Shown: positions 1 through 64,000, counted from the stretch's first letter. The stretch is DNA of 64,000 bases from an uncultured Pelagibacteraceae bacterium (GCA_902513955.1 CABXOW010000005.1:1-64000), one strand, 5' to 3'. Program-made: numbers and translations. Notes: a model not told the origin generated them from the letters alone.

Positions 1-2100
1 AATAATATTTTCTAAAAGTTTTGAAACGTTATTATCAAATTTATTCCAGGGTAAGCTACCGCAAAATGTAATAGAACCCGTCGAAAATACTGAACCACCA
101 CCAGGAATCTCAAAATAAACCATGTCAGCTTGTAAAATTTCTTCCTCAGGAAGATGTTTAATATTTGATAAGTGAGTCAGTTGTGACTCTGGTACAAGTA
201 TAAAATTTTCTTTAGGATTCTTTGAAGCTTTAGATTGCGCTAATAAAGTTATATCTTTAATGGAAGTAAGATGAGAATCTATATGATCTAATTCAAAACC
301 TGCTGCTCCATTGCCGCTAAAACCAAAATCTCCTATCTGATCTTCTTTTATACCTTCAAAAACCCAATCAAATTTTGAGTCAAAACATTTTCGTTTATAG
401 GGATGTCCATAAAAATTTCCCTGGGCTGTAAAACCAACGCCAACAAGTTCTTGTGGCGCTCTTCCGCTTCTTCTCCATAGACCACCATAGGTTCCATCAA
501 AAGCGTTATATGCTTCACCTGGTTCAGATGCCCAAGCACGTATACCTCCCTCAGGTCTTCTAATTTCTAATATATTTTTATTTTCTTTATGAATAGCAAT
601 ACGCCAATAAAAACCATTCCCTCCTAAATAATTAAGAGATCCACCATTATCACGAAAATCTCGTAAAGCATCTAAAGTTTCTTTTGTATGATATTCTGGA
701 TGTGAACCTGTGATAACAGTTTTATATTTTTTTATAGCTTTAAAACCATCTTGGTGAAGTTGTTCATCAGTAACAATTTCATATTCAAATCCTTTATTAT
801 GTAGCCAACTAATTAAATGACTGTCAGCTTGAAAATGTCTTAAACCAGAACAAGGAGATTTAGAACCACCAAATGTTATATATCCTGGTCTTAAATTGAA
901 TAAAGGTCTTCGATGTGAAGCATGGCAAATTCCAGCTCCATCGGAATGATAATTATATGTTGAAAGGCCATATTCCTTATGATTTGCGGGATTATAAAGA
1001 TAAGCATTCCAATCTTTAATTCGATTTAGCCAGCTATCTTTATAGTCAACTCGAGCATGATTTCCATAAATAGAATATGTAAAAGTAGAAATTAAAATAC
1101 AAATTTTAGTTTTTGTTTTTCCTATAGGTGGAGCAACAAAAAAAGGCATCGCGTCTTCATAATCTTCACAGCTAATTCTCATAACATATATTCCTGATGG
1201 CATATTTTTAGGAATAATAAATTTAAAATCTGTTTTCCATTCAAAGTCGTAAATATCGTCTTCATGAAAATGAATAGCCGCATAGTGTTTAGGTTTGTGT
1301 TGCCAGTTCATTTCTGAACTATCCCATTTAGATCCAGTAACAGCACGTGTTGGAAAATTTTTTAATAATAATTTCGGACCAATAATTGAATCCACAAATG
1401 TAGAGCTTGTATTATTAGACAAGTCCCAATCTCCAATTTTTTTACCATCAGCATTTATTATTGGTGACTCAATTTTTCCATTAAAATGATTATGACTTAT
1501 TCCTTTAGAGACAATTGCTGCTAAAGATACTTTGCCAAAAAGAACCTTATTTATTGGCATTTTTCCATTATTAATTAGATCTTTTTCATTTTTATTTTTT
1601 AGATTTTTTTGAGAAATAGATACTTTTCCACTTAAAGAAATTTTAACATTAATCTTGTACCAAGATCTTAATATTAAAGGTTCTTTAATAGAAATAGAGT
1701 TATTTCCTACTCTAATAGAAGTTGCTCCATTAGAATTTATATAAATTTCAACATTATCAAAGGCTAAAATTGTTTGTTGTTTTGATGAAGAAAGAGTTGG
1801 GAAAATAATTACAGATAAATTTAAATTTTTCTTAATAGAAACTTTTATTGGCGTTTTGCATATTGCATAAGAGCCAGGTTTAAAAGACTGTTTTCTTGAT
1901 TTAAAAGAAGATGTTTTAAAATATTTTGATGCATCTTTTTCAACTATACCAATTCCTTTTGGATTAGGATCTGCACTTATGGATCTTTTTAAACTTGCGC
2001 TAAATGATTTTTTTAGTGTTGAAGATACTTTAAATGATACTGTTTCACCTGGTCGTAATGATAATTTATCTGAGTACCCTATTAATGGAATATTCTTCAT
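1..2100 (-). CDS. N,N-dimethylformamidase-like large subunit (3' end beyond window)
   Basis: An uninterrupted frame of 700 codons runs from ATG at 2100 off the left edge, so the C-terminus is missing. It resembles the large subunit of N,N-dimethylformamidase, an iron amidohydrolase releasing an amine from a small N-alkylated amide. The last visible residues (GSITFCGSLPWN) match the family's C-terminal region. A His-Pro-Glu motif near residues 466-468 (TGSHPEY) fits the iron-site segment; the Paracoccus enzyme uses two tyrosines and a glutamate. No signal peptide is visible, so it is probably cytoplasmic. The start overlaps the dctM stop by 4 bp (ATGA), implying co-translation with the TRAP carrier. 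No small-subunit gene is seen upstream. The exact substrate cannot be read from sequence. Confidence 0.82.
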   Translation of the reverse strand, partial: MKNIPLIGYSDKLSLRPGETVSFKVSSTLKKSFSASLKRSISADPNPKGIGIVEKDASKYFKTSSFKSRKQSFKPGSYAICKTPIKVSIKKNLNLSVIIFPTLSSSKQQTILAFDNVEIYINSNGATSIRVGNNSISIKEPLILRSWYKINVKISLSGKVSISQKNLKNKNEKDLINNGKMPINKVLFGKVSLAAIVSKGISHNHFNGKIESPIINADGKKIGDWDLSNNTSSTFVDSIIGPKLLLKNFPTRAVTGSKWDSSEMNWQHKPKHYAAIHFHEDDIYDFEWKTDFKFIIPKNMPSGIYVMRISCEDYEDAMPFFVAPPIGKTKTKICILISTFTYSIYGNHARVDYKDSWLNRIKDWNAYLYNPANHKEYGLSTYNYHSDGAGICHASHRRPLFNLRPGYITFGGSKSPCSGLRHFQADSHLISWLHNKGFEYEIVTDEQLHQDGFKAIKKYKTVITGSHPEYHTKETLDALRDFRDNGGSLNYLGGNGFYWRIAIHKENKNILEIRRPEGGIRAWASEPGEAYNAFDGTYGGLWRRSGRAPQELVGVGFTAQGNFYGHPYKRKCFDSKFDWVFEGIKEDQIGDFGFSGNGAAGFELDHIDSHLTSIKDITLLAQSKASKNPKENFILVPESQLTHLSNIKHLPEEEILQADMVYFEIPGGGSVFSTGSITFCGSLPWNKFDNNVSKLLENII

Positions 2101-3389
2101 CGTGTTGGACCATAAACCAAGTCAGGAAGATAAGTTACCCAATCCGAAAAGAACACTAAAATTAAAACCATTAAAACATATGGAATTAAAAGAGGTAAAA
2201 CTCCTATTGATATCTCTTCAATAGATATTTTGCTTATTCTAGCTGCAACAAATAAATTAATTCCTATTGGTGGAGTAAGAAATCCAATTTCACAGGTCAT
2301 CACTGTAAATATTCCAAAAACAACTGGGTCTATTCCAATTTTTGTTATTAATGGAAAAAAGACAGCTGTAAAAATAATAATTTGAGGAATGCTTTCTAGC
2401 CACATTCCAACTATTATATAAAGTATACCTATTAACAGCATTACTAACCAAGGATAATTTGCTATCCCTTGAAACAAGCCTAGTATTGTTTCAGGAATAT
2501 CATAGATTGTTACTAGCTGACCAAATGCTTTTGTAGATCCTAAGATAAATAATACTGTACCAATAACAATTGCTGTAAATTTAAATGCTTGAAACAATTT
2601 ACTTAACGTTAATCCTTTATAAATAAAAAAACCTACAAACAAACCATATGCTACTGCTACAGCTGCAGCTTCAGAAGGTGTAAAAATTCCAGCATATATT
2701 CCACCTAATATAATAATTGGAGCAAATACCGCCCATTTTCCATCCCATAAAGCACAAAGTAATGGTCTAAATATAAATTTTTCTCCATCTCCACCGTAAT
2801 TATTTTTCATTGAAACAACAAAAACAACCACCATTAACATTAAACCAAGAATTATCCCTGGAAGAATTCCAGCTAGAAAAAGTCTTGGAATAGAAATATC
2901 AGTTACAAGAGCAAATATAATTAACAAGTTAGACGGTGGTATCATACTTCCTAAAGCTCCTGCTGCGGCTGCAATACCTCCTGCAAATCTAGAACTGTAA
3001 CCTTCTTTTTGCATAGCAGGAATTGTAATAGAACCAATAGCAGCAGTAGTAGCTGGTCCAGAACCAGAAAGTGCTGCAAAAAACATGCATGCAACAACTG
3101 TAACCAAACCTAGTCCTCCTTTATAAGCACCTACTAATTTTTTTGCTATTGTAACTAGTTTTTCAGACATGCCACCATGTTCCATTAATTGACCAGCTAA
3201 AATGAACAAAGGTATTGTGACTAAGGGAAAAGGTTCAAATGCTGTCCATGCGCTTAGTGCCATAAGTGACAGCGGAATATCTGCTATTATTAAACCCCCT
3301 ACAGTTGCTATACCTGCAGAAAATGGAATAGGCACACCAATAGCCATTGTAAAAACAAAAATTAATCCCATAGCTAAAGGTCCGCTCAT
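2097..3389 (-). CDS. dctM: TRAP transporter large permease (DctM family)
   Basis: Twelve-helix-type large membrane subunit of a TRAP transporter, which moves a substrate handed over by a periplasmic binding protein using the sodium gradient. The protein is hydrophobic throughout, with family segments such as ALSGSGPATTAAIGSITIPA near residues 90-110 and GFLTPPIGINLFV near residues 360-375. I place the start at the Met of MSGPLAMG (ATG at 3389), giving 430 residues, normal for the family. That start makes a 4-bp ATGA overlap with the dctQ stop. A longer frame reaching 3428 would overlap dctQ by 43 bp and is less likely. The stop overlaps the amidohydrolase start, so import and hydrolysis appear coupled. 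Confidence 0.93.
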   Translation of the reverse strand: MSGPLAMGLIFVFTMAIGVPIPFSAGIATVGGLIIADIPLSLMALSAWTAFEPFPLVTIPLFILAGQLMEHGGMSEKLVTIAKKLVGAYKGGLGLVTVVACMFFAALSGSGPATTAAIGSITIPAMQKEGYSSRFAGGIAAAAGALGSMIPPSNLLIIFALVTDISIPRLFLAGILPGIILGLMLMVVVFVVSMKNNYGGDGEKFIFRPLLCALWDGKWAVFAPIIILGGIYAGIFTPSEAAAVAVAYGLFVGFFIYKGLTLSKLFQAFKFTAIVIGTVLFILGSTKAFGQLVTIYDIPETILGLFQGIANYPWLVMLLIGILYIIVGMWLESIPQIIIFTAVFFPLITKIGIDPVVFGIFTVMTCEIGFLTPPIGINLFVAARISKISIEEISIGVLPLLIPYVLMVLILVFFSDWVTYLPDLVYGPTR

Positions 3390-3868
3390 AAAGGTAAACC
3401 TTTCCATCCTGTATTTTTCCACTGCCAATAAACTTGTAAAATTCTAAATAACATTAAACCAAATATCATTGGAATAAACATTTGAAGCCACTTCAACTCT
3501 ATATTTAAACCGGGAAGAACATAACTTACATCAAATAAAAGTTGTGTATAAATTATTGTTTGATAAATCATAAATCCGACAAAACTTAGCCAAAAAATAT
3601 CAGCCAAAACAATCGAACTTACTTGTAATTTTTTTGGTAAACGAAATACTAAAAAAGTTATTCTAACATGAGCTCTTTCTTTTACACCTAGAGCTGCACC
3701 AAGATACACGGCAAAAATTAAACCATAAACAGCAGTTTCTTCTGGCCAGGCAGCTGCTGAAGAAAAACCAAATCTTAAAATAACTTGAGTTATTACTGAA
3801 ATAAATACAACGCTTAAAAAAAATGTACACAACACTTCCTCAAAGTATTTATTCAGTTTTTTAATCAT
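3386..3868 (-). CDS. dctQ: TRAP transporter small permease (DctQ family)
   Basis: A 160-residue protein with four predicted membrane segments (roughly residues 14-32, 48-62, 85-105 and 128-146), the size and layout of DctQ. It partners the large permease in a TRAP transporter in the inner membrane. It lies between dctP and dctM, overlapping dctM by 4 bp. It is separated from dctP by 81 bp holding a strong stem-loop, so its expression is probably lower than that of dctP. Sequence conservation in DctQ proteins is weak; the call rests on size, topology and neighbours. Confidence 0.9.
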   Translation of the reverse strand: MIKKLNKYFEEVLCTFFLSVVFISVITQVILRFGFSSAAAWPEETAVYGLIFAVYLGAALGVKERAHVRITFLVFRLPKKLQVSSIVLADIFWLSFVGFMIYQTIIYTQLLFDVSYVLPGLNIELKWLQMFIPMIFGLMLFRILQVYWQWKNTGWKGLPL

Positions 3869-3888
3869 TAATTGAATTATATTAAAAA

Positions 3889-3929
3889 TTAAAAAAGGGC
3901 GCTAGTAATTTTGATACTTAGCGCCCTTT
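3889..3929 (-). terminator. Stem-loop with T-run between dctP and dctQ
   Basis: On the minus strand a perfect 11-bp stem (AAAGGGCGCTA pairing with TAGCGCCCTTT, plus-strand positions 3919-3929 and 3894-3904) is followed at once by TTTTTAATTTTT. It sits directly downstream of dctP and upstream of dctQM. It has the form of an intrinsic terminator acting as a partial attenuator, or a 3'-end stabiliser for the binding-protein mRNA. Its stem GC content stands out from the local AT background. Confidence 0.8.
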
Positions 3930-3949
3930 AAATTAAGTTAAAAAAAAGT

Positions 3950-4960
3950 TTAGTTAGCTGCCGCTCTAATTGCTTGAACAAAAGCTGTAAACTCTGCACC
4001 TTTTTCAGTTGCGTAACGATCCTGTACTCTTTGACCTGCTGCTATAAAGTCAGCACGCTCAAACTCAACAGTTTTCATTCCACCTTGTCCCTCGGTTGTA
4101 AGGAATTTACGGATTTCAGAAGTAGCAGCACCCATTAATTCTTTTTGATAATCGCTAGCTTCTTTTGCAGCTCTAAGAAGTGCTTTAGTTTGATCAGCAT
4201 CTAATTTTTTCATCAATCTTGGACTTGCCATTAATGGTGAAAAGTATGTAAAATGCTCTAGAACTGTAAAATAAGGCATGATTTCATAAAATTTTGCAGA
4301 TTTAATGAAAGAAGTTCCATTATCAGCGCCTTGAACTGTTCCTGTTTGTAATGCTGTCGGTGTATCTGCCCAAGGAAGAGGTATTGGTGCAGCACCAAAT
4401 TCTTTAAAAGTATCTATCATCACTTGATTTTTTGGAACTCTAACTTTTAAACCCTTCATGTCAGCCATTTTTGTAATAGGTTGTCTTGAGTTATAAAAAT
4501 CACGATCTCCAACGAAACCAAAAGCTAAAAGATGGATTCCTGTAGCATCAAGTAATTTCTTTTTGTAGCTATCTCCAACAGGTCCTTCTAATACTTTGTA
4601 AGCATGAGCTTTATCTTTAAATATGTAAGGCAAAACAAAAGCATCTGTTAATCCAAAGTGTGGGGATATATTATTACCAGTAATGATACTCATATCCACA
4701 GTACCTAATTGCATTGCTTTAAAAGCCTCATCTTCTTTTATAAGTTGAGCACAACATCTAACTTTTACTTCTAAACTACCGTTAGAATATTTTGCCGCAA
4801 GTTCCGCAAATTTTGTAGCTAATGGTTGATAAGCACTTTTTTCACCACCGCCGTGTCCTAGATTTATTGTTACGTTTCCTGCATTTGCGCTTTGTAATGA
4901 TAAACTTAACGAGAAAATTACCGCGAAAACTGCAAGAGTTAATTTTTTGAATATATTCAT
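3950..4960 (-). CDS. dctP: TRAP transporter periplasmic substrate-binding protein (DctP family)
   Basis: Periplasmic solute receptor of the TRAP system (336 residues). It has a clear signal peptide with a hydrophobic core at about residues 9-22 and likely cleavage after ANA near residue 27. The family's ligand-binding arginine is in MKGLKVRVP near residues 165-173, followed by the typical GAAPIPLPWADTPTALQTG stretch. A Cys-Cys pair near residues 68-69 (VRCCAQL), where relatives usually have Asn/Gly-Gln-Leu, is unusual for a secreted protein. A strong ribosome site (GAGGGA) precedes ATG. As first gene of the minus-strand group it is followed by a hairpin, fitting higher expression than dctQM. 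The coupled amidohydrolase suggests an amide ligand; this is inference. Confidence 0.92.
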   Translation of the reverse strand: MNIFKKLTLAVFAVIFSLSLSLQSANAGNVTINLGHGGGEKSAYQPLATKFAELAAKYSNGSLEVKVRCCAQLIKEDEAFKAMQLGTVDMSIITGNNISPHFGLTDAFVLPYIFKDKAHAYKVLEGPVGDSYKKKLLDATGIHLLAFGFVGDRDFYNSRQPITKMADMKGLKVRVPKNQVMIDTFKEFGAAPIPLPWADTPTALQTGTVQGADNGTSFIKSAKFYEIMPYFTVLEHFTYFSPLMASPRLMKKLDADQTKALLRAAKEASDYQKELMGAATSEIRKFLTTEGQGGMKTVEFERADFIAAGQRVQDRYATEKGAEFTAFVQAIRAAAN

Positions 4961-4994
4961 TTTTTATTCCCTCATTTTAATTATTTATTGAAAC

Positions 4995-5023
4995 ATTTTG
5001 ACTTCATTTTAAGCACAAGTCAA
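4995..5023 (-). promoter_or_regulatory. Candidate promoter of dctP operon
   Basis: On the minus strand TTGACT (5023-5018) and CAAAAT (5000-4995) are spaced by 17 bp, about 35 bp upstream of dctP. The -35 matches the sigma-70 consensus at 5 of 6 positions and the -10 at 4 of 6. In such AT-rich DNA the -10 alone would mean little; the good -35 and spacing give it some weight. Confidence 0.45.
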
Positions 5024-5100
5024 TTGATTATCTTTATGTTGATTAATATAATTTAAAAAATTGATTAAGTTCAATTTGTAATTGCGTTAATTTGAAGATA

Positions 5101-5143
5101 AATATTTTAAGTCCTTTGTGTCTACCAATTTCACCACGAGGGC
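5101..5143 (-). pseudogene. tRNA-Leu(UAA) fragment, 5' half only
   Basis: Reading the minus strand from 5143, GCCCTCG (acceptor 5' strand), TG, GTG, a D-loop AAATTGGTAGA and CAC follow the tRNA-Leu pattern. An anticodon stem AAGGA and loop CTTAAAA (anticodon UAA) come next. After the loop, pairing with the 3' anticodon strand decays, and no variable arm, T-arm or acceptor 3' strand follows. It cannot be a functional tRNA. A break at the anticodon stem-loop is where many tyrosine integrases cross over, so this may mark an old integration or excision event at the border of the accessory island. Confidence 0.8.
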
Positions 5144-5217
5144 TTTAATGAATTTCATGAGTATTTATGCTAATATTTATAATTGAACAAGTTTAATAAG
5201 TAAATTTTTTTTATTTT

Positions 5218-5238
5218 ATCTGTCTATGTGCTGATAAT
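5218..5238 (+). repeat. Imperfect 21-bp direct repeat, left copy
   Basis: ATCTGTCTATGTGCTGATAA(T) matches 18 of 21 positions of the copy at 5682-5702. The two copies flank the lipoprotein gene in the same orientation. The central TCTATGTGCTG is identical. Confidence 0.65.
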
Positions 5239-5273
5239 CCCACAATGTCCTATAAAAATATTAATCTGAAAAA

Positions 5274-5642
5274 TTACTTAACTGGAATTGTAAAGTTGGG
5301 TGTATAAGTTCTATGCTTGTCAGTAATTGAGTCTGTTATTCCTAAATCAAAAAATACTACGCTACCCGCTAATTTAGCACCTTCCATTTCACTTGGGATA
5401 CTTCCAAATGCCGTTTTTCCTTCAGCAGTTTTACAATCATACTTTAATGCATCATCTGAACGTCTAATTTGATTTGTACCTGGTACATCAACTTTATATT
5501 GCGCTCTTTTATTTGAGAGATTACAAGTTCCAGAGCTACCATCACTAAATGAAAGCGTCACAGGAACATTGGCATCATTAACTATAGTAGCGCATGAAGT
5601 TAAAAAAACTATAATAGATATAGAAGCCAAAGTTTTAAACAT
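5274..5642 (-). CDS. Small lipoprotein of unknown function
   Basis: A 122-residue secreted lipoprotein: hydrophobic signal (FKTLASISIIVFL) ending in the lipobox LTSC, then ATIVND. The frame could start at a TTG at 5678, but ATG at 5642 puts the signal peptide at the N-terminus and is preferred. The mature part has a Cys in SGTCNLSNK, a second in KYDCKT and a Gly/Ala-rich hydrophobic stretch (GAKLAGSVVFFDLGITDSITD) before a TPN-containing end. This resembles a widespread family of small proteobacterial lipoproteins without assigned role. It stands alone between two direct repeats at the island edge. Confidence 0.78.
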   Translation of the reverse strand: MFKTLASISIIVFLTSCATIVNDANVPVTLSFSDGSSGTCNLSNKRAQYKVDVPGTNQIRRSDDALKYDCKTAEGKTAFGSIPSEMEGAKLAGSVVFFDLGITDSITDKHRTYTPNFTIPVK

Positions 5643-5681
5643 AAATTTAAACTTAAAGCATTTATTATGTTTTGGCAATAC

Positions 5682-5702
5682 ATCTATCTATGTGCTGGTT
5701 AT
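5682..5702 (+). repeat. Imperfect 21-bp direct repeat, right copy
   Basis: ATCTATCTATGTGCTGGTTA(T), 18 of 21 identical to 5218-5238. It is followed by a further ATATGCTGGTT, so an 11-bp ATGTGCTGGTT-like unit is present twice in tandem here. Confidence 0.65.
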
Positions 5703-5844
5703 ATGCTGGTTTTCACAAATTAATTAACCCTTATTATCATTTAAAATCCAATTAACCAATGTATTGGGTAAATAATTATTTAAAGTATATAAATTTAAGC
5801 TATCTTTATTAAATTTTACAAATCTGATACTCAAAAGTTATCTA

Positions 5845-6861
5845 ATGATAAAAAATAAATTGATAATTAATTCTTCTCAAAATAATAAACAGCTACTTCA
5901 AAAGGAATTGGACATATTTTTTAAACTTTTAAATATTTTGGTTAAAACTAAGCCTTATTTAGTTGTAATAGTTTTGCATGAATATTTCAGAAACCTTTAT
6001 CCGGATGATACGTTTTTAAAATTTTCAGAAAATAATCATAAAAAAAGAATAACCAAAACATTAAAGCAGTTAATTAAATTTGTTAAAATAAGTAGCAAAA
6101 TTAAAAGCTACAATATCAAATTTAAAAAAGAGCTGGTTCATAAAAATTTAATTGAAAAAAATGATTTAGTTTTTTCTAAAATTTTCTTAGCTCATGAAAA
6201 TAAAATTCATAATAAAAAATATTTAAACAATCTTAAAAATTTAGGATTAAATAAAAGATACTTTAAAAATAAATATATCCTAGATGCTGGTACTGGTGCG
6301 GGCAGACACGCAAAAATCTTTAGCTCACTATCTGCTAGAAAAATTATTGCTGTTGATAATAAATTGACAATAAAAAAAAATCTTAAAGAGACAAAAATAA
6401 AAAATGTTATTTACAAGGAAGGAAATGTTTTAAATTTAAAATTTAGAAAATCAGTTTTTGATTTTGTTAATTGTTACGGTGTATTACATCATACATCCAC
6501 TATAGATAAGGGAATTCAAGAACTTCTACGTGTACTAAAAAAAGGAGGTTATTTGCTTTTATATATCTATGGTAGAGGTGGCATTTATTGGAAGAGCAGA
6601 AAAGAAATGAATAAGATTTTCAGAAACATTCCACAAAATTACACTAGAAAAATTTTTGAAATAATTAATGTACCAAAAGAAAGATTTATTTTTGAGGATT
6701 GTTGGTATGCACCAATTGAAACGTATACTTATAAAAAAAAATTAGAAAAAATACTGATTGGTCATAAAATCGATTCTTTTAAAAGACTAATTAATAAAAC
6801 TTTTGAGAAAAATAAAAATATTTGGGGTGATGGGGAATTAATATATTTAATTAAAAAATAA
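5845..6861 (+). CDS. SAM-dependent methyltransferase, class I
   Basis: A 338-residue protein with a Lys-rich N-terminal region of about 140 residues and a Rossmann methyltransferase core. Motif I is LDAGTGAGRHAKIF near residue 147, the acidic ribose-binding residue is in IIAVDNK, and motif IV/post-IV is FDFVNCYGVLHHTS, followed by ELLRVLKKGGYLLLYIYG. This is the methyltransferase-11/12 type. It is followed after about 50 bp by a carbamoyltransferase, so it probably methylates a sugar or other surface-glycan component. The acceptor cannot be read from sequence. Composition is more AT-rich than the housekeeping genes, fitting an island gene. Confidence 0.82.
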   Translation: MIKNKLIINSSQNNKQLLQKELDIFFKLLNILVKTKPYLVVIVLHEYFRNLYPDDTFLKFSENNHKKRITKTLKQLIKFVKISSKIKSYNIKFKKELVHKNLIEKNDLVFSKIFLAHENKIHNKKYLNNLKNLGLNKRYFKNKYILDAGTGAGRHAKIFSSLSARKIIAVDNKLTIKKNLKETKIKNVIYKEGNVLNLKFRKSVFDFVNCYGVLHHTSTIDKGIQELLRVLKKGGYLLLYIYGRGGIYWKSRKEMNKIFRNIPQNYTRKIFEIINVPKERFIFEDCWYAPIETYTYKKKLEKILIGHKIDSFKRLINKTFEKNKNIWGDGELIYLIKK

Positions 6862-6915
6862 ATATCTTTTATTTGATTTAATGTTAATTAATTCTCTAAC
6901 TGTATATTGATAAAA

Positions 6916-8595
6916 ATGAAAATATTTTCAATTCATAACGGGATTAATTCGAGCGCTGCGTATTACGCCAATGGGAAAATTTTAGAGGCAGTTTCAGAAG
7001 AAAGATTTAACAAAATCAAAAATTATAATGGTATGCCATTGATGTGTATTAATTACATTCTAAAAAAATATAAGTTAAGTTTTTCATCTTTTGATAAAAT
7101 TATATATCCAACATGTGCATTATTGAAAATACCTAAAGAAATTGAGGCAAATATTAAAAATAGATATGATAATTTAGAAACAACTTATTTAAAGAAAAAA
7201 TTTACTCACAGAATATTTACAGAAGAAAAATGGGCTAAAAGACATATGTATCAATTTTTAAGATATTCAAAAAAAAATAATTTTTTTAATAAGGTTGAGC
7301 TAATTAGTCATCACAAGGCCCATGCCTACTCTGCTTATTCTTTCTCTCCATTTAAAGAATCATTAATAGTAACTTTTGATGGCAAAGGAGATTTTAAATC
7401 ATCCACTGTTAGTGAAGTGAAAAATAAAACATGGAAAAACCTGGATTACAAATCAACATTTGATAGTCTTGGATATTTCTATGGTAATGTTACACAAGTA
7501 CTGGGCTTTAAACCTGAAAGACATGAGGGTAAAACCACTGGATTAGCAGCCTTTGGTAAAAAAACTTCTCTAATAAGATATTTTGAGAGTTTTATTAAAA
7601 TAAAAAATAATGATTTTTCAATTAACTTTTGTAAAGATTATATGCCTTATTTTAGTACGAAAAATCAACTTCCTAACTTTTATAAAAAATTATTAAAATA
7701 TAACAAAAAAGATATTGCGCATGCAGCTCAATATATATTGGAAAAAGCGATTTTAAGTTACATAAAAAAATTTCTTAATAATAAAAAAAAACAAAATATT
7801 TGTTTAGCAGGAGGTATTTTTGCTAATGTTACATTAAATAATAAAATTTTATCCTTGCCTGGAATCAAGAATATCTTTATTCAGCCAGCCATGTCCGATA
7901 CAGGATTACCCTTAGGTGGTATTTATGCTTATCTTTCAAAAAATTCTGTAAAACAAAATTTTAATTTTAATAATGTTTTTTTAGGACCTGAATTTTCAAA
8001 AAATCAAATTAGAAATAAATTAAATAAGGAAAAATTAGCTTATAAAGAAGTCAATGTATCTAATGAAATTCTAAATAGTTTAAATAATAAAAAGATTATA
8101 GGTTTATTTCAAGGCAGAATGGAGTTTGGTCCAAGAGCGTTGTGTAATAGATCAATTATTTACCACGCAAAAGATAAAACAATTAATGACTGGCTTAATG
8201 TTAGACTAAAAAGATCTGAGTTTATGCCTTTTGCGCCAGTGACTATTGAAGATTATGCCTTAGATTGTTTTATTGGGTGGAAACATGATCATTTTGCCTC
8301 AGAATTTATGACATTAACATATAAGTGCACAAAAGAAGTGATAAAAAACTATCCTGCATGTGTTCATATTGATAACACTGCTAGACCTCAAATTATTTAT
8401 AAAAAAAGAAACCCTAAATCATATAAAATATTTAAAGATTATTTTAAAAAATCAAAACAAAAATTACTTTTAAATACATCATTTAATATGCATGAAAAAC
8501 CCATTTTATGTGATCTTGATGATGCAGTAAAAGCTATCAGAAACAAAACAGTTGATGTAATTTTTATTGAAAATTTTATGATTAGTAGAAATTAA
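6916..8595 (+). CDS. Carbamoyltransferase (NodU/CmcH/TobZ family)
   Basis: A 559-residue enzyme of the family that transfers carbamoyl from carbamoyl phosphate to a hydroxyl group through a carbamoyl-adenylate. The N-terminal Kae1-like domain starts FSIHNGINSSAAYY and holds EERFNKIKNYNG, a histidine cluster SHHKAHAYSAYSFSPF near residue 130, DGKGD and AGGIFANVTLN. The C-terminal part has GRMEFGPRALCNRSI and LNTSFNMHEKPI, both typical. ATG at 6916 is preferred over TTG at 6907. It follows the methyltransferase in the same direction and converges with a glycosyltransferase. Likely role: carbamoylation of a surface polysaccharide sugar. The acceptor is unknown. Confidence 0.9.
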   Translation: MKIFSIHNGINSSAAYYANGKILEAVSEERFNKIKNYNGMPLMCINYILKKYKLSFSSFDKIIYPTCALLKIPKEIEANIKNRYDNLETTYLKKKFTHRIFTEEKWAKRHMYQFLRYSKKNNFFNKVELISHHKAHAYSAYSFSPFKESLIVTFDGKGDFKSSTVSEVKNKTWKNLDYKSTFDSLGYFYGNVTQVLGFKPERHEGKTTGLAAFGKKTSLIRYFESFIKIKNNDFSINFCKDYMPYFSTKNQLPNFYKKLLKYNKKDIAHAAQYILEKAILSYIKKFLNNKKKQNICLAGGIFANVTLNNKILSLPGIKNIFIQPAMSDTGLPLGGIYAYLSKNSVKQNFNFNNVFLGPEFSKNQIRNKLNKEKLAYKEVNVSNEILNSLNNKKIIGLFQGRMEFGPRALCNRSIIYHAKDKTINDWLNVRLKRSEFMPFAPVTIEDYALDCFIGWKHDHFASEFMTLTYKCTKEVIKNYPACVHIDNTARPQIIYKKRNPKSYKIFKDYFKKSKQKLLLNTSFNMHEKPILCDLDDAVKAIRNKTVDVIFIENFMISRN

Positions 8596-9410
8596 ATTAA
8601 TTTTTTTGATAAAAAATTTCTATCTATAACAACTTTTTTGAAAAGCAAAAAAGACAAATATAATTTTTTTTTTAGTATTAATTGTGAAGTTAATATTGAA
8701 AAAAAAATTGATATATAAAGTCCATATCTTGCAAAAACGTTATAAACACTTAGGTCGTAATGTTTTGCTCTACTTTTCAAATCTCTAATATCTTTATATT
8801 TTTTATAATATTTCATTTTAGATGTAGTTTCTAATTTTCCGTTTAATAAAATTTCAAAATGCATAAAAACCTCTGAATTAAGCATTTTTTCAGACATCGA
8901 ATAGTTTGGTTTTTTTGTTCGAAATATTGAATGAAGCATAAGATCACCATAACTATAAGTGATATAATTTTTTATTCTCTTTTCCAAAGTACCATTTAAA
9001 TAGCGAAGTAGAGGGTTAATCTTATTTTTTTTACCAAAATTAATGATATTTCCTGATACTCCAGAAACATCTTTTTTTTTTGATATAATCTTAATACCAT
9101 TTTTTATATAATCTTTATCTAGATAGTCATCATCATGAACTAACAAAAAATAATTATTACTACACTTGTTAAATAAAAAATTATGGTTTTCATAAGCTAA
9201 TAATTTTTTTTTATGTATAAAAATTTTAATTTTTTTTTTGTGTTTACTTTTAAATTTTTCACATATCTTAATTATATTTTTTTTTTTTTTATAAACAGAT
9301 ATTAATAATTCAAAATTAGTATAAGTTTGTAAAAAAATTGAAGAGATAGTTTTATTAATAGTTTTTTCTCCACTATAACTAGGTAAAATTATTGAAATTT
9401 GGGGCTTCAT
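8592..9410 (-). CDS. Glycosyltransferase family 2
   Basis: A 272-residue GT-A-fold transferase. The N-terminus ISIILPSYSGEKTINKTI is the nucleotide-sugar binding strand, and LLVHDDDYLDKDYI near residue 95 holds the DDD metal-binding motif. The C-terminal part is basic with a hydrophobic stretch near residues 228-250 that may associate with the membrane. Its stop overlaps the convergent carbamoyltransferase stop by 4 bp. Its ATG lies one base after the stop of a truncated gamma-glutamylcyclotransferase fragment. Likely role: adding a sugar to a surface glycan. Long A/T runs give it an island-like composition. Confidence 0.87.
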   Translation of the reverse strand: MKPQISIILPSYSGEKTINKTISSIFLQTYTNFELLISVYKKKKNIIKICEKFKSKHKKKIKIFIHKKKLLAYENHNFLFNKCSNNYFLLVHDDDYLDKDYIKNGIKIISKKKDVSGVSGNIINFGKKNKINPLLRYLNGTLEKRIKNYITYSYGDLMLHSIFRTKKPNYSMSEKMLNSEVFMHFEILLNGKLETTSKMKYYKKYKDIRDLKSRAKHYDLSVYNVFARYGLYISIFFSILTSQLILKKKLYLSFLLFKKVVIDRNFLSKKLI

Positions 9411-9411
9411 A

Positions 9412-9564
9412 TTAATTTTTTAAACTCTTAACTAAAAATTTTTTATCAAGACTGCGATCTTTGTAGCCTTTTTTAACTATATTTAAATAACGTTCTGTAG
9501 GAAACTTAAATACAGATTTTTTAACCATAGTATATGTCATTACTTTCTTACTATAATAATAAAA
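9412..9564 (-). pseudogene. 3' fragment of a gamma-glutamylcyclotransferase-like gene
   Basis: The minus strand encodes MTYTMVKKSVFKFPTERY through a final SLKN and TAA at 9412. This is the same C-terminal 42 residues as the intact gene at 13356-13757, with 34 of 42 identical. Nucleotide similarity continues upstream to about 9564 (FYYYSKKV) and then stops. The N-terminal two thirds, including the YGSN motif, are absent. It is a remnant of a second, diverged copy, and it marks the far border of the CDP-sugar cassette. No independent function is expected. Confidence 0.85.
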
Positions 9565-9583
9565 TTAAAAAAAAAGATTTAAA

Positions 9584-10699
9584 TTATATTACTAGCTCTT
9601 TCTTAATAGCATCAACAACATATTTAACGTCATTTTCTGTTAATTCAAAATAACTAGGTAGATTAATGCCTCTTTTATAAATATCTTGAGAAACAATATT
9701 ATTAGGACAATCTTGGTACATTGAAAAAGAGCTAACAGGATAGAATATTGGTCGTACAGCAATATCTTTTTTATTAAGATTGTTTAACAATCGATTTCTT
9801 TTATCTAAATTAAAATTCCAAGATTTTCCAAAAATAATAGTTGGTAACCAATAACAATTCTTTACCCATGTTGGTTTAGGATTTAAAAATATATCAGATA
9901 AGGATTCTAAATTTTTTCTATACCAATTAAAAATTTGTATTTTTTTTTTAATTAGATCGTCTGCTCTTTCAAATTGAGCCAATCCTAGTGCTGCTTGAAT
10001 ATTTGACATCTTATATTTTAGACCGATTTCATCTACCCAAAAATCTATTCTTCTTGAAGCTTTCCTGCCTTGACTTTCAATTATTGATATCTTTTCGACA
10101 AGATCTTTTCTTTTACAGAAAATTGCACCACCTTCTCCTGATGTTAAAGTTTTTGTGCCGTGAAGAGAAATTACTCCAAAATCTGCAATTGAACCAACTT
10201 TTTGATTTTTGTATTCAGAACCAATTGCTTCTGCAGCATCTTCGATTATATCAATTTTATATTTTTTACCTATTGTTATTATTTCATCCATTTTAGCAAC
10301 ATTTCCATAAGGATGTACAACAATTATAGCTTTGGTTTTTTTTGTAATTGCTTTTTCAATCTTACTAGGATCAATAGAGAGACAGTCATCAAGTACATCA
10401 ACAAAAACTGGTGTTGCACCAAGCCAAGATATGGGGGTCACGCTTCCAATCCAAGTCATATCGGGAACAATCACCTCATCATTTCTACCAATACCTAAGG
10501 CCATTAAAATTATATGGAGAGCTCCATGACAACTTGATGTAGGCCAGACATAGGGCGAGTTAAAGTAATTTTTTAATTTATCAGTAAAACGATGAACATA
10601 ATCATAACAATTTAAACCCCATCCATTTTTAACTGCATCATTCACATAATCAATTTCTTTTTTTGTAATTGAAGGTTTCGCAAATAAAATTTTTTTCAT
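9584..10699 (-). CDS. DegT/DnrJ/EryC1/StrS-family PLP sugar aminotransferase
   Basis: A 371-residue PLP enzyme of the sugar-aminotransferase family. PTSSCHGALHIILMALGIG near residue 55 is the cofactor-binding segment, IIEDAAEAIGSEY near residue 150 has the aspartate contacting the pyridine nitrogen, and SLHGTKTLTSGEGG near residue 180 has the Schiff-base lysine. Because this lysine is present, it is an aminotransferase rather than an RfbH-type 3-dehydratase, where His replaces Lys. ATG at 10699 lies just after the epimerase stop; a TTG at 10711 is less likely. It probably aminates the 4-keto sugar made by the upstream rfbFG products, giving a CDP-linked amino-deoxy sugar. Confidence 0.88.
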   Translation of the reverse strand: MKKILFAKPSITKKEIDYVNDAVKNGWGLNCYDYVHRFTDKLKNYFNSPYVWPTSSCHGALHIILMALGIGRNDEVIVPDMTWIGSVTPISWLGATPVFVDVLDDCLSIDPSKIEKAITKKTKAIIVVHPYGNVAKMDEIITIGKKYKIDIIEDAAEAIGSEYKNQKVGSIADFGVISLHGTKTLTSGEGGAIFCKRKDLVEKISIIESQGRKASRRIDFWVDEIGLKYKMSNIQAALGLAQFERADDLIKKKIQIFNWYRKNLESLSDIFLNPKPTWVKNCYWLPTIIFGKSWNFNLDKRNRLLNNLNKKDIAVRPIFYPVSSFSMYQDCPNNIVSQDIYKRGINLPSYFELTENDVKYVVDAIKKELVI

Positions 10700-10700
10700 A

Positions 10701-11264
10701 TTAAATTTCAATTCCTTTAAATTTGGATAGATCTAAAAATTTATGTTGATCGTCTTTTTCTGAAATATTAGAAATTATCATTGGTAGTTTGATGTTTAAA
10801 TGAGGATCTTTAATATTTAACGCATCTTCATGTTCACCATAAAAATATTCTGTACTTAAATAAAGAATTTGCGAATTATCTTCTAGAGACTGAATTCCGT
10901 GAGCAAAACCCTCTGGGATAATTAGCATTTTTTGATTTTCCTCACTTAAAATTATAGAATCCGATTTCAAAAAAGTTTTTGAATTTTTACGGATATCTAC
11001 AAAAATATCTAAAACCTTTCCATTGATGCATCTTGGCATTTTCATTTCGGCATATGGTGGTTTTTGATAATGCAATCCTCTTACAGCACCTTTTTTATAA
11101 TTTTTAGAATAATTGATATTTACAATTTCTCTATCTTGAATGATATTTTGAAGCTCTCTTTTACAAAAATATCTTGAGAAAATACCTCTCGAGTCAATAG
11201 ATGGGTGTGGCTCTACTACGTATGTACCTTCTAAGCTTAACTTTGTGATTTTTAGTTTACTCAT
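10701..11264 (-). CDS. RmlC-type nucleotide-sugar 3,5-epimerase
   Basis: A 187-residue cupin epimerase. RGLHYQKPP near residue 68 contains the catalytic histidine, IIPEGFAHGIQ near residue 122 is the second signature, and STEYFYGEHEDALNIKDPHL holds the region of the catalytic tyrosine. Length matches dTDP-4-dehydrorhamnose 3,5-epimerase. Placement between rfbG and an aminotransferase suggests the substrate is a CDP-4-keto-6-deoxyhexose rather than a dTDP sugar, and no rmlA, rmlB or rmlD is nearby. It is 3 bp from rfbG and 1 bp from the aminotransferase, so a single operon. Confidence 0.87.
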   Translation of the reverse strand: MSKLKITKLSLEGTYVVEPHPSIDSRGIFSRYFCKRELQNIIQDREIVNINYSKNYKKGAVRGLHYQKPPYAEMKMPRCINGKVLDIFVDIRKNSKTFLKSDSIILSEENQKMLIIPEGFAHGIQSLEDNSQILYLSTEYFYGEHEDALNIKDPHLNIKLPMIISNISEKDDQHKFLDLSKFKGIEI

Positions 11265-11267
11265 TAT

Positions 11268-12335
11268 TTAATATTTACTCTTAAAAAAAAATAATATTTC
11301 TTTTTTTGTGAAATCAAAAATATTAGCTTTATTTTTAAAAAACATTGAATACCAATCTGATGTAAGTTTAATTGTCTGATCCATGTTTAATTTTGCATTC
11401 AAATTAATATCTTTAAGAATTGCATTGCTTGACAATTTTAGAAATTTTTTTTCTTTAAATTTTAATTTTTGGAATTCGTATTTAGTTTTAATAATTTTTG
11501 AATTTTTAATAAAATCTAAAATAAGATCTTTAACTTTTATAGACTTATTTGATTTTGGTCCTATATTATAAATCAAAGATTTTTTAGACACTTTACCTCC
11601 TTTAACTGAGATTAATTTAAGAATACCATTTATAACGTCGAGTATATGTTGCCATGGCCTCGTAGCATTTGGGTTTCTTAGTAGAATATTTTTTTTTTTA
11701 TAACTAGATATAAATAAATCTGGTATTAACCTTGTTTTTTCCCAATCACCCCCTCCAATAATATTTCCAGCTCTTATAATGAAAATATTTTTATTTTTTT
11801 CAAAAAAGGAATATTTATAACTATTTGCAATAAGATCTTGTGCTGATTTGCTAGCACTATAGGGGTCATCTCCCCCTAATGAAAAGTTTTCATTTAAATT
11901 TTTTTTTTGGGTATTTTTATAAACTTTATCAGATGTAAAAACTAAAATATTTTTTAAAGATTTTAATTCTTTTGCTAATTCAAGCAATTTAACAGTTCCC
12001 ATAACATTTGTCTCATAAGTTGCTTGGGATTCAATATAAGATCTCGATAATATTGGTTGTGATGCTAAATGAATTAATATTTGTGGTTTAAATCTTTTTA
12101 TATACGACTTATGATAACTGATCTTACTTATATCGTCATATATTGTTTTAATTTTTTTTTTATACTCTTTTGTATTTGAAATATATCTTAAATCTTTTTT
12201 TTTTAAGGCATAGCCTAAAATTTTTGAACCCATCATTAAAAGGGTTAATGATAAATATGCCCCTACAAAACCAGTGTTACCGGTAATTAAAATTCGTTTG
12301 TTTCTAAAAAAATCTCCATAGATATTTAAATTCAT
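11268..12335 (-). CDS. rfbG: CDP-glucose 4,6-dehydratase
   Basis: A 355-residue extended short-chain dehydrogenase. The NAD-binding motif is ITGNTGFVGAYLS near residue 17, the catalytic YSASK is near residue 158, and TSDKVY supplies the Ser/Thr-Asp-Lys of 4,6-dehydratases. The segment RAGNIIGGGDW followed by RPWQHILD is characteristic of CDP-glucose dehydratases. It converts CDP-glucose to CDP-4-keto-6-deoxyglucose, following the cytidylyltransferase encoded 18 bp upstream. The C-terminal 60 residues are rich in Lys and Phe. Confidence 0.9.
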   Translation of the reverse strand: MNLNIYGDFFRNKRILITGNTGFVGAYLSLTLLMMGSKILGYALKKKDLRYISNTKEYKKKIKTIYDDISKISYHKSYIKRFKPQILIHLASQPILSRSYIESQATYETNVMGTVKLLELAKELKSLKNILVFTSDKVYKNTQKKNLNENFSLGGDDPYSASKSAQDLIANSYKYSFFEKNKNIFIIRAGNIIGGGDWEKTRLIPDLFISSYKKKNILLRNPNATRPWQHILDVINGILKLISVKGGKVSKKSLIYNIGPKSNKSIKVKDLILDFIKNSKIIKTKYEFQKLKFKEKKFLKLSSNAILKDINLNAKLNMDQTIKLTSDWYSMFFKNKANIFDFTKKEILFFFKSKY

Positions 12336-12353
12336 TATAGTTAATTCTTTAGA

Positions 12354-13130
12354 TTACCATTTTTTCCATGGAGCACTTTTTTTCCACATATTTTCTAACA
12401 GAATCTTTTCTCTTGGAGTATCCATGCATTGCCAAAAACCATCATGGATAAAAGCTGAAACTTGTTTCTTTTTAGCAAGAAGAGTTAAAGTATCAGATTC
12501 AAAATTAGATTGATCGTTTTTAAGTGATTTTACAACTTTTGGATCAATTACCATAAAGCCTCCATTAATTCTATCTTTAACAACTTTACTGCTTCTTTTT
12601 TCTGAAAAATTTTTTACAGTGTCATTATGATCTATTTCTAGATCACCAAATCTACCCGGTATGCTTACAGCAGTTACAGTCGCCAATTTCTTTTTTTTAA
12701 CGTGATGTTGAATTAGTTTTTTAATGTTTATATCAGATAAACCATCTCCATATGTTAAACAAAAAAATTTATCATCTTTAATATATTTATATATTTTTTT
12801 TATTCTTCCTCCGGTTAAGGTTTCAATACCAGTATCAACAAGAGTAATTTTCCAATCTTCTTTTTGATTATTTAAAATTTTTACTGAATTCTCAGATAGA
12901 TTTACTTCTAAATCAGAATTTAAATATCCATAATTAATGAAATAGTTTTTAATCATATTGCCCTTATGACCACAGCAAATTATAAATTCTTTTATTCCAT
13001 AATATGAATACATTTTCATTATGTGCCAAATAATAGGTTTATTTCCGATTTCGATTAAAGGTTTTGGAATAAGAGAGTTCTCATCATTTATTCTAGTACC
13101 GTATCCACCTGCTAAAATTACTAATTTCAT
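12354..13130 (-). CDS. rfbF: Glucose-1-phosphate cytidylyltransferase
   Basis: A 258-residue nucleotidyltransferase making CDP-glucose from CTP and glucose-1-phosphate. The N-terminal VILAGGYGTRI is the nucleotide-binding loop and IPKPLIEIGNKPIIWHIMK carries the signature lysine. LTYGDGLSDI holds the metal-binding Asp. TVTAVSIPGRFGDLEI, GGFMVIDP and the C-terminal FWQCMDTPREK match RfbF proteins closely, as does the length. It heads the minus-strand CDP-sugar operon. The 225 bp upstream contain only gene debris, so the promoter probably lies in or near that debris. Confidence 0.93.
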   Translation of the reverse strand: MKLVILAGGYGTRINDENSLIPKPLIEIGNKPIIWHIMKMYSYYGIKEFIICCGHKGNMIKNYFINYGYLNSDLEVNLSENSVKILNNQKEDWKITLVDTGIETLTGGRIKKIYKYIKDDKFFCLTYGDGLSDINIKKLIQHHVKKKKLATVTAVSIPGRFGDLEIDHNDTVKNFSEKRSSKVVKDRINGGFMVIDPKVVKSLKNDQSNFESDTLTLLAKKKQVSAFIHDGFWQCMDTPREKILLENMWKKSAPWKKW

Positions 13131-13151
13131 TATATTTTTTAAAATTTTTAC

Positions 13152-13295
13152 TTAATTAGATATATTATCTTTATATTTTATAAAAGCATAGAATTGATGT
13201 TGTTCAGCAATTTTTTTTAAAACTTTATGTGCTTCTGGAACAACTTCTTTTCCAATACCGTCACCTTATATTGGTGCAATATTATAAGTTTTCAT
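13152..13295 (-). pseudogene. Broken start of an isopropylmalate/isocitrate/tartrate dehydrogenase-type gene
   Basis: From ATG at 13295 the minus strand reads MKTYNIAPI, then a TAA where the family has Pro, then GDGIGKEVVPEAHKVLKKIA ending near EQHQF at 13191. The pattern (I)PGDGIGKEVVPE is the N-terminal signature of the NAD-dependent decarboxylating dehydrogenases. Beyond HQF the similarity ends and a stop comes at 13152-13154. Only about 35 of roughly 350 residues remain, with an in-frame stop, so this is a decayed gene fragment between the intact gamma-glutamylcyclotransferase gene and rfbF. Confidence 0.82.
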
Positions 13296-13355
13296 AAGAT
13301 ATTTTATAACTCAACTTTGTTAACTAGGGATTGCTGAATAACTACTATTTTCATA

Positions 13356-13757
13356 TTAATCTTTTAAACCTTTTTTTAAAAACTTTTTATCAAGACCGCA
13401 ATCTTTATATCCCCTTTTGACTATATTAAGATATCGCTCTGTTGGAAATTTGAATGGTGATTTTTTAACCATAGTAAAAGTCATTACTTTTTTTCCATAA
13501 TAATAAAAGTAATGTTTTTTATATAAAATTGGATAATCTTCATAAACATCTAGCTTTTTTTCATCACTTTTTGAAATTTCAAATAATCCACCTGGTACAA
13601 TTGAATTTTTTTTAGGTTCAATGTCTGCTGCTCTATATTTGCTTCTAAAAGTTAATGTAAAATCTTTAAGATTTATCTTTTTTAAATAAATGCTGTCCTT
13701 ACATCTTCGTTTCATTTGAAAATGATTAAGATTACTACCGTAAGCAAAATAAAGCAT
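13356..13757 (-). CDS. Gamma-glutamylcyclotransferase-like (AIG2/GGCT fold) protein
   Basis: A 133-residue protein with the fold signature LYFAYGSNLNHFQM at the N-terminus (YGSN glycine loop) and a conserved acidic residue in LDVYEDYP near residue 73, where the catalytic Glu of the family lies. GGLFEI near residue 56 is also typical. Members cyclise gamma-glutamyl amino acids to 5-oxoproline or act on related isopeptides; this substrate is unknown. It directly abuts the CinA-type gene. Its last 42 codons recur as a fragment at 9412-9564. One base after its stop comes the ATG of a 16-codon remnant (MKIVVIQQSL). Confidence 0.83.
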   Translation of the reverse strand: MLYFAYGSNLNHFQMKRRCKDSIYLKKINLKDFTLTFRSKYRAADIEPKKNSIVPGGLFEISKSDEKKLDVYEDYPILYKKHYFYYYGKKVMTFTMVKKSPFKFPTERYLNIVKRGYKDCGLDKKFLKKGLKD

Positions 13758-14507
13758 TTAACGATCTACAACTTCAATTTTTTTTTTATTAACAAATTTT
13801 AAAATTTGAGAATTACAATTATCAATTTTAGATTGATCTTCTGATCTAATTACAATTGAAACTCCTAATTTTCCTGCTTGAAAAAAAGGATAGCTTCCAA
13901 TTTCAACATCTTGATTGTCATTTTGAACTTTTGTTAAAGAGTCTGCAATTTCACTTTCAATAGTTCTAAGGTTTATGGTTAAACTTAAAATGGGTTCACC
14001 CCCAACAATACTATTAGTTAATCCCCCTAACATTGATTTTAGTATTGATGGTACGCCAGGTAAACAAAATACATTCTCAACATTAAAACCTGGGGCACCA
14101 CTTGTAGAGTTTAAAATTAAATTAGCATTTTCTGGCATCCAAACCATTTTTTGCCTACCTTCATTAAATTCACCAGGTTTATAATGTGCTTCTAAAATTT
14201 TATATGCCTCTTTATGTATTTCATATTTTAGTCCAAATGCTTTTGAAACAGATTCTGCAGTAATATCATCATGGGTGGGACCAATACCTCCTGTGGTAAA
14301 AACATAATTATAATTTGTCTTAAGTGCATTAAGTGTATCAACTATTGTTTCTTCAACATCTGGAATCACCCTAACCTCTCCTACTTTAACACCTATAGAA
14401 TTTAACCAAGTCGCTAATGTTGAAGTGTTGGTATCTTGAGTTCTGCCAGATAAAATTTCATTACCTATAATTAATATTGCGGCATTAACTTTTGTATTTT
14501 TGGTCAT
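13758..14507 (-). CDS. CinA N-terminal-type / molybdopterin-binding-fold protein
   Basis: A 249-residue protein of the competence/damage-inducible CinA N-terminal family (MoaB/Mog fold), acting on nucleotide pyrophosphate-type substrates in characterised members. Motifs: AAILIIGNEILSGRTQDTNT at the start, YNYVFTTGGIGPTHDDIT near residue 68 (GGxGPTxDD), and NVFCLPGVPSIL near residue 145. It lacks the C-terminal nicotinamide-nucleotide amidase domain of full CinA. The start lies only 20 bp from the divergent sfsA start, and its stop abuts the next gene, so the two minus-strand genes are probably co-transcribed. Confidence 0.85.
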   Translation of the reverse strand: MTKNTKVNAAILIIGNEILSGRTQDTNTSTLATWLNSIGVKVGEVRVIPDVEETIVDTLNALKTNYNYVFTTGGIGPTHDDITAESVSKAFGLKYEIHKEAYKILEAHYKPGEFNEGRQKMVWMPENANLILNSTSGAPGFNVENVFCLPGVPSILKSMLGGLTNSIVGGEPILSLTINLRTIESEIADSLTKVQNDNQDVEIGSYPFFQAGKLGVSIVIRSEDQSKIDNCNSQILKFVNKKKIEVVDR

Positions 14508-14527
14508 TTTAAATATATAATTTAGTA

Positions 14528-15226
14528 ATGGAATTTACCAAGTCTTTAGTAAAAGGCAAATTAATCAAACGATATAAAAGATTCTTTACTGACGTTAAGT
14601 TAAATAAAGAAGTCGTTACCGCTCATTGTCCAAATACAGGATCAATGAAAGGTCTACTTGATGAAAGAAATGATGTCTATTTACTTCCAAATAATGATCC
14701 TAAAAGAAAACTTAAATATGGCCTTGAAATTATAAAGGCTAGAAAAAACCTTGTTGGTGTGAACACTCATATGGCAAATAAAATAGCTCAACACGCTTTA
14801 GAAAATAATCTTATTAAAGAGCTTAAAAATAGTGACTTAATTAAACCAGAGGTGTTTTTTAATAAAGAAACTAGATTTGATTTTTTAATAGAGAAAAATA
14901 AACAAAAAAGCTTTGTAGAGGTTAAAAATGTTACTCTTTTTAGAAATAAAGACACAGCTGAGTTTCCAGACGCAGTAACAGCACGTGGGACCAAGCACCT
15001 GCTTACTCTTATTGATGCCATAAAAAAAGGTTATAAAAGCTACTTATTATTTTTAGTTCAAATTCAAAACATGGAAAAATTTAAAATAGCTAAAGATATA
15101 GATGCTGAATATTATAATAATTATTTAATAGCTAAAAAGGTAGGAGTTAACTTTTTAGCTTATAGATGTGATATAAGTTCTAAAAAAATTTTTATAGATA
15201 AAAAACTAAAAATTATTGATGACTGA
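14528..15226 (+). CDS. sfsA: SfsA family protein (sugar fermentation stimulation)
   Basis: A 232-residue SfsA homologue. Motifs HCPNTGSMKGLL near residue 35, VGVNTHMANKI near residue 76, FVEVKNVTLFRN near residue 137, and FPDAVTARGTKHLLTL near residue 152 are family landmarks. The last two resemble the acidic/lysine nuclease-type fold assigned to SfsA. Its physiological role is uncertain, with DNA binding and nuclease-like activity proposed. It opens a plus-strand run of closely packed genes. Its stop lies inside the start of map. Confidence 0.9.
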   Translation: MEFTKSLVKGKLIKRYKRFFTDVKLNKEVVTAHCPNTGSMKGLLDERNDVYLLPNNDPKRKLKYGLEIIKARKNLVGVNTHMANKIAQHALENNLIKELKNSDLIKPEVFFNKETRFDFLIEKNKQKSFVEVKNVTLFRNKDTAEFPDAVTARGTKHLLTLIDAIKKGYKSYLLFLVQIQNMEKFKIAKDIDAEYYNNYLIAKKVGVNFLAYRCDISSKKIFIDKKLKIIDD

Positions 15227-15989
15227 TTATAAAGAAAAATTTAAAAAAATGAGAGTTGCTGGAAAGTTAGCGGCTCAAACTTTGGATATGCTGACAGACA
15301 ATATTAAAGAAGGTGTGTCAACAGATTATATTGATAAATTAGGATATGAATTTATTAGAGATAACGGGGGATACTCTGCCCCACTTTATTATAGAGGTTT
15401 TACAAAGTCTTTATGTACATCTTTAAACCATGTTGTTTGTCATGGAATTCCTTCAAATAGAGTTTTAAGAGATGGAGATGCAATTAATGTAGATGTGACT
15501 GCTATCGTTGATGAGCATTATGGGGATACGAGTAGAATGTTTTCTATAGGGAATACTTCGGTAAAATTAAACAATCTGATTGATAAAACTTATGAGTCTA
15601 TGATGAGAGCTATTAAAATATTAAAACCCGGAATTAGATTAGGTGATATAGGATATGAAATTCAATCATTCGTTGAAGAAAAAGGTTTTTCTGTTGTAAG
15701 AGATTTTTGCGGTCATGGTATAAGCACAACATTTCATGAACCACCTAATATCTTGCATTACGGAAATAAAAATTCAGGTATGGATTTAAAACCTGGTATG
15801 ACTTTTACAATTGAACCTATGATTAATGCAGGTAAATATGATGTTAAAATGTTAAATGATGGCTGGACTGCTGTTACAAAAGATAAATCTTTATCAGCAC
15901 AATTTGAACATACACTAGGAATTACTGAAAATGGTTATGAAATCTTTACAGAATCTGCTAAAGGTTATTCAAAGCCTCCATACTTATAA
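15219..15989 (+). CDS. map: Methionine aminopeptidase, type I
   Basis: A 256-residue metalloprotease that removes the initiator Met from nascent proteins. The five metal ligands are visible: INVDVTAIVDEHYGDTSRMF (two Asp), HGISTTFHEPP (His), FTIEPM (Glu) and QFEHTLGI (Glu). The histidine in NHVVCHGIPSN contacts the substrate. ATG at 15219 overlaps the sfsA stop by 8 bp; a TTG at 15216 is also in frame. Length is normal for bacterial type I enzymes. Confidence 0.96.
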   Translation: MTDYKEKFKKMRVAGKLAAQTLDMLTDNIKEGVSTDYIDKLGYEFIRDNGGYSAPLYYRGFTKSLCTSLNHVVCHGIPSNRVLRDGDAINVDVTAIVDEHYGDTSRMFSIGNTSVKLNNLIDKTYESMMRAIKILKPGIRLGDIGYEIQSFVEEKGFSVVRDFCGHGISTTFHEPPNILHYGNKNSGMDLKPGMTFTIEPMINAGKYDVKMLNDGWTAVTKDKSLSAQFEHTLGITENGYEIFTESAKGYSKPPYL

Positions 15990-15992
15990 TTA

Positions 15993-17285
15993 ATGATAAA
16001 AAGATACTCTCGCAAAGAATTAACTGACATTTGGTCAGAAGCAAATAAATATAAAATTTGGCTAGATGTCGAAGTTGCTGCTGCTGAAGCAATGGAAAAA
16101 CTTGGTCAAATCCCAAAAGGAGTTGCATCAAATGTAAGAAAAAAAGCTAAAATAAATGTAACTAGAATTCACAAAATAGAGTCAGAAGTTAAACATGACG
16201 TTATAGCCTTTCTAACTTCTGTTACTGAGAGAGCTGGTATAAAAGCTAGATATTTACACCAAGGTATGACTTCATCAGATGTATTGGACACAAGTTTTAA
16301 TATTCAAATGGTTCAATCAGGTAAAATAATCTTAAAAGATTTAGATCAAATTTTAAAAATTCTAAAAAAACAGGCTAAGAAATATAAATTCACACCATGC
16401 ATGGGAAGAAGCCATGGAATACATGCTGAACCAGTTACATTTGGTTTAAAATTGGCCTCTTTTTACGAAGAATTTAAAAGAAATAGAAAAAGATTAGTTG
16501 ATGCAATTGATGAGGTATCAACATGTGCAATATCTGGAGCTGTTGGAACTTTTGCCAATATTAATCCCAATGTTGAAAAACATGTTGCAAAAAAACTAGG
16601 ATTAAAAGTTGAACCAATTTCAACTCAAGTAATACCAAGAGACAGACATGCTTTTTATTTTTCAGTACTTGGTATAATTGCTGGATCAATTGAAAGAGTT
16701 GCAGTTGAGATTAGACATTTGCAAAGAACTGAAGTTTACGAATTACAAGAATTCTTTTCAAAAAATCAAAAAGGTTCGTCTGCGATGCCTCATAAGAAAA
16801 ATCCAATATTAAGTGAAAATTTAACAGGACTTGCAAGAATGGTTAGAAGTGCTGTAACACCTGCTTTAGAAAATATTGCACTATGGCATGAAAGAGATAT
16901 TTCACATTCTAGTGTTGAAAGAAATATTGGACCTGACGCAAATATTACAATTGATTTTGCTTTAGTAAGGCTAACTAATATCTTAAATAATATGATCGTT
17001 TATCCAAAGAAGATGTTAGAAAATTTAAATATCACTAAAGGATTAATTTTTTCACAAGAAGTAATGTTAGAGTTAACAAAATCTGGATTAAGTAGAGAAC
17101 AATCTTACAGAATGGTTCAAAATTATGCTAAAAAATGTTTTACTGAAAATTTAGATCTATTTGATGTTATTAGTTCAGATAAGTTGATTATGAGAAAAAT
17201 CACTCCTAAAAAACTAAAATCTATTTTTAGTTACTCAAAACACTTTAAAAATGTGAATTTCATCTTTAGAAGAGTTTTTAAATAA
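15993..17285 (+). CDS. purB: Adenylosuccinate lyase
   Basis: A 430-residue fumarase/aspartase-superfamily lyase acting twice in purine synthesis: SAICAR to AICAR, and adenylosuccinate to AMP. The signature [11 protein letters not shown] near residue 262 is exact, [12 protein letters not shown] near residue 90 and [14 protein letters not shown] near residue 140 carry catalytic residues. It begins 3 bp after map and its stop shares one base with the purC start (TAATG), placing it in the purine operon. Confidence 0.97.
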
Positions 17286-18070
17286 TGAAAAGAGGAAAAA
17301 AACTATACGAAGGTAAAGCTAAAATTATTTACGCAACAAATGATAAAAATTTAGTTATTCAATATTTTAAAGACGATGCTACTGCATTTAATAATCAAAA
17401 AAAAACCATTATCGAAGGTAAAGGTGTTTTAAATAATAGAATTTCAGAACACATTCTCTTAAATCTTTCTCAAATTGGGATTAAAAACCATTTGGTAAAA
17501 AGACTTAATATGAGAGAGCAAGTTATTAAGTTAGTAGAAATTATTCCAATCGAATTCATAGTTAGAAACGTTGCTACAGGATCCATTACTAAAAGATTAG
17601 GAATTGAAGATGGCACAGTTTTAAAAGAACCATTAATTGAATATTGCTTAAAAGACGACAAATTAGGCGATCCTTTAATAGCAGAAGAACATATCTTTGC
17701 TTTTGATTGGGCCACTAAAAAAGAAATTGAAAAAGTAAAAAAGATGATTTTAAGAATTAATGACTTTATGATTGGTATGTTTAGAGGTGTTGGAATTAAG
17801 TTAATTGATTTTAAATTAGAATTTGGAAGATTAAAAGTTAACGATAAAGATGAAGTTATCTTAGCTGATGAAATTAGCCCTGATACTTGCAGACTTTGGG
17901 ACAGTATTACTGATAAAAAGTTAGATAAAGATAGATTTAGAAAAAATTTAGGTGATCTTATTCCAGCATACACAGAAGTTGCAAAAAGACTTGGAATACT
18001 TCACGAACAATCAAACGTTTCAGTGGTAAATGTTACAAAATTATCATCTGTTAAAAGAAAACGTAAATGA
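17285..18070 (+). CDS. purC: Phosphoribosylaminoimidazole-succinocarboxamide synthase (SAICAR synthetase)
   Basis: A 261-residue ATP-dependent ligase joining aspartate to [16 protein letters not shown] at the N-terminus is the nucleotide-binding loop. [18 protein letters not shown] near residue 85 and [10 protein letters not shown] followed by [14 protein letters not shown] are both PurC signatures. It is about 20 residues longer at the C-terminus than E. coli PurC, ending in a basic stretch (SSVKRKRK). It overlaps purB by 1 bp and purS by 4 bp. Confidence 0.97.
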
Positions 18071-18309
18071 AAATTTCAGTAATTATCACTCTTAAAAAAG
18101 ATGTTTTAGATCCTCAGGGTAAAGTCATCCATCAAACCTTAGGTGGAATGGGTTTTAATGACATTAATGAAGTAAGACAGGGAAAATACTTTGAAATAGA
18201 TTCTAAAGAAAGTGATCCAAAAATAGCTAAAGATAAAGTTGAAGAAATGTGCAAAAAACTTTTGGCTAATCTAGTTATTGAAAATTATAAAATTATTGAT
18301 GCGCAATAA
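18067..18309 (+). CDS. purS: FGAM synthase subunit PurS
   Basis: An 80-residue protein. The N-terminal strand [19 protein letters not shown] and [19 protein letters not shown] are PurS hallmarks. It forms the three-subunit formylglycinamide ribonucleotide amidotransferase with PurQ and the short PurL, bridging the glutaminase and synthetase subunits. It overlaps purC by 4 bp and lies 3 bp before purQ. Confidence 0.95.
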
Positions 18310-18312
18310 TTA

Positions 18313-18996
18313 ATGAAATCATCCGTCATTACATTTCCTGGTTCTAATTGTGATAGAGATATGGATGTAGCTCTTAAAAAATTTGGCTTTAAAAACAAAA
18401 TGGTTTGGCACAATGATACCGAGCTTCCAAAAAGTGATTTGGTAGTTTTACCTGGTGGGTTTTCCTATGGAGATTATTTGAGATGTGGAAGTATGGCCTC
18501 AAAATCCAAAATAATGAAATCTGTACTTAATTTTGCAAATTCAGGTGGTATGGTTATGGGTATTTGTAACGGTTTTCAGATTTTAGTTGAAACAGGTTTG
18601 GTTCCAGGCGTTTTATTAAGAAATAAATACTTAGAATTCATTTGTAAAAATGTGTTTGTTAAAATTAATAATAAAAAAAATACTTACTTTAAAAACATGG
18701 ATAATGATGTTTTAGAGTTTCATATTGCTCATAACGAAGGAAACTACTTTTGTACAAAAGATCAATTGAAAGAAATCGAAGATAATGAGCAAGTTGCAAT
18801 TAATTATTGTAATAGAGATGGTGACTTAGAAGAACAATTTAATCCTAATGGATCTATTAAAAATATTGCTGGTATCTTTAACAAAGAAAAAAATGTCTTA
18901 GGGATGATGCCTCATCCTGAAAGAATGATTGACGCATCTCTATCAGGTGAGGATGGATCTCTTTTTTTCAATAATTTAATTAATAATCTAAAATGA
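18313..18996 (+). CDS. purQ: FGAM synthase glutaminase subunit PurQ
   Basis: A 227-residue class-I glutamine amidotransferase supplying ammonia to PurL. The nucleophile cysteine is in GICNGFQIL near residue 86, and the His-Glu pair is in GMMPHPERM near residue 200. [14 protein letters not shown] near residue 50 is typical of PurQ. Its stop overlaps the purL start by 4 bp, as expected for subunits made in a fixed ratio. Confidence 0.97.
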
Positions 18997-21185
18997 TTGT
19001 AAACGAACAAGTAGCTATAGATCACGGCCTTAAAAAAGATGAGTATATAAAAATTTGTGAACTACTTGAGCGAACTCCTAATATTACAGAACTTGGTATC
19101 TTTTCTGCAATGTGGAATGAACATTGTTCTTATAAATCTTCAAGACTTCACTTAAAAAAACTTCCAACTAAAGGTAAACAAGTTATTCAAGGACCTGGAG
19201 AAAATGCAGGAGTTGTTGATATTGGTGACAATGATGCAATTGTATTTAAAATTGAAAGTCATAACCACCCTTCATTTATTGAGCCCTATCAAGGAGCCGC
19301 AACTGGAGTTGGTGGTATTATGAGAGATGTTTTTACAATGGGTGCTAGACCCATTGCTAATTTAAACTCAATTCATTTTGGATCCCCTCAACACAAAAAA
19401 ACTAAAAATTTACTTAGAGGTGTGGTTCACGGTATTGGGGGTTATGGTAATTGTATGGGTGTTCCAACAATAGCTGGGCAAACAAATTTTGATAGCTCGT
19501 ACAACGGTAACATTTTAGTCAACGCCATGACGTTAGGATTAGTTAAAAAAGATAAAATTTTCTACTCAAAAGCTGCAGGTTTAAATAAACCTGTTATTTA
19601 TGTTGGATCAAAAACAGGTAGAGATGGAATTCATGGGGCAAGTATGGCTTCAGCTAGTTTTGATGAAAAAATAGAGGAAAAAAAACCAACAGTTCAAGTT
19701 GGTGATCCTTTTACTGAAAAACTATTACTCGAAGCTTGTTTAGAATTAATGGCAGGAGACTCCATTATAGCTATTCAAGATATGGGTGCAGCGGGACTTA
19801 CATCATCAAGTATTGAAATGGCCTCAAAAGGAAATCTTGGAATTGAAATTAATTTAAATAAAGTTCCATGTAGAGAAGCCAAAATGACTCCTTATGAAAT
19901 AATGCTCTCTGAAAGCCAAGAAAGAATGTTAATTGTTCTTGAAAATGGCAAAGAAGAACAAGCTAAAAAGATATTTGATAAATGGAATTTAGATTTTGCA
20001 GTAATTGGTAAAACTACTAATTCCAAAAAAATTGAGCTGTTTTTTGATAACGAACAAGTAGCCGATATTCCAGTTAACACATTAGTTGAAAATTCACCTA
20101 TGTATGACCGTAAATGGAAAAAAGCAAAACTACCTAAAAAAAATAAAATTAAAAATGAAGATCTTAAAAATTTAAAAATTATAAATATTTTAAAGAAAGT
20201 TTTATCTAATCCAAATGTTTGTAGCAAAGAATGGATTTGGCAACAGTACGACCATACGGTTATGGGTGATACTATTCAAAAACCTGGTGGAGACTCAGGT
20301 GTTGTTAGAGTTCATGGAACAGATAAAGCAGTTGCAGCATCAGTAGACTCGTCTGCTGTATATTGTTGGGCGCACCCTTTAACTGGTGGAAAACAAGTTG
20401 TTTGTGAAAGTTTTAGAAACTTAATTTCTATTGGTGCAAAACCAATTGCTATTACAAATTGCTTAAACTTTGGTAGTCCTGAAAATGAAAAAAACATGGG
20501 TGAGTTTGTTGAATGTGTTCAAGGTATTGGTGAAGCGGCTGAATATTTAAAATTCCCAGTCGTTTCTGGAAATGTATCTTTTTACAATCAAACAAAAGAT
20601 GAAGGTATAAAGCCTACCCCATCGATCGGTGGAGTTGGTTTAATCAAAAATTATAATAAAATGATTACAATGGACTTTAAAGAATTTGATAATATTGTTT
20701 TAGTTATTGGAAAAACCGAAGGCCATATTGATCAAAGTTTATTTGCAAGAAATATTTTAGATGAAAAAAATGGTCCTCCGCCAGAAATCAATTTGTTTAA
20801 TGAAAAAAATAATGGTGAAACCTTATTAAAATTAATTGATGCTGGTCTTGTTAAAAGTGCTCATGATGTTTCAATTGGTGGAATAATTACTGCTGTTTCA
20901 AAAATGTGTATCAAAGGAAACAAAGGTATTAATCTAAAAAAACCAAAATATTTAATCAATGAAATTGAATATTTTTTTGCTGAAGATCAAGGTAGGTACA
21001 TAATTGAAGTTAGTAAAGATAGTCTTAAAAAAGTGACTGATATTTTAAACAAAAATGCTGTACACTATGATGAACTTGGTACAATTAATGAAGATCAACT
21101 ATTTATCAACGAAAAGACAAAAGTAACAATTGACGAATTAAGAACATCTAATACTAATTGGCTAACAAATTATATGAGTAAATAA
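18993..21185 (+). CDS. purL: FGAM synthase, short-form PurL
   Basis: A 730-residue synthetase subunit of the PurSQL enzyme, converting FGAR to FGAM with ATP. The length is that of the short form that needs separate PurS and PurQ. Signatures include [14 protein letters not shown] near residue 38, KIESHNHPS near residue 88, [20 protein letters not shown] near residue 100, and GGDSGVVRV with AVAASVDS in the second half. It follows purQ directly and shares one base with the bolA start. Confidence 0.97.
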
Positions 21186-21415
21186 TGGCAATGGATTTAA
21201 AAGAAATTGAGAGTTTAATCAAAGAAGCATTATCTGATGCTGCAGTTGAAATACAAGATTTAGCTGGAGATGGCAATCATTACTCAGCAACAGTAACTTC
21301 ATCTCAATTTTCAGGAAAAAGTAAAATTGAACAACATAAAATGGTATACAATTCTCTTAAGGGTAAAATGGGAAATGAATTACATGCCCTAGCAATTAAA
21401 ACAAAGGAGCAATAA
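21185..21415 (+). CDS. BolA family protein
   Basis: A 76-residue BolA/YrbA-type protein. IESLIKEALSDAAVEIQDLA leads to GDGNHYSATVTSSQFSGKS, the conserved loop with an invariant His, then HKMVYNSLKGKMGNELHALA. BolA proteins pair with monothiol glutaredoxins to handle or sense iron-sulfur clusters. The next gene is such a glutaredoxin, with the two sharing one base (TAATG). Attachment to the purine operon is convenient packing or may link Fe-S supply to PurF-type enzymes; the latter is speculation. Confidence 0.94.
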   Translation: MAMDLKEIESLIKEALSDAAVEIQDLAGDGNHYSATVTSSQFSGKSKIEQHKMVYNSLKGKMGNELHALAIKTKEQ

Positions 21416-21753
21416 TGGACGACAATACAAAAAATTTAATTCAAAATCATATTGATAGTAACGATGTATGTTTATTTATGAAAGGAACACCTGACGCTCC
21501 TCAGTGTGGTTTTTCAATGGCTGTAACAAATATGTTAAAACTTCTTGAAGTAAACTTTCAAAGTGTAAATGTTTTGGAAGATCAAAACATTAGAGAAGGA
21601 ATTAAAGTTTTCAGTGATTGGCCTACTATCCCTCAACTATATGTTAAAAAAGAATTTATCGGTGGTTGTGATATCGTAAAAGAAATGTATGAAAGTGGTG
21701 AATTAGCAAAATTACTTGAGACAAAAGGAATAAATTTTAAAGGAAAAAATTAA
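21415..21753 (+). CDS. grxD: Monothiol glutaredoxin (Grx4/GrxD type)
   Basis: A 112-residue glutaredoxin with the monothiol CGFS motif (TPDAPQCGFSMAVTN) near residue 31, preceded by VCLFMKGTP. SDWPTIPQLYVKKEFIGGCDIVKEM near residue 70 provides the cis-Pro and glutathione-binding GGCD. It carries and transfers [2Fe-2S] clusters with BolA. It is the last gene of the sfsA-map-pur run and converges with rpsD 8 bp away. Confidence 0.96.
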   Translation: MDDNTKNLIQNHIDSNDVCLFMKGTPDAPQCGFSMAVTNMLKLLEVNFQSVNVLEDQNIREGIKVFSDWPTIPQLYVKKEFIGGCDIVKEMYESGELAKLLETKGINFKGKN

Positions 21754-21761
21754 TTTTAATT

Positions 21762-22379
21762 TTATCTAGAGTAATATTCAATTACTAGATTTGGTTCCAT
21801 CAAAATTGGATATGGAACTTCTTCAAACTTAGGAGTTCTTACAAATTTAACTTTTTTGTTTTTTTCATCCATTTGAATATATTCTGGAGCTTCTCTTTCT
21901 TTGTTAGCTAAAGCAATGTCAATAATAGCAAGTTGTTTAGACTTATCTCTAATCTCAATTGTGTCTTCTTCTTTAACTAAATAACTTCCAATATTTACTT
22001 TCTTACCATTTACTCTAACGTGACCATGGTTAATTAATTGTCTTGATGAAAATATTGTTGTTGCAAATTTTGCTCTGTAAATCACTGCATCTAATCTTCT
22101 CTCAAGTAAACCGATTAAATTTTCACCAGTATCCCCTTTAAGCATAACAGCTTTTTTATAAATATTTCTAAATTGTCTTTCGTTAATGTTGCCGTAGTAA
22201 GCTTTAAGTTTTTGCTTAGCTTGTAACTGAATTCCATAATCTGATGGCTTACCTTGTCTTGTTTGACCATGTTGACCAGGTCCGTAAGCTCTAGTATTGA
22301 AAGGACTCTTTGGTCTTCCCCATAGGTTAATCTTTAATCTTCTATCTACTTTATGTTTAGAGTTTAATCTTTTTGTCAT
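21762..22379 (-). CDS. rpsD: 30S ribosomal protein S4
   Basis: A 205-residue primary-binding ribosomal protein for 16S r[23 protein letters not shown] at the start and [20 protein letters not shown] are alphaproteobacterial S4 features. An S4 RNA-binding domain spans about residues 95-160 ([33 protein letters not shown]). It is a single gene here, away from the ribosomal operons. Confidence 0.97.
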
Positions 22380-22419
22380 TTGATATTGGGGTTTATAAGC
22401 TTACAGAACATTTTGTCAA

Positions 22420-23133
22420 TCAACGTTTTTTACCTAAACTGGCAAATACACTGGCTAATATACGCGTTTCTTTAGCTGATAACTCCATTCTGTAGAAAAT
22501 ATTTCTTAAGTTTTCCAACATAACAGGCTTCTTCTCTTTTGGTTTAAAAAAGTTGATTTCATCTAAGTTTTGAATACATAAATTAGTCATAGAATGTATC
22601 TCTTTTTTAGATGCAGCTTTAACCTTTTTAGATTTTGTAAAATTAGAAGTCTTAGTTTTAATGATACTTGAAACATATTGAGAAATAATGATTAGACTGT
22701 GAGATAGATTTAAAGATTTAAATTCAGGATTAGTTGGAATTTGTAACGTATAATTTGCATAACTTACTTCATTATTTGATAATCCCGAAGCCTCAGATCC
22801 AAAAAGAAATGCTACTTTTTTTGTAAAATCAATTTTTTTTAAGTCCTCCAATTGAATATGTTTAATATTCTTATTTCTAAATCTTGCTGATGTTGCAATC
22901 ACATAATCTATATTTTTTAATGCAGGTTCTAAATTGTCAAACACTTTGCTTTTATTAATTATATTCTTAGCACCTACCGAAGTTGCTAAAATTTTATCAT
23001 TTGGAAAAATAGGTTTTGGATCAATAACTGAAAGTTTCTGAAAATTAAAATTCTTCATCCCTCTGGCGCATGCACCAATATTTTCTGATAACTGAGGTTT
23101 ATGTAGAATAAAGGTAATATTATTTACTGACAT
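22420..23133 (-). CDS. SPOUT-family tRNA/rRNA 2'-O-methyltransferase (TrmJ-like)
   Basis: A 237-residue knotted methyltransferase. NITFILHKPQLSENIGACAR at the start, VAFLFGSEASGLSNNEV near residue 112, and IPTNPEFKSLNLSHSLIIIS near residue 138 are the three SpoU motifs. Layout and length fit TrmJ, which methylates position 32 in the anticodon loop of tRNAs. I start it at ATG 23133; a longer frame reaching 23229 would overlap cimA and adds a stretch unlike the family. A short C-terminal basic region follows the catalytic domain. Confidence 0.88.
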   Translation of the reverse strand: MSVNNITFILHKPQLSENIGACARGMKNFNFQKLSVIDPKPIFPNDKILATSVGAKNIINKSKVFDNLEPALKNIDYVIATSARFRNKNIKHIQLEDLKKIDFTKKVAFLFGSEASGLSNNEVSYANYTLQIPTNPEFKSLNLSHSLIIISQYVSSIIKTKTSNFTKSKKVKAASKKEIHSMTNLCIQNLDEINFFKPKEKKPVMLENLRNIFYRMELSAKETRILASVFASLGKKR

Positions 23134-23152
23134 TATTTGTGATAAATCAAAC

Positions 23153-24754
23153 TTATAGACTAGCTGGAGCCTTATCTTTAAATAATTTATAATCCAAACT
23201 ATCAACCAAAGCTTTAAAAGATGCATCAATTATATTTGGTGAAACACCTATAGTGAACCAGTTTACACCTTTAGAGTCTGTACTTTCAATTGAAACTCTA
23301 GTTACTGCTTCAGTACCTGTGTTTAAAATTCTAACTTTATAATCAACAAGTTTTAAGTCTTTTAAATACTCGGAATATTTGGCAAGTTTATTAACATTTT
23401 TTCTTATCGCATTATCAAGAGCATTTACAGGACCGTTACCCTGTCCTTCGCATAATATTTTTTGACCATCGACTTCTAATTGAGCTTTAGCGTGTGAGAT
23501 GATTTCTCCAGTACTATCTTTTTTAACTGAGACATCGTATTCATTGATTAGTATATATCTTGGGATATCACCTATCAATCTTCTAGCCAATAATTCAAAT
23601 GAAGCATCCGCTCCATCATAACTATAACCAATAAACTCTCTGTCTTTAACTTCTTCTAAAAGTTTTTTAATTTTTGGATCATTTTTTTCAACTTGGATAC
23701 CAATTGATTTTAATCTAGACATTATGTTTGATTGACCAGCTTGATCAGAAATTACAATATTTCTTGAATTTCCTACTTCTTCAGGTTCAATATGTTCATA
23801 AGTTTTTGGATCCTTTTGAACTGCTGAAACATGCATTCCGCCTTTGTGTGAAAATGCAGAAGCACCAACATAAGGTAAATGTTTGTTAGGTTTTCTATTC
23901 AATAATTCATCTAATAATCTTGAGCATTGAGTCAAATTTTTTAAATTTTCACGTTTGATATTAAGTTCAAATTTTTCATTAAAATCTTTTTTTAAAAATA
24001 AAGATGGAATTAAAGACATTAGATTTGCATTTCCACATCTTTCACCCAATCCATTTATAGTTCCTTGAATTTGTCTTACTCCTGCTTGAACTGCTATTAA
24101 ACTATTTGCAACAGCATTTTCAGTATCATTATGAGCATGTATACCTAAGTTTTCTCCTGGAATATGTTTGGTTACTTCTGATACAATTTTAGATACTTCA
24201 TGTGGAAGAGTTCCGCCATTTGTATCACATAAAACTATCCATCTAGCGCCTTGATCGTAAGCTGCTTTTAAACATTTTAAAGCATAATCAGCATTAGATT
24301 TATATCCATCAAAAAAATGTTCTGCATCAAACATAAACTCTTTACCCGAGCCAATAATATGTTTTGCACTTTCGCTTATATTTTCTATATTTTGTTCGTT
24401 GGTAATGCCCAGAGCTACATCAACTTGGAAATCCCAAGATTTACCAAATAAACAAACTGAAGAACTTTTCGAATTGATTAATGAAGCCAACATTGGATCA
24501 TTTTCAGCACTATGTTCTAATTTTTTTGTCATACCGAAAGCAGTAAGTTTAGCATTTTTAAAGCCATGATCTTTATTAAAAAATTCCGTATCAGTTGGGT
24601 TAGCTCCTGGCCATCCAGCTTCGATATAATCTACTCCTAAAGCATCTAATGAAGTTGATATTTTTTCTTTATCATCGATTGAAAAATCAACACCTTGTGT
24701 TTGAGCACCATCTCTTAATGTGGTGTCAAAAATATATAGCTTTTCCTTACTCAT
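23153..24754 (-). CDS. cimA: Citramalate synthase (CimA-type)
   Basis: A 533-residue alpha-isopropylmalate/homocitrate synthase-family enzyme. The start YIFDTTLRDGAQTQGVDFS and YIEAGWPGANPTD are characteristic of the CimA group rather than LeuA. HAHNDTENAVANS supplies metal-binding histidines, and a LeuA-type dimer/allosteric domain fills about residues 400-530. It condenses acetyl-CoA and pyruvate to citramalate, a threonine-independent entry to isoleucine. It overlaps cysS by 4 bp (ATGA). Confidence 0.92.
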   Translation of the reverse strand: MSKEKLYIFDTTLRDGAQTQGVDFSIDDKEKISTSLDALGVDYIEAGWPGANPTDTEFFNKDHGFKNAKLTAFGMTKKLEHSAENDPMLASLINSKSSSVCLFGKSWDFQVDVALGITNEQNIENISESAKHIIGSGKEFMFDAEHFFDGYKSNADYALKCLKAAYDQGARWIVLCDTNGGTLPHEVSKIVSEVTKHIPGENLGIHAHNDTENAVANSLIAVQAGVRQIQGTINGLGERCGNANLMSLIPSLFLKKDFNEKFELNIKRENLKNLTQCSRLLDELLNRKPNKHLPYVGASAFSHKGGMHVSAVQKDPKTYEHIEPEEVGNSRNIVISDQAGQSNIMSRLKSIGIQVEKNDPKIKKLLEEVKDREFIGYSYDGADASFELLARRLIGDIPRYILINEYDVSVKKDSTGEIISHAKAQLEVDGQKILCEGQGNGPVNALDNAIRKNVNKLAKYSEYLKDLKLVDYKVRILNTGTEAVTRVSIESTDSKGVNWFTIGVSPNIIDASFKALVDSLDYKLFKDKAPASL

Positions 24755-26100
24755 TTAAATTTCCAAATCGTTTTACCATCTTTATCTTCTATTAAAACAC
24801 CTTTATCCAAAAGATAATCTCTAATATTATCTGCTTCTTTATAATCTTTGTTCAATCTAGCTTTATTTCTAAGCTCTATCTTGTTGTTAATTTCTTCCTC
24901 GGTAATATCTACTTTTTCTTTTTTGTGATTTAACCATTCTTCTTTAGTTTCATTAAGCAAACCAATAAAATTACATGCTGAATTAAAAATTTTTTTTTCT
25001 TCGTCGTTACCTTTGTTAGCTTTTTCATAAAGCTTATGTAAATTTGCAATATAGCCTGGAGTATTTATATCATCATATAGAGGTTGAATTATTTCATCAT
25101 CTAAATCTTTATTAGATGGCAGATAAACATTATACCATTTATCTATAGTATTTTGACAGTCCTCTAACAACTTGTCATTCCAATCTAAAGGTTGTCTGTA
25201 ATGAGCGCTAATTAAAGCTAATCTTAAAACTTGTCCGCTAACTTTATTTCTAAAATCTTTTATCTTTAAAATATTTCCCTGAGATTTTGCCATTTTCTCA
25301 TTAGACATAGTAATAAAAGCATTATGTAACCAATAATTTGCAAAAACTTTAGTGTCATTTGCACATCTTGATTGAGCTATTTCATTTTCGTGATGTGGAA
25401 AAATTAAATCTATTCCTCCTCCATGAATATCAAATTCATTACCCAAAAATTTTTTTGACATTGCAGAGCACTCTAAGTGCCAACCTGGCCTTCCTTTGCC
25501 CCAAGGTGAGTCCCAAGATGGTTCATTTTCTAAAGAAGGTTTCCACAAAACAAAATCTTCTGAGTTTTTTTTATTATCACTTATTTCAATACGAGATCCT
25601 GCAATTAATTCATCTAATTTTTTATTAGATAATTGACCATAATCATCAAATTTTTTCACTTCAAAATAAACATGTTCGTTATTTTCATAAGCAAAATCTT
25701 TTTTAATTAATTCAGAAATCATTTCGATCATTAAATCAATATGTTCTGTAGCTTTAGGTTGTTGTGATGGATTTTCACAATTTAAATAATTACAATCTTC
25801 ATTAAAACTTTTAATTACTGTTTCTGTTAAATCTGAAATAGAAATATTTTTTTCGTTTGAAGATTTAATTATTTTATCATCAACATCAGTAATATTTCTA
25901 ACATAATTAACTGATGAAAATTTACTTTTAAGTATTTTAAAAAAAATATCAAAAATAACTATCGGTCTAGCATTTCCTATATGTGGATCATCATAAACTG
26001 TTGGGCCACAAACATACATGCCAACATTATTTTCATCTATTGGAACAAATTTTTCTTTTTTGTTACTTAGATTATTTGTTAAAAAAATATCTTTATTCAT
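24751..26100 (-). CDS. cysS: Cysteinyl-tRNA synthetase
   Basis: A 449-residue class-I synthetase. The zinc/active-site segment is MYVCGPTVYDDPHIGNARP with HIGN as the HIGH motif, GGIDLIFPHHENEIAQS near residue 227, and KMAKSQGN near residue 265 as a KMSKS variant. The C-terminal domain is short. It is followed by cimA with translational overlap. Confidence 0.97.
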   Translation of the reverse strand: MNKDIFLTNNLSNKKEKFVPIDENNVGMYVCGPTVYDDPHIGNARPIVIFDIFFKILKSKFSSVNYVRNITDVDDKIIKSSNEKNISISDLTETVIKSFNEDCNYLNCENPSQQPKATEHIDLMIEMISELIKKDFAYENNEHVYFEVKKFDDYGQLSNKKLDELIAGSRIEISDNKKNSEDFVLWKPSLENEPSWDSPWGKGRPGWHLECSAMSKKFLGNEFDIHGGGIDLIFPHHENEIAQSRCANDTKVFANYWLHNAFITMSNEKMAKSQGNILKIKDFRNKVSGQVLRLALISAHYRQPLDWNDKLLEDCQNTIDKWYNVYLPSNKDLDDEIIQPLYDDINTPGYIANLHKLYEKANKGNDEEKKIFNSACNFIGLLNETKEEWLNHKKEKVDITEEEINNKIELRNKARLNKDYKEADNIRDYLLDKGVLIEDKDGKTIWKFK

Positions 26101-26145
26101 TGTTTTAGAAATATACTTAATTCATAGATTTGTTAATCTATTTGA

Positions 26146-26889
26146 TTAATTAGGAATTTTGCATACAGGAATAGGCACCATTTTATGCAAATTTTGTTTT
26201 CTTATAGTTTCGTATTTAGCTCTATTAGGTGAATTGGGATTATTCATAGCTTCTTCAAGTTCATTATATTTTAATCCTAATTGATCTTCATCTGTTCTGC
26301 CATCATCCCATAATCCATCGGTTGGAGCTGCTTCAATTATTTCGTTTAGAACACCAAGTTCTTTTCCAAGTTCCCAAACTTCTGTTTTATTACAATCAGC
26401 AATTGGAGAAATATCTACCCCTCCGTCACCGTACTTTGTGTAAAAACCTACACCAAAATCCTCAACTTTATTACCAGTTCCAACCACAATACCTTTGTTA
26501 GCTGCTGCAACTTGATAAAGAGTTGTCATTCTTAATCTTGCTTTAGAATTTGCCATACCATGTTCATTGTCAAATTTTGATAAACTCGAAGAAAAAGCTG
26601 AAAATAATTCATCTAAATTAATAGTATGAGCTTCAACATTTTTAAATTTTTTTACTAACCATTCTTGATGTTTAAGACTTAAATCGTGTTGTTGAGACTT
26701 TTGTTTAATTGACATAGATAAAACAATTGTTTTTAAGCCTGTCATAGCACTTAAAGTACTCGATACAGACGAGTCAATTCCTCCTGAAATACCTATAACT
26801 AATGACTGAGCTTTATTAGGCATATTATTTATATAGTCTTTAATCCAATCAGATATAAAATTTACTTTTTCAGAAGGTGTCATAGTCAT
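26146..26889 (-). CDS. nadE: NAD synthetase, short ammonia-type
   Basis: A 247-residue NAD synthetase amidating nicotinate adenine dinucleotide. The ATP-pyrophosphatase loop SLVIGISGGIDSSVS is near residue 25. GTGNKVEDFGVGFYTKYGDG near residue 137 and ISPIADCNKTEVWELGKELG are family motifs. There is no N-terminal nitrilase/glutaminase domain, so it should use free ammonia or a partner. Start is at ATG 26889; an in-frame ATG two codons on is equally possible. Confidence 0.95.
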   Translation of the reverse strand: MTMTPSEKVNFISDWIKDYINNMPNKAQSLVIGISGGIDSSVSSTLSAMTGLKTIVLSMSIKQKSQQHDLSLKHQEWLVKKFKNVEAHTINLDELFSAFSSSLSKFDNEHGMANSKARLRMTTLYQVAAANKGIVVGTGNKVEDFGVGFYTKYGDGGVDISPIADCNKTEVWELGKELGVLNEIIEAAPTDGLWDDGRTDEDQLGLKYNELEEAMNNPNSPNRAKYETIRKQNLHKMVPIPVCKIPN

Positions 26890-26922
26890 AACGTATTATC
26901 AGTTGATATTTTTTACAATGCT

Positions 26923-28302
26923 TTAAGATGCCGCTCTATTTGCATTTTTTGAATACGAGCTATTTTTTTTAATTTCATCAGAAATTAAAAAAGCTAATTC
27001 TAAAGCTTGGTTTGCATTTAATCTTGGATCACAATGAGTGTGATATCTTGAAGATAAATCTTTTTCTGATATTTTTTGAGCACCACCTATACATTCAGTA
27101 ACATTTTGACCTGTAAGCTCAATATGAAGACCTCCAGCATAACTACCTTCACTTTGATGACAAGCAAACACATTTTTTACTTCTTTTAAAACACTATTAA
27201 AAGGTCTTGTTTTAAATCCTGTTGAAGCTTTAATTGTGTTTCCATGACAAGGATCACACGACCAAATAACATTTAAACCTTCTTTTTTAATAGCTCTAAT
27301 TAATTTCGGCAAATATTTTGAAACATTGTCAGCTCCAAATCTTGAAATTAAAGTAATTTTACCTTTTTCATTTTTAGGATTAATTCTATTACAAAGATTT
27401 ATTAAATCTTCAGCTTTTAGGGTTGGACCACATTTAATTCCAATAGGATTTTCAACCCCTCTACAAAACTCAACATGTCCACCGTCTAATTGTCTAGTTC
27501 TATCTCCAATCCAAACAAAGTGAGCTGAAGTATCATGGTTTTCACCTGTGGTAGAGTCTGTTCGTGTCATTGTTTCTTCAAACGGTAATAATAATGCTTC
27601 ATGTGAAGTCCAAAAATTAACAGTTTTTAATCTTCTATTAAAATCAGAATTAATTCCACAAGCATCCATAAATGCCAATGCATCAGCAATTCTATCTTCT
27701 AATTCTTTAAATCTTTTTAATTCAGGGCTATTTTTAATAAATCCAAGGTTCCAAGTATGGACATTTTGTAGATCAGCAAAACCACCATGGCAAAAAGCTC
27801 TGATAAGATTTAATGTTGCTACTGACTGAGAATAAGCTTTAAATAATCTTTTTGGATCTGGAACTCTTGCTTTTTCATTAAATTCCATTCCATTAATATT
27901 GTCTCCTAAATAGCTAGGAAGTTCTACTCCATTTTTTGACTCAACAGGTGAACTTCTTGGTTTTGAGAATTGTCCAGCTATTCTTCCAACTTTTACAACT
28001 GGTAATGAAGCTGAATATGTTAGGACTAATGACATTTGCAATATTAGCTTGAATGTGTCCCTAATATTATCTGGGTTAAATTCAGCAAAACTTTCAGCAC
28101 AATCTCCGCCTTGAAGTAAAAAAGCTTTACCATCCACAACATCTGCAAGTTGAGATTTTAAATGTCTTGTCTCTCCTGCAAAAACTAAAGGTGGGAATGT
28201 TGCAAGTTTATCCAAAACCATATCCAATTCTTTTTTATTTGGATATTCGGGCATGTGTTTAACTGGATACTTTCTCCAACTATTTTTTTTCCAATTTTTC
28301 AT
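26923..28302 (-). CDS. DAHP synthase, class II
   Basis: A 459-residue 3-deoxy-7-phosphoheptulonate synthase of the plant-like class II, the first step of the shikimate pathway. [19 protein letters not shown] at the start, [15 protein letters not shown] near residue 70, [16 protein letters not shown] near residue 225 and [14 protein letters not shown] near residue 345 are class-II signatures, including the metal-binding Cys and His. ATG at 28302 is preferred to an in-frame TTG at 28308. It lies 36 bp downstream of glmS. Confidence 0.95.
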
Positions 28303-28337
28303 ATTCAACTGCTGATTGTTTTAACAGAGTTTGAGCT

Positions 28338-30158
28338 TTATTCAACTGTTACAGATTTTGCTAAATTTCTTGGCTTATCTATATCATAACCTTTTTTTAG
28401 GGCTGAATAATAAGCAAGTTTTTGAAGTGGTATAGTTAAAAGAAAAGGTAACAAATCATTATTTGTGGTCTCAACTTCAATGGTTTGCCAAATATTTTCT
28501 GAAACTACTTCGTCTTTACTTTTGTTCGTTATTAATAAAACTTTAGCTCCTCTTGCTATTACTTCCTGCATATTTGAAATAGTTTTTTTATAATAATTAT
28601 CTCTAGGTGCAAGAACAACAACAGGCATGCCCTCTTCAATTAACGCTAAAGGACCATGCTTCATTTCTCCAGCAGGATAACCTTCAGCATGAACATAAGA
28701 TAACTCCTTAAGTTTTAAAGCACCTTCTAATGCTATTGGGTAAGAAAAACCTCTTCCTAAAAACATTGACCCTTTTGCCTCATTAAATGTTGAAGCTATA
28801 GCTTGAATATCATTATCTATTAACAGTGTTTCTTCAATTAATTTTGGCAAATTTTTAAGATCTTTTATTTTTTCTTGATAAAATTCATTTTCAATTTCTT
28901 TTCTTAATGAGCCTAGTTTTAAAGATAAAATATATAGCACTAGAATTTGACCTAAAAAAGCTTTAGTTGAGGCAACACCTATTTCAGGACCACAATGAAT
29001 TGGTAATACAAAGTTTGAGTCTCTTGCAATTGAGCTTTCAATTACGTTTACAACCGCACAAGTTTTCATTTTATTTTTATTGCATATGTCTAACGCTGCA
29101 TAAGTATCTGCCGTCTCACCTGATTGCGAGACAAAGACGTATAAAGTATCATTTTTAAATCTATTTTTTCGATATCTAAATTCTGAAGCAATATCAACAT
29201 TAACTTCCAATGTTGTTAATTCTTCAAACCAATATTTTGCCATTAAACATGAATGATAGGCGGTACCGCATCCAATTAATGTAATTGTTTTAATTTCATC
29301 AATATGCCAAGGGAAATTATAAATATTGATATCATTATTAATGTTATCCACATACTCTTTAACACCTGTTTTTAATGTTCGAGGTTGTTCTTCAATTTCT
29401 TTAGCCATAAAATGTTTAAAATCACCTTTATCATAATTTTCTTGATTAGAAGAAAGCTCTAAAACTTTTTTATTAATTTTTATTCCTTCTTCATTAAAAA
29501 AATCAACCTCATCTTTTTTGACAATACAAAATTCACCATCATCTAAATAAGTAATTTTATTTGTCATTGACTTAAGAGCATAAGAATCTGAACCTAAGTA
29601 ATTTTCACTAGGTCCATAACCAACTGCTAAAGGAGAACCTCTTCTTGCACCAACTATTAAATCTGGAATATCTTTAAAAATAACACCTAGTGCAAAACTA
29701 CCGTGAAGTTGTTTTAAAGTTTTTGTTATAGCTTCTTGTAATTCTGATGTTTTTAAATTTTCAGTAATTAAATGGACAATAACCTCAGTATCGGTTTGTG
29801 ATTTAAATATATGACCTTGGCTTATTAAATGTTTTTTTAATATTGTTGAATTTTCAATTATTCCATTGTGGACCACTGATACATTATCTGATGAATGTGG
29901 GTGCGCATTTATACTATTTGGCACACCATGAGTTGCCCATCTGACATGGCCAATACCAATATTACCTGAAAGATTTTTTAAATCAAAATTATTTTCTAAA
30001 TTTTCTACCCTACCTTCAGATTTAACTTGATTAATAAAGCCATTGGATAAAGTTGCTATACCAGCAGAGTCATACCCTCTATACTCTAATTTTTTAAGAG
30101 AATTAATAATACTGCTTGATACTGACTTGTTGCTAGATATTCCAATTATTCCACACAT
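28338..30158 (-). CDS. glmS: Glucosamine-fructose-6-phosphate aminotransferase
   Basis: A 606-residue enzyme making glucosamine-6-phosphate from fructose-6-phosphate and glutamine. The N-terminal glutaminase begins CGIIGISSNKSVSSS with Cys2 as nucleophile, and LEYRGYDSAGIA and HVRWATHG follow. Two SIS domains fill the C-terminal half (SQSGETADTYAAL; GFSYPIALEGALKLKELSY), ending in DKPRNLAKSVTVE as usual. It starts 1 bp after the stop of the GlmU-like acetyltransferase gene, so both amino-sugar steps are co-expressed. Confidence 0.97.
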   Translation of the reverse strand: MCGIIGISSNKSVSSSIINSLKKLEYRGYDSAGIATLSNGFINQVKSEGRVENLENNFDLKNLSGNIGIGHVRWATHGVPNSINAHPHSSDNVSVVHNGIIENSTILKKHLISQGHIFKSQTDTEVIVHLITENLKTSELQEAITKTLKQLHGSFALGVIFKDIPDLIVGARRGSPLAVGYGPSENYLGSDSYALKSMTNKITYLDDGEFCIVKKDEVDFFNEEGIKINKKVLELSSNQENYDKGDFKHFMAKEIEEQPRTLKTGVKEYVDNINNDINIYNFPWHIDEIKTITLIGCGTAYHSCLMAKYWFEELTTLEVNVDIASEFRYRKNRFKNDTLYVFVSQSGETADTYAALDICNKNKMKTCAVVNVIESSIARDSNFVLPIHCGPEIGVASTKAFLGQILVLYILSLKLGSLRKEIENEFYQEKIKDLKNLPKLIEETLLIDNDIQAIASTFNEAKGSMFLGRGFSYPIALEGALKLKELSYVHAEGYPAGEMKHGPLALIEEGMPVVVLAPRDNYYKKTISNMQEVIARGAKVLLITNKSKDEVVSENIWQTIEVETTNNDLLPFLLTIPLQKLAYYSALKKGYDIDKPRNLAKSVTVE

Positions 30159-30159
30159 A

Positions 30160-30777
30160 TTATTTTCTTTTATAATTTCTTGCCTCTATTTGTTTTGATC
30201 TTGTAAGAGCTAAAGATTTCTTTTTTACATTTTTAGTTATTACAGAACCTGCGCCAACAATACTTTCTTGATTTATAGTGAGTGGAGCGACTAAAGATGA
30301 ATTGGATCCTATAAAAACCCTATCTTTAATTATTGTTTTACTTTTTTTAACACCATCGTAATTACATGTAATTGTTCCAGCACCTATATTAACTGATTTA
30401 CCAAGGTCACTATCTCCGATATAAGATAAATGATTTACTTTAGATTTTTTTCCAACAATACTTTTTTTAATTTCAACAAAGTTTCCGATTTTAGACCCTT
30501 CTTTTAAAATGGTACTCGGTCTTATTCGTGCGTAAGGTCCAATTTCAACCTTATTTTCTATCTTGCAAGACTCTAAATGTGAAAATGATTTTATTATAAC
30601 GTTATTTCCGATCTTTACATTTTTCCCTATAACAACATAAGGTTCAATGGTTACATTTTTTCCAATTTTAGTATCATTTGAAAAAAAAATTGTTTCAGGC
30701 CCAGGCATATTAACACCACTAGCTAAAAACTTATTTCTAAGTTTATTCTGAACTTTTTGTAAATTTAATTCTTTCAT
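30160..30777 (-). CDS. Stand-alone GlmU C-terminal acetyltransferase domain
   Basis: A 205-residue left-handed beta-helix protein that matches only the C-terminal half of GlmU, the glucosamine-1-phosphate N-acetyltransferase. Aligning segments: IGPYARIRPSTILKEGSKIG, NFVEIKKSIVGKKSKVNHLS with the catalytic His, YIGDSDLG, and VNIGAGTITCNYDGVKK. The N-terminal uridylyltransferase domain (about 230 residues) is absent, and the frame begins with its own Met and a short helix. It precedes glmS by 1 bp. A separate uridylyltransferase must complete UDP-GlcNAc synthesis; none is in this window. Confidence 0.9.
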   Translation of the reverse strand: MKELNLQKVQNKLRNKFLASGVNMPGPETIFFSNDTKIGKNVTIEPYVVIGKNVKIGNNVIIKSFSHLESCKIENKVEIGPYARIRPSTILKEGSKIGNFVEIKKSIVGKKSKVNHLSYIGDSDLGKSVNIGAGTITCNYDGVKKSKTIIKDRVFIGSNSSLVAPLTINQESIVGAGSVITKNVKKKSLALTRSKQIEARNYKRK

Positions 30778-30846
30778 TTTAAAATGCTTTATATTAAGAA
30801 TATGTCTTAATTAATTCACATAATATTTCTTTAAAAAACTTTTAAA

Positions 30847-31527
30847 ATGAAGCGGAAATTCACAATTTTATTTGATTTAGATGGGACTCTAGTAGATACA
30901 GCTCCAGATTTAATGTTGGCTCACAATCATGTAATGAGAAAATTTGGATACCCCACCAAATCTTTAGATGATTTAAAAAGCTCAGTTGGCAAAGGTGCTG
31001 GGGCTATGATTGGTAGATCCTTATGGAGTCAGGCCAAAAAAGAATTAACATCAATTAATGAAAAAATTAAAAATGAGATGACAGATGAATTTATATCTTT
31101 TTATGGAAAAAATATTTTAAAAGAAAGTACTTTAATAAATGGAGTTATGAATTTCTTAAATTGGTGTAAAAAAAAAAATATATCTATGGCTATCTGCACA
31201 AATAAAACTGAGTATCTTGCTGTTGATCTTTTAAAAAAAATTGGAATATATGATTACTTTGAATATGTCGCTGGTTATAATACTTTCGAATATTGTAAGC
31301 CAGATCCAAGACACTTAACTTCTATAATAGAAATATTAGATGGAGACAAAAATAAATCAATAATGATTGGTGACAGTGAAACTGATGCTAATGCTGCTAA
31401 AGCAGCAGAGATACCTGTTATTTTATTAGAAAATGGATATACAGAAAAAAGTACAACTGAAATATATCATAATCACCTTATAAAAGACTTTATTGGTCTT
31501 GAAAAAATAATAACAAAATATCTTTGA
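30847..31527 (+). CDS. gph: Phosphoglycolate phosphatase-like HAD hydrolase
   Basis: A 226-residue HAD-family phosphatase. The N-terminal FDLDGTLVDTAPDL has the nucleophile Asp, AICTNKTEY the motif-II Thr, KPDPRHL the Lys, and MIGDSETDANAAKAA the motif-III acidic pair. These and the cap size fit Gph, which clears 2-phosphoglycolate, though HAD substrate specificity is hard to read from sequence. It is divergent from the GlmU-like gene and lies upstream of prpD. Confidence 0.85.
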   Translation: MKRKFTILFDLDGTLVDTAPDLMLAHNHVMRKFGYPTKSLDDLKSSVGKGAGAMIGRSLWSQAKKELTSINEKIKNEMTDEFISFYGKNILKESTLINGVMNFLNWCKKKNISMAICTNKTEYLAVDLLKKIGIYDYFEYVAGYNTFEYCKPDPRHLTSIIEILDGDKNKSIMIGDSETDANAAKAAEIPVILLENGYTEKSTTEIYHNHLIKDFIGLEKIITKYL

Positions 31528-31569
31528 TATTGATTAATTTTTTTTAACTATTAAAACAAAATCACTATT

Positions 31570-31583
31570 AAGGAGTTATTTTG
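31570..31583 (+). promoter_or_regulatory. Ribosome binding site deciding a TTG start for prpD
   Basis: AAGGAG at 31570-31575 is followed after 5 bp by TTG at 31581. The first in-frame ATG lies well inside the conserved protein, so this strong site supports the TTG start. Confidence 0.75.
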
Positions 31584-33083
31584 TTATTACATACAGTTAA
31601 AGTTTACCCGTCTAAAATTAACCTTCCTAAAAAAAAGCAACTAGCTTGGAAGATAGCCGAAATTGCAAGCGATAATGTAAAACTTAATAAAGAAGCAATT
31701 GAAATGGTAATCAATAGAATTATTGACAACGCTTCTGTTGCAATTGCATCATTGAATAGAAGACCTGTGGTTTCTTCAAGAGAAATGGCTTTAAAACATT
31801 CAAGAAAAAATGGTGCAACTTTATTTGGTGTAAACTCAAAACTTAAATTTGATTGTGAGTGGGCAGCATGGTCAAATGGAACTGCTGTTAGAGAACTTGA
31901 TTTTCATGATACTTTCTTAGCGGCTGACTACAGTCACCCAGGAGATAATATCCCGCCCCTTTTGGCAGTTGCACAACAAAATAAAATAAGTGGAATAGAT
32001 TTATTACGTGGGATTATCACAGCCTATGAAGTTCAAGTAAATCTAGTTAAAGGAATTTGTTTACACAAACATAAAGTAGATCACATAGCTCATTTAGGAC
32101 CAAGTGTTGCTGCAGGTTTAGGATCAATGTTAAAACTTAACACTAAAACAATTTATCAAGCGGTTCAACAAGCTCTGCATACAACCATATCAACAAGACA
32201 ATCTAGAAAAGGTGAAATTTCAAGTTGGAAAGCATACGCTCCAGCACATGCTGGTAAACTTGCTATTGAGGCAGTTGATAGAGTTATGAGAGGCGAAGGT
32301 GCGCCTAGTCCAATATATGAAGGTGAAGATAGTGTGATTGCAAGAATATTAGATGGAAAAAAAGCTAATTACAAAGTGCCTCTTCCCAAAAAAGGTGAAA
32401 TTAAAAAAGCTATTCTTGAGACTTACACTAAAGAATATTCAGCTGAGTATCAATCTCAAGCATTAATTGATTTAGCTAAAAAACTTAAAATTAAAATACC
32501 TAATCTAAACCAAATTAAAAAAATCGATATATTTACAAGTCACCACACTCATTATGTAATTGGAACTGGAGCAAATGATCCTCAAAAAATGGATCCAAAC
32601 GCAAGCAGAGAAACACTTGATCACTCCATTATGTATATTTTTGCTGTGGCATTAGAAGATGGTGATTGGCATCATGTAAAATCCTATACAAAAACTAGAG
32701 CAAATAAAAAAAGTACTATTAAAATCTGGAAATCAATTACAACTTACGAAGACAGAAAATGGACTAAAAAATATCATGATCCAAATCCAATGAAAAAATC
32801 TTTTGGAGCAAAAGTGATTGTAACTTTAAATAATGGTAAAAAAATTAGTGAACAACTTGATAGAGCTGATGCACACCCATATGGAGCTAGACCATTTAAA
32901 AGACAGAATTATATTAACAAGTTTTTAACTTTGACAGATGGTATTCTTAGCAAAAAAGAAAGTGATCGATTCTTAAATACTGTTCAAAATTTAAAAAAAT
33001 TAAAATCAGGTCAGTTAGATAAATTAAATATAGAGATTAAAAAAAGTAATTTAAAAAGAAATTTAAAAAAAGGAATATTTTAG
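31581..33083 (+). CDS. prpD: 2-methylcitrate dehydratase
   Basis: A 500-residue MmgE/PrpD-family dehydratase of the methylcitrate cycle, converting 2-methylcitrate to 2-methylaconitate. Landmarks: [20 protein letters not shown] near residue 110, [18 protein letters not shown] near residue 155, [14 protein letters not shown] near residue 212, and [13 protein letters not shown] near residue 430. It starts with TTG behind a strong ribosome site. Its TAG stop shares a base with the GTG of prpB. With prpB and prpC it forms a complete dehydratase-lyase-synthase set for propionyl-CoA. Confidence 0.92.
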
Positions 33084-33979
33084 TGCATTTTGTTGACAAA
33101 GAACCAAGTCAAAAAAGAATAGATTTTGTTGATAAATTAAAATCAAACAAAATATTAAGAGTACCAGGAGCCTATAATCCGTTGACAGCAAAACTAATTG
33201 AAGAAATTGGTTATGATGCAGTTTATATATCGGGTGGTGTTATGGCTAATGATCTTGGCTTTCCAGACATTGGTTTAACAACATTACAGGATGTTAGTAC
33301 TAGATCTTATTTAATTTCAAGAGTTACAAATTTACCAACTATTGTAGATATAGATACAGGATTTAAATCTTGTAAAGAAACTATTGAGACTTTTGAAGAG
33401 TTTGGAATTGCAGCTGTTCATTTAGAAGATCAAATTGAAAGGAAGAGATGCGGTCATCTTGACAATAAGGAATTAATTTCAACAGAGGCAATGGTAGATA
33501 AAATCAAAGAATGTGTTTCAGCTAAAAAAGATAGTAATTTTAAAATAATTGCAAGATCTGATGCTAAAGGTGTTGAAGGTATTGATAAAATGATTGATCG
33601 ATGCAAAGCATATATTGATGCTGGTGCTGAAATTATCTTTCCTGAAGCGCTACAAGACGAAAAAGATTTTGAAAAAGTAAGAAAAGAACTTTCTTGTTAT
33701 TTATTAGCCAATATGACCGAATTTGGTAAATCAAAACTTTTCAACTACAAAGAATTAGAGAATTTTGGATATAATATAGTGATTTATCCAGTTACAACGC
33801 AGAGATTAGCCATGAAAAATGTAGAAGATGGATTAAGAGACATTTATGCGAATGGACATCAGAACAATATTATTGATAAAATGCAAACCAGAAAAAGACT
33901 TTATGAGTTAGTTGAGTACGAAAAGTACAACTCACTTGATGAAAAAATTTATAACTTTAGTTCGGAAGGACATGAATAA
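33083..33979 (+). CDS. prpB: 2-methylisocitrate lyase
   Basis: A 298-residue isocitrate-lyase-superfamily enzyme cleaving 2-methylisocitrate to pyruvate and succinate. The active-site loop KRCGH appears in IERKRCGHL near residue 120. PGAYNPLTAKLIEEIGYDAV and ADTGF-like DIDTGFKS carry the metal-binding aspartates, and IIARSDAK is typical. It uses a GTG start in a TAGTG overlap with prpD, and its TAA overlaps the prpC ATG by one base. Confidence 0.93.
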   Translation: MHFVDKEPSQKRIDFVDKLKSNKILRVPGAYNPLTAKLIEEIGYDAVYISGGVMANDLGFPDIGLTTLQDVSTRSYLISRVTNLPTIVDIDTGFKSCKETIETFEEFGIAAVHLEDQIERKRCGHLDNKELISTEAMVDKIKECVSAKKDSNFKIIARSDAKGVEGIDKMIDRCKAYIDAGAEIIFPEALQDEKDFEKVRKELSCYLLANMTEFGKSKLFNYKELENFGYNIVIYPVTTQRLAMKNVEDGLRDIYANGHQNNIIDKMQTRKRLYELVEYEKYNSLDEKIYNFSSEGHE

Positions 33980-35103
33980 TGAGTGAAGAAATTAAAAAAG
34001 GTTTATTGGGAATAGTAGTTGACGAAACAGAAGTTTCAAAAGTAATGCCTGAAATAAACTCTCTGACTTATAGAGGTTATGCAGCTCAAGATTTATGTGA
34101 GTATTGCAGGTTTGAAGAAGTTGCTTACTTAATTTTAAATAAAGATCTTCCAAACTCAATCCAATTAAAACAATTTGAAAAAGAGGAAAAAAATAGCAGA
34201 GAGCTATCAAAAAATTTATATGAGATAATTAAACATATGCCAAAAAAATCACACCCAATGGATGTTGCAAGAACAGCTGTCAGTGTGATGGGTTTAGAAG
34301 ATAATGAAACATCAGACTCTTCACCTGAAGCAAATATGAGAAAAGCTCTAAGGATTTTTGCAAAAACTCCTACAGCATTAGCTGCATTTTATAGAATTAG
34401 AAGTGGAAAAAAAATTATCAAACCTAAAAAAGAATTAACGTTTGCTGAAAATTTTTTCTATATGTGTTTTGGAAAAGTTCCTCAAAAGGAAATTGTAAAA
34501 GCATTTGATGTATCTTTGATTTTATATGCCGAGCATAGCTTTAATGTTTCAACTTTTACCGCAAGAACTATCACTAGTAGTTTGTCAGATATTCATGGAG
34601 CTATCACAGGTGCTATAGCAAGTTTAAAAGGTCCTCTACATGGTGGTGCTAACGAAGAAGTAATGCACATGATGAGAAAAATTAAAAAACCTGAAAATGC
34701 ACTAAAATGGATCAATAATGCTCTTAAAAACAAGGATGTGGTGATGGGGTTTGGTCACAGAGTTTATAAATCTGGAGATTCTAGAGTTCCAACTATGCGA
34801 GAATACTTTGGAAAAGTTGCTAAAATTAAGAAGGATAAAACTTTTGAAAAGATCTATGACATTGTTGAAAAAGTGATGATTAAGAAAAAAAATATTCACC
34901 CGAATGTAGATTACCCTACTGGTCCTACTTATCATTTAATGGGATTTGATACTGACTTCTTTACACCAATATTTGTTATTTCAAGAATAACTGGGTGGTC
35001 AGCTCATATCATGGAACAACACGCTGCAAATAAACTTATTCGACCACTTGCTAAGTACAAAGGTAGCAAGCATCGAAAAGTAATGGAATTAAATTACAGA
35101 TAA
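33979..35103 (+). CDS. prpC: 2-methylcitrate synthase
   Basis: A 374-residue short-form citrate-synthase-family enzyme condensing propionyl-CoA with oxaloacetate. Catalytic residues sit in YAEHSFNVSTFTART (His near residue 187), GPLHGGANEEVM (His near residue 222) and VMGFGHRVYKSGDSR near residue 258. Short length and the neighbours prpD and prpB favour methylcitrate over citrate synthase. It converges with nrdB 8 bp downstream. Confidence 0.92.
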   Translation: MSEEIKKGLLGIVVDETEVSKVMPEINSLTYRGYAAQDLCEYCRFEEVAYLILNKDLPNSIQLKQFEKEEKNSRELSKNLYEIIKHMPKKSHPMDVARTAVSVMGLEDNETSDSSPEANMRKALRIFAKTPTALAAFYRIRSGKKIIKPKKELTFAENFFYMCFGKVPQKEIVKAFDVSLILYAEHSFNVSTFTARTITSSLSDIHGAITGAIASLKGPLHGGANEEVMHMMRKIKKPENALKWINNALKNKDVVMGFGHRVYKSGDSRVPTMREYFGKVAKIKKDKTFEKIYDIVEKVMIKKKNIHPNVDYPTGPTYHLMGFDTDFFTPIFVISRITGWSAHIMEQHAANKLIRPLAKYKGSKHRKVMELNYR

Positions 35104-35111
35104 TTAAAAAA

Positions 35112-36143
35112 TTAACTAAAAGCTTCTGCCCAAGTACCTTGAGTTGATGCCTTAGAGTATTCTGTAGCTCTTCCCTCAAAGAAATTCATGTGTTCCACAG
35201 CATTAAGCATAGTATCCAACCAGCCAAGAGGATTTTTATCAATATCGTAAATAGGCTCTAAACCTAACTGCACAAGTCTTCTATTGCCAATAAATCTTAT
35301 ATAATCTTTAACTTCTTGGGCAGTTAAACCTTCCATTGGACCCATTTCAAAAGCTAAATCAATGAAAGCATCTTCATGAGATATAATAGTTCTGCAAGCT
35401 TCATAAAGTTCTTTTTTTAATTTAGGAGTCCAGATTTCAGGATTTTCATTAATAAATTCTTTAAAAATTCTTATCATAGAATTGCAATGAAGAGTTTCGT
35501 CTCTAACTGACCAAGTAACTATTTGTCCCATTCCTTTCATTTTGTTGTGTCTTGGAAAATTTAAAAGAATTGCAAAACTTGCAAATAATTGTAGTCCTTC
35601 TGTAAAAGCACTGAACACAGCTACAGTTTTAGCAATATCTTCTTTTGAATTTACATTAAAATCTTGCATGTAATCATATTTATCTTTCATTTCTTTATAC
35701 TTCATGAAAGCTGAATATTCAGACTCCGGCATTCCAATAGTATCTAAGAGATGTGAGTAAGCTGCGACGTGAACTGTTTCCATTGAAGCAAAAGCTGTCA
35801 TCATCATTAATACTTCTGTTGGTTTAAATACTGTAGTGTAATGTCTTAAATAACAGTTTTGAACCTCAACATCTGCTTGAGTAAAAAATCTAAAAATCTG
35901 AGTTAATAAATTTTTTTCTGATTGAGATAAGTTTTTTTGCCAATCTCTAACATCATCACCAAGTGGAACTTCTTCTGGTAACCAGTGAATTCTTTGCTGA
36001 GTTAACCAAGCATCATAACACCATGGATATCTAAATGGTTTATAAACTGGATTTTCAACCAGTAATCCCATTTTCTTTGGTTGAATAATTTCCTTTTTTT
36101 TAGTTTGAATAATTTCTGAATTTGTTTTTTCTACTATTGACAT
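35112..36143 (-). CDS. nrdB: Ribonucleotide reductase beta subunit (class I)
   Basis: A 343-residue radical-generating subunit. Diiron ligands and the radical tyrosine are visible in QADVEVQNCYLRHY, ASMETVHVAAYSHLLD (Glu, His, then the Tyr) and WSVRDETLHCNSMI (Glu, His). The conserved C-terminal tail is present. ATG at 36143 overlaps the nrdA stop by 10 bp; a GTG at 36152 is also in frame. No ATP-cone domain is attached at the N-terminus. Confidence 0.96.
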   Translation of the reverse strand: MSIVEKTNSEIIQTKKKEIIQPKKMGLLVENPVYKPFRYPWCYDAWLTQQRIHWLPEEVPLGDDVRDWQKNLSQSEKNLLTQIFRFFTQADVEVQNCYLRHYTTVFKPTEVLMMMTAFASMETVHVAAYSHLLDTIGMPESEYSAFMKYKEMKDKYDYMQDFNVNSKEDIAKTVAVFSAFTEGLQLFASFAILLNFPRHNKMKGMGQIVTWSVRDETLHCNSMIRIFKEFINENPEIWTPKLKKELYEACRTIISHEDAFIDLAFEMGPMEGLTAQEVKDYIRFIGNRRLVQLGLEPIYDIDKNPLGWLDTMLNAVEHMNFFEGRATEYSKASTQGTWAEAFS

Positions 36144-38071
36144 GATAGACACTCTTCGTATTCTGGTTCTTCTGTTTTGGTTGCTTTATTTTTATAAACA
36201 TTAGCCATAATATCTGTTGATTTTGCATCATTAATATTTTCTGCTCTTTGAATTGATTTTGATCTACAATAATAAAGGCTCTTTAAACCTTTCTTCCAAG
36301 CATCAAAGTGAATTTTATGTAATTCTTTTTTATGAACATCTGCTGGTAAAAATAAATTTACTGACTGGGCTTGAGATATAAAAGGAGTTCTGTCTCCACT
36401 TAATTCAATAATCCACTTTTGATTAAGTTCAAAAGCAGTTTTAAAGACATCTTTTTCTAGATCTGTTAAAAAATTCAAATGAGATACAGAGCCTTGATTC
36501 GTGGTGATAGTAGACCAAGTTTCGTCATCATTTTTACCGTGACTTTGCAATATTTCTTCTAAATATCTGTTTCTAACATTGAATGAACCAGACAACGTTT
36601 TGTGAGTATAGCTATTTGCAGCTATAGGTTCTACCCCTGGAGAAGCGCCACCACAAATTATAGAAATTGAAGCTGTTGGAGCTATAGCGGTTTTGTTAGA
36701 AAATCTTTCTTTGTAACCATATTCAGCAGCATCAGGACAAGCTCCTCTTTCTTCAGCTAAATCTTTTGACGCCTGATTTACCTGTTCATCAATTTGTTTA
36801 AATATTTTTTTATTCCAAGATTTAGCCATTACTGACTCAAGTGGAATTCTATTTTTTTGTAAAAAAGAATGAAAACCCATCACACCTAATCCAACACTTC
36901 TTTCTCTTTCAGCAGAATATTTTGCATCCTTAAATTGGTCTGGAGCTTTGTCTATAAAATCAGACAAAACATTATCTAAAAATCTCATTACATCTTTGAT
37001 TATATCGGGATCATCTTTCCATTCATCATACTTTTCTAAATTCAATGATGATAAACAACATACAGCTGTCCTGTCTCTTCCATCTTTATCAATTCCAGTA
37101 GGTAAGGTTATTTCACTACATAGGTTTGATGTTTTAACTGTTAAGTTAGCTAGCTTATGATGTTGTGGAATTAATCTATTAACTGTATCTATATAAATTA
37201 TGTAAGGCTCTCCTGTCTCAATTCTTGCAGTTAATAATCTTATCCATAAATTTCTTGCTGATATTGTTTGTTGAACCGTACCATCTGCAGGACTTTTTAG
37301 TGCCCACTGTTCATCAGTTTCGACAGCTCTCATAAAAGCATCAGAAAGCAAAACACCATGATGTAAATTTAATGCTTTTCTGTTTGGGTCACCACCTGTA
37401 GGTCTTCTCATTTCAATAAATTCTTCAATTTCAGGATGATCAACTGGTAAATAACAAGCAGCAGATCCTCTTCTTAAAGATCCTTGACTAATCGCCATCG
37501 TTAATGAATCCATAACTTTTATAAAAGGAATTATTCCAGACGTTTTTCCAACTTTACCAATTTTCTCACCAATAGATCTAAGGTTGCCCCAGTAACTTCC
37601 AATGCCTCCACCCTTTGCAGCTAACCAAACATTTTCACTCCAAAGATCAAGAATTCCTCCTAGACTATCTGATGCTTCATTTAAAAAACATGATATAGGT
37701 AAACCTCTTTTGGTTCCACCGTTTGATAGAACAGGTGTTGCCGGCATAAACCAAAGGTTGCTTATGTAGTTGTAAATTCTTTGTGCGTGTAAATTATCGT
37801 CTGCGTATGAACTTGCGACACGTGCAAATAAATCTTGAAAAGATTCGTTGTGTCCAAGATATCTATCTTTTAAAGTTGCTTTACCAAAGTCTGTTAAATT
37901 TGTATCTTTAGATCTATCGATCTTAATTATGATACCTTTATCATTTTGAAATAATTCAGTTTCGTTGCTTAATGAAAAAAGATCTGGTCTATTTCCTTTT
38001 GATGCATCTTTTACTTCTGGGCTATATTCGGAGACAGCTTTCTTTAGTGCCTGAGATAAAACCTTATTCAT
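36134..38071 (-). CDS. nrdA: Ribonucleotide reductase alpha subunit (class I), without ATP-cone
   Basis: A 645-residue catalytic subunit. The thiyl-radical motif NLCSE is near residue 313, one redox cysteine is in PISCFLNEAS near residue 125 and its partner in AVCCLSSLNL. The C-terminal electron-shuttle pair is CLSC just before the stop. E. coli NrdA has 761 residues; the missing part is mainly the N-terminal ATP-cone that senses dATP, replaced here by a short Ser/Asp-rich leader. It is first in the nrdAB operon, with NrdR-like boxes upstream. Confidence 0.96.
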   Translation of the reverse strand: MNKVLSQALKKAVSEYSPEVKDASKGNRPDLFSLSNETELFQNDKGIIIKIDRSKDTNLTDFGKATLKDRYLGHNESFQDLFARVASSYADDNLHAQRIYNYISNLWFMPATPVLSNGGTKRGLPISCFLNEASDSLGGILDLWSENVWLAAKGGGIGSYWGNLRSIGEKIGKVGKTSGIIPFIKVMDSLTMAISQGSLRRGSAACYLPVDHPEIEEFIEMRRPTGGDPNRKALNLHHGVLLSDAFMRAVETDEQWALKSPADGTVQQTISARNLWIRLLTARIETGEPYIIYIDTVNRLIPQHHKLANLTVKTSNLCSEITLPTGIDKDGRDRTAVCCLSSLNLEKYDEWKDDPDIIKDVMRFLDNVLSDFIDKAPDQFKDAKYSAERERSVGLGVMGFHSFLQKNRIPLESVMAKSWNKKIFKQIDEQVNQASKDLAEERGACPDAAEYGYKERFSNKTAIAPTASISIICGGASPGVEPIAANSYTHKTLSGSFNVRNRYLEEILQSHGKNDDETWSTITTNQGSVSHLNFLTDLEKDVFKTAFELNQKWIIELSGDRTPFISQAQSVNLFLPADVHKKELHKIHFDAWKKGLKSLYYCRSKSIQRAENINDAKSTDIMANVYKNKATKTEEPEYEECLSCQ

Positions 38072-38104
38072 ATTTAATACTATATTTTGTTATTTTGACG
38101 AAAA

Positions 38105-38151
38105 CAACTATATGTTGTGTGCGTTTTATGTTGATATACTATATAAATAAT
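38105..38151 (-). promoter_or_regulatory. Paired NrdR-like boxes upstream of nrdA
   Basis: CAACTATATGTTGTGT at 38105-38120 matches 13 of 16 positions of the NrdR box (acaCwAtATaTwGtgt). A weaker match, ATACTATATAAATAAT at 38136-38151, fits 11 of 16. The gap of 15 bp (31 bp start to start, three helical turns) is the usual NrdR pair spacing. The boxes lie 34-80 bp upstream of nrdA and about 77 bp before the divergent mutase gene, so that gene could also be affected. Confidence 0.72.
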
Positions 38152-38227
38152 TAATCAACAGAACATTTATAGAACAAGGCAAAAAAAATATCAATAAAAA
38201 TATTTAAAAAGAGTAAGTAATTAGCAA

Positions 38228-39682
38228 ATGAATGAAAAAATAAAAATAGATCCTTATGGTTTTAGAGAATATGACGCTCGATGGTTGTATGAGAAGGATA
38301 TTAATAGCCAAGGAATCAAGAATCTTGGTAAAGGTTTAGGAACTCAAATAAAAATTCATACTAAAAAAAATAACCCAAGAGTAATAGTTGGTCATGACTA
38401 TAGATCTTATAGTGAAGAAATTAAAATTGCTCTTAAAAAAGGACTGCTATCTACTGGATGCAATATTGAAGATGTAGGACTATCATTATCACCGATGGTC
38501 TATTTTGCTCAATTTAATTTAGATGCTGATGCAGTTGCAATGGTAACAGCGAGTCATAATGAAAATGGTTGGACTGGCGTTAAAATGGGTATCAAAAAAG
38601 GTCTAACACATGCACCTGAAGAAATGAAAGAATTAAAAGATATCACCTTAAATGAAAAATTTACCTCAGGTGAAGGAAATGAAAAGCAAATTGAAAATTT
38701 TCAACAAGTTTATAAAGATGATTTAATATCAGGTAATAAAATTAACAAAAAGATAAAAGCAGTTGTTGCCTGTGGTAACGGTACAGCAGGTATATTTGCC
38801 CCAGATATATTAAGAGGAATTGGTTGTGAAGTAATTGAGCTTGATTGTGAATTAGACTGGACTTTTCCTAAATATAATCCAAATCCAGAAGATTTAGAGA
38901 TGCTTCAAGCAATTGCTAAAGCTGTTAAAGATAATAATGCAGATATCGGTTTTGGTTTTGACGGTGATGGAGATAGAGTTGGTGTTATTGATAATCAAGG
39001 AAATGAAATATTTTCTGATAAAATAGGATTATTGATTGCAAGAAATCTATCAACAAAACACAAAAATTCTAAGTTTATAGTAGATGTTAAATCAACTGGA
39101 TTATATTCAAAAGATAAGGTTTTATTACAAAATAACTGTGAAACTATCTATTGGAAAACTGGTCATTCACATATTAAAAGAAAAGTTAATACTGAAAAAG
39201 CATTAGCTGGATTTGAAAAAAGTGGACACTTCTTTTTTAATCAACCTTTAGGTTATGGTTATGATGATGGAATTAATTCAGCAATTCATGTGTGTCATTT
39301 ATTAAACAGTCAAAATAAAAAGATGAATGAAATCTTGAATGAATTACCTAACACTTATCAAACACCAACTATGGCCCCCTTTTGTAAAGATGAAGAAAAA
39401 TACCAAGTAGTTGATGAATTAGTTAAACAAATTAAAGAAATTAAAAACAGTAAAACTAAAATTGATGATCAAATAATAACAGAGGTTCTGACTGTTAATG
39501 GTATAAGATTTTCTTTTGAAGACGGTTCTTGGGGATTAATAAGAGCTTCTTCAAACAAACCATCATTAGTGATTGTTACAGAAAGCCCAACATCAGAAAT
39601 TAGAAAGAAAAAAATCTTTAACTTTATTGATGATTTGCTTCAAAAAACTGGAAAAATAGGCGAATACGATCAAAAAATTTAG
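38228..39682 (+). CDS. Phosphomannomutase/phosphoglucomutase
   Basis: A 484-residue alpha-D-phosphohexomutase. The start YGFREYDARWLY is like the F-R-x-Y/D-I-R entry motif. VTASHNENGWTGVKMG near residue 107 contains the phosphoserine, GFGFDGDGDRVGVID near residue 240 the magnesium loop, and GFEKSGHFFF near residue 323 the sugar-binding Glu-x-Ser. A phosphate-binding RASSNKPSLVI is near residue 438. It interconverts hexose 1- and 6-phosphates and would feed the nucleotide-sugar genes elsewhere in the window. Mannose versus glucose preference cannot be decided. Confidence 0.9.
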   Translation: MNEKIKIDPYGFREYDARWLYEKDINSQGIKNLGKGLGTQIKIHTKKNNPRVIVGHDYRSYSEEIKIALKKGLLSTGCNIEDVGLSLSPMVYFAQFNLDADAVAMVTASHNENGWTGVKMGIKKGLTHAPEEMKELKDITLNEKFTSGEGNEKQIENFQQVYKDDLISGNKINKKIKAVVACGNGTAGIFAPDILRGIGCEVIELDCELDWTFPKYNPNPEDLEMLQAIAKAVKDNNADIGFGFDGDGDRVGVIDNQGNEIFSDKIGLLIARNLSTKHKNSKFIVDVKSTGLYSKDKVLLQNNCETIYWKTGHSHIKRKVNTEKALAGFEKSGHFFFNQPLGYGYDDGINSAIHVCHLLNSQNKKMNEILNELPNTYQTPTMAPFCKDEEKYQVVDELVKQIKEIKNSKTKIDDQIITEVLTVNGIRFSFEDGSWGLIRASSNKPSLVIVTESPTSEIRKKKIFNFIDDLLQKTGKIGEYDQKI

Positions 39683-39802
39683 TCAATAAAAAATAATCAA
39701 ACTCTTAATTATCATTGTACTCATAAAATAGGTCTTAATAAATATAAGATTCAACTAGTAAGTGTTCATTAAATCTAAGAGAATCAATTACAAAGATTGT
39801 GT

Positions 39803-39838
39803 GAGGTGATGGAGGGAGACTGAAATCACCTCTTTTTA
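39803..39838 (+). terminator. Intrinsic terminator after the phosphohexomutase gene
   Basis: GAGGTGAT (39803-39810) pairs perfectly with ATCACCTC (39825-39832), with a 14-base loop GGAGGGAGACTGAA, followed by TTTTTATTT. It lies 120 bp after the mutase stop and its T-run overlaps the stop of the convergent HIT gene. The purine-rich loop and the distance from the mutase leave open that it ends a separate small RNA. Confidence 0.82.
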
Positions 39839-40234
39839 TTTAAATTCACCCCTAACCTTTTTTAAAATTTTTATTAAAGATACTTTTGAATAATTTTTAC
39901 TCTTAACAACCCATACAGATAGTGGCCATGAGCTATCTTTTTTTCTTCTGGCTATAATATGTATATGTAATTGAGGTACTATATTTCCAATTTTTTCAAT
40001 ATTAAGTTTTGTAGTTTTAAATAATTTTTTCATAACTTTACTCACATAAACAATTTCTTTCATAAGCAAAATCTGATCTTTAGAATTAAGATCACTCATA
40101 TCAGTAATCTTATTTCTTTTAGGAATTAGAATAACCCATGGAAATTTAGAATTATCATGAAGCCTAATACTACATAATTTAAGATCTATAATGTGATGAG
40201 AAGATTTTATGAATTTCTTATCAATTTTATACAT
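39836..40234 (-). CDS. HIT-family nucleotide-binding protein
   Basis: A 132-residue histidine-triad hydrolase. The triad is IVPQLHIHIIAR near residue 83 (His-x-His-x plus hydrophobics), and FPWVILIPKRN near residue 32 is the family's nucleotide-binding strand. HIT proteins of this class split AMP esters or amidates, including adenylates. It lies 4 bp after the AMP-forming ligase and is the last gene of the TctABC-dehydrogenase-ligase group. A role in clearing stray acyl-adenylate is possible but unproven. Confidence 0.87.
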   Translation of the reverse strand: MYKIDKKFIKSSHHIIDLKLCSIRLHDNSKFPWVILIPKRNKITDMSDLNSKDQILLMKEIVYVSKVMKKLFKTTKLNIEKIGNIVPQLHIHIIARRKKDSSWPLSVWVVKSKNYSKVSLIKILKKVRGEFK

Positions 40235-40238
40235 AAAA

Positions 40239-41753
40239 TTATTTGATTTGATCTTTAATTTTTAATCTTTGAATTTTTCCAGATGATCCTTTTGGTAATT
40301 CATCAAAAAAATATATATTTTCTGGTGATTTAAATTTGCCTAAAATTTTTGAACAATGATCAATCAAATCATTTTCTGTAACAGATTCCTTATTTTTTAA
40401 TACAACACCAGCTTTTACAGTTTCACCATAATGACTGCACTTATCGCCAAATGCTGCTGCTTCGAGTACATCTGGGTGTTGATATAACACATCATCAATT
40501 TCTCTTGGTGAGATATTTTCACCACCTTTAATTATTAATTCTTTAATTCTACCTTTTACAAAAACAAAATCTTCAGAGTCCATTAAACCTAAATCTCCTG
40601 TTAAGAGCCAATCTTCATAAAAATTTTTTTTTGTTTCGACAGAGTTTTTATAATATTCTTTCATTACATTTTTTCCTCTTACACAAATTTGACCAATAGT
40701 ATTTCTTTCAACTTCATTAAATTTTTCATCTAAAATTTTAACTTCATTTCCATAAGGTATTCCTGGTGAACCATACTTAATTGGATTAGGAGAAGGTGGA
40801 TTAGATAATATTGGAGCACATGTTTCTGTTAAACCCATTGTCTCAATCATTTTTATCTTAAATTTTTCTTCAAAATTTTTATGAGTTTCTGGTGCTAATG
40901 CTGCCGAAGCACTTCTGCCAAATCTAACAGATGAAGTGTCTAACGATTTAAATTCAACTTCAGAATATTTATTCAATAATGAAGAAACTATAGTTGGCAC
41001 AATACTAAACCAAGTACATTTAAATTCTTCAATATGTTTCCAAAAGTTGGTTGCTGAAAACTTTTCTGACAAAACTAACGAACTATGACTAACTAATGGC
41101 CCCATTACAGTGACTATTAAGCCATTAATATGGTAAAGTGGTAAAACACATAAAGCCTTATCTGATGTCGTTAACTCATGCGAAATCAAAACATTTTTAC
41201 CTCCATTTAAAATATTATCATGAGTAAGTATTACACCTTTGGGTTTACCGGTTGTACCTGATGTATACATCAACAATGCTTTGTTTGATTTTTTAAGATC
41301 TTGTAATTCTTCTTTTTGATCTTTTAATTCTTCAATAAAATTATCTTTATCTATTTCAATAAGCTCAACATCATTATTTGATTTTTTTATTATTCTTTTT
41401 GCTAAATCTAAATTCGATTTTGTTGAAAATAATATCTTAGACTCAGAATGTTCAATTATATAAGCTAATTGATCTTCGCCAGCTACTAAATTGAGAGGAA
41501 CTTGTATCATTCCAGAGTACATAATTCCTAACATAAGTTGAATACCGCTTAGAGAATTTTCTGTAAGAGTGCAGATTAAAGAATTTTTTTTTTGTTTTTT
41601 TTCAACAGATAAATAATAATTTATTTTTTCTAAATTTTTTTTTAGACTTTTATTTGATATTTTTTTTTTAGTATTTGGACAAGTAATAAAATTTAAATTT
41701 GGTTTTTTATCTGAATTAAAATCTATAAAATCTCTTACCGTTTCTAATTCCAT
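40239..41753 (-). CDS. AMP-forming acyl-CoA ligase (candidate sulfoacetate-CoA ligase, SauT-like)
   Basis: A 504-residue member of the ANL superfamily. The P-loop-like LLMYTSGTTGKPKGVILTH is near residue 165, MIETMGLTETCAPILSN near residue 302, DWLLTGDLGLMDSEDFVFVKG near residue 385, and the C-terminal lysine in LPKGSSGKIQRLKIKD near residue 490. It activates a carboxylate to its CoA thioester. The gene follows an acylating sulfoacetaldehyde-dehydrogenase-like gene by 4 bp, the same pairing as sauST, so sulfoacetate is the leading candidate substrate. Family alone would also allow other small acids such as oxalate-like or malonate-like compounds. Confidence 0.85.
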   Translation of the reverse strand: MELETVRDFIDFNSDKKPNLNFITCPNTKKKISNKSLKKNLEKINYYLSVEKKQKKNSLICTLTENSLSGIQLMLGIMYSGMIQVPLNLVAGEDQLAYIIEHSESKILFSTKSNLDLAKRIIKKSNNDVELIEIDKDNFIEELKDQKEELQDLKKSNKALLMYTSGTTGKPKGVILTHDNILNGGKNVLISHELTTSDKALCVLPLYHINGLIVTVMGPLVSHSSLVLSEKFSATNFWKHIEEFKCTWFSIVPTIVSSLLNKYSEVEFKSLDTSSVRFGRSASAALAPETHKNFEEKFKIKMIETMGLTETCAPILSNPPSPNPIKYGSPGIPYGNEVKILDEKFNEVERNTIGQICVRGKNVMKEYYKNSVETKKNFYEDWLLTGDLGLMDSEDFVFVKGRIKELIIKGGENISPREIDDVLYQHPDVLEAAAFGDKCSHYGETVKAGVVLKNKESVTENDLIDHCSKILGKFKSPENIYFFDELPKGSSGKIQRLKIKDQIK

Positions 41754-41757
41754 TTAG

Positions 41758-43179
41758 CTATTCTAAATTTTTTAGTTCCTCTGGATCATTTTTTTCACAA
41801 TAATCTGTAAAATATTCTTTTAGTTCTGCTTCTTTACCTGGAATTAAATTAGAAATTTTAGTAATATTTAAAAAATGTTTATAATTTAAATTATTATCAA
41901 TAGTATTTTTTTGCCATGTGCCACATCCCATAGACAAAGAAAAAGGTAGCCCATTAGTAAAACTTCCACCCGTTGCAAAAGTATGTGCTTGATTAACAAT
42001 AACTCTACATACAGGTAAGTCTAATCCTAATTCGATTATTCTTTCATCCTCCTTGGTATGCATACCAATAGAATGTCCTATTCCTTGATAATTTAGAATT
42101 TTTTTAGCTAATTCCTTAGCCTCTTTAAAATTTTTAACTTTATATACTGACAAAACTGGAGATAATTTTTCTCCTGAAAATAGATAATTCGGTCCAACAC
42201 CATGCTCTTCTACCATTAATATTTGAACATCTTTACTAACTTCTAAATTCAACTCATTTGAAATAAATTTTGCTGATTTTGCAATTATTTTTCTATTAAG
42301 TTTTCCATTTAACCATAAATTTTTCTGCAAAATTTCTTTTTGATTTCCGTTGAGAAGAACTGCATTTTCTTTAGATAGTAAATCAATTGTTTTTTCATAA
42401 ATTTCCTCAATTAAAATCAAATTATTTTCTGATGAACAACTTGTGGCATTATCAAATATTTTTGACATTTTGATTTTTTTACAAGCGTCTTCTAAATCAG
42501 CTGTTTCATCAATAATTGATGTTACATTGCCTTGCCCCACTCCAATTGCTTTGGTACCAGATTTTGCCGCTTCTTTAACGTTATTTAAAGAGCCAGTTAC
42601 AATAACTAAATCAACATTTTTCATAAGTTCATTTGTTAACTCTTTTGTGACATCGCAATCAAAGGTTTGTATTAAATCTTTAGGTGCACCAATCTTTTTT
42701 AACTCGATATTAATTAAAACTAATAAATCTATAAAAACTTTAGATCCTGCTGGAGATGGAGATACAATAATAGAATTTCTCGTTTTCAAAGCATTAATAA
42801 TATTGTTTATTGGAGTTGCCGCTGGATTTGTTGATGGTGTAACGGCCGCAACAACACCAACAGGTTTTGCTATTTCAATAATTTTTTTTTCTTTATCTTC
42901 TTTAATTATTCCTACAGTTTTGACATTTTTTAAATCCCTTAAAAGACCAAGTGTTTTTCTTCTATTCTTTAAAATTTTATCTTCAGGATTACCAAGACCA
43001 GTTTGACTTACTGCTAGATTTGAAATTTTATTATTGTTCGATGGTTTACATAGAGCCCAGGCAACAGCTGTAACAACTTCGTCAACTTGATTTTGATTAA
43101 AACTCGCAAAAATAGATTGGGCTTTTTTGGCTTTAAGAACTAATGATTGAACTATTTCTGTAGATGATTTGTTATTCAT
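41758..43179 (-). CDS. sauS: CoA-acylating aldehyde dehydrogenase, sulfoacetaldehyde dehydrogenase-like
   Basis: A 473-residue enzyme of the acylating branch of the aldehyde dehydrogenases. PVGVVAAVTPSTNPAATPIN near residue 105 and RNSIIVSPSPAG are cofactor and substrate motifs, and the nucleophile cysteine is in NATSCSSENNLI near residue 245. TFATGGSFTNGLPFSLSMGCG near residue 400 completes the SauS/EutE-like pattern. SauS reduces sulfoacetyl-CoA to sulfoacetaldehyde. No microcompartment genes or leader are nearby, which argues against ethanolamine or propanediol roles. Neighbours (TctABC, TauE-like exporter, CoA ligase) support a sulfonate role. Xsc, needed to release sulfite, is not in the window. 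Confidence 0.72.
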   Translation of the reverse strand: MNNKSSTEIVQSLVLKAKKAQSIFASFNQNQVDEVVTAVAWALCKPSNNNKISNLAVSQTGLGNPEDKILKNRRKTLGLLRDLKNVKTVGIIKEDKEKKIIEIAKPVGVVAAVTPSTNPAATPINNIINALKTRNSIIVSPSPAGSKVFIDLLVLINIELKKIGAPKDLIQTFDCDVTKELTNELMKNVDLVIVTGSLNNVKEAAKSGTKAIGVGQGNVTSIIDETADLEDACKKIKMSKIFDNATSCSSENNLILIEEIYEKTIDLLSKENAVLLNGNQKEILQKNLWLNGKLNRKIIAKSAKFISNELNLEVSKDVQILMVEEHGVGPNYLFSGEKLSPVLSVYKVKNFKEAKELAKKILNYQGIGHSIGMHTKEDERIIELGLDLPVCRVIVNQAHTFATGGSFTNGLPFSLSMGCGTWQKNTIDNNLNYKHFLNITKISNLIPGKEAELKEYFTDYCEKNDPEELKNLE

Positions 43180-43199
43180 AATTATTTACTAAATTTAGA

Positions 43200-43229
43200 A
43201 GTTCCGCCTTAAAATATTAAGGCGAAACT
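43200..43229 (-). terminator. Stem-loop between tctC and the aldehyde dehydrogenase gene
   Basis: On the minus strand GTTTCGCCTTAA pairs with TTAAGGCGGAAC across a 4-base loop (12-bp stem with one G-T wobble; plus-strand 43201-43228). Only a short T-rich tail follows, so termination would be partial. As at the TRAP locus, the hairpin lies just after a substrate-binding-protein gene, where it could protect that transcript's 3' end or reduce read-through. Confidence 0.7.
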
Positions 43230-43253
43230 TTATTAATATAGTAGTAATTACTA

Positions 43254-44234
43254 TTAAGGTTTTAGTCCAGCAAGAAGTTTTGTTAAGCTTACTTTTCTAG
43301 CTTTCCACATTTCTTGTACTTCAGCTCTGTTCATAATTCTAACAGGTGAACCACCTTTTTTCATTTGTTTCAAAGTTTTCTTATCATTAAACATTAAAGG
43401 AACTTTAGCCGCTAAATATTCAATAATTTCTGGTGAAGTTCCTTTAGGAGCCATAATGCCTCTAAAGTTTACACTTGAATTATCAACATCAAGACCTTCT
43501 TCTTTTAATGTTGGTACATTTGGTAAAAATGTTTTTTCTCTTTGAAGATCAGCAATTGCTAAAATTTTAATATCATTCTGACTTCTGAAAGCATCTGAAA
43601 GATTATTAAAACCAGCCATTACTTGACCACCTTTAACAGCAGCTAATGCAGGAACACCACCTGTATGAGGAACATAAGTTAATTTAGCTCCGCTAGCTTT
43701 TTGAAATTGTAAAAAAGCTATATGATGACCAACAAATTTTCCAGCACCTGAAAAAGTAACTTTACCTGGATTCGCTTTTGCAAATTTAACCATATCACCA
43801 ACTGAATTGAATTGACTGTCTTTACTGACAATCAATACCGCAGGATCTGCTCCCCAGTTCGCTATAGGCTCCAAGTTATCTATGTTGTATTTTGTATCAT
43901 CAAATACTATTGATTGAGATACAAAGTGTGGAATATTGTAAGCAGCTAAATCATATCCATCTTTTCTAGCTTTAGATGCAAACCAATTCCATCCAACTTT
44001 ACCGCCTGCACCAGGTTTATTTACAATAACAATTGGCTGTCCTAAATAATCTTTCTTAGGATGAGCAGCCATCATAGTTACTAGTCTTGCTTGAAAATCA
44101 GTAGCTCCACCTGGGTTATAAGCTACCATTACGCTTATCGGTCTATCAGGATAATCACCGGCTTTTGAAATTGATCCAAATGAAAGAAGCGATAAGACTA
44201 TTGTGATATATAAAAAAAATTTTTTTATATTCAT
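43254..44234 (-). CDS. tctC: Tripartite tricarboxylate transporter binding protein (TctC family), system 1
   Basis: A 326-residue periplasmic receptor with a signal peptide (hydrophobic residues 7-19, cleavage after about residue 25, SKAGDYPDRPI). The segment DYPDRPISVMVAYNPGGATDFQARL is the usual N-terminal start of the mature protein. IVIVNKPGAGGKVGWN near residue 67 and the NVPTLKEEG motif near residue 242 are TctC hallmarks. A strong AAGGGGG ribosome site precedes ATG. It follows TctA and TctB after 178 bp with its own candidate promoter. The ligand is unknown; gene context favours sulfoacetate or another small acid. Confidence 0.92.
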   Translation of the reverse strand: MNIKKFFLYITIVLSLLSFGSISKAGDYPDRPISVMVAYNPGGATDFQARLVTMMAAHPKKDYLGQPIVIVNKPGAGGKVGWNWFASKARKDGYDLAAYNIPHFVSQSIVFDDTKYNIDNLEPIANWGADPAVLIVSKDSQFNSVGDMVKFAKANPGKVTFSGAGKFVGHHIAFLQFQKASGAKLTYVPHTGGVPALAAVKGGQVMAGFNNLSDAFRSQNDIKILAIADLQREKTFLPNVPTLKEEGLDVDNSSVNFRGIMAPKGTSPEIIEYLAAKVPLMFNDKKTLKQMKKGGSPVRIMNRAEVQEMWKARKVSLTKLLAGLKP

Positions 44235-44412
44235 ATTTACCCCCTTTTGTTTAATATAAATTAGATCACAATAATCTATATTCAGCCATTATATTTTTTA
44301 GTTATATTTTTTAATAATATTTTTTAATAATATTTAAAATACATTGAATTTCTTATTTTTAAACTAGCTTATTAAGAATACGACCTATAATTGTATTTTT
44401 AATTAGATATTC
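44235..44412 (-). promoter_or_regulatory. Candidate tctC promoter with 13-bp tandem repeats
   Basis: The tctB-tctC gap has, on the minus strand, a perfect TATAAT at 44293-44288, 54 bp before the tctC start. It overlaps the first of three tandem 13-bp units on the plus strand (ATTTTTTAGTTAT, then ATTTTTTAATAAT twice, 44293-44331). No good -35 is seen, but the phased A-tracts upstream could act as an UP-element. In such AT-rich DNA this remains tentative. Confidence 0.4.
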
Positions 44413-44859
44413 CTAAAAAAGAAAAAATCTAGGAACTTGAACTTTAAGCATTATTGAAAAAAGGAAATAGATAAATAACATAAATATAATTGTTATAATC
44501 GTGTTTTGAATAATATTTTTTATGTTTTTATCTTCTGAATAATAATAGCTATTTATAAAAAACAACAATATAGCCAAAAAATAAAATCCAATTATCTCAC
44601 CAAAAAAAATAAATAAAATTAAAGAGATTAAATAAACAGATAGCTTTTTAACATCAACTTCTGCAACTGATAATGTTTTGTTCAAAAAATAAAAAATTAA
44701 TGAAAAAGAAGATAAAATTATCATTACAGAAGTTATTAATTTTGGAAACAAATATGCTTCAGATGTATTTTCTGAACCGCCAGTAAACGAAGCATACGCT
44801 AATAAGATAGAGATAAATAATATGCAAATTAAAGATGTTAAATTATTTATTTTGAGCAT
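44413..44859 (-). CDS. tctB: Tripartite tricarboxylate transporter small membrane subunit (TctB family), system 1
   Basis: A 148-residue, four-helix membrane protein (hydrophobic stretches near residues 7-25, 34-55, 72-100 and 115-140). Length and topology fit TctB, and the N-terminal part holds an acidic Glu-Ala-Tyr-Leu-Phe-Pro motif (SEAYLFPKLI) common in the family. Its start overlaps the tctA end by 17 bp, indicating coupled translation. Identity rests on context, as TctB sequences are poorly conserved. Confidence 0.88.
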   Translation of the reverse strand: MLKINNLTSLICILFISILLAYASFTGGSENTSEAYLFPKLITSVMIILSSFSLIFYFLNKTLSVAEVDVKKLSVYLISLILFIFFGEIIGFYFLAILLFFINSYYYSEDKNIKNIIQNTIITIIFMLFIYFLFSIMLKVQVPRFFLF

Positions 44860-46333
44860 TTTTTCTCTTCATTTCCGAAACAATTCCATAAAATATAGAA
44901 ATTATACATAAAGTTATTATTGTTAAATTTAAATACCCTGTAGTTAAATATTTAAAAATACCCTCTTGAGTGTCAGCAATTATTTTTGCCTGACTAAAAT
45001 TAGTTTCTGCTATGGGACCTAAAATTAAACCTAAAACAATTGGAGCAGCCGTGAATCCAAATTTAGACAAAAAGAACATAGAAACACCCAAAAACAACAT
45101 TACAATAACATCAGCAAAGTTATGTTGAACACTATAAGTTCCAAAGATAGCAAGTATTGTTATAGCAGCAGCCATATAGTTTGCTGGTGTTTTAATTACA
45201 TATTTTGCTAAGCCACTAATATATAGCCCAAAAGCTAACATCATAAATTGTGCAACAAGTAAGGAATTAATAAAAGTCCATGTTGTTTCAGCATAAATTG
45301 TAAACAGATTAGGACCTGGAAACATTCCATGTATTAATAATCCACCTAGTAATACAGCAGCTGTTGGACTGCCCGGAACTCCAAGTGTTAATAAGGGAAC
45401 TAATGAAGGACCAACCATTGCATTGTTTGCAGACTCAGCAGCAATAATTCCATCAGGTTCTCCTTTACCAAAATTTTCTTTATTTTTACTTAATTTTTTA
45501 ATTTGATCGTAAGATACAAGTCCTGCTATCTGTCCTCCTGCACCAGGGATTAAACCAATTATAACTCCAGATACACTTCCAACTACTAATGCTTTAATTC
45601 TTGAAAGATTGTAAATAATAGATTGAACAATACTTTTTTTTTCCATTTGAAATTGATCAGAATCTAATTGTTTTTTTTCAATCATTGATAAAACTTGAGG
45701 AATAGCAAACAAACCAACCAAAGCGGCAATAATATTTATGCCACCTGAAAAAATTGGATTAAAAACAAATCTTTCAACACCTAACACCGAGTCGTATCCT
45801 ATAGTTGCCAACCATAAACCAATGGCTCCAGAAAAAAGTCCTTTAATTATTGAATTAGAATCTAATGTTGCAATTACTGTAACACCAAATATTGCTATCC
45901 AAAACATATGGGAAGGACCAAACTTAAGAGCAAAGTTAGCAAGTATAGGAGTAAAAAAAATTAAGATTATAATTCCTATAACACCTCCAATAAAAGAACT
46001 AATAAAACAATAGTGAAGTGCTTCTTTTGATTTTCCACTTTTAGCCATTGGATATCCATCCATAACAGTTGCTATGTTTGCGGGTGCTCCTGGAATTTTT
46101 AATAATATTGCGCTAATTGCTCCACCTGCAACTGTTGCTGTATAAACTGCTCCAAGCATAATTAAACCTTGGTCTGGACTCATTTTAAATGTGAAAGGAA
46201 TCAACAATGCAACCGCCATTGTTGGACTAAGTCCAGGTGCAGCTCCCATTAAAAGTCCACCTATCGTTCCTAACACTAAAATTAATAAATTTTCAAATAC
46301 AAAAACGTTAGAAAAATATCCTATAAATTCCAT
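44843..46333 (-). CDS. tctA: Tripartite tricarboxylate transporter large subunit (TctA family), system 1
   Basis: A 496-residue, about twelve-helix permease. The duplicated glycine-rich family motif appears near residue 28 (GAAPGLSPTMAVALLIPFTF) and again near residue 260 (VIIGLIPGAGGQIAGLVSYD). KIPGAPANIATVMDGYPMA near residue 78 and LTLGVPGSPTAAVLLGGLL near residue 310 are diagnostic. It lies 59 bp downstream of the TauE/SafE-type exporter gene and before TctB. It would import the anion recognised by the TctC encoded two genes on. Confidence 0.95.
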   Translation of the reverse strand: MEFIGYFSNVFVFENLLILVLGTIGGLLMGAAPGLSPTMAVALLIPFTFKMSPDQGLIMLGAVYTATVAGGAISAILLKIPGAPANIATVMDGYPMAKSGKSKEALHYCFISSFIGGVIGIIILIFFTPILANFALKFGPSHMFWIAIFGVTVIATLDSNSIIKGLFSGAIGLWLATIGYDSVLGVERFVFNPIFSGGINIIAALVGLFAIPQVLSMIEKKQLDSDQFQMEKKSIVQSIIYNLSRIKALVVGSVSGVIIGLIPGAGGQIAGLVSYDQIKKLSKNKENFGKGEPDGIIAAESANNAMVGPSLVPLLTLGVPGSPTAAVLLGGLLIHGMFPGPNLFTIYAETTWTFINSLLVAQFMMLAFGLYISGLAKYVIKTPANYMAAAITILAIFGTYSVQHNFADVIVMLFLGVSMFFLSKFGFTAAPIVLGLILGPIAETNFSQAKIIADTQEGIFKYLTTGYLNLTIITLCIISIFYGIVSEMKRKNAQNK

Positions 46334-46392
46334 AATATTAAAATTTAAGTCTAACTAAATTTTAATCTAAAAGTCTATAAAAGAATTAAAGG

Positions 46393-47178
46393 TTAAATAG
46401 TAAAATATTCGTATAAAAATTTACTAGCTACTAAAAATAATAGTAATCCAAAATACTTACTTATCTTTTGTTTATCAATTTTGTGAACTGTACGAGCACC
46501 AATTCTTGCCATAAAAGTTGTTATAGGTATAAATATTAAAAAAGTAGGTATGTTTAAAAAACCAATACTTAAAGGTAAATTACTTTTTAAATAACTTCCT
46601 GTAATAACAAAACCTATTGCTCCAAATAAAGCAATAAAAAACCCAATTGCAGCTGCAGTTCCAATTGCTTTATTTATTGAATAACCAAAGAACTTAAATA
46701 TTGGTACATTCATTACAGCACCACCAATGCCCATAGGTGCTGAAATAAATCCAGAAATTAATCCAAAAATTATTTTATATTTTTGTTTAATTGAAATTGT
46801 TATTGAAGTTTCTTGTTCTTTCAAAAATAACAAATAAAGACTTAACAAAAAAATTACTAACGAGAAAAATAAAACCATATTTTTAGTATTTAAATAAACT
46901 GCAAAAATTGTACCCAATGAAACGCCTATTACGGCAAATATCCCATATGTTTTTACTAAATTTGTATCGACAGCTCCAAGTTTATAATGTGTCATTACTG
47001 AAACAAAGGAAGTAGGAATAATTATTCCAAACGAAGTACCAACAGCCAGATGCATAATGTAATTTGGATCTATATTTAAACTTTCATAAACATAAAATAA
47101 GAAAGGGACCATAACCAATCCACCACCAATACCAAATAAACCAGCTATAAAACCAACAGGTACTGCTGTGAGTACCAT
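46393..47178 (-). CDS. TauE/SafE-family membrane exporter (candidate sulfite exporter)
   Basis: A 261-residue protein with about eight membrane segments and two copies of the family's glycine motif: GFIAGLFGIGGGLVMVPFL at residues 8-26 and GLISGFISAPMGIGGAVMN near residue 140. Members export sulfite, sulfoacetate or related anions. It lies upstream of TctABC and the SauS-like/ligase pair on the same strand, which fits disposal of sulfite from sulfonate breakdown. It is also only 40 bp downstream of dusA, so it may be transcribed from there. Substrate is inferred. Confidence 0.85.
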   Translation of the reverse strand: MVLTAVPVGFIAGLFGIGGGLVMVPFLFYVYESLNIDPNYIMHLAVGTSFGIIIPTSFVSVMTHYKLGAVDTNLVKTYGIFAVIGVSLGTIFAVYLNTKNMVLFFSLVIFLLSLYLLFLKEQETSITISIKQKYKIIFGLISGFISAPMGIGGAVMNVPIFKFFGYSINKAIGTAAAIGFFIALFGAIGFVITGSYLKSNLPLSIGFLNIPTFLIFIPITTFMARIGARTVHKIDKQKISKYFGLLLFLVASKFLYEYFTI

Positions 47179-47218
47179 TAATAAAATAAAATAACTGTAT
47201 TCGTTTGCTAAAATTGAA

Positions 47219-48211
47219 TTAAGCAGATTGTCCTACACTTGTATCAATATTATTATATTTAATCTTATCCATAATGTGATCAATTTTTTTAACATCTGCA
47301 TCTCTCACACACATATTTTCACTTAAATATCTTTTCCAGTAACTAGCACCAGTTTGTCCATGAAACAAACCTATAGTGTGCCTCATTATTTGATTTAATC
47401 TCGTGCCCTTCTTAATCTCATCTTTTACATATGGAATTAATTGTTCAATTACATCTTGTCTACTTGGAACATCTTCATTATTAAAAATTTCTTTTTCAAT
47501 ATCGGTTAACATATAAGGCGTATGATATGCTGCTCTTCCAATCATAACTCCATCAGTTTTTTCAAGATGAGGTTTAATTTGATCAACAGATGTTATTCCA
47601 CCGTTAATAATTATTTCTTCATTTGGAAAGTCTTGTTTTAATTTATAAACGTAATCATATTTTAAAGGAGGAATATTCAAATTTTGCTTAGGAGTGAATT
47701 TTCCTAACATTGCTTTTCTTGCATGAATGATAAATGTTTTAACTCCTGTTTGTTTTAATTTTGAGATAAAATTATTAAGATTTTCATAATCTTCAACATC
47801 ATCATAACCAATTCTAGTTTTAATAGTCACAGGTAAATTTGTTGAAGCTTGCATTTTACTTAAACAATCTGCAACTAAATTAGGCTCTTTCATTAAACAA
47901 GCGCCAAATTTACCTTTTTCAACTTTTCTACTTGGACAACCTAAATTTAAATTAATTTCATCATAACCAAAATCTTCGCCTATTTTTGAAGCTTCAGCTA
48001 AAAGTTTTGGAGAAGATCCACCTAATTGAAGAGCAACGGGTTTTTCATTAATATTAAATCCGAGTAATTTTTTTTTATCACCTCTATTAATTGCTTCATC
48101 AACAATCATTTCTGTATAAAGAAGTGTATTTTTTGAAATCAATCTTAAAAAGTAACGCTCATGACGATCTGTGCAATCCATCATAGGAGCAACTGATACT
48201 TTCCTGTTCAT
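47219..48211 (-). CDS. dusA: tRNA-dihydrouridine synthase A
   Basis: A 330-residue FMN enzyme reducing uridines in the tRNA D-loop. VSVAPMMDCTDRHERYFLR at the start is DusA-specific, INLNLGCPSRKVEKGKFGACLM near residue 90 holds the catalytic Cys, and TIKTRIGYDD, FIIHARKAMLGKFTPKQN and GVMIGRAAYHTPYM follow in order. It is 22 bp downstream of rpoZ on the same strand. Confidence 0.95.
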   Translation of the reverse strand: MNRKVSVAPMMDCTDRHERYFLRLISKNTLLYTEMIVDEAINRGDKKKLLGFNINEKPVALQLGGSSPKLLAEASKIGEDFGYDEINLNLGCPSRKVEKGKFGACLMKEPNLVADCLSKMQASTNLPVTIKTRIGYDDVEDYENLNNFISKLKQTGVKTFIIHARKAMLGKFTPKQNLNIPPLKYDYVYKLKQDFPNEEIIINGGITSVDQIKPHLEKTDGVMIGRAAYHTPYMLTDIEKEIFNNEDVPSRQDVIEQLIPYVKDEIKKGTRLNQIMRHTIGLFHGQTGASYWKRYLSENMCVRDADVKKIDHIMDKIKYNNIDTSVGQSA

Positions 48212-48233
48212 GATTTAACTTTATATGATTTTA

Positions 48234-48770
48234 CTATGAGTTTGAAGCGTCTGAATCTTCTGAATTTACTTCTGCTTCTTGATTTTCTTGTTCTGAAACT
48301 TCATCTAATGATACTTCGCCTTGTTCATTCATTGTTTCTTCGTCAGCTGATATATCAACATCTGGTTTAGCAGTTTCTGATAATTCAGCTAGATCTTCTT
48401 GAGAAACTTGAATTTTTTCAGGAGTTTTTCTTGCTCTTTTTGATGGCAAAATTGGTGTTCCACTTTTTGAGATTTCACCTTTGTACATGTTTTCAAAATC
48501 ATCACCTATTTCTTCATCATCCTCAGCGCCATCATCAACTTGCTCAACATGTTTTCTAAGTTTGTAAACAGCACTTTCAGTTAAATCTGAAACTTTAATT
48601 TTTTCTTCTGCAATTTCTCTTAGAGAAATAACAGTATTTTTATCGTTATCTCTCTCAATTGTTGGTTCTATACCTGAATTTAATTGAGTAGCTCTTTCTT
48701 TAGCAACAAGCACTAATTCGTACGGACTTTCTACTTTATCTATGCAGTCTTCTACAGTTACTCTAGCCAT
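48234..48770 (-). CDS. rpoZ: RNA polymerase omega subunit with long acidic C-terminal extension
   Basis: The first 70 or so residues match omega: ARVTVEDCIDKVESPYELVL, AKERATQLNSG, and SLREIAEEKI. Omega helps assemble RNA polymerase by holding the beta-prime subunit. Canonical omega is about 90-130 residues; this one has 178. The extra residues, about 80-178, are low-complexity and strongly acidic (runs of Glu, Asp, Ser), with a short basic patch PSKRARKTPEK near residue 110. The tail is probably disordered. No stringent-response gene (spoT) is adjacent. Confidence 0.93.
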   Translation of the reverse strand: MARVTVEDCIDKVESPYELVLVAKERATQLNSGIEPTIERDNDKNTVISLREIAEEKIKVSDLTESAVYKLRKHVEQVDDGAEDDEEIGDDFENMYKGEISKSGTPILPSKRARKTPEKIQVSQEDLAELSETAKPDVDISADEETMNEQGEVSLDEVSEQENQEAEVNSEDSDASNS

Positions 48771-48813
48771 GGCGGGTTATTTATACCTGAGAATTCAAAA
48801 AAGCAAGTGTTTT

Positions 48814-50019
48814 CTAAATTAATACTGGATTTAATCTTTTTCTTATTAAAAAAAGAAGGATTAAAGAGATGAATATATATATGCCTGATATAGCTGCAAT
48901 ATCTCCTACTGAAAAACCAATATCTATTAAAAATCCAAATAAAGCTACACCAAAAGCTGTAGCAAAAACCATTAACGCTGTAGATAAAGCTTTGATTGAT
49001 CCTATATATTTAACTCCATACAACTCTGCCCAAGTAGAAGATCCTAATATATTTGCAAATCCGTTAGAACTTCCAACTAAACCTAAATATATGAATGCTA
49101 TAATTGGTGTATCAAAAAAGAATAAGATAATCGCCGCTAACAATAGTGGAATATTCATATAAATTAAAAGTTTTCTACTTGAAAATTTATCAATTAAAAA
49201 ACCTGACAAAAACAATGTAAGAACAGAAAAAATTGAGTAAGACATAAATGATTGTGCGATTACATAGGGTCCCCAACCTTTTGAAGTTTGAACAAAAGAT
49301 TGAAAAACTGCATAACCACTAAAAATCCATGGCATAGCTAACATGTTAAGACTGATTATATAGAATCTATAATCTTTAATAACTTCTTTTCTCTTCCATT
49401 GTTTAATTTCAACTTGCTTAATATTTTCATCAATTGCTTCTCTCGAATCTAAGTTTAAATTTTTGATTAATAAAAAAGAGGCAATCGGTAAAACGATTAA
49501 AACTGTAATTGAAAATATAATCCAAAGATTTTGCCAATCAATAATTGTTAGTAAGTAAACTATTAAAACTGGTAGAATGAATTCTGCAGAGGAAAGACCA
49601 ATCCAATTTATACTCAAAGCTTTCCCTCTTGTTTTGGTAAAGTATCTTGAAATTGTTGTTGATGCTGTATGAGACATCATTCCTTGTCCAGAAAATCTCA
49701 TTAGGAAAATTCCAATAAAAAGTAATAAAACTGATGATACTTTTGAAAAGAAAAAACAAGCAAAAGATAAAAGAATAATTACAAATAATGCAAACTTAAA
49801 AACGTTTACATCATCTATTTTCTTTCCTACCCAAATTAATAATAAACTACTACACAAAGTTGCTGATGCATAAATTGAGCCAAATTGTCCATGGGTTATT
49901 GATAAAGTTTCTCTTATGCTAGAATTAAATATTCCTAGAAAATAACTCTGTCCAAAGCTAGAAAAAAATGTAAAAATAAATCCAAATAAAATTACTTTAA
50001 ACTTCAAACTATTAAACAT
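48814..50019 (-). CDS. Major facilitator superfamily transporter
   Basis: A 401-residue, twelve-helix carrier. The motif-A-like loop between helices 2 and 3 reads LLIWVGKKIDDVNVFK near residue 58, and MRFSGQGMMSHTASTTISRY with FTKTRGKALSINW near residue 110 resembles monocarboxylate/oxalate-type MFS carriers. Substrate is unknown. The start codon is only 14 bp from the divergent dehydrogenase start, so the two promoters must overlap the opposing genes. Confidence 0.86.
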   Translation of the reverse strand: MFNSLKFKVILFGFIFTFFSSFGQSYFLGIFNSSIRETLSITHGQFGSIYASATLCSSLLLIWVGKKIDDVNVFKFALFVIILLSFACFFFSKVSSVLLLFIGIFLMRFSGQGMMSHTASTTISRYFTKTRGKALSINWIGLSSAEFILPVLIVYLLTIIDWQNLWIIFSITVLIVLPIASFLLIKNLNLDSREAIDENIKQVEIKQWKRKEVIKDYRFYIISLNMLAMPWIFSGYAVFQSFVQTSKGWGPYVIAQSFMSYSIFSVLTLFLSGFLIDKFSSRKLLIYMNIPLLLAAIILFFFDTPIIAFIYLGLVGSSNGFANILGSSTWAELYGVKYIGSIKALSTALMVFATAFGVALFGFLIDIGFSVGDIAAISGIYIFISLILLFLIRKRLNPVLI

Positions 50020-50033
50020 AGGAAATTAAAATT

Positions 50034-50909
50034 ATGTCTTGTAATGTTGCTTTCATAGGTCTTGGTGTCATGGGTTATCCAATGGCTGGTTATATATCAA
50101 AAGCGGGTCACAATGTAACTGTTTATAATAGAACTGCTGCTAAAGCTGATAAATGGATAACTGAATATAAAGGTTCAAAAGCAGATACGCCGGCAAAAGC
50201 TGCTGAAGGTGCTGACTTTATTTTTACCTGTGTTGGAAATGATAATGATCTTAAAGAAGTATCTCTTGGAGAAAATGGAATATTCAATACTGCAAAAGAA
50301 GGTTGTGTTTATATTGATAATTCAACTGTATCAGCAGAGATTTCAAGAGAATTATATAAAGCAGCTAAAGATAAAGGATTTGATTTTTTAGATGCACCTA
50401 TCTCAGGTGGTCAAGCAGGAGCTGAAGGTGGAATATTAACAGTTATGGTTGGTGGTGACGAAGATGTGTTTAAAAAAGCAGAACCAATTATTGATTGTTA
50501 TAGTAAAAAAGTAAAATTAATTGGTGCTACTGGAAGTGGTCAACTCACAAAAATGATGAACCAAATGTGTATCGCAGGAACTGTTCAAGGTTTATCTGAA
50601 GCGATTAATTTTGGAATTAATGCTGGTCTAGATATGGACAAAGTAATGGAAACGATATCAAAAGGTGCTGCTCAATCATGGCAGATGGAAAATAGATATA
50701 GAACCATGACTGATGATAAATTTGATTATGGTTTTGCCATAGATTGGATGAGAAAAGATTTAGCAATTGTAATTGAAGAAGCAAAAAGAAATGGTTCTCC
50801 TGTTCCTATCACAGAAATAATCGATGGTTATTATGCCAAAGTTCAAGAAATGGGCGGTAATCGATGGGATAGCTCAGGGTTGATTGCTCTTTTAAAAAAG
50901 AAGAAATAA
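50034..50909 (+). CDS. Beta-hydroxyacid dehydrogenase (3-hydroxyisobutyrate/tartronate-semialdehyde reductase family)
   Basis: A 291-residue NAD(P)-dependent oxidoreductase. The Rossmann motif VAFIGLGVMGYPMAGYISKAGH is at residues 5-26, LDAPISGGQAGAEGGIL near residue 120 is the substrate loop, and GSGQLTKMMNQM near residue 168 contains the catalytic Lys. Asn in YNRTAAKADKW after the second strand suggests NADP preference. Substrates in the family include 3-hydroxyisobutyrate, tartronate semialdehyde, glyoxylate and 3-hydroxypropanoate-type sulfonates; which applies is unknown. It is 5 bp upstream of an FMN-binding protein gene. Confidence 0.9.
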   Translation: MSCNVAFIGLGVMGYPMAGYISKAGHNVTVYNRTAAKADKWITEYKGSKADTPAKAAEGADFIFTCVGNDNDLKEVSLGENGIFNTAKEGCVYIDNSTVSAEISRELYKAAKDKGFDFLDAPISGGQAGAEGGILTVMVGGDEDVFKKAEPIIDCYSKKVKLIGATGSGQLTKMMNQMCIAGTVQGLSEAINFGINAGLDMDKVMETISKGAAQSWQMENRYRTMTDDKFDYGFAIDWMRKDLAIVIEEAKRNGSPVPITEIIDGYYAKVQEMGGNRWDSSGLIALLKKKK

Positions 50910-50914
50910 TATTC

Positions 50915-51520
50915 GTGACTGATACAGTTCCTTATTACGAGGACTTTACAGAGATCAAAAAGAAAATTTGGTCCATGTTAGATAATGCGGTTAAAGATAG
51001 AAGTTCTCCTTTTAGAATACCGGTGTTTATTTGTGGTGGCCAATCTGATTTCGATGGAAGAATTATAGTTCTTAGAAAATCAGATCAAACTAATAATCTA
51101 TTACAATTTCATAGTGATATTAGATCAGAAAAAATTCCTAAATTAAAAAATAATAAAAATGCTTCTATGCTTTTTTATGATAAGGAAGAAAAAATCCAAG
51201 TAAGATTAAAAGTAGAATGTATTATTAATCATGATAATAAAATAACTAAAGAGTCCTGGTCAAAAACAGGGCATATAAGTCGAAAATGTTATTTAGTAGA
51301 TAATGGACCCGGAACAATGTCACCTACTCCAACATCTGGATTAAAACCTGAGTTAGATAATTTTGAATTTACTATGGAACAAAGTGAAGAAGGTTATAAA
51401 AACTTTACTGTAATTCAGTGTAAAATACAAAGTATGGAGTGGCTTTATTTAGCAGCAAAAGGTCATCGAAGAGCTAGATTTGAATTAGATAGTGACAAAG
51501 AATATTGGCTAGTTCCTTAA
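50915..51520 (+). CDS. Pyridoxamine 5'-phosphate oxidase-like FMN-binding protein
   Basis: A 201-residue split-barrel flavoprotein of the PNPOx-like group. FDGRIIVLRKSDQTNNLLQFHSD near residue 50, NNKNASMLFYDKEEKIQVRL near residue 80 and the C-terminal ARFELDSDKEYWLVP follow the PNPOx pattern of Arg/Lys FMN-phosphate contacts. It lacks the canonical PdxH substrate signature at the C-terminus, so it may be an oxidase/reductase of other substrates. It uses a GTG start (50915) 5 bp after the dehydrogenase gene. Confidence 0.8.
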   Translation: MTDTVPYYEDFTEIKKKIWSMLDNAVKDRSSPFRIPVFICGGQSDFDGRIIVLRKSDQTNNLLQFHSDIRSEKIPKLKNNKNASMLFYDKEEKIQVRLKVECIINHDNKITKESWSKTGHISRKCYLVDNGPGTMSPTPTSGLKPELDNFEFTMEQSEEGYKNFTVIQCKIQSMEWLYLAAKGHRRARFELDSDKEYWLVP

Positions 51521-51522
51521 AT

Positions 51523-51723
51523 ATGATTAAATTTATTTTTTATTTATCCCTAATAATTTTAGGAATGTTTGCTATGAGATTTGGTATAATTCAAATAAGA
51601 AAATATAAGCAAGGTAAAACTAAGGTTAAAAAGAAATCACTAGAACAAATTGCTTTTGGTATTTTTTTTATAATAATTTTAGGATTAATTATTTATTCAA
51701 TTAATGACTTACTATTTAGTTAA
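51523..51723 (+). CDS. Small two-helix membrane protein
   Basis: A 66-residue protein with two hydrophobic stretches (residues 2-20 and 42-62) separated by a basic loop (QIRKYKQGKTKVKKKS). Inside-positive topology would place this loop in the cytoplasm. ATG at 51523 is 2 bp after the stop of the FMN protein gene; an upstream TTG (51505) is in frame but overlaps that gene. I do not recognise the family. Confidence 0.6.
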   Translation: MIKFIFYLSLIILGMFAMRFGIIQIRKYKQGKTKVKKKSLEQIAFGIFFIIILGLIIYSINDLLFS

Positions 51724-51753
51724 GTAAATATTTTCATTGGTAAATTTAAAATA

Positions 51754-51891
51754 TTATTTAATGACCAAATAGGCTCTTTTTGCTTCTTTCTCATCAAATA
51801 TTTTCATTCCACCAGAACCTGGAACTTTAATTTCTGCAAAAAGATTTGTTGATAAAAATAAAGAAAATAAAATTATAATAAGTTTTTTCAT
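51754..51891 (-). CDS. Very small secreted protein coupled to the DUF1330 gene
   Basis: A 45-residue frame: a signal peptide with core LIIILFSLFLSTN and cleavage after LFA (residue 19), leaving about 26 residues that start EIKVPGSGGMKIFDEKE. Its ATG overlaps the DUF1330 stop by 4 bp (ATGA), and codon use is normal for the region. It may be a true micro-protein or the surviving start of a larger secreted protein. I recognise no family. Confidence 0.6.
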   Translation of the reverse strand: MKKLIIILFSLFLSTNLFAEIKVPGSGGMKIFDEKEAKRAYLVIK

Positions 51892-52178
51892 ATCCCTTTA
51901 ATAATTATATTTGTCCCTTCAGAATTATCGAGTCTTATTTGTTTTATAGGTTTGTACTCTTCAGAGTTGTACCACTCTAATGCTCTTTCATAGCTTGGAA
52001 ATTTAAGCATGACAATTCTAGGAAAATTAGTTTCGCCATCAAAAATTTGATACTCACCGTTTCTTACCAAAAATTCACCTTCAAATTTTTTTACTAGTGG
52101 AGTTACTTTTTCCACATACTCTTTATAATTTTCAGGATTTGTTACTTTTAATTGAGCTATTACATAACCAGCTGGCAT
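51888..52178 (-). CDS. DUF1330 family protein
   Basis: A 96-residue protein of the dimeric alpha-beta barrel (ferredoxin-like) fold. GYVIAQLKVTNPENYKEYVE at the start and RIVMLKFPSYERALEWYNSE near residue 58, followed by EYKPIKQIRLDNS, are DUF1330 landmarks. Function is unassigned in the family. ATG at 52178 is supported by a good GGAGG 6 bp upstream; a TTG at 52190 is rejected. It lies 32 bp downstream of the ROK kinase gene and overlaps the secreted micro-protein gene by 4 bp. Confidence 0.88.
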   Translation of the reverse strand: MPAGYVIAQLKVTNPENYKEYVEKVTPLVKKFEGEFLVRNGEYQIFDGETNFPRIVMLKFPSYERALEWYNSEEYKPIKQIRLDNSEGTNIIIKGI

Positions 52179-52210
52179 ATTTACCTCCAATATTATTTCT
52201 TAATTTATCA

Positions 52211-53134
52211 TTACGTTGCATCGTTCCAGAGCCAAGCAGCACCTCTAACTCCACTTGAGTCTCCATGAAAATTTTTTAACACTTTTGTTATTACTTTATT
52301 TGAAAAAGTATATTTAGGTATTAAAGGAGGAATATTTTTATAAAGTCTTTCTATATTTGACATCCCTCCTCCAAGAATAATAGCATCAGGATCAAAAATA
52401 CCTATCATAACTGCCATTAATCTTGCCATTCTATCTTCATATAAACTTAACTCTAAATTAGCTCTAGAGTCTCCATCTAGATCAAGTTTTACAATTTCTT
52501 CTGAGGAAAAATTTGTATTATGTTTTTGATTAAATACATCTTTAAAGCCAATTCCTGACATAAATTGTTCTGCACATAGAGGTCTACCACAATTCATCGA
52601 TGGACAATTTATATTTGTTTCAATTTCCTCATTTGTTGGATAAGGGAGAGGTTGATGCCCCCAGTCCCCTGCAACTTGATTGGCACCTTCAATAATTTCT
52701 TTTTTATATGAAAGTGCTCCACCAAAGCCAGTACCAACTATTATTCCAAAAATAGATTGATAATCTTTTCCAGCTCCATCAACTGCTTCTGACAAAGTAA
52801 AGCAATTAGCATCATTCATTAATTTTACTTTTCTATTAAGTGCTTTTTCTAAATCTTTTTTAAACGGTTTGTCATTTAACCATATAGAGTTAGCGTTTGT
52901 AATAAGACCCGTTTCATTAGATGAAAACCCTGGTATTCCTATGCCGACAGTACATATTTGATCACTTATTTTATCAAATTCTTCTACAAGTTTTTTTACT
53001 GTTTCTATTCCTGACAAATAATTTTTTTCATAAGAATATCTTTTTCTTTCTATTTGAAGTCCATTGTCATCTAAAAGAATTCCTTCAATTTTGGTACCTC
53101 CATAATCGATACCAATTTTAAATTTTTTACTCAT
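52211..53134 (-). CDS. ROK-family sugar kinase
   Basis: A 307-residue kinase of the ROK family. IGIDYGGTKIEGILLDD at residues 7-23 is the ATP phosphate loop, NDANCFTLSEAVDGAGK near residue 105 has the catalytic Asp, and GTGFGGALSYKKEIIEGANQ near residue 134 precedes a zinc site (GDWGHQPL; CPSMNCGRPLCAEQF). It probably phosphorylates glucose, fructose or an N-acylated hexose. The absence of a DNA-binding domain makes it a kinase, not a repressor. Confidence 0.9.
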   Translation of the reverse strand: MSKKFKIGIDYGGTKIEGILLDDNGLQIERKRYSYEKNYLSGIETVKKLVEEFDKISDQICTVGIGIPGFSSNETGLITNANSIWLNDKPFKKDLEKALNRKVKLMNDANCFTLSEAVDGAGKDYQSIFGIIVGTGFGGALSYKKEIIEGANQVAGDWGHQPLPYPTNEEIETNINCPSMNCGRPLCAEQFMSGIGFKDVFNQKHNTNFSSEEIVKLDLDGDSRANLELSLYEDRMARLMAVMIGIFDPDAIILGGGMSNIERLYKNIPPLIPKYTFSNKVITKVLKNFHGDSSGVRGAAWLWNDAT

Positions 53135-53137
53135 TAA

Positions 53138-53650
53138 TTAAAATACTGACTTAGAATATTTTTTCCAATTATCTTGATAACGTTTGGTATTATTTAGAAT
53201 TGCTTTTTTTTCGTCTTCAGTCACTTCTCTTATAACTTTTCCAGGAGAGCCCATCACGAGTGAGTTATCAGGTATTTCTTTATTTTCAGTGATCAAAGCT
53301 TTAGCGCCAATAATGCAATTTTTACCTATTTTGGCTTTGTTCAGTATTACCGCTCCAATACCAATCAAACTATTATCTCCAATTGTACAACCATGAAGCA
53401 TAACAAGATGACCAACCGTTACATCTTTTCCAACTTTTAAAGGACAACCTGGATCAGTATGTAAAACACTGCCGTCTTGAATATTTGACCCTTCGCCTAT
53501 GTAAATATTTTCGATATCACCACGTAATACCGCATTAAACCAGATACTTGAGTTTTTTTCTAAAGTAACATCTCCAATAATAGTTGCATTAGGTGCTACC
53601 CAATTTTCGCCAGAGTTTTTTGGTTTTTTATCTTTTAAATCATAGAACAT
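53138..53650 (-). CDS. Gamma-carbonic anhydrase-like hexapeptide protein
   Basis: A 170-residue left-handed beta-helix protein of the YrdA/CaiE/gamma-carbonic-anhydrase family. WFNAVLRGDIENIYIGEGSN near residue 37 carries the conserved Arg-Gly-Asp, and SVLHTDPGCPLKVG with VTVGHLVMLHGC near residues 62-92 supplies the three zinc histidines. Many members show no measured anhydrase activity. It is 3 bp upstream of the ROK kinase gene. Its start lies 20 bp from the divergent thioredoxin-like gene. Confidence 0.88.
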   Translation of the reverse strand: MFYDLKDKKPKNSGENWVAPNATIIGDVTLEKNSSIWFNAVLRGDIENIYIGEGSNIQDGSVLHTDPGCPLKVGKDVTVGHLVMLHGCTIGDNSLIGIGAVILNKAKIGKNCIIGAKALITENKEIPDNSLVMGSPGKVIREVTEDEKKAILNNTKRYQDNWKKYSKSVF

Positions 53651-53670
53651 AATTTATATATTATTACAGT

Positions 53671-54225
53671 ATGCCAGTTGAAACTCCAATATGTGATTTT
53701 AATAAGAAAGCTTTACCATTCGAATTAAAATCAACTGAAAACAAACTTATTTCACTAAATGAAATCAAAGGAGAAAATGGAACTTTAATTATGTTTATTT
53801 GTAATCATTGTCCTTATGTAAAAGCTATCACTAAAGATATTGTTCATGATTGTGAAGAATTAAAAAAAATAGGAATTAATTCAGTAGCAATATGTTCTAA
53901 TGACTCTGTTAATTATCCAGAAGACTCATTTGAAAACATGATAAAGTTTTCAAAAAATAATGATTTTAATTTTCCTTATTTAGTTGACGAAACCCAAGAA
54001 GTAGCTAAAGCTTACGAAGCAACATGTACTCCTGATTTTTTTGGCTACAATAAAAATTTAGAGCTTCAATATAGAGGACGAATGAGAGAATTAAAAAATC
54101 TAATACCTGTTAGAGATACCGAAAGCGATCTATTAAATGCAATGAAACAAATTTATGAAACAGGAAAAGGTCCTAAAAATCAAATCCCTAGTGCTGGTTG
54201 TAGTATAAAATGGAAGTATAATTAA
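53671..54225 (+). CDS. Thioredoxin-fold protein (AhpC/TSA-like)
   Basis: A 184-residue soluble thioredoxin-fold protein. The redox motif is FICNHCPYVKAI near residue 43 (CxxC in the order Asn-His), typical of a group of redoxin-domain proteins. GINSVAICSNDSVNYPEDSF near residue 75 and TPDFFGYNKNLELQYRGR near residue 118 (cis-Pro) follow. No signal peptide is present. It shares one base with the start of the glycosyltransferase gene. Substrate or partner unknown. Confidence 0.88.
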   Translation: MPVETPICDFNKKALPFELKSTENKLISLNEIKGENGTLIMFICNHCPYVKAITKDIVHDCEELKKIGINSVAICSNDSVNYPEDSFENMIKFSKNNDFNFPYLVDETQEVAKAYEATCTPDFFGYNKNLELQYRGRMRELKNLIPVRDTESDLLNAMKQIYETGKGPKNQIPSAGCSIKWKYN

Positions 54226-55307
54226 TGTATGTAATTGTAACTAGGTCTTTTCCACCTGAGCTTGGGGGTATGCAAAGTTTAATGTGGGGCCTTACAAGGG
54301 AACTTTCAAAGAGTTTTATGATTAAAGTTTTTGCTGATTATATTGAAAATCACAAAACATTTGATGAGCAAGCTTCATTTTCTATTGAAAGAGTTGGTGG
54401 ACCTAAATTACTAAGAAAGTATAGAAAAGCTTATCTAATTGATGAATTTGTTAAAGATAGCAAAGTTAATGCCATTATTTCAGATCATTGGAAAAGTATT
54501 GAGCATTTAAAAACTAATAAAAAAAAATATTGCTTAATTCACGGAAAGGAAATTAATCATGCTAAAGGATCAGGTATTAATAAACGTATATTAAAAGTTT
54601 TAAATAATGTTGATAGAGTAATAGCCAATTCAAATTATACAAAAAATTTAGCAATAGAGCTTGGGGTAAATCAAGATAAGATTATTGTCATCAATCCAGG
54701 AATTGATCCAATAAAAGATCTTGATAAAAAATCGTTAGATAAAGTTGAAAGTTTACTTAAAGTAAAAACACCAAGATTAATTACGGTTTCAAGATTTGAT
54801 AAGAGAAAAAATCATGAAAAGATAATAATGGCATTAAGAAATCTCAAGCAGATTTACCCAGATATTGTTTATATTTGTGTTGGATATGGTGAAGAAGAAG
54901 AGAATATTAAAAATTTAGTTAAAGAATTAGATTTAGAAGGTCAGGTAATGTTTTTTAAAGACATAAGTGATGATTTAAAAAATTCTTTAATTGCAAAATC
55001 AAATATTTTTGTAATGCCATCTGTTATTCATAAATCTTCAGTAGAGGGTTTTGGTATAGCTTATACTGAGGCTGCTCAATATAGCATTCCATCAATAGGT
55101 GGAAAAGATGGTGGCGCATCTGATGCAATTGAGCATGAAAAAACAGGTTTAATTTGTGATGGTAATAATTTGGATGAAATTTATTCATCAATCAATTCAA
55201 TGTTAGAAAATAAAAAATATTTAGAGTATGGCAAAAATGCAAAAGACTTAGTCAATAAGTTCTATTGGTCTAGTATTGTTGAAAAATACAAAGATATCCT
55301 AAACTAA
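54225..55307 (+). CDS. Glycosyltransferase family 4
   Basis: A 360-residue GT-B transferase. The acceptor-side loop is RSFPPELGGMQSLMWGLTRE near residue 6. The donor domain contains LITVSRFDKRKNHEKIIMAL near residue 185 and the EX7E-type signature SSVEGFGIAYTEAAQYSIPS near residue 272, followed by GGASDAIEHEKTG. It transfers a hexose to a lipid or polysaccharide at the inner membrane. Unlike the island genes, its codon use resembles the housekeeping genes, so it is probably part of the core cell-envelope set. Confidence 0.9.
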   Translation: MYVIVTRSFPPELGGMQSLMWGLTRELSKSFMIKVFADYIENHKTFDEQASFSIERVGGPKLLRKYRKAYLIDEFVKDSKVNAIISDHWKSIEHLKTNKKKYCLIHGKEINHAKGSGINKRILKVLNNVDRVIANSNYTKNLAIELGVNQDKIIVINPGIDPIKDLDKKSLDKVESLLKVKTPRLITVSRFDKRKNHEKIIMALRNLKQIYPDIVYICVGYGEEEENIKNLVKELDLEGQVMFFKDISDDLKNSLIAKSNIFVMPSVIHKSSVEGFGIAYTEAAQYSIPSIGGKDGGASDAIEHEKTGLICDGNNLDEIYSSINSMLENKKYLEYGKNAKDLVNKFYWSSIVEKYKDILN

Positions 55308-55346
55308 GATTGTTTATACTTTAGTTATAATTATAGTCATTTATTA

Positions 55347-56234
55347 ATGTCCAATAACAAATTAGCAATATTTTTAATAATCATTTCTGTTTTTTTTGGA
55401 ACTGTAATGCTTTCTTTTTTAAAAATAGCTCAAGAAGATGTAAATGTTTACGTAGCAGGTTTTTTTAGATTTTTTTTAGGATTAGTAATTATCTTACCCT
55501 ACATAATTAAAAAAAAAAACACTGTACTTAAAACAACTCATCTTAAACAACATTTCTTAAGAGCAATACTTGGTTTGCCTGCAATGCTTTTATACTTTTC
55601 TGCTTTAGTATTGCTGCCTATTGAAAAACTTACTGCAATATCTTTCGTTGTTCCTTTAATAGTAACAATACTTGCAGTATTTTTTTTAGGAGAGAAGATT
55701 TACATTTATAGAACCTTAGCATTAATACTTGGTTTTAGCGGAATGTTAGTAATTATTCGACCTGGTTATGTAGATATATCTGTTGGAGTATATATGGTTT
55801 TATTCTCAGCATTACTCTGGTCAATCAATATAATTATAACTAAAAAAATTTCCAAAGATGATAGCGCAATTACTATTCTAGCTTATCAATCTATTTTTAT
55901 GAGTCTACTTAGCTTCTTTATTGTTTTATTTTTTTGGGAGATGCCAAGCTTTAAAACATTTATCTATTTAATTTTAGCGGCGATGTGTGGAACGGTTCTG
56001 CATTTAGCACTCAATCATGCATTTAAATTAGTCGATGTAAGCATGACACAACCTTATTCTTTCTTAAACTTAGTTTTTGCATCTATTATTGGATATTTTG
56101 TATTTGATGAAACTCCAGATCTTTATACTTGGATTGGTGCTCTTATAATATTTACTGGTGTGCTTATAATTTCTTATAGAGAGATGAAGTTAGATAAAGA
56201 AATAATCAGAAAAAGAGTAGATATTAAATCTTAA
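55347..56234 (+). CDS. EamA/DMT-superfamily transporter
   Basis: A 295-residue, ten-helix drug/metabolite transporter with two EamA repeats (about residues 6-138 and 150-280). RFFLGLVIILPYIIKKK near residue 41 and the end-of-repeat GEKIYIYRTLALILGFSGMLVI near residue 115 are typical. It is convergent with TctA of system 2, overlapping by 4 bp at the stops. Substrate unknown. Confidence 0.88.
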   Translation: MSNNKLAIFLIIISVFFGTVMLSFLKIAQEDVNVYVAGFFRFFLGLVIILPYIIKKKNTVLKTTHLKQHFLRAILGLPAMLLYFSALVLLPIEKLTAISFVVPLIVTILAVFFLGEKIYIYRTLALILGFSGMLVIIRPGYVDISVGVYMVLFSALLWSINIIITKKISKDDSAITILAYQSIFMSLLSFFIVLFFWEMPSFKTFIYLILAAMCGTVLHLALNHAFKLVDVSMTQPYSFLNLVFASIIGYFVFDETPDLYTWIGALIIFTGVLIISYREMKLDKEIIRKRVDIKS

Positions 56235-57730
56235 TTTTTTTTAGTAACTGTTTTATAAATTTGCCATCCAATAATAAAGATTGTGGTAGCTAATATACAG
56301 GCAGTAAGAGTTCTATCCCATAAAAACGTCCAAGAACCATCACTTAATAGTAAAGATCTTCTTAAGTTTTCTTCCATTAATCCACCAAGCACAAAAGCTA
56401 ATATAAGTGGTGGCATTGGAAAATCATATAAACGCATAAAAGTTGCTACAACTGCAATTCCTATCATTAAATAAATATCGAAATTATTAAATGACATGAC
56501 ATAAATTCCTGTAATTGAAAAAAATAAGATAAGTGGAATTAAATAATTTTTAGGAACAGCTAAAATCCTAGCAATATAGGGAATTAAAGGTAAGTTTAGG
56601 ATAAGCAATATTACCATTCCAATATACATAGACATTATAACTGACCAAAAAATTTCTGGATTAGTCACATAAAGTCTTGGACCAGGTTGAATACCAAATC
56701 CTAAAAGAGCACCAAGCATTACAGCAGTAGTTCCACTTCCTGGTATACCTAAAGTTAATAACGGAACAAATGCACCAGAACATGCTGCGTTATTTGCTGT
56801 TTCTGGTGCAGCTAATCCATGAACACTACCTTTGCCAAACTTTTCTTTTTCTTCATCATTAACTAAATTTCTCTCCATTCCATAAGCTAAAAAAGAAGCG
56901 ATAGTCGCACCAGCGCCAGGTAAAACACCGATAATAAAACCAATAATAGATGTTCTAGGGATGGTTTTTAACATTTTAGTTCTCTCTTCTTTATCTATTT
57001 TAATTGAACCTAGTTCAGTAAGAGAAACTTGTTTTGCGGCTGCTGTTGGATCATTACGTTTTAAAATAATAGTGAGCGCTTCACTCATTGCAAATGTTGC
57101 CATCACAACCAAAACAAAGCTTATACCGTCTGTTAAATTCATATTGTTAAATGTAAATCTTGTAATGTCCGACAAACTATCTTGACCAACTGATGCCAAC
57201 ATTAATCCTAGTACCACCATCATCATAGCTTTAATAAATTGACCTTTAGATGAAAATGCTGCAATAGCTGTTAAACCTAAAATCATTAATGCAAAGTAAT
57301 CAGGTGATCTAAAAGACAAACTTACTTTTGATAAACTTGGTGCCATAAATAATAAATAAATTGCAGCAAGTGTTCCTCCTGCAAAAGAACTCCAGGCAGC
57401 TATAGCTAAAGCTTTTCCGGCTTTACCTTGTTGTGCCATTGGATAACCATCAAAAGAAGTCGCTACAGTTCCGGGAACTCCTGGTGCATTTAATAATATT
57501 GAAGAAGTAGATCCTCCAAATACTGCCCCATAATAAACCCCCGCCATTAAAATCAAACCAGTTGCAGGATCAAATCCATAAGTAATTGGTATCATTAAAG
57601 CTATTGCTGTCATTGGACCAAGACCTGGCAACATTCCAATGATTGTTCCAAAGAAACAACCAATCATTACCATTAATATATTTTGAAAAGTAAGAGCAGT
57701 TTTTAAGCCAATTAAAATTCCTTCTATCAT
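56231..57730 (-). CDS. tctA: Tripartite tricarboxylate transporter large subunit (TctA family), system 2
   Basis: A 499-residue permease with the duplicated motif near residue 27 (IGMLPGLGPMTAIALMIPIT) and near residue 262 (FIIGVLPGAGATIASFLAYG). NAPGVPGTVATSFDGYPMAQ near residue 80 and LTLGIPGSGTTAVMLGALL near residue 315 are diagnostic. It differs clearly from the system-1 TctA, so the two are not recent duplicates. Its start overlaps the tctB stop by 4 bp. Confidence 0.95.
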   Translation of the reverse strand: MIEGILIGLKTALTFQNILMVMIGCFFGTIIGMLPGLGPMTAIALMIPITYGFDPATGLILMAGVYYGAVFGGSTSSILLNAPGVPGTVATSFDGYPMAQQGKAGKALAIAAWSSFAGGTLAAIYLLFMAPSLSKVSLSFRSPDYFALMILGLTAIAAFSSKGQFIKAMMMVVLGLMLASVGQDSLSDITRFTFNNMNLTDGISFVLVVMATFAMSEALTIILKRNDPTAAAKQVSLTELGSIKIDKEERTKMLKTIPRTSIIGFIIGVLPGAGATIASFLAYGMERNLVNDEEKEKFGKGSVHGLAAPETANNAACSGAFVPLLTLGIPGSGTTAVMLGALLGFGIQPGPRLYVTNPEIFWSVIMSMYIGMVILLILNLPLIPYIARILAVPKNYLIPLILFFSITGIYVMSFNNFDIYLMIGIAVVATFMRLYDFPMPPLILAFVLGGLMEENLRRSLLLSDGSWTFLWDRTLTACILATTIFIIGWQIYKTVTKKN

Positions 57731-58197
57731 CCCATTACACCAATCATTTGTAGAAATGGATCTCTTAAATAAATATCAAGTACACCATGTAAAAGATACA
57801 TAAACGCTGCAACAAATGGAAAAGAAAGTAAAAACATTAATATCCATTTTCTCTCACCTAAAAAATAATACGACGCTATTAGAAATAAAGATGTGGTTAA
57901 AAAATAACCAATTTTTAATATGGTAGCTCCATAGATTATTGCAATTAAAACTAAAATAGCTGTTTTCTTATACTCCAAAGATCTATGTTCAACTTTAATT
58001 GTATTAGGATCTGGTAAAATTAATTTTAATCCTGAAAAAAATAATCCAGCATAACCTAAATAAATCGGAAATGTTCTAGCGTTAAAAGGTGCATTTTCAT
58101 CAAATGTAAAAACTTGAATTTGGTAAGCAGTATATAAATAAAATGCTGAAAAAATAAAAAAGAGCAGTGATATAATTTTTGTAGTATTTATATTCAC
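57727..58197 (-). CDS. tctB: Tripartite tricarboxylate transporter small membrane subunit (TctB family), system 2
   Basis: A 156-residue protein with four hydrophobic segments (about residues 7-24, 42-60, 78-108 and 118-140) and the N-terminal FNARTFPIYLGYAGL motif of TctB proteins. It sits between tctC and tctA with a 4-bp overlap into tctA. Confidence 0.88.
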   Translation of the reverse strand: MNINTTKIISLLFFIFSAFYLYTAYQIQVFTFDENAPFNARTFPIYLGYAGLFFSGLKLILPDPNTIKVEHRSLEYKKTAILVLIAIIYGATILKIGYFLTTSLFLIASYYFLGERKWILMFLLSFPFVAAFMYLLHGVLDIYLRDPFLQMIGVMG

Positions 58198-58225
58198 TGC
58201 TCTAATTTTTTAATAATCCAAAAGA

Positions 58226-59206
58226 TTATATAACTCCTAATTTCTTCATAAGAGCTGTCATTTCTTCTGTTTGTTTTTCTAAGAAAGAAACAAACTTGTC
58301 ACCTGGATTGTAAATATTAACCCAAGCATTTCTTGCTCTAACAGTTTCCCATTCAGAAGTTTTTTGTACATCGCCTAGCATTTTAGCTATAGCATTTTTA
58401 TCAGCACTGCTCATACCTGGAGGCCCAAAAAATCCTCTCCAGTTAACGAATTGTACATCATATCCTTGTTCTTTAAGAGTTGGTGCGTCTGGAGCATCAG
58501 AAACTCTTGAAGGAGCAGTAATACCAATAATTCTTACTTGGTCTCTTGCACCCATAAGTTCACCTAAACCTGTAGAGATAATTTGAGTCTCTCCAGATAA
58601 AAGTCCAGCTAACGCTTTTCCACCAGCATCATAAGGTATATAAATTACATCATTTGGATTAGCACCTGCAGCTTGGAAAGCTAACGCACCAATTAAATGG
58701 TCCATACTTCCTCTTACTGATCCACCTGCCATTTTAACAGAGCTTGGATTCTTTTTATATGCATCAACAACATCTTTAAAGTTTTTGAAAGGTGAGTTTT
58801 TTGCAACAGCAATCGCACCATAATCACCAATTACACCAGCGATCGGCACAACGTCTTTATAAGATAAAGTGCCACTTCCACTAACGTAACCTTTGTGTCT
58901 AGTGATTGATCTTAAAACTAATGGTGTAGATTGAACTAAAACAGTGTTTGCAGGTTTAGTATTAATCATAAAAGCTAAAGCTTTACCACCACCACCACCT
59001 GACATATTTTCAAATGATGCACTTTTTAACATACCAGCTTTAGTTAAAGCTTCTCCAGTACCTCTAGCAGTTCCATCCCAACCACCTCCAGCACCACCAC
59101 CGATTACGAAATGAATTTTATCAATCGCAATTGAACTAGTTGTAGTTGCTGAAAATAATAAGATTGCTGAGAATAATACTGAAACTATTTTTTTTATATT
59201 ATTCAT
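58226..59206 (-). CDS. tctC: Tripartite tricarboxylate transporter binding protein (TctC family), system 2
   Basis: A 326-residue periplasmic receptor with a signal peptide (hydrophobic residues 8-20, cleavage near SSIA, residue 27). The mature start IDKIHFVIGGGAGGGWDGTA is a glycine-rich variant of the usual motif. SGGGGGKALAFMIN near residue 68 and DAPTLKEQGYDVQFVNWRGF near residue 235 fit TctC. A GAGGGA ribosome site like that of dctP precedes ATG. Here tctC leads the operon, unlike in system 1. The glycine-rich binding loops differ from system 1, suggesting another ligand. Confidence 0.9.
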   Translation of the reverse strand: MNNIKKIVSVLFSAILLFSATTTSSIAIDKIHFVIGGGAGGGWDGTARGTGEALTKAGMLKSASFENMSGGGGGKALAFMINTKPANTVLVQSTPLVLRSITRHKGYVSGSGTLSYKDVVPIAGVIGDYGAIAVAKNSPFKNFKDVVDAYKKNPSSVKMAGGSVRGSMDHLIGALAFQAAGANPNDVIYIPYDAGGKALAGLLSGETQIISTGLGELMGARDQVRIIGITAPSRVSDAPDAPTLKEQGYDVQFVNWRGFFGPPGMSSADKNAIAKMLGDVQKTSEWETVRARNAWVNIYNPGDKFVSFLEKQTEEMTALMKKLGVI

Positions 59207-59428
59207 TTTTTTCCCTCATTGGTTTTAAAATACAAAGTTAATTACACTATGAGCATGATTGCAAATAATATAGTATCATACAACCTATAGGTGATTAAAT
59301 AATTTGATTAAGTTTTATTGATAATAATAAGTTTAAAAAAAAATAAAATCAAAAAAATCACTTAATTGGTTAATTGAAATAATTCTTTCCTATTATTTAT
59401 TTAAAAGTAAATGATAAAAGTATAATCA

Positions 59429-60505
59429 ATGAATGAGTCTAAAGTTTTTTTTAATCTTTCAAACTATAAACATCTATTAACTAAAAAATTTCTTTTAGTA
59501 ATTTTAATTTCTATCCCAAGTGCAATTGTTGCTGATTATTTTAATATTCCATTAGCTTGGATGTTGGGGCCAATGATCATTACTTCGATTGGAGCGTTAG
59601 CAGGATTAAAAGTTAAAATGCCTAAATTAGCTCTTAGCTCTATTTTAATTATTCTTGGACTACATATTGGTAATTACATTGATCAAAATTTATTTAATCA
59701 AATGATTAATTGGATTTGGACTTCTATAATAATGCTTATCTATATAATCGTCTGTATTTTGATTGTATCAAAATATCTTCAAAAATTTTCAGGTTATGGT
59801 GAAAAAGCTTCAATATTCTCTGCAGCACCAGGTGCCTTAGGTCCATTAATGATTTTAGCAGAAAATGAAAAAACCGATTTATCTCAAGTAGCAACTTCAC
59901 ATTTAATTAGGCTAATTATAATCATAACTGTTATTCCATTTATTATCGTTAATAATACTGGTTCAGAAGCATTACTATTAGATGACTTTGATTACATGGG
60001 TCAAAATCATCTAAATCTAATTTTACTTATCATTGCATCTTTGTTTTTTATTTTTGTTTTTGATAAAATTAGAGTTCCGGCAGCTTTATTATCTGGAACG
60101 CTATTTGCTAGTGGATTATTACAAATCACAGATATTGCTTCATACAAACTGCCTGATGCATCTATTAATTTTTGCCTTTTAATACTTGGTGCTTCTGTCG
60201 GATGCAGGTTTGCTGAAAAAACTGTTAAAGAAATTGCTAACAATTCCCTACATAGCATAGTTGCAACAACTATATTGGTATTGCTAGGTTTAATTGCAGC
60301 TTATATTGCAACATTCTTTGTTGATACAAATATTCTAACATTAATATTATCTTTTAGTCCTGGTGGAATTTATGAGGTAGCTGTTATAGCTATTGCTTTT
60401 GATCTAGATCCAGACTTTGTTGCGTTTCATCATATAATAAGATTACTTTTTATACTTTTTACTGTTCCTGTATTTTTAAGAATATTAGAAAAACTTAAGA
60501 AATAA
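59429..60505 (+). CDS. AbrB-family membrane protein
   Basis: A 358-residue protein with two AbrB repeats (PF05145-type, a membrane family unrelated to the AbrB transcription factor). Repeat one has IPLAWMLGPMIITSIGALAG near residue 40 and FSAAPGALGPLMIL near residue 130. Repeat two has VPAALLSGTLFASGLLQI near residue 212 and SFSPGGIYEVAVIAIAFDLD near residue 305. About ten membrane segments are predicted. The family often occurs beside tripartite transporters and is thought to transport small organic anions. It is divergent from tctC of system 2, with 222 bp between starts. Confidence 0.88.
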   Translation: MNESKVFFNLSNYKHLLTKKFLLVILISIPSAIVADYFNIPLAWMLGPMIITSIGALAGLKVKMPKLALSSILIILGLHIGNYIDQNLFNQMINWIWTSIIMLIYIIVCILIVSKYLQKFSGYGEKASIFSAAPGALGPLMILAENEKTDLSQVATSHLIRLIIIITVIPFIIVNNTGSEALLLDDFDYMGQNHLNLILLIIASLFFIFVFDKIRVPAALLSGTLFASGLLQITDIASYKLPDASINFCLLILGASVGCRFAEKTVKEIANNSLHSIVATTILVLLGLIAAYIATFFVDTNILTLILSFSPGGIYEVAVIAIAFDLDPDFVAFHHIIRLLFILFTVPVFLRILEKLKK

Positions 60506-61436
60506 TATCAGACAATCTTTCAAAAACTTTTTCTGCTGACAGCTTAGATAGCTCTGGAGCTTGAATTGCTTTAAAGTTTTCTCTTTCAATACTAACTTTA
60601 AAAGGAGTTGTGTGAGATCCAAATAAAGCAATTCCTTTTGATCCTAAATGAGCCGTCATATGAGCAGGTCCAGTATCATTGGCAACAACAAATGAACTAT
60701 CTTTGATTAATGCTGCTAACTGAGAAATATCTAAAGCTTTACCATTATCTAAAACACAAAGCGCATTAATACTTGATGCTTCTTTAATTTCGCTAGGTCC
60801 AGGTGCTATAACTACTTTAAATTTATTGTCTAATTTCTCATTAATCATAGAAATTAAATCATTATAATAAGGCCATTTCTTAGAAGTTAAATGGGGAGAG
60901 CAAAAAGGAAAAAGAACAATATATTTTTCCAATTGATGGTAATTTTTTATTTGAGATATATCTGATGGGCTCCATGAAAAATCAGGGCTTAAAGTATGAT
61001 TAGTGTTAATTCTAGAACTTTTTAACTGATGGTCAAACCTTGATAAAACTGAGTCTTTATCAAAATCTTCTTTTGTAGTTCCTTCGGGTAATGTGGTTTC
61101 TGTAGATGACCATATATCTTTAGTTGCTTTTGGAAATAATATTTTTTTATAAAATGATGTTCGGCTAGAGTTTTGAAGGTCATAAATTTTAGAAAATTTG
61201 TATTTCTTAATATTTTTCATCAACGAATATAAGTAAATGAGATTAAATCTTGATAATCGCTTATCTAAAATAACATTCGAAACATGAGGATTTTTTTTAA
61301 ATAAATCAAAATACGGTTTTGTTGTTAATAAATGAACTTCATCACCCATGTGATTTTCAGAAATATCTTGAATTGCACCACATGCTTGGGCTATATCACC
61401 CAAAGAACCATGTTTAATGATTAAAATATTAGACAT
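60495..61436 (-). CDS. Glycosyltransferase family 9 (heptosyltransferase-like)
   Basis: A 313-residue GT-B transferase. The N-terminal ILIIKHGSLGDIAQACGAI is the family-9 acceptor loop, YIVLFPFCSPHLTSKKWPYY near residue 170 and SSFVVANDTGPAHMTAHLG near residue 255 are donor-binding motifs (Asp-Thr-Gly-Pro-x-His). It probably adds heptose or another sugar to the lipopolysaccharide core. Its 3' end overlaps the convergent AbrB-family gene by 11 bp. Confidence 0.9.
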   Translation of the reverse strand: MSNILIIKHGSLGDIAQACGAIQDISENHMGDEVHLLTTKPYFDLFKKNPHVSNVILDKRLSRFNLIYLYSLMKNIKKYKFSKIYDLQNSSRTSFYKKILFPKATKDIWSSTETTLPEGTTKEDFDKDSVLSRFDHQLKSSRINTNHTLSPDFSWSPSDISQIKNYHQLEKYIVLFPFCSPHLTSKKWPYYNDLISMINEKLDNKFKVVIAPGPSEIKEASSINALCVLDNGKALDISQLAALIKDSSFVVANDTGPAHMTAHLGSKGIALFGSHTTPFKVSIERENFKAIQAPELSKLSAEKVFERLSDIIS

Positions 61437-61468
61437 ATTTATAACAACTTAACATAGTATATTTTTTA

Positions 61469-61858
61469 ATGAATAAAATTCTAGTTGAAGTATCAGTTGG
61501 TGAATTATTAGACAAAATTTCTATCCTCGAAATTAAACAAGAAAAAATCAAAGATCTTGATAAATTAAAATTTATTAACGAAGAACACTCAATCCTCAAA
61601 GATCAACTAAATAACAATGTTAAATCTGATCAAAAGCTAACTGAACTTTTTGAATCGTTAAAGCAAATTAATGCAAAATTATGGGTAATTGAGGATGATA
61701 AAAGACAATGTGAAAAAGAAAAAGATTTTACCGATCCTTTTATTAGGCTCTCAAGAGATGTTCATTTCTTGAATGATGATAGAGCAAAAATTAAATTAGA
61801 AATTAATAATCACACAGGTTCAAAGATTAAAGAAATCAAAGAATACACTAGCTACTAA
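61469..61858 (+). CDS. DUF6165-like small protein
   Basis: A 129-residue, highly charged, mostly helical protein. The N-terminus ILVEVSVGELLDKISILEIK, then a helical stretch of alternating Lys/Glu, and the C-terminal DPFIRLSRDVHFLNDDRAKI resemble the DUF6165 family, often found near glycosyltransferases. A coiled coil is likely over residues 15-85. It is divergent from the family-9 glycosyltransferase, 32 bp between start codons. Function unknown. Confidence 0.75.
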   Translation: MNKILVEVSVGELLDKISILEIKQEKIKDLDKLKFINEEHSILKDQLNNNVKSDQKLTELFESLKQINAKLWVIEDDKRQCEKEKDFTDPFIRLSRDVHFLNDDRAKIKLEINNHTGSKIKEIKEYTSY

Positions 61859-62636
61859 AAACTCTAGGAAACCAATCTTCACGCATCAAATCACCTGACA
61901 TTAGATTAATACCATCAAACGGTGGAGAAGTTGGTCCTCCTCTATCAATGTATCTAACATCATCACCTATAAATCTCATTGAAAATGCTCTTCGTGATTT
62001 AGAGGTATTATTACCAGTTGAACCATGTACGATTTTAAAATTAAATAATACAGCATCACCTAAACTTAATTCTGGGATTAAAATATTTTTTTCAAATTCT
62101 TCTGATGATGGTAAATCCATAAATGAAGTATCGTCTTTATACCAAGACTGATTAGTTGACCATTTTGTTGGTCTAATTAACTTTGACCATTTATGAGAGC
62201 CTAAAATTAATTGAAGATTATTTTTTTTATCAACTTCATCTAATGGTATCCAAAAACTTCCTGTATCATTACCATCAACACAGTAATAAGGCATATCTTG
62301 ATGCCAAGGTGTTTCTTTGTGTGTTCCTGGTTCTTTAATAAAAATATGCTCATGAAAAATTTGAGACGATTTAGAATTATTGGCTTCAGCAACTATTTGT
62401 GCTCCAAGTGAATTAAAGATACAATCCTTAAATTCTTTTATTCTTTCCCAATTACAATAATCTTCAAAAAATCTACCCTTATTGTCATTTACATTTTCTC
62501 TTCCATGTTTACTTGGGTTATCTAAAACTTTTTGAAACCCTTTTTTTAAAGGTTCAATCCATTCCTTAAAAATATCTTTAATAATTATGACACCATTATT
62601 TTGATAATCTTTAATTTGTTTTTCAGATAAAAACAT
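61848..62636 (-). CDS. Phytanoyl-CoA dioxygenase-family Fe(II)/2-oxoglutarate oxygenase
   Basis: A 262-residue oxygenase of the PhyH family. The facial triad is visible as HQDMPYY near residue 117 (His-x-Asp) and the distal His in VHGSTGNNTSKSRRAFSMRF near residue 202, whose Arg binds 2-oxoglutarate. YQNNGVIIIKDIF at the start is the usual family entry. Substrates in bacteria range from ectoine to small organophosphonates and lipids; here it is unknown. Its end overlaps the convergent DUF6165-like gene by 11 bp and it sits 2 bp from an ABC permease gene. Confidence 0.9.
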   Translation of the reverse strand: MFLSEKQIKDYQNNGVIIIKDIFKEWIEPLKKGFQKVLDNPSKHGRENVNDNKGRFFEDYCNWERIKEFKDCIFNSLGAQIVAEANNSKSSQIFHEHIFIKEPGTHKETPWHQDMPYYCVDGNDTGSFWIPLDEVDKKNNLQLILGSHKWSKLIRPTKWSTNQSWYKDDTSFMDLPSSEEFEKNILIPELSLGDAVLFNFKIVHGSTGNNTSKSRRAFSMRFIGDDVRYIDRGGPTSPPFDGINLMSGDLMREDWFPRVFSS

Positions 62637-62638
62637 TT

Positions 62639-63316
62639 TTATTGTTGAAAGCTATACTTTTTCTCTAAAAATTTAATGACATTATGAATGATAAAAGTCA
62701 TGAACAAATAAATACCACCCGCAACAATAAAAACTTCTATCGGTTTAAAAGTTGTTGAAATTATATATTTAGCAACACCTGTTAAATCCATTAATGTTAC
62801 AGTACTTGCTAAAGACGTTCCTTTCATCATTAATATTATTTCATTTCCATAAGCTGGTAGAGACTGCCTAATAGCAATTGGAATTTGAATTTTAAAAAAT
62901 ATAATTTTGTTTGAAATTCCTAGGCTTTTTCCTGCCTCAATAACTCCTGGTTTTATTGTTTGAAATGCAGATCTTAATATTTCTGATGTATAAGCACCGG
63001 TATTTAATGCAAAAGCAATAATTGCACACCAATATGGTTCTTTTAATATTACCCATAAAAATGTTGTTCTTAAATACTCAATTTGACCTAAACCAAAATA
63101 AATAATAAATATCTGTACTAATAAAGGTGTGCCCCTAAACACATAAGAATAACCATAAGCAAATTTATTAATAAATATATTTTTATTCATTCTCAAAATT
63201 GCGAAAAATAAACCTAAAAACATTCCTATTATTAAAGAGACAGATAAAAGTTTTAATGTAATTAAGGTAGCATTTAATAACTTTGGAAAACTAGTGAACA
63301 TTAACTCAAAATCCAT
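62639..63316 (-). CDS. Polar amino-acid ABC transporter permease (HisM type)
   Basis: A 225-residue inner-membrane permease with five predicted helices. The N-terminal LLNATLITLKLLSVSLIIGM, RGTPLLVQIFIIYFGL near residue 60 and the EAA loop EAGKSLGISNKIIFFKIQIP near residue 141 are characteristic of the HAAT family. It overlaps the companion permease by 1 base and precedes the dioxygenase gene. The ATPase and binding-protein genes are not in the window. Confidence 0.92.
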   Translation of the reverse strand: MDFELMFTSFPKLLNATLITLKLLSVSLIIGMFLGLFFAILRMNKNIFINKFAYGYSYVFRGTPLLVQIFIIYFGLGQIEYLRTTFLWVILKEPYWCAIIAFALNTGAYTSEILRSAFQTIKPGVIEAGKSLGISNKIIFFKIQIPIAIRQSLPAYGNEIILMMKGTSLASTVTLMDLTGVAKYIISTTFKPIEVFIVAGGIYLFMTFIIHNVIKFLEKKYSFQQ

Positions 63317-64000
63317 TAATACACCCTACTATATTTAGCTTCTAATCTATTAATAAATTTCATACTCAAATACGTTAGCAATAAATATAAAACTGCAGCA
63401 AATGAATAGAAGAATAAAGGATCTCTAGTTGAGCCAGCGGCTATATAAGATTGCCTCATAATTTCAACTAAACCTGTAACTGAAATAAGAGAAGTATCTT
63501 TTAAAGTAATTTGCCAAACATTGCTCAAGTTAGGAATGGCAAGTCTTAACATTTGCGGTAAAATTATTTTATAAAATTGAGCAAATTTACTTACCCCTAA
63601 AACTTTAGCGGCTTCAAACTGGCCTTTGTCTATAGATTGAATGGCTCCACGGAATACTTCTGTTGAATAAGCACCCGAAATAATTCCAATTGCCATTGAG
63701 CCTGTAATGAAAGCATTAATTTCTATATATTCAAAATAACCAAAGATAGAAGCTACATACATGATCGCTCCACTTCCTCCAAAAAAGAAAAGGTAAATTA
63801 CCAAAAGTTCAGGAACACCACGAATTACAGTTGTATAGAAATTTCCAATTAAATTTAATGATTTGTATTTAGAAAGTTTTAATGGGGTAAAAATTAAAGC
63901 GAAAAAAAAACCAACTAACATTGCTGTAACTGATACAGCTATTGTCATTAGGGTTGCATAAAATAATTCATCACCCCAACCTGTTTTGCCAAATGCGAGA
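63316..64000 (-). CDS. Polar amino-acid ABC transporter permease (HisQ type), 5' end beyond window
   Basis: The frame continues upstream of the first internal ATG (63948) to the window edge without a stop (LAFGKTGWGDELFYATLM), matching the usual N-terminus of HisQ-type permeases, so the true start lies outside. RGVPELLVIYLFFF near residue 60 and the EAA loop FEAAKVLGVSKFAQFYKIIL near residue 150 (numbers from 63948 side plus about 17) are typical. It pairs with the HisM-type permease to form the membrane channel for an amino acid or related ligand. Confidence 0.9.
   Translation of the reverse strand, partial: LAFGKTGWGDELFYATLMTIAVSVTAMLVGFFFALIFTPLKLSKYKSLNLIGNFYTTVIRGVPELLVIYLFFFGGSGAIMYVASIFGYFEYIEINAFITGSMAIGIISGAYSTEVFRGAIQSIDKGQFEAAKVLGVSKFAQFYKIILPQMLRLAIPNLSNVWQITLKDTSLISVTGLVEIMRQSYIAAGSTRDPLFFYSFAAVLYLLLTYLSMKFINRLEAKYSRVY

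Follow-up and report, generated by a model that had tools for sequence, protein, structure and literature searches.

In SAR11 genomes, a flexible island lies between ggct, the final core gene on its left side, and tRNA-Leu(UAA). The island was analyzed from a 64,000-nucleotide stretch of DNA (the window), which corresponds to contig C5 in a SAR11 draft assembly (1.2 Mb, 38 contigs) and which contains a second, truncated ggct inside the island. Our overall explanation, to which we assign a probability of roughly 0.6, is exchange of island DNA that left behind a ggct scar from another SAR11 lineage, together with a second route by which elements carrying half of the tRNA gene are inserted. Islands of this kind are known; a description of this locus at this level of detail was not found in the open-access literature and the few subscription journals covered.

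A flexible island between ggct and tRNA-Leu(UAA)

The gene order purB-map-sfsA-cinA-ggct is conserved in about 80 SAR11 genomes, and the sequence past the ggct stop codon varies. An initial annotation of the window had called for comparing this locus across SAR11 genomes, and the comparison bears out its expectation of variable blocks: ggct adjoins a different block in nearly every lineage, with 37 families occupying the first gene position among the 72 loci for which sufficient sequence was available. Where the genome is complete, tRNA-Leu(UAA) terminates the variable block, and beyond it lie a nadK-like gene, tRNA-Thr, tRNA-Tyr, tRNA-Gly, tRNA-Trp, and the tuf-nusG-rplK region. The 48 islands closed by tRNA-Leu(UAA) range from 70 bp to 25.4 kb in length (median 3.9 kb). 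One genome, G017, has the empty arrangement, in which ggct abuts tRNA-Leu(UAA) and its reading frame ends inside the tRNA gene. The same overlap, with the 5' half of the tRNA only, is present in five loci (L048, L052, L054, L057, and L079) and marks an insertion in the anticodon loop. Same position, conserved flanks, and strain-specific content characterize the locus as a replacement island.

Features of the window are given below, read from the core flank toward the contig end, with the supporting evidence in parentheses.

13758..14507, minus strand: CinA-like gene (MoCF domain) belonging, with sfsA, map, and purB, to the conserved core on the left (PF00994/PF24102; same order in SAR11 loci)
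13356..13757, minus strand: intact ggct (GGACT/AIG2-like), the final conserved gene ahead of the island, with its 3' end as the recombination edge (PF06094; window tests)
13192..13295, minus strand: remnant of a LeuB/TtuC-like dehydrogenase N-terminus, truncated and with an in-frame stop (DNA match continuous with L004 and L036)
12354..13130, minus strand: rfbF, glucose-1-phosphate cytidylyltransferase (TIGR02623, 347 bits, cut-off 300)
11268..12335, minus strand: rfbG, CDP-glucose 4,6-dehydratase (TIGR02622, 317, cut-off 278)
10701..11264, minus strand: RmlC-like sugar 3,5-epimerase (PF00908; TIGR01221 just under cut-off, 141 vs 156)
9584..10711, minus strand: DegT/DnrJ-family sugar aminotransferase (PF01041)
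9406..9568, minus strand: ggct 3' fragment, or scar, with codons 84-133, the natural stop, and the next 6 bp (tblastn, dN/dS)
8592..9410, minus strand: family 2 glycosyltransferase, starting one base past the fragment's stop (Pfam)
6907..8595, plus strand: carbamoyltransferase (PF16861/PF02543)
5845..6861, plus strand: methyltransferase (PF08241)
5274..5678, minus strand: small putative lipoprotein without a Pfam family (83% relative elsewhere in L066)
5144..5235, minus strand: promoter-like stretch preceding the tRNA half (copies in other SAR11 islands are conserved)
5104..5143, minus strand: 5' half of tRNA-Leu(UAA) ending in the anticodon loop, an attachment-site scar (sequence copy)
3950..4960, minus strand: TRAP transporter substrate-binding protein, DctP (PF03480)
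3386..3868, minus strand: TRAP transporter small subunit, DctQ (PF04290)
2097..3428, minus strand: TRAP transporter large subunit, DctM (PF06808)
1..2118, minus strand: N,N-dimethylformamidase beta-subunit-like gene, truncated at the contig end (PF20254)

The TIGR02623, TIGR02622, PF00908, and PF01041 matches uphold the rfbF-rfbG-epimerase-aminotransferase block that had been placed between the two ggct copies, and the products of this block probably alter surface sugars. A decayed dehydrogenase N-terminus between ggct and rfbF was absent from the initial annotation; the gene is intact after ggct in L004 and L036. There is no complete tRNA in the window. The complete tRNA-Leu(UAA) of this genome is on contig C13, which has another half-tRNA scar 2 kb upstream and terminates in attachment-arm-like sequence.

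Two ggct 3' ends and exchange at the boundary gene

A blastn comparison of the window with itself returned one repeat pair, 13350-13512 and 9406-9568, on the same strand and 81.6% identical over 163 bp (E 5e-32). The intact copy has a real but modest match to PF06094 GGACT (33 bits, cut-off 22.8). Homology of the two ends, first put at 42 codons with 34 identical residues, is real and extends further: in tblastn, the fragment and the intact protein share 41 of 50 residues over codons 84-133. The previously noticed ATG one base past the stop is present in both copies, each of which is followed by TAATATGAA. The motif TATGAA immediately 3' of the stop occurs in none of the 109 other distinct SAR11 ggct loci and is private to the two window copies; any ATG 0-3 nt past the stop is found in only three of these 109.

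The copies differ at 29 of 150 coding nucleotides, 17 of them at third positions, with a dS of 1.12 and a dN of 0.114, and the fragment has an open reading frame across all 50 codons. In a neutral simulation, the same number of changes was placed at random in the 150 coding bases of ggct. Nine amino-acid changes were observed versus a neutral expectation of 20.5±2.0, none of 20,000 simulations gave a value as low, and random placement produced a stop codon, which the fragment lacks, in 90% of trials. So few amino-acid changes and no stop codon indicate that the copies diverged as parts of working genes, which supports separate functional histories under purifying selection rather than duplication followed by decay. 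These values rule out a recent local duplication of ggct, against which the initial annotation had already argued from the divergence.

An old local tandem duplication, in which both copies long remained functional until the sugar cassette inserted and truncated the second, is unlikely, although some evidence is on its side. Each copy is the closest sequence to the other (0.807 vs 0.779 for the next), a tree of ggct 3' ends groups them as sisters (SH-aLRT 77), and the private TATGAA junction is common to both. Sister grouping is the outcome that had been named in advance as contradicting an import, and it was obtained weakly, in a poorly resolved tree of 149 columns that did not place the fragment. 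Together with the private junction, it may mean that both 3' ends came from one unsampled donor pool, or that the duplication is old. Against duplication, no sampled genome has two complete copies, and the three of 268 with extra 3' ends have truncated ones in every case. A dS of 1.1 is on the order of the SAR11 between-species value, and the clade mates L004, L007, L009, and L046 are without a second copy within 10 kb downstream.

For ~3,000 genome pairs, we compared the identity of 150-bp windows with that of the upstream core. Rank correlation with core relatedness is 0.74 in sfsA, ~0.6 in cinA, ~0.5 in the 5' part of ggct, and 0.34 in its last 150 bp, and the divergence of close relatives relative to distant pairs climbs from 0.39 to 0.81 along the left flank to the ggct end. 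A recombination signal had been predicted at the 3' end of this gene, and its last 150 bp are indeed the part of the left flank most decoupled from core relatedness. Saturation is not the cause of this drop, since a cinA window of about equal mean identity (0.76) retains a correlation of 0.71 (bootstrap difference from the ggct end, 0.32-0.57). The 3' end of ggct is thus shown statistically to be the edge of an exchanged tract, with a homologous-recombination signal at the boundary gene on the left side. On the right flank (nadK), there was no sharp gradient away from the tRNA and the pattern is not symmetric. The last 150 bp of the window's own intact ggct are 0.74-0.77 identical to those of clade mates L004, L007, L046, and L009, compared with 0.88-0.91 upstream, and therefore more than one exchange is involved.

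Among the 268 genus genomes with the gene, extra ggct 3' ends were identified in the window genome, G258, and G511. G258 has two scars (codons 57-131 and 74-130), and G511 has one (codons 92-132), which is only 54% identical to the query and lies between open genes. G405 also gave two matches, but these overlap (codons 1-86 and 68-131) and resemble a single frameshifted gene, so this genome was not counted as another with two copies. The natural 3' end is retained in all scars and the starts vary (codons 57, 74, about 84, and 92), so a fixed recombination site is not indicated and random illegitimate left joins fit better. Retention of the natural end also suggests that the DNA after a scar, not the DNA before it, arrived with the donor gene end.

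All three scar-bearing genomes are drafts, and a misjoin is therefore possible. An assembly or amplification chimera, in which the 38-contig draft joins the islands of two strains at an AT-rich stretch, would agree with a junction that lies in AT-rich DNA and is found in no other genome, and with the single ggct of the complete single-contig genomes searched. We nevertheless consider it improbable, since G258 and G511 have independent scars that differ in extent and the window is otherwise one coherent stretch of SAR11 chromosome.

Searches were also made for the donor. A search with the window glycosyltransferase in 399 sampled genus genomes gave no relative at E<=1e-20, and viral contigs gave none either. 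A search via rfbG returned a best relative of only 51% identity, in G312, and did not yield the donor. Both G312 and G578 have rfbF/rfbG in the interval from nadK to the tuf region, and the CDP-sugar cassette type thus recurs in the neighboring slot.

tRNA-Leu(UAA) halves and a probable phage-type attachment site

The fetched loci contain 39 partial 5' halves of tRNA-Leu(UAA), a count that does not equal independent sites since some genomes entered the set twice. With few exceptions, the halves break off at GGACTTAAAA in the anticodon loop; many are preceded by a conserved promoter-like stretch and followed by arm-like repeats (AGTC motifs). Closed islands have between zero and two halves each, and these form direct partial-tRNA repeats between modules. 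In pelagiphage HTVC105P and in uvMED S35-C6, an identical half (42/42 bp) directly follows the integrase gene, placing an exact copy of the tRNA-Leu(UAA) half beside a phage integrase as is typical of phage attachment sites; in HTVC105P this half is attP-like. The exact 39-bp half was identified in 23 IMG/VR contigs, in two of which it is within a complete tRNA. One 7.8-kb viral contig, L144, has a half-tRNA at both ends and encodes a primase-like protein and a 545-aa protein with a sub-threshold integrase match. Judging from these sequences, viruses appear to use tRNA-Leu(UAA) as an entry point.

A restriction methylase, an ATP-grasp protein, and a T5orf172 protein are among the products encoded early in the DNA past chromosomal half-tRNAs. 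Pfam gave no integrase match for any of the seven early cargo genes tested in a sample of these islands. Of the traits of tycheposons, a tRNA border and cargo are present, and a recombinase was not seen in the resident modules examined.

These attachment sites bear on whether a mobile element attached at the 3' end of ggct itself, replacing that end and displacing the old one to the far side. An intact gene, cargo, and a 3' end on the same strand are indeed the anatomy of integrase islands in gene 3' ends. The four scars, however, start at codons 57, 74, about 84, and 92 and lack a fixed crossover point, no integrase was found among the genes between the ggct copies, no viral contig searched has a ggct relative, and the phage-type site is in the tRNA, not in ggct. 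We consider ggct disfavored as an integrase target and such an insertion highly improbable. Still less credible is imprecise excision (specialized transduction), by which an element at tRNA-Leu(UAA) acquired the neighboring ggct 3' end and carried it in: ggct does run into the tRNA in the empty G017 locus, and phage and satellite-like elements carry the tRNA half, but the ggct fragment is followed by a glycosyltransferase rather than a tRNA half, and the viral contigs are without ggct.

Proposed exchange routes and relation to known islands

In the favored explanation, exchange between SAR11 lineages, strains would swap parts of the island through homologous recombination that crosses over within the conserved flank. 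Import anchored in ggct, as the initial annotation had it, agrees with the separate functional histories of the copies, the variable blocks beside the gene, and a 3' end with more recombination than the rest of the left flank. Its choice of the CDP-sugar block as the imported cassette does not hold up as well. The DNA that follows the fragment continues without a break from its natural 3' end, and for this reason that segment most simply arrived with the fragment. The incoming SAR11 DNA would then extend from within the donor ggct through the glycosyltransferase, carbamoyltransferase, and methyltransferase genes. Its left end may have joined illegitimately just after the aminotransferase gene, thereby leaving the donor ggct 3' end as a scar. 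A donor end left behind is still the most likely reading, and the fragment-glycosyltransferase junction was found in no other genome among the 399 sampled.

The anatomy of the half-tRNAs shows a second route, in which elements with a promoter and the 5' half of tRNA-Leu(UAA) would insert in the anticodon loop. The inserting element would restore the tRNA with its own half and strand the older one, and HTVC105P and the L144 element suggest that a phage-type integrase does the insertion. More tentatively, and at somewhat less than even odds, the ggct-tRNA-Leu(UAA) locus could be a SAR11-wide site with two routes. Pelagiphages and small integrase-primase satellites would enter at the anticodon loop with a promoter and a tRNA-restoring 5' half, and cargo modules bordered by these same ~120-bp repeats, as well as whole ggct-anchored island stretches, would move between strains by homologous recombination without an integrase of their own.

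The relative L009 has genes right after nadK that we take to be globin-like and phosphatase-like, and the ggct-tRNA locus therefore probably abuts or includes hypervariable region HVR4. Of the SAR11 hypervariable regions HVR1-4, HVR4 is tRNA-flanked and is listed with globin, a sigB-regulator phosphatase, and pilins (Wilhelm 2007, PMC2217521); unlike the present account, the passages on it give no tRNA-half repeats, boundary gene, or mechanism.

Replacement islands, the tRNA-flanked HVR4, repeated tRNA ends, and first-half tRNA-Leu attachment sites have thus already been described (PMC4033161, PMC2217521, PMC10872708, PMC8776855). Replacement flexible genomic islands, including a Pelagibacter O-chain island, are exchanged by homologous recombination (Lopez-Perez 2014, PMC4033161) and resemble the ggct locus in their conserved flanks, unrelated contents, signal peak in the boundary gene, and mostly synonymous change. 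The Pelagibacter island in that study is rRNA-flanked with pntB as its boundary, whereas here ggct and tRNA-Leu(UAA) form the boundaries and the end of a donor gene has probably stayed behind. The additive fGI-2 islands of Methylophilaceae likewise have variable cargo modules accompanied by direct repeats of a segment of one tRNA, but they repeat the last 20 bp of tRNA-Lys (PMC10872708) rather than a promoter-like stretch and the first 39-40 bp of tRNA-Leu(UAA). T7-like cyanophages have first-half tRNA-Leu attachment sites in the same layout as HTVC105P (PMC8776855). Their integration was demonstrated by PCR, whereas here the host is SAR11, integration is deduced from sequence, and many chromosomal modules hold cargo rather than phage genes. 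Pelagiphage integration into a host tRNA-Leu is also known for the Group III phages HTVC011P and HTVC025P, but at tRNA-Leu(TAG) beside trigger factor (PMC6811365), a different isoacceptor.

Few cells in the ocean are as abundant as SAR11, and it is still debated how genes are gained and swapped in their streamlined genomes. Fixed boundaries (ggct and tRNA-Leu), countable scars, and a cultured phage with the matching site make this question of gene exchange testable, and the ggct scar would be a preserved trace of an import between lineages that brought along a piece of the boundary gene.

Half copies of tRNA-Leu(UAA)

The 5' half of tRNA-Leu(UAA), together with a promoter-like stretch, is repeated within SAR11 islands (window 5104-5235 and loci L173 and L113-L132), and the break point of the repeated halves is the anticodon loop. 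Pelagiphage HTVC105P carries the same 5' half. Halves also occur in the following contig:

L144, 1-7799: viral contig of 7.8 kb, with a tRNA-Leu(UAA) half at each end

Its genes include one integrase-like and one primase-like gene, and these, with the half-tRNA ends, suggest a satellite-like element. Integrase relatives at 70-94% are encoded in L159, L163, and L165. In the empty arrangement of genome G017 (L123), the stop of the ggct reading frame falls inside the tRNA-Leu gene.

Other variable content

A second variable slot, lying between nadK and the tuf region, holds rfbF/rfbG sugar cassettes in genomes G312 (L194/L195) and G578 (L196). Several genes that turn up repeatedly in the islands (L173, L142, L115, and L016) have in common a near-identical pilin-like start (FTLIELLVVVAIIGILAAVGVVAYNGYT).

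Genes in the window

Window 13192-13295: dehydrogenase gene remnant; counterpart intact after ggct in relatives L004 and L036
Window 1-4960: dimethylformamidase-like gene adjoining a TRAP transporter, directly past the tRNA-half scar

The transporter and the dimethylformamidase-like gene possibly form an amide-use module.
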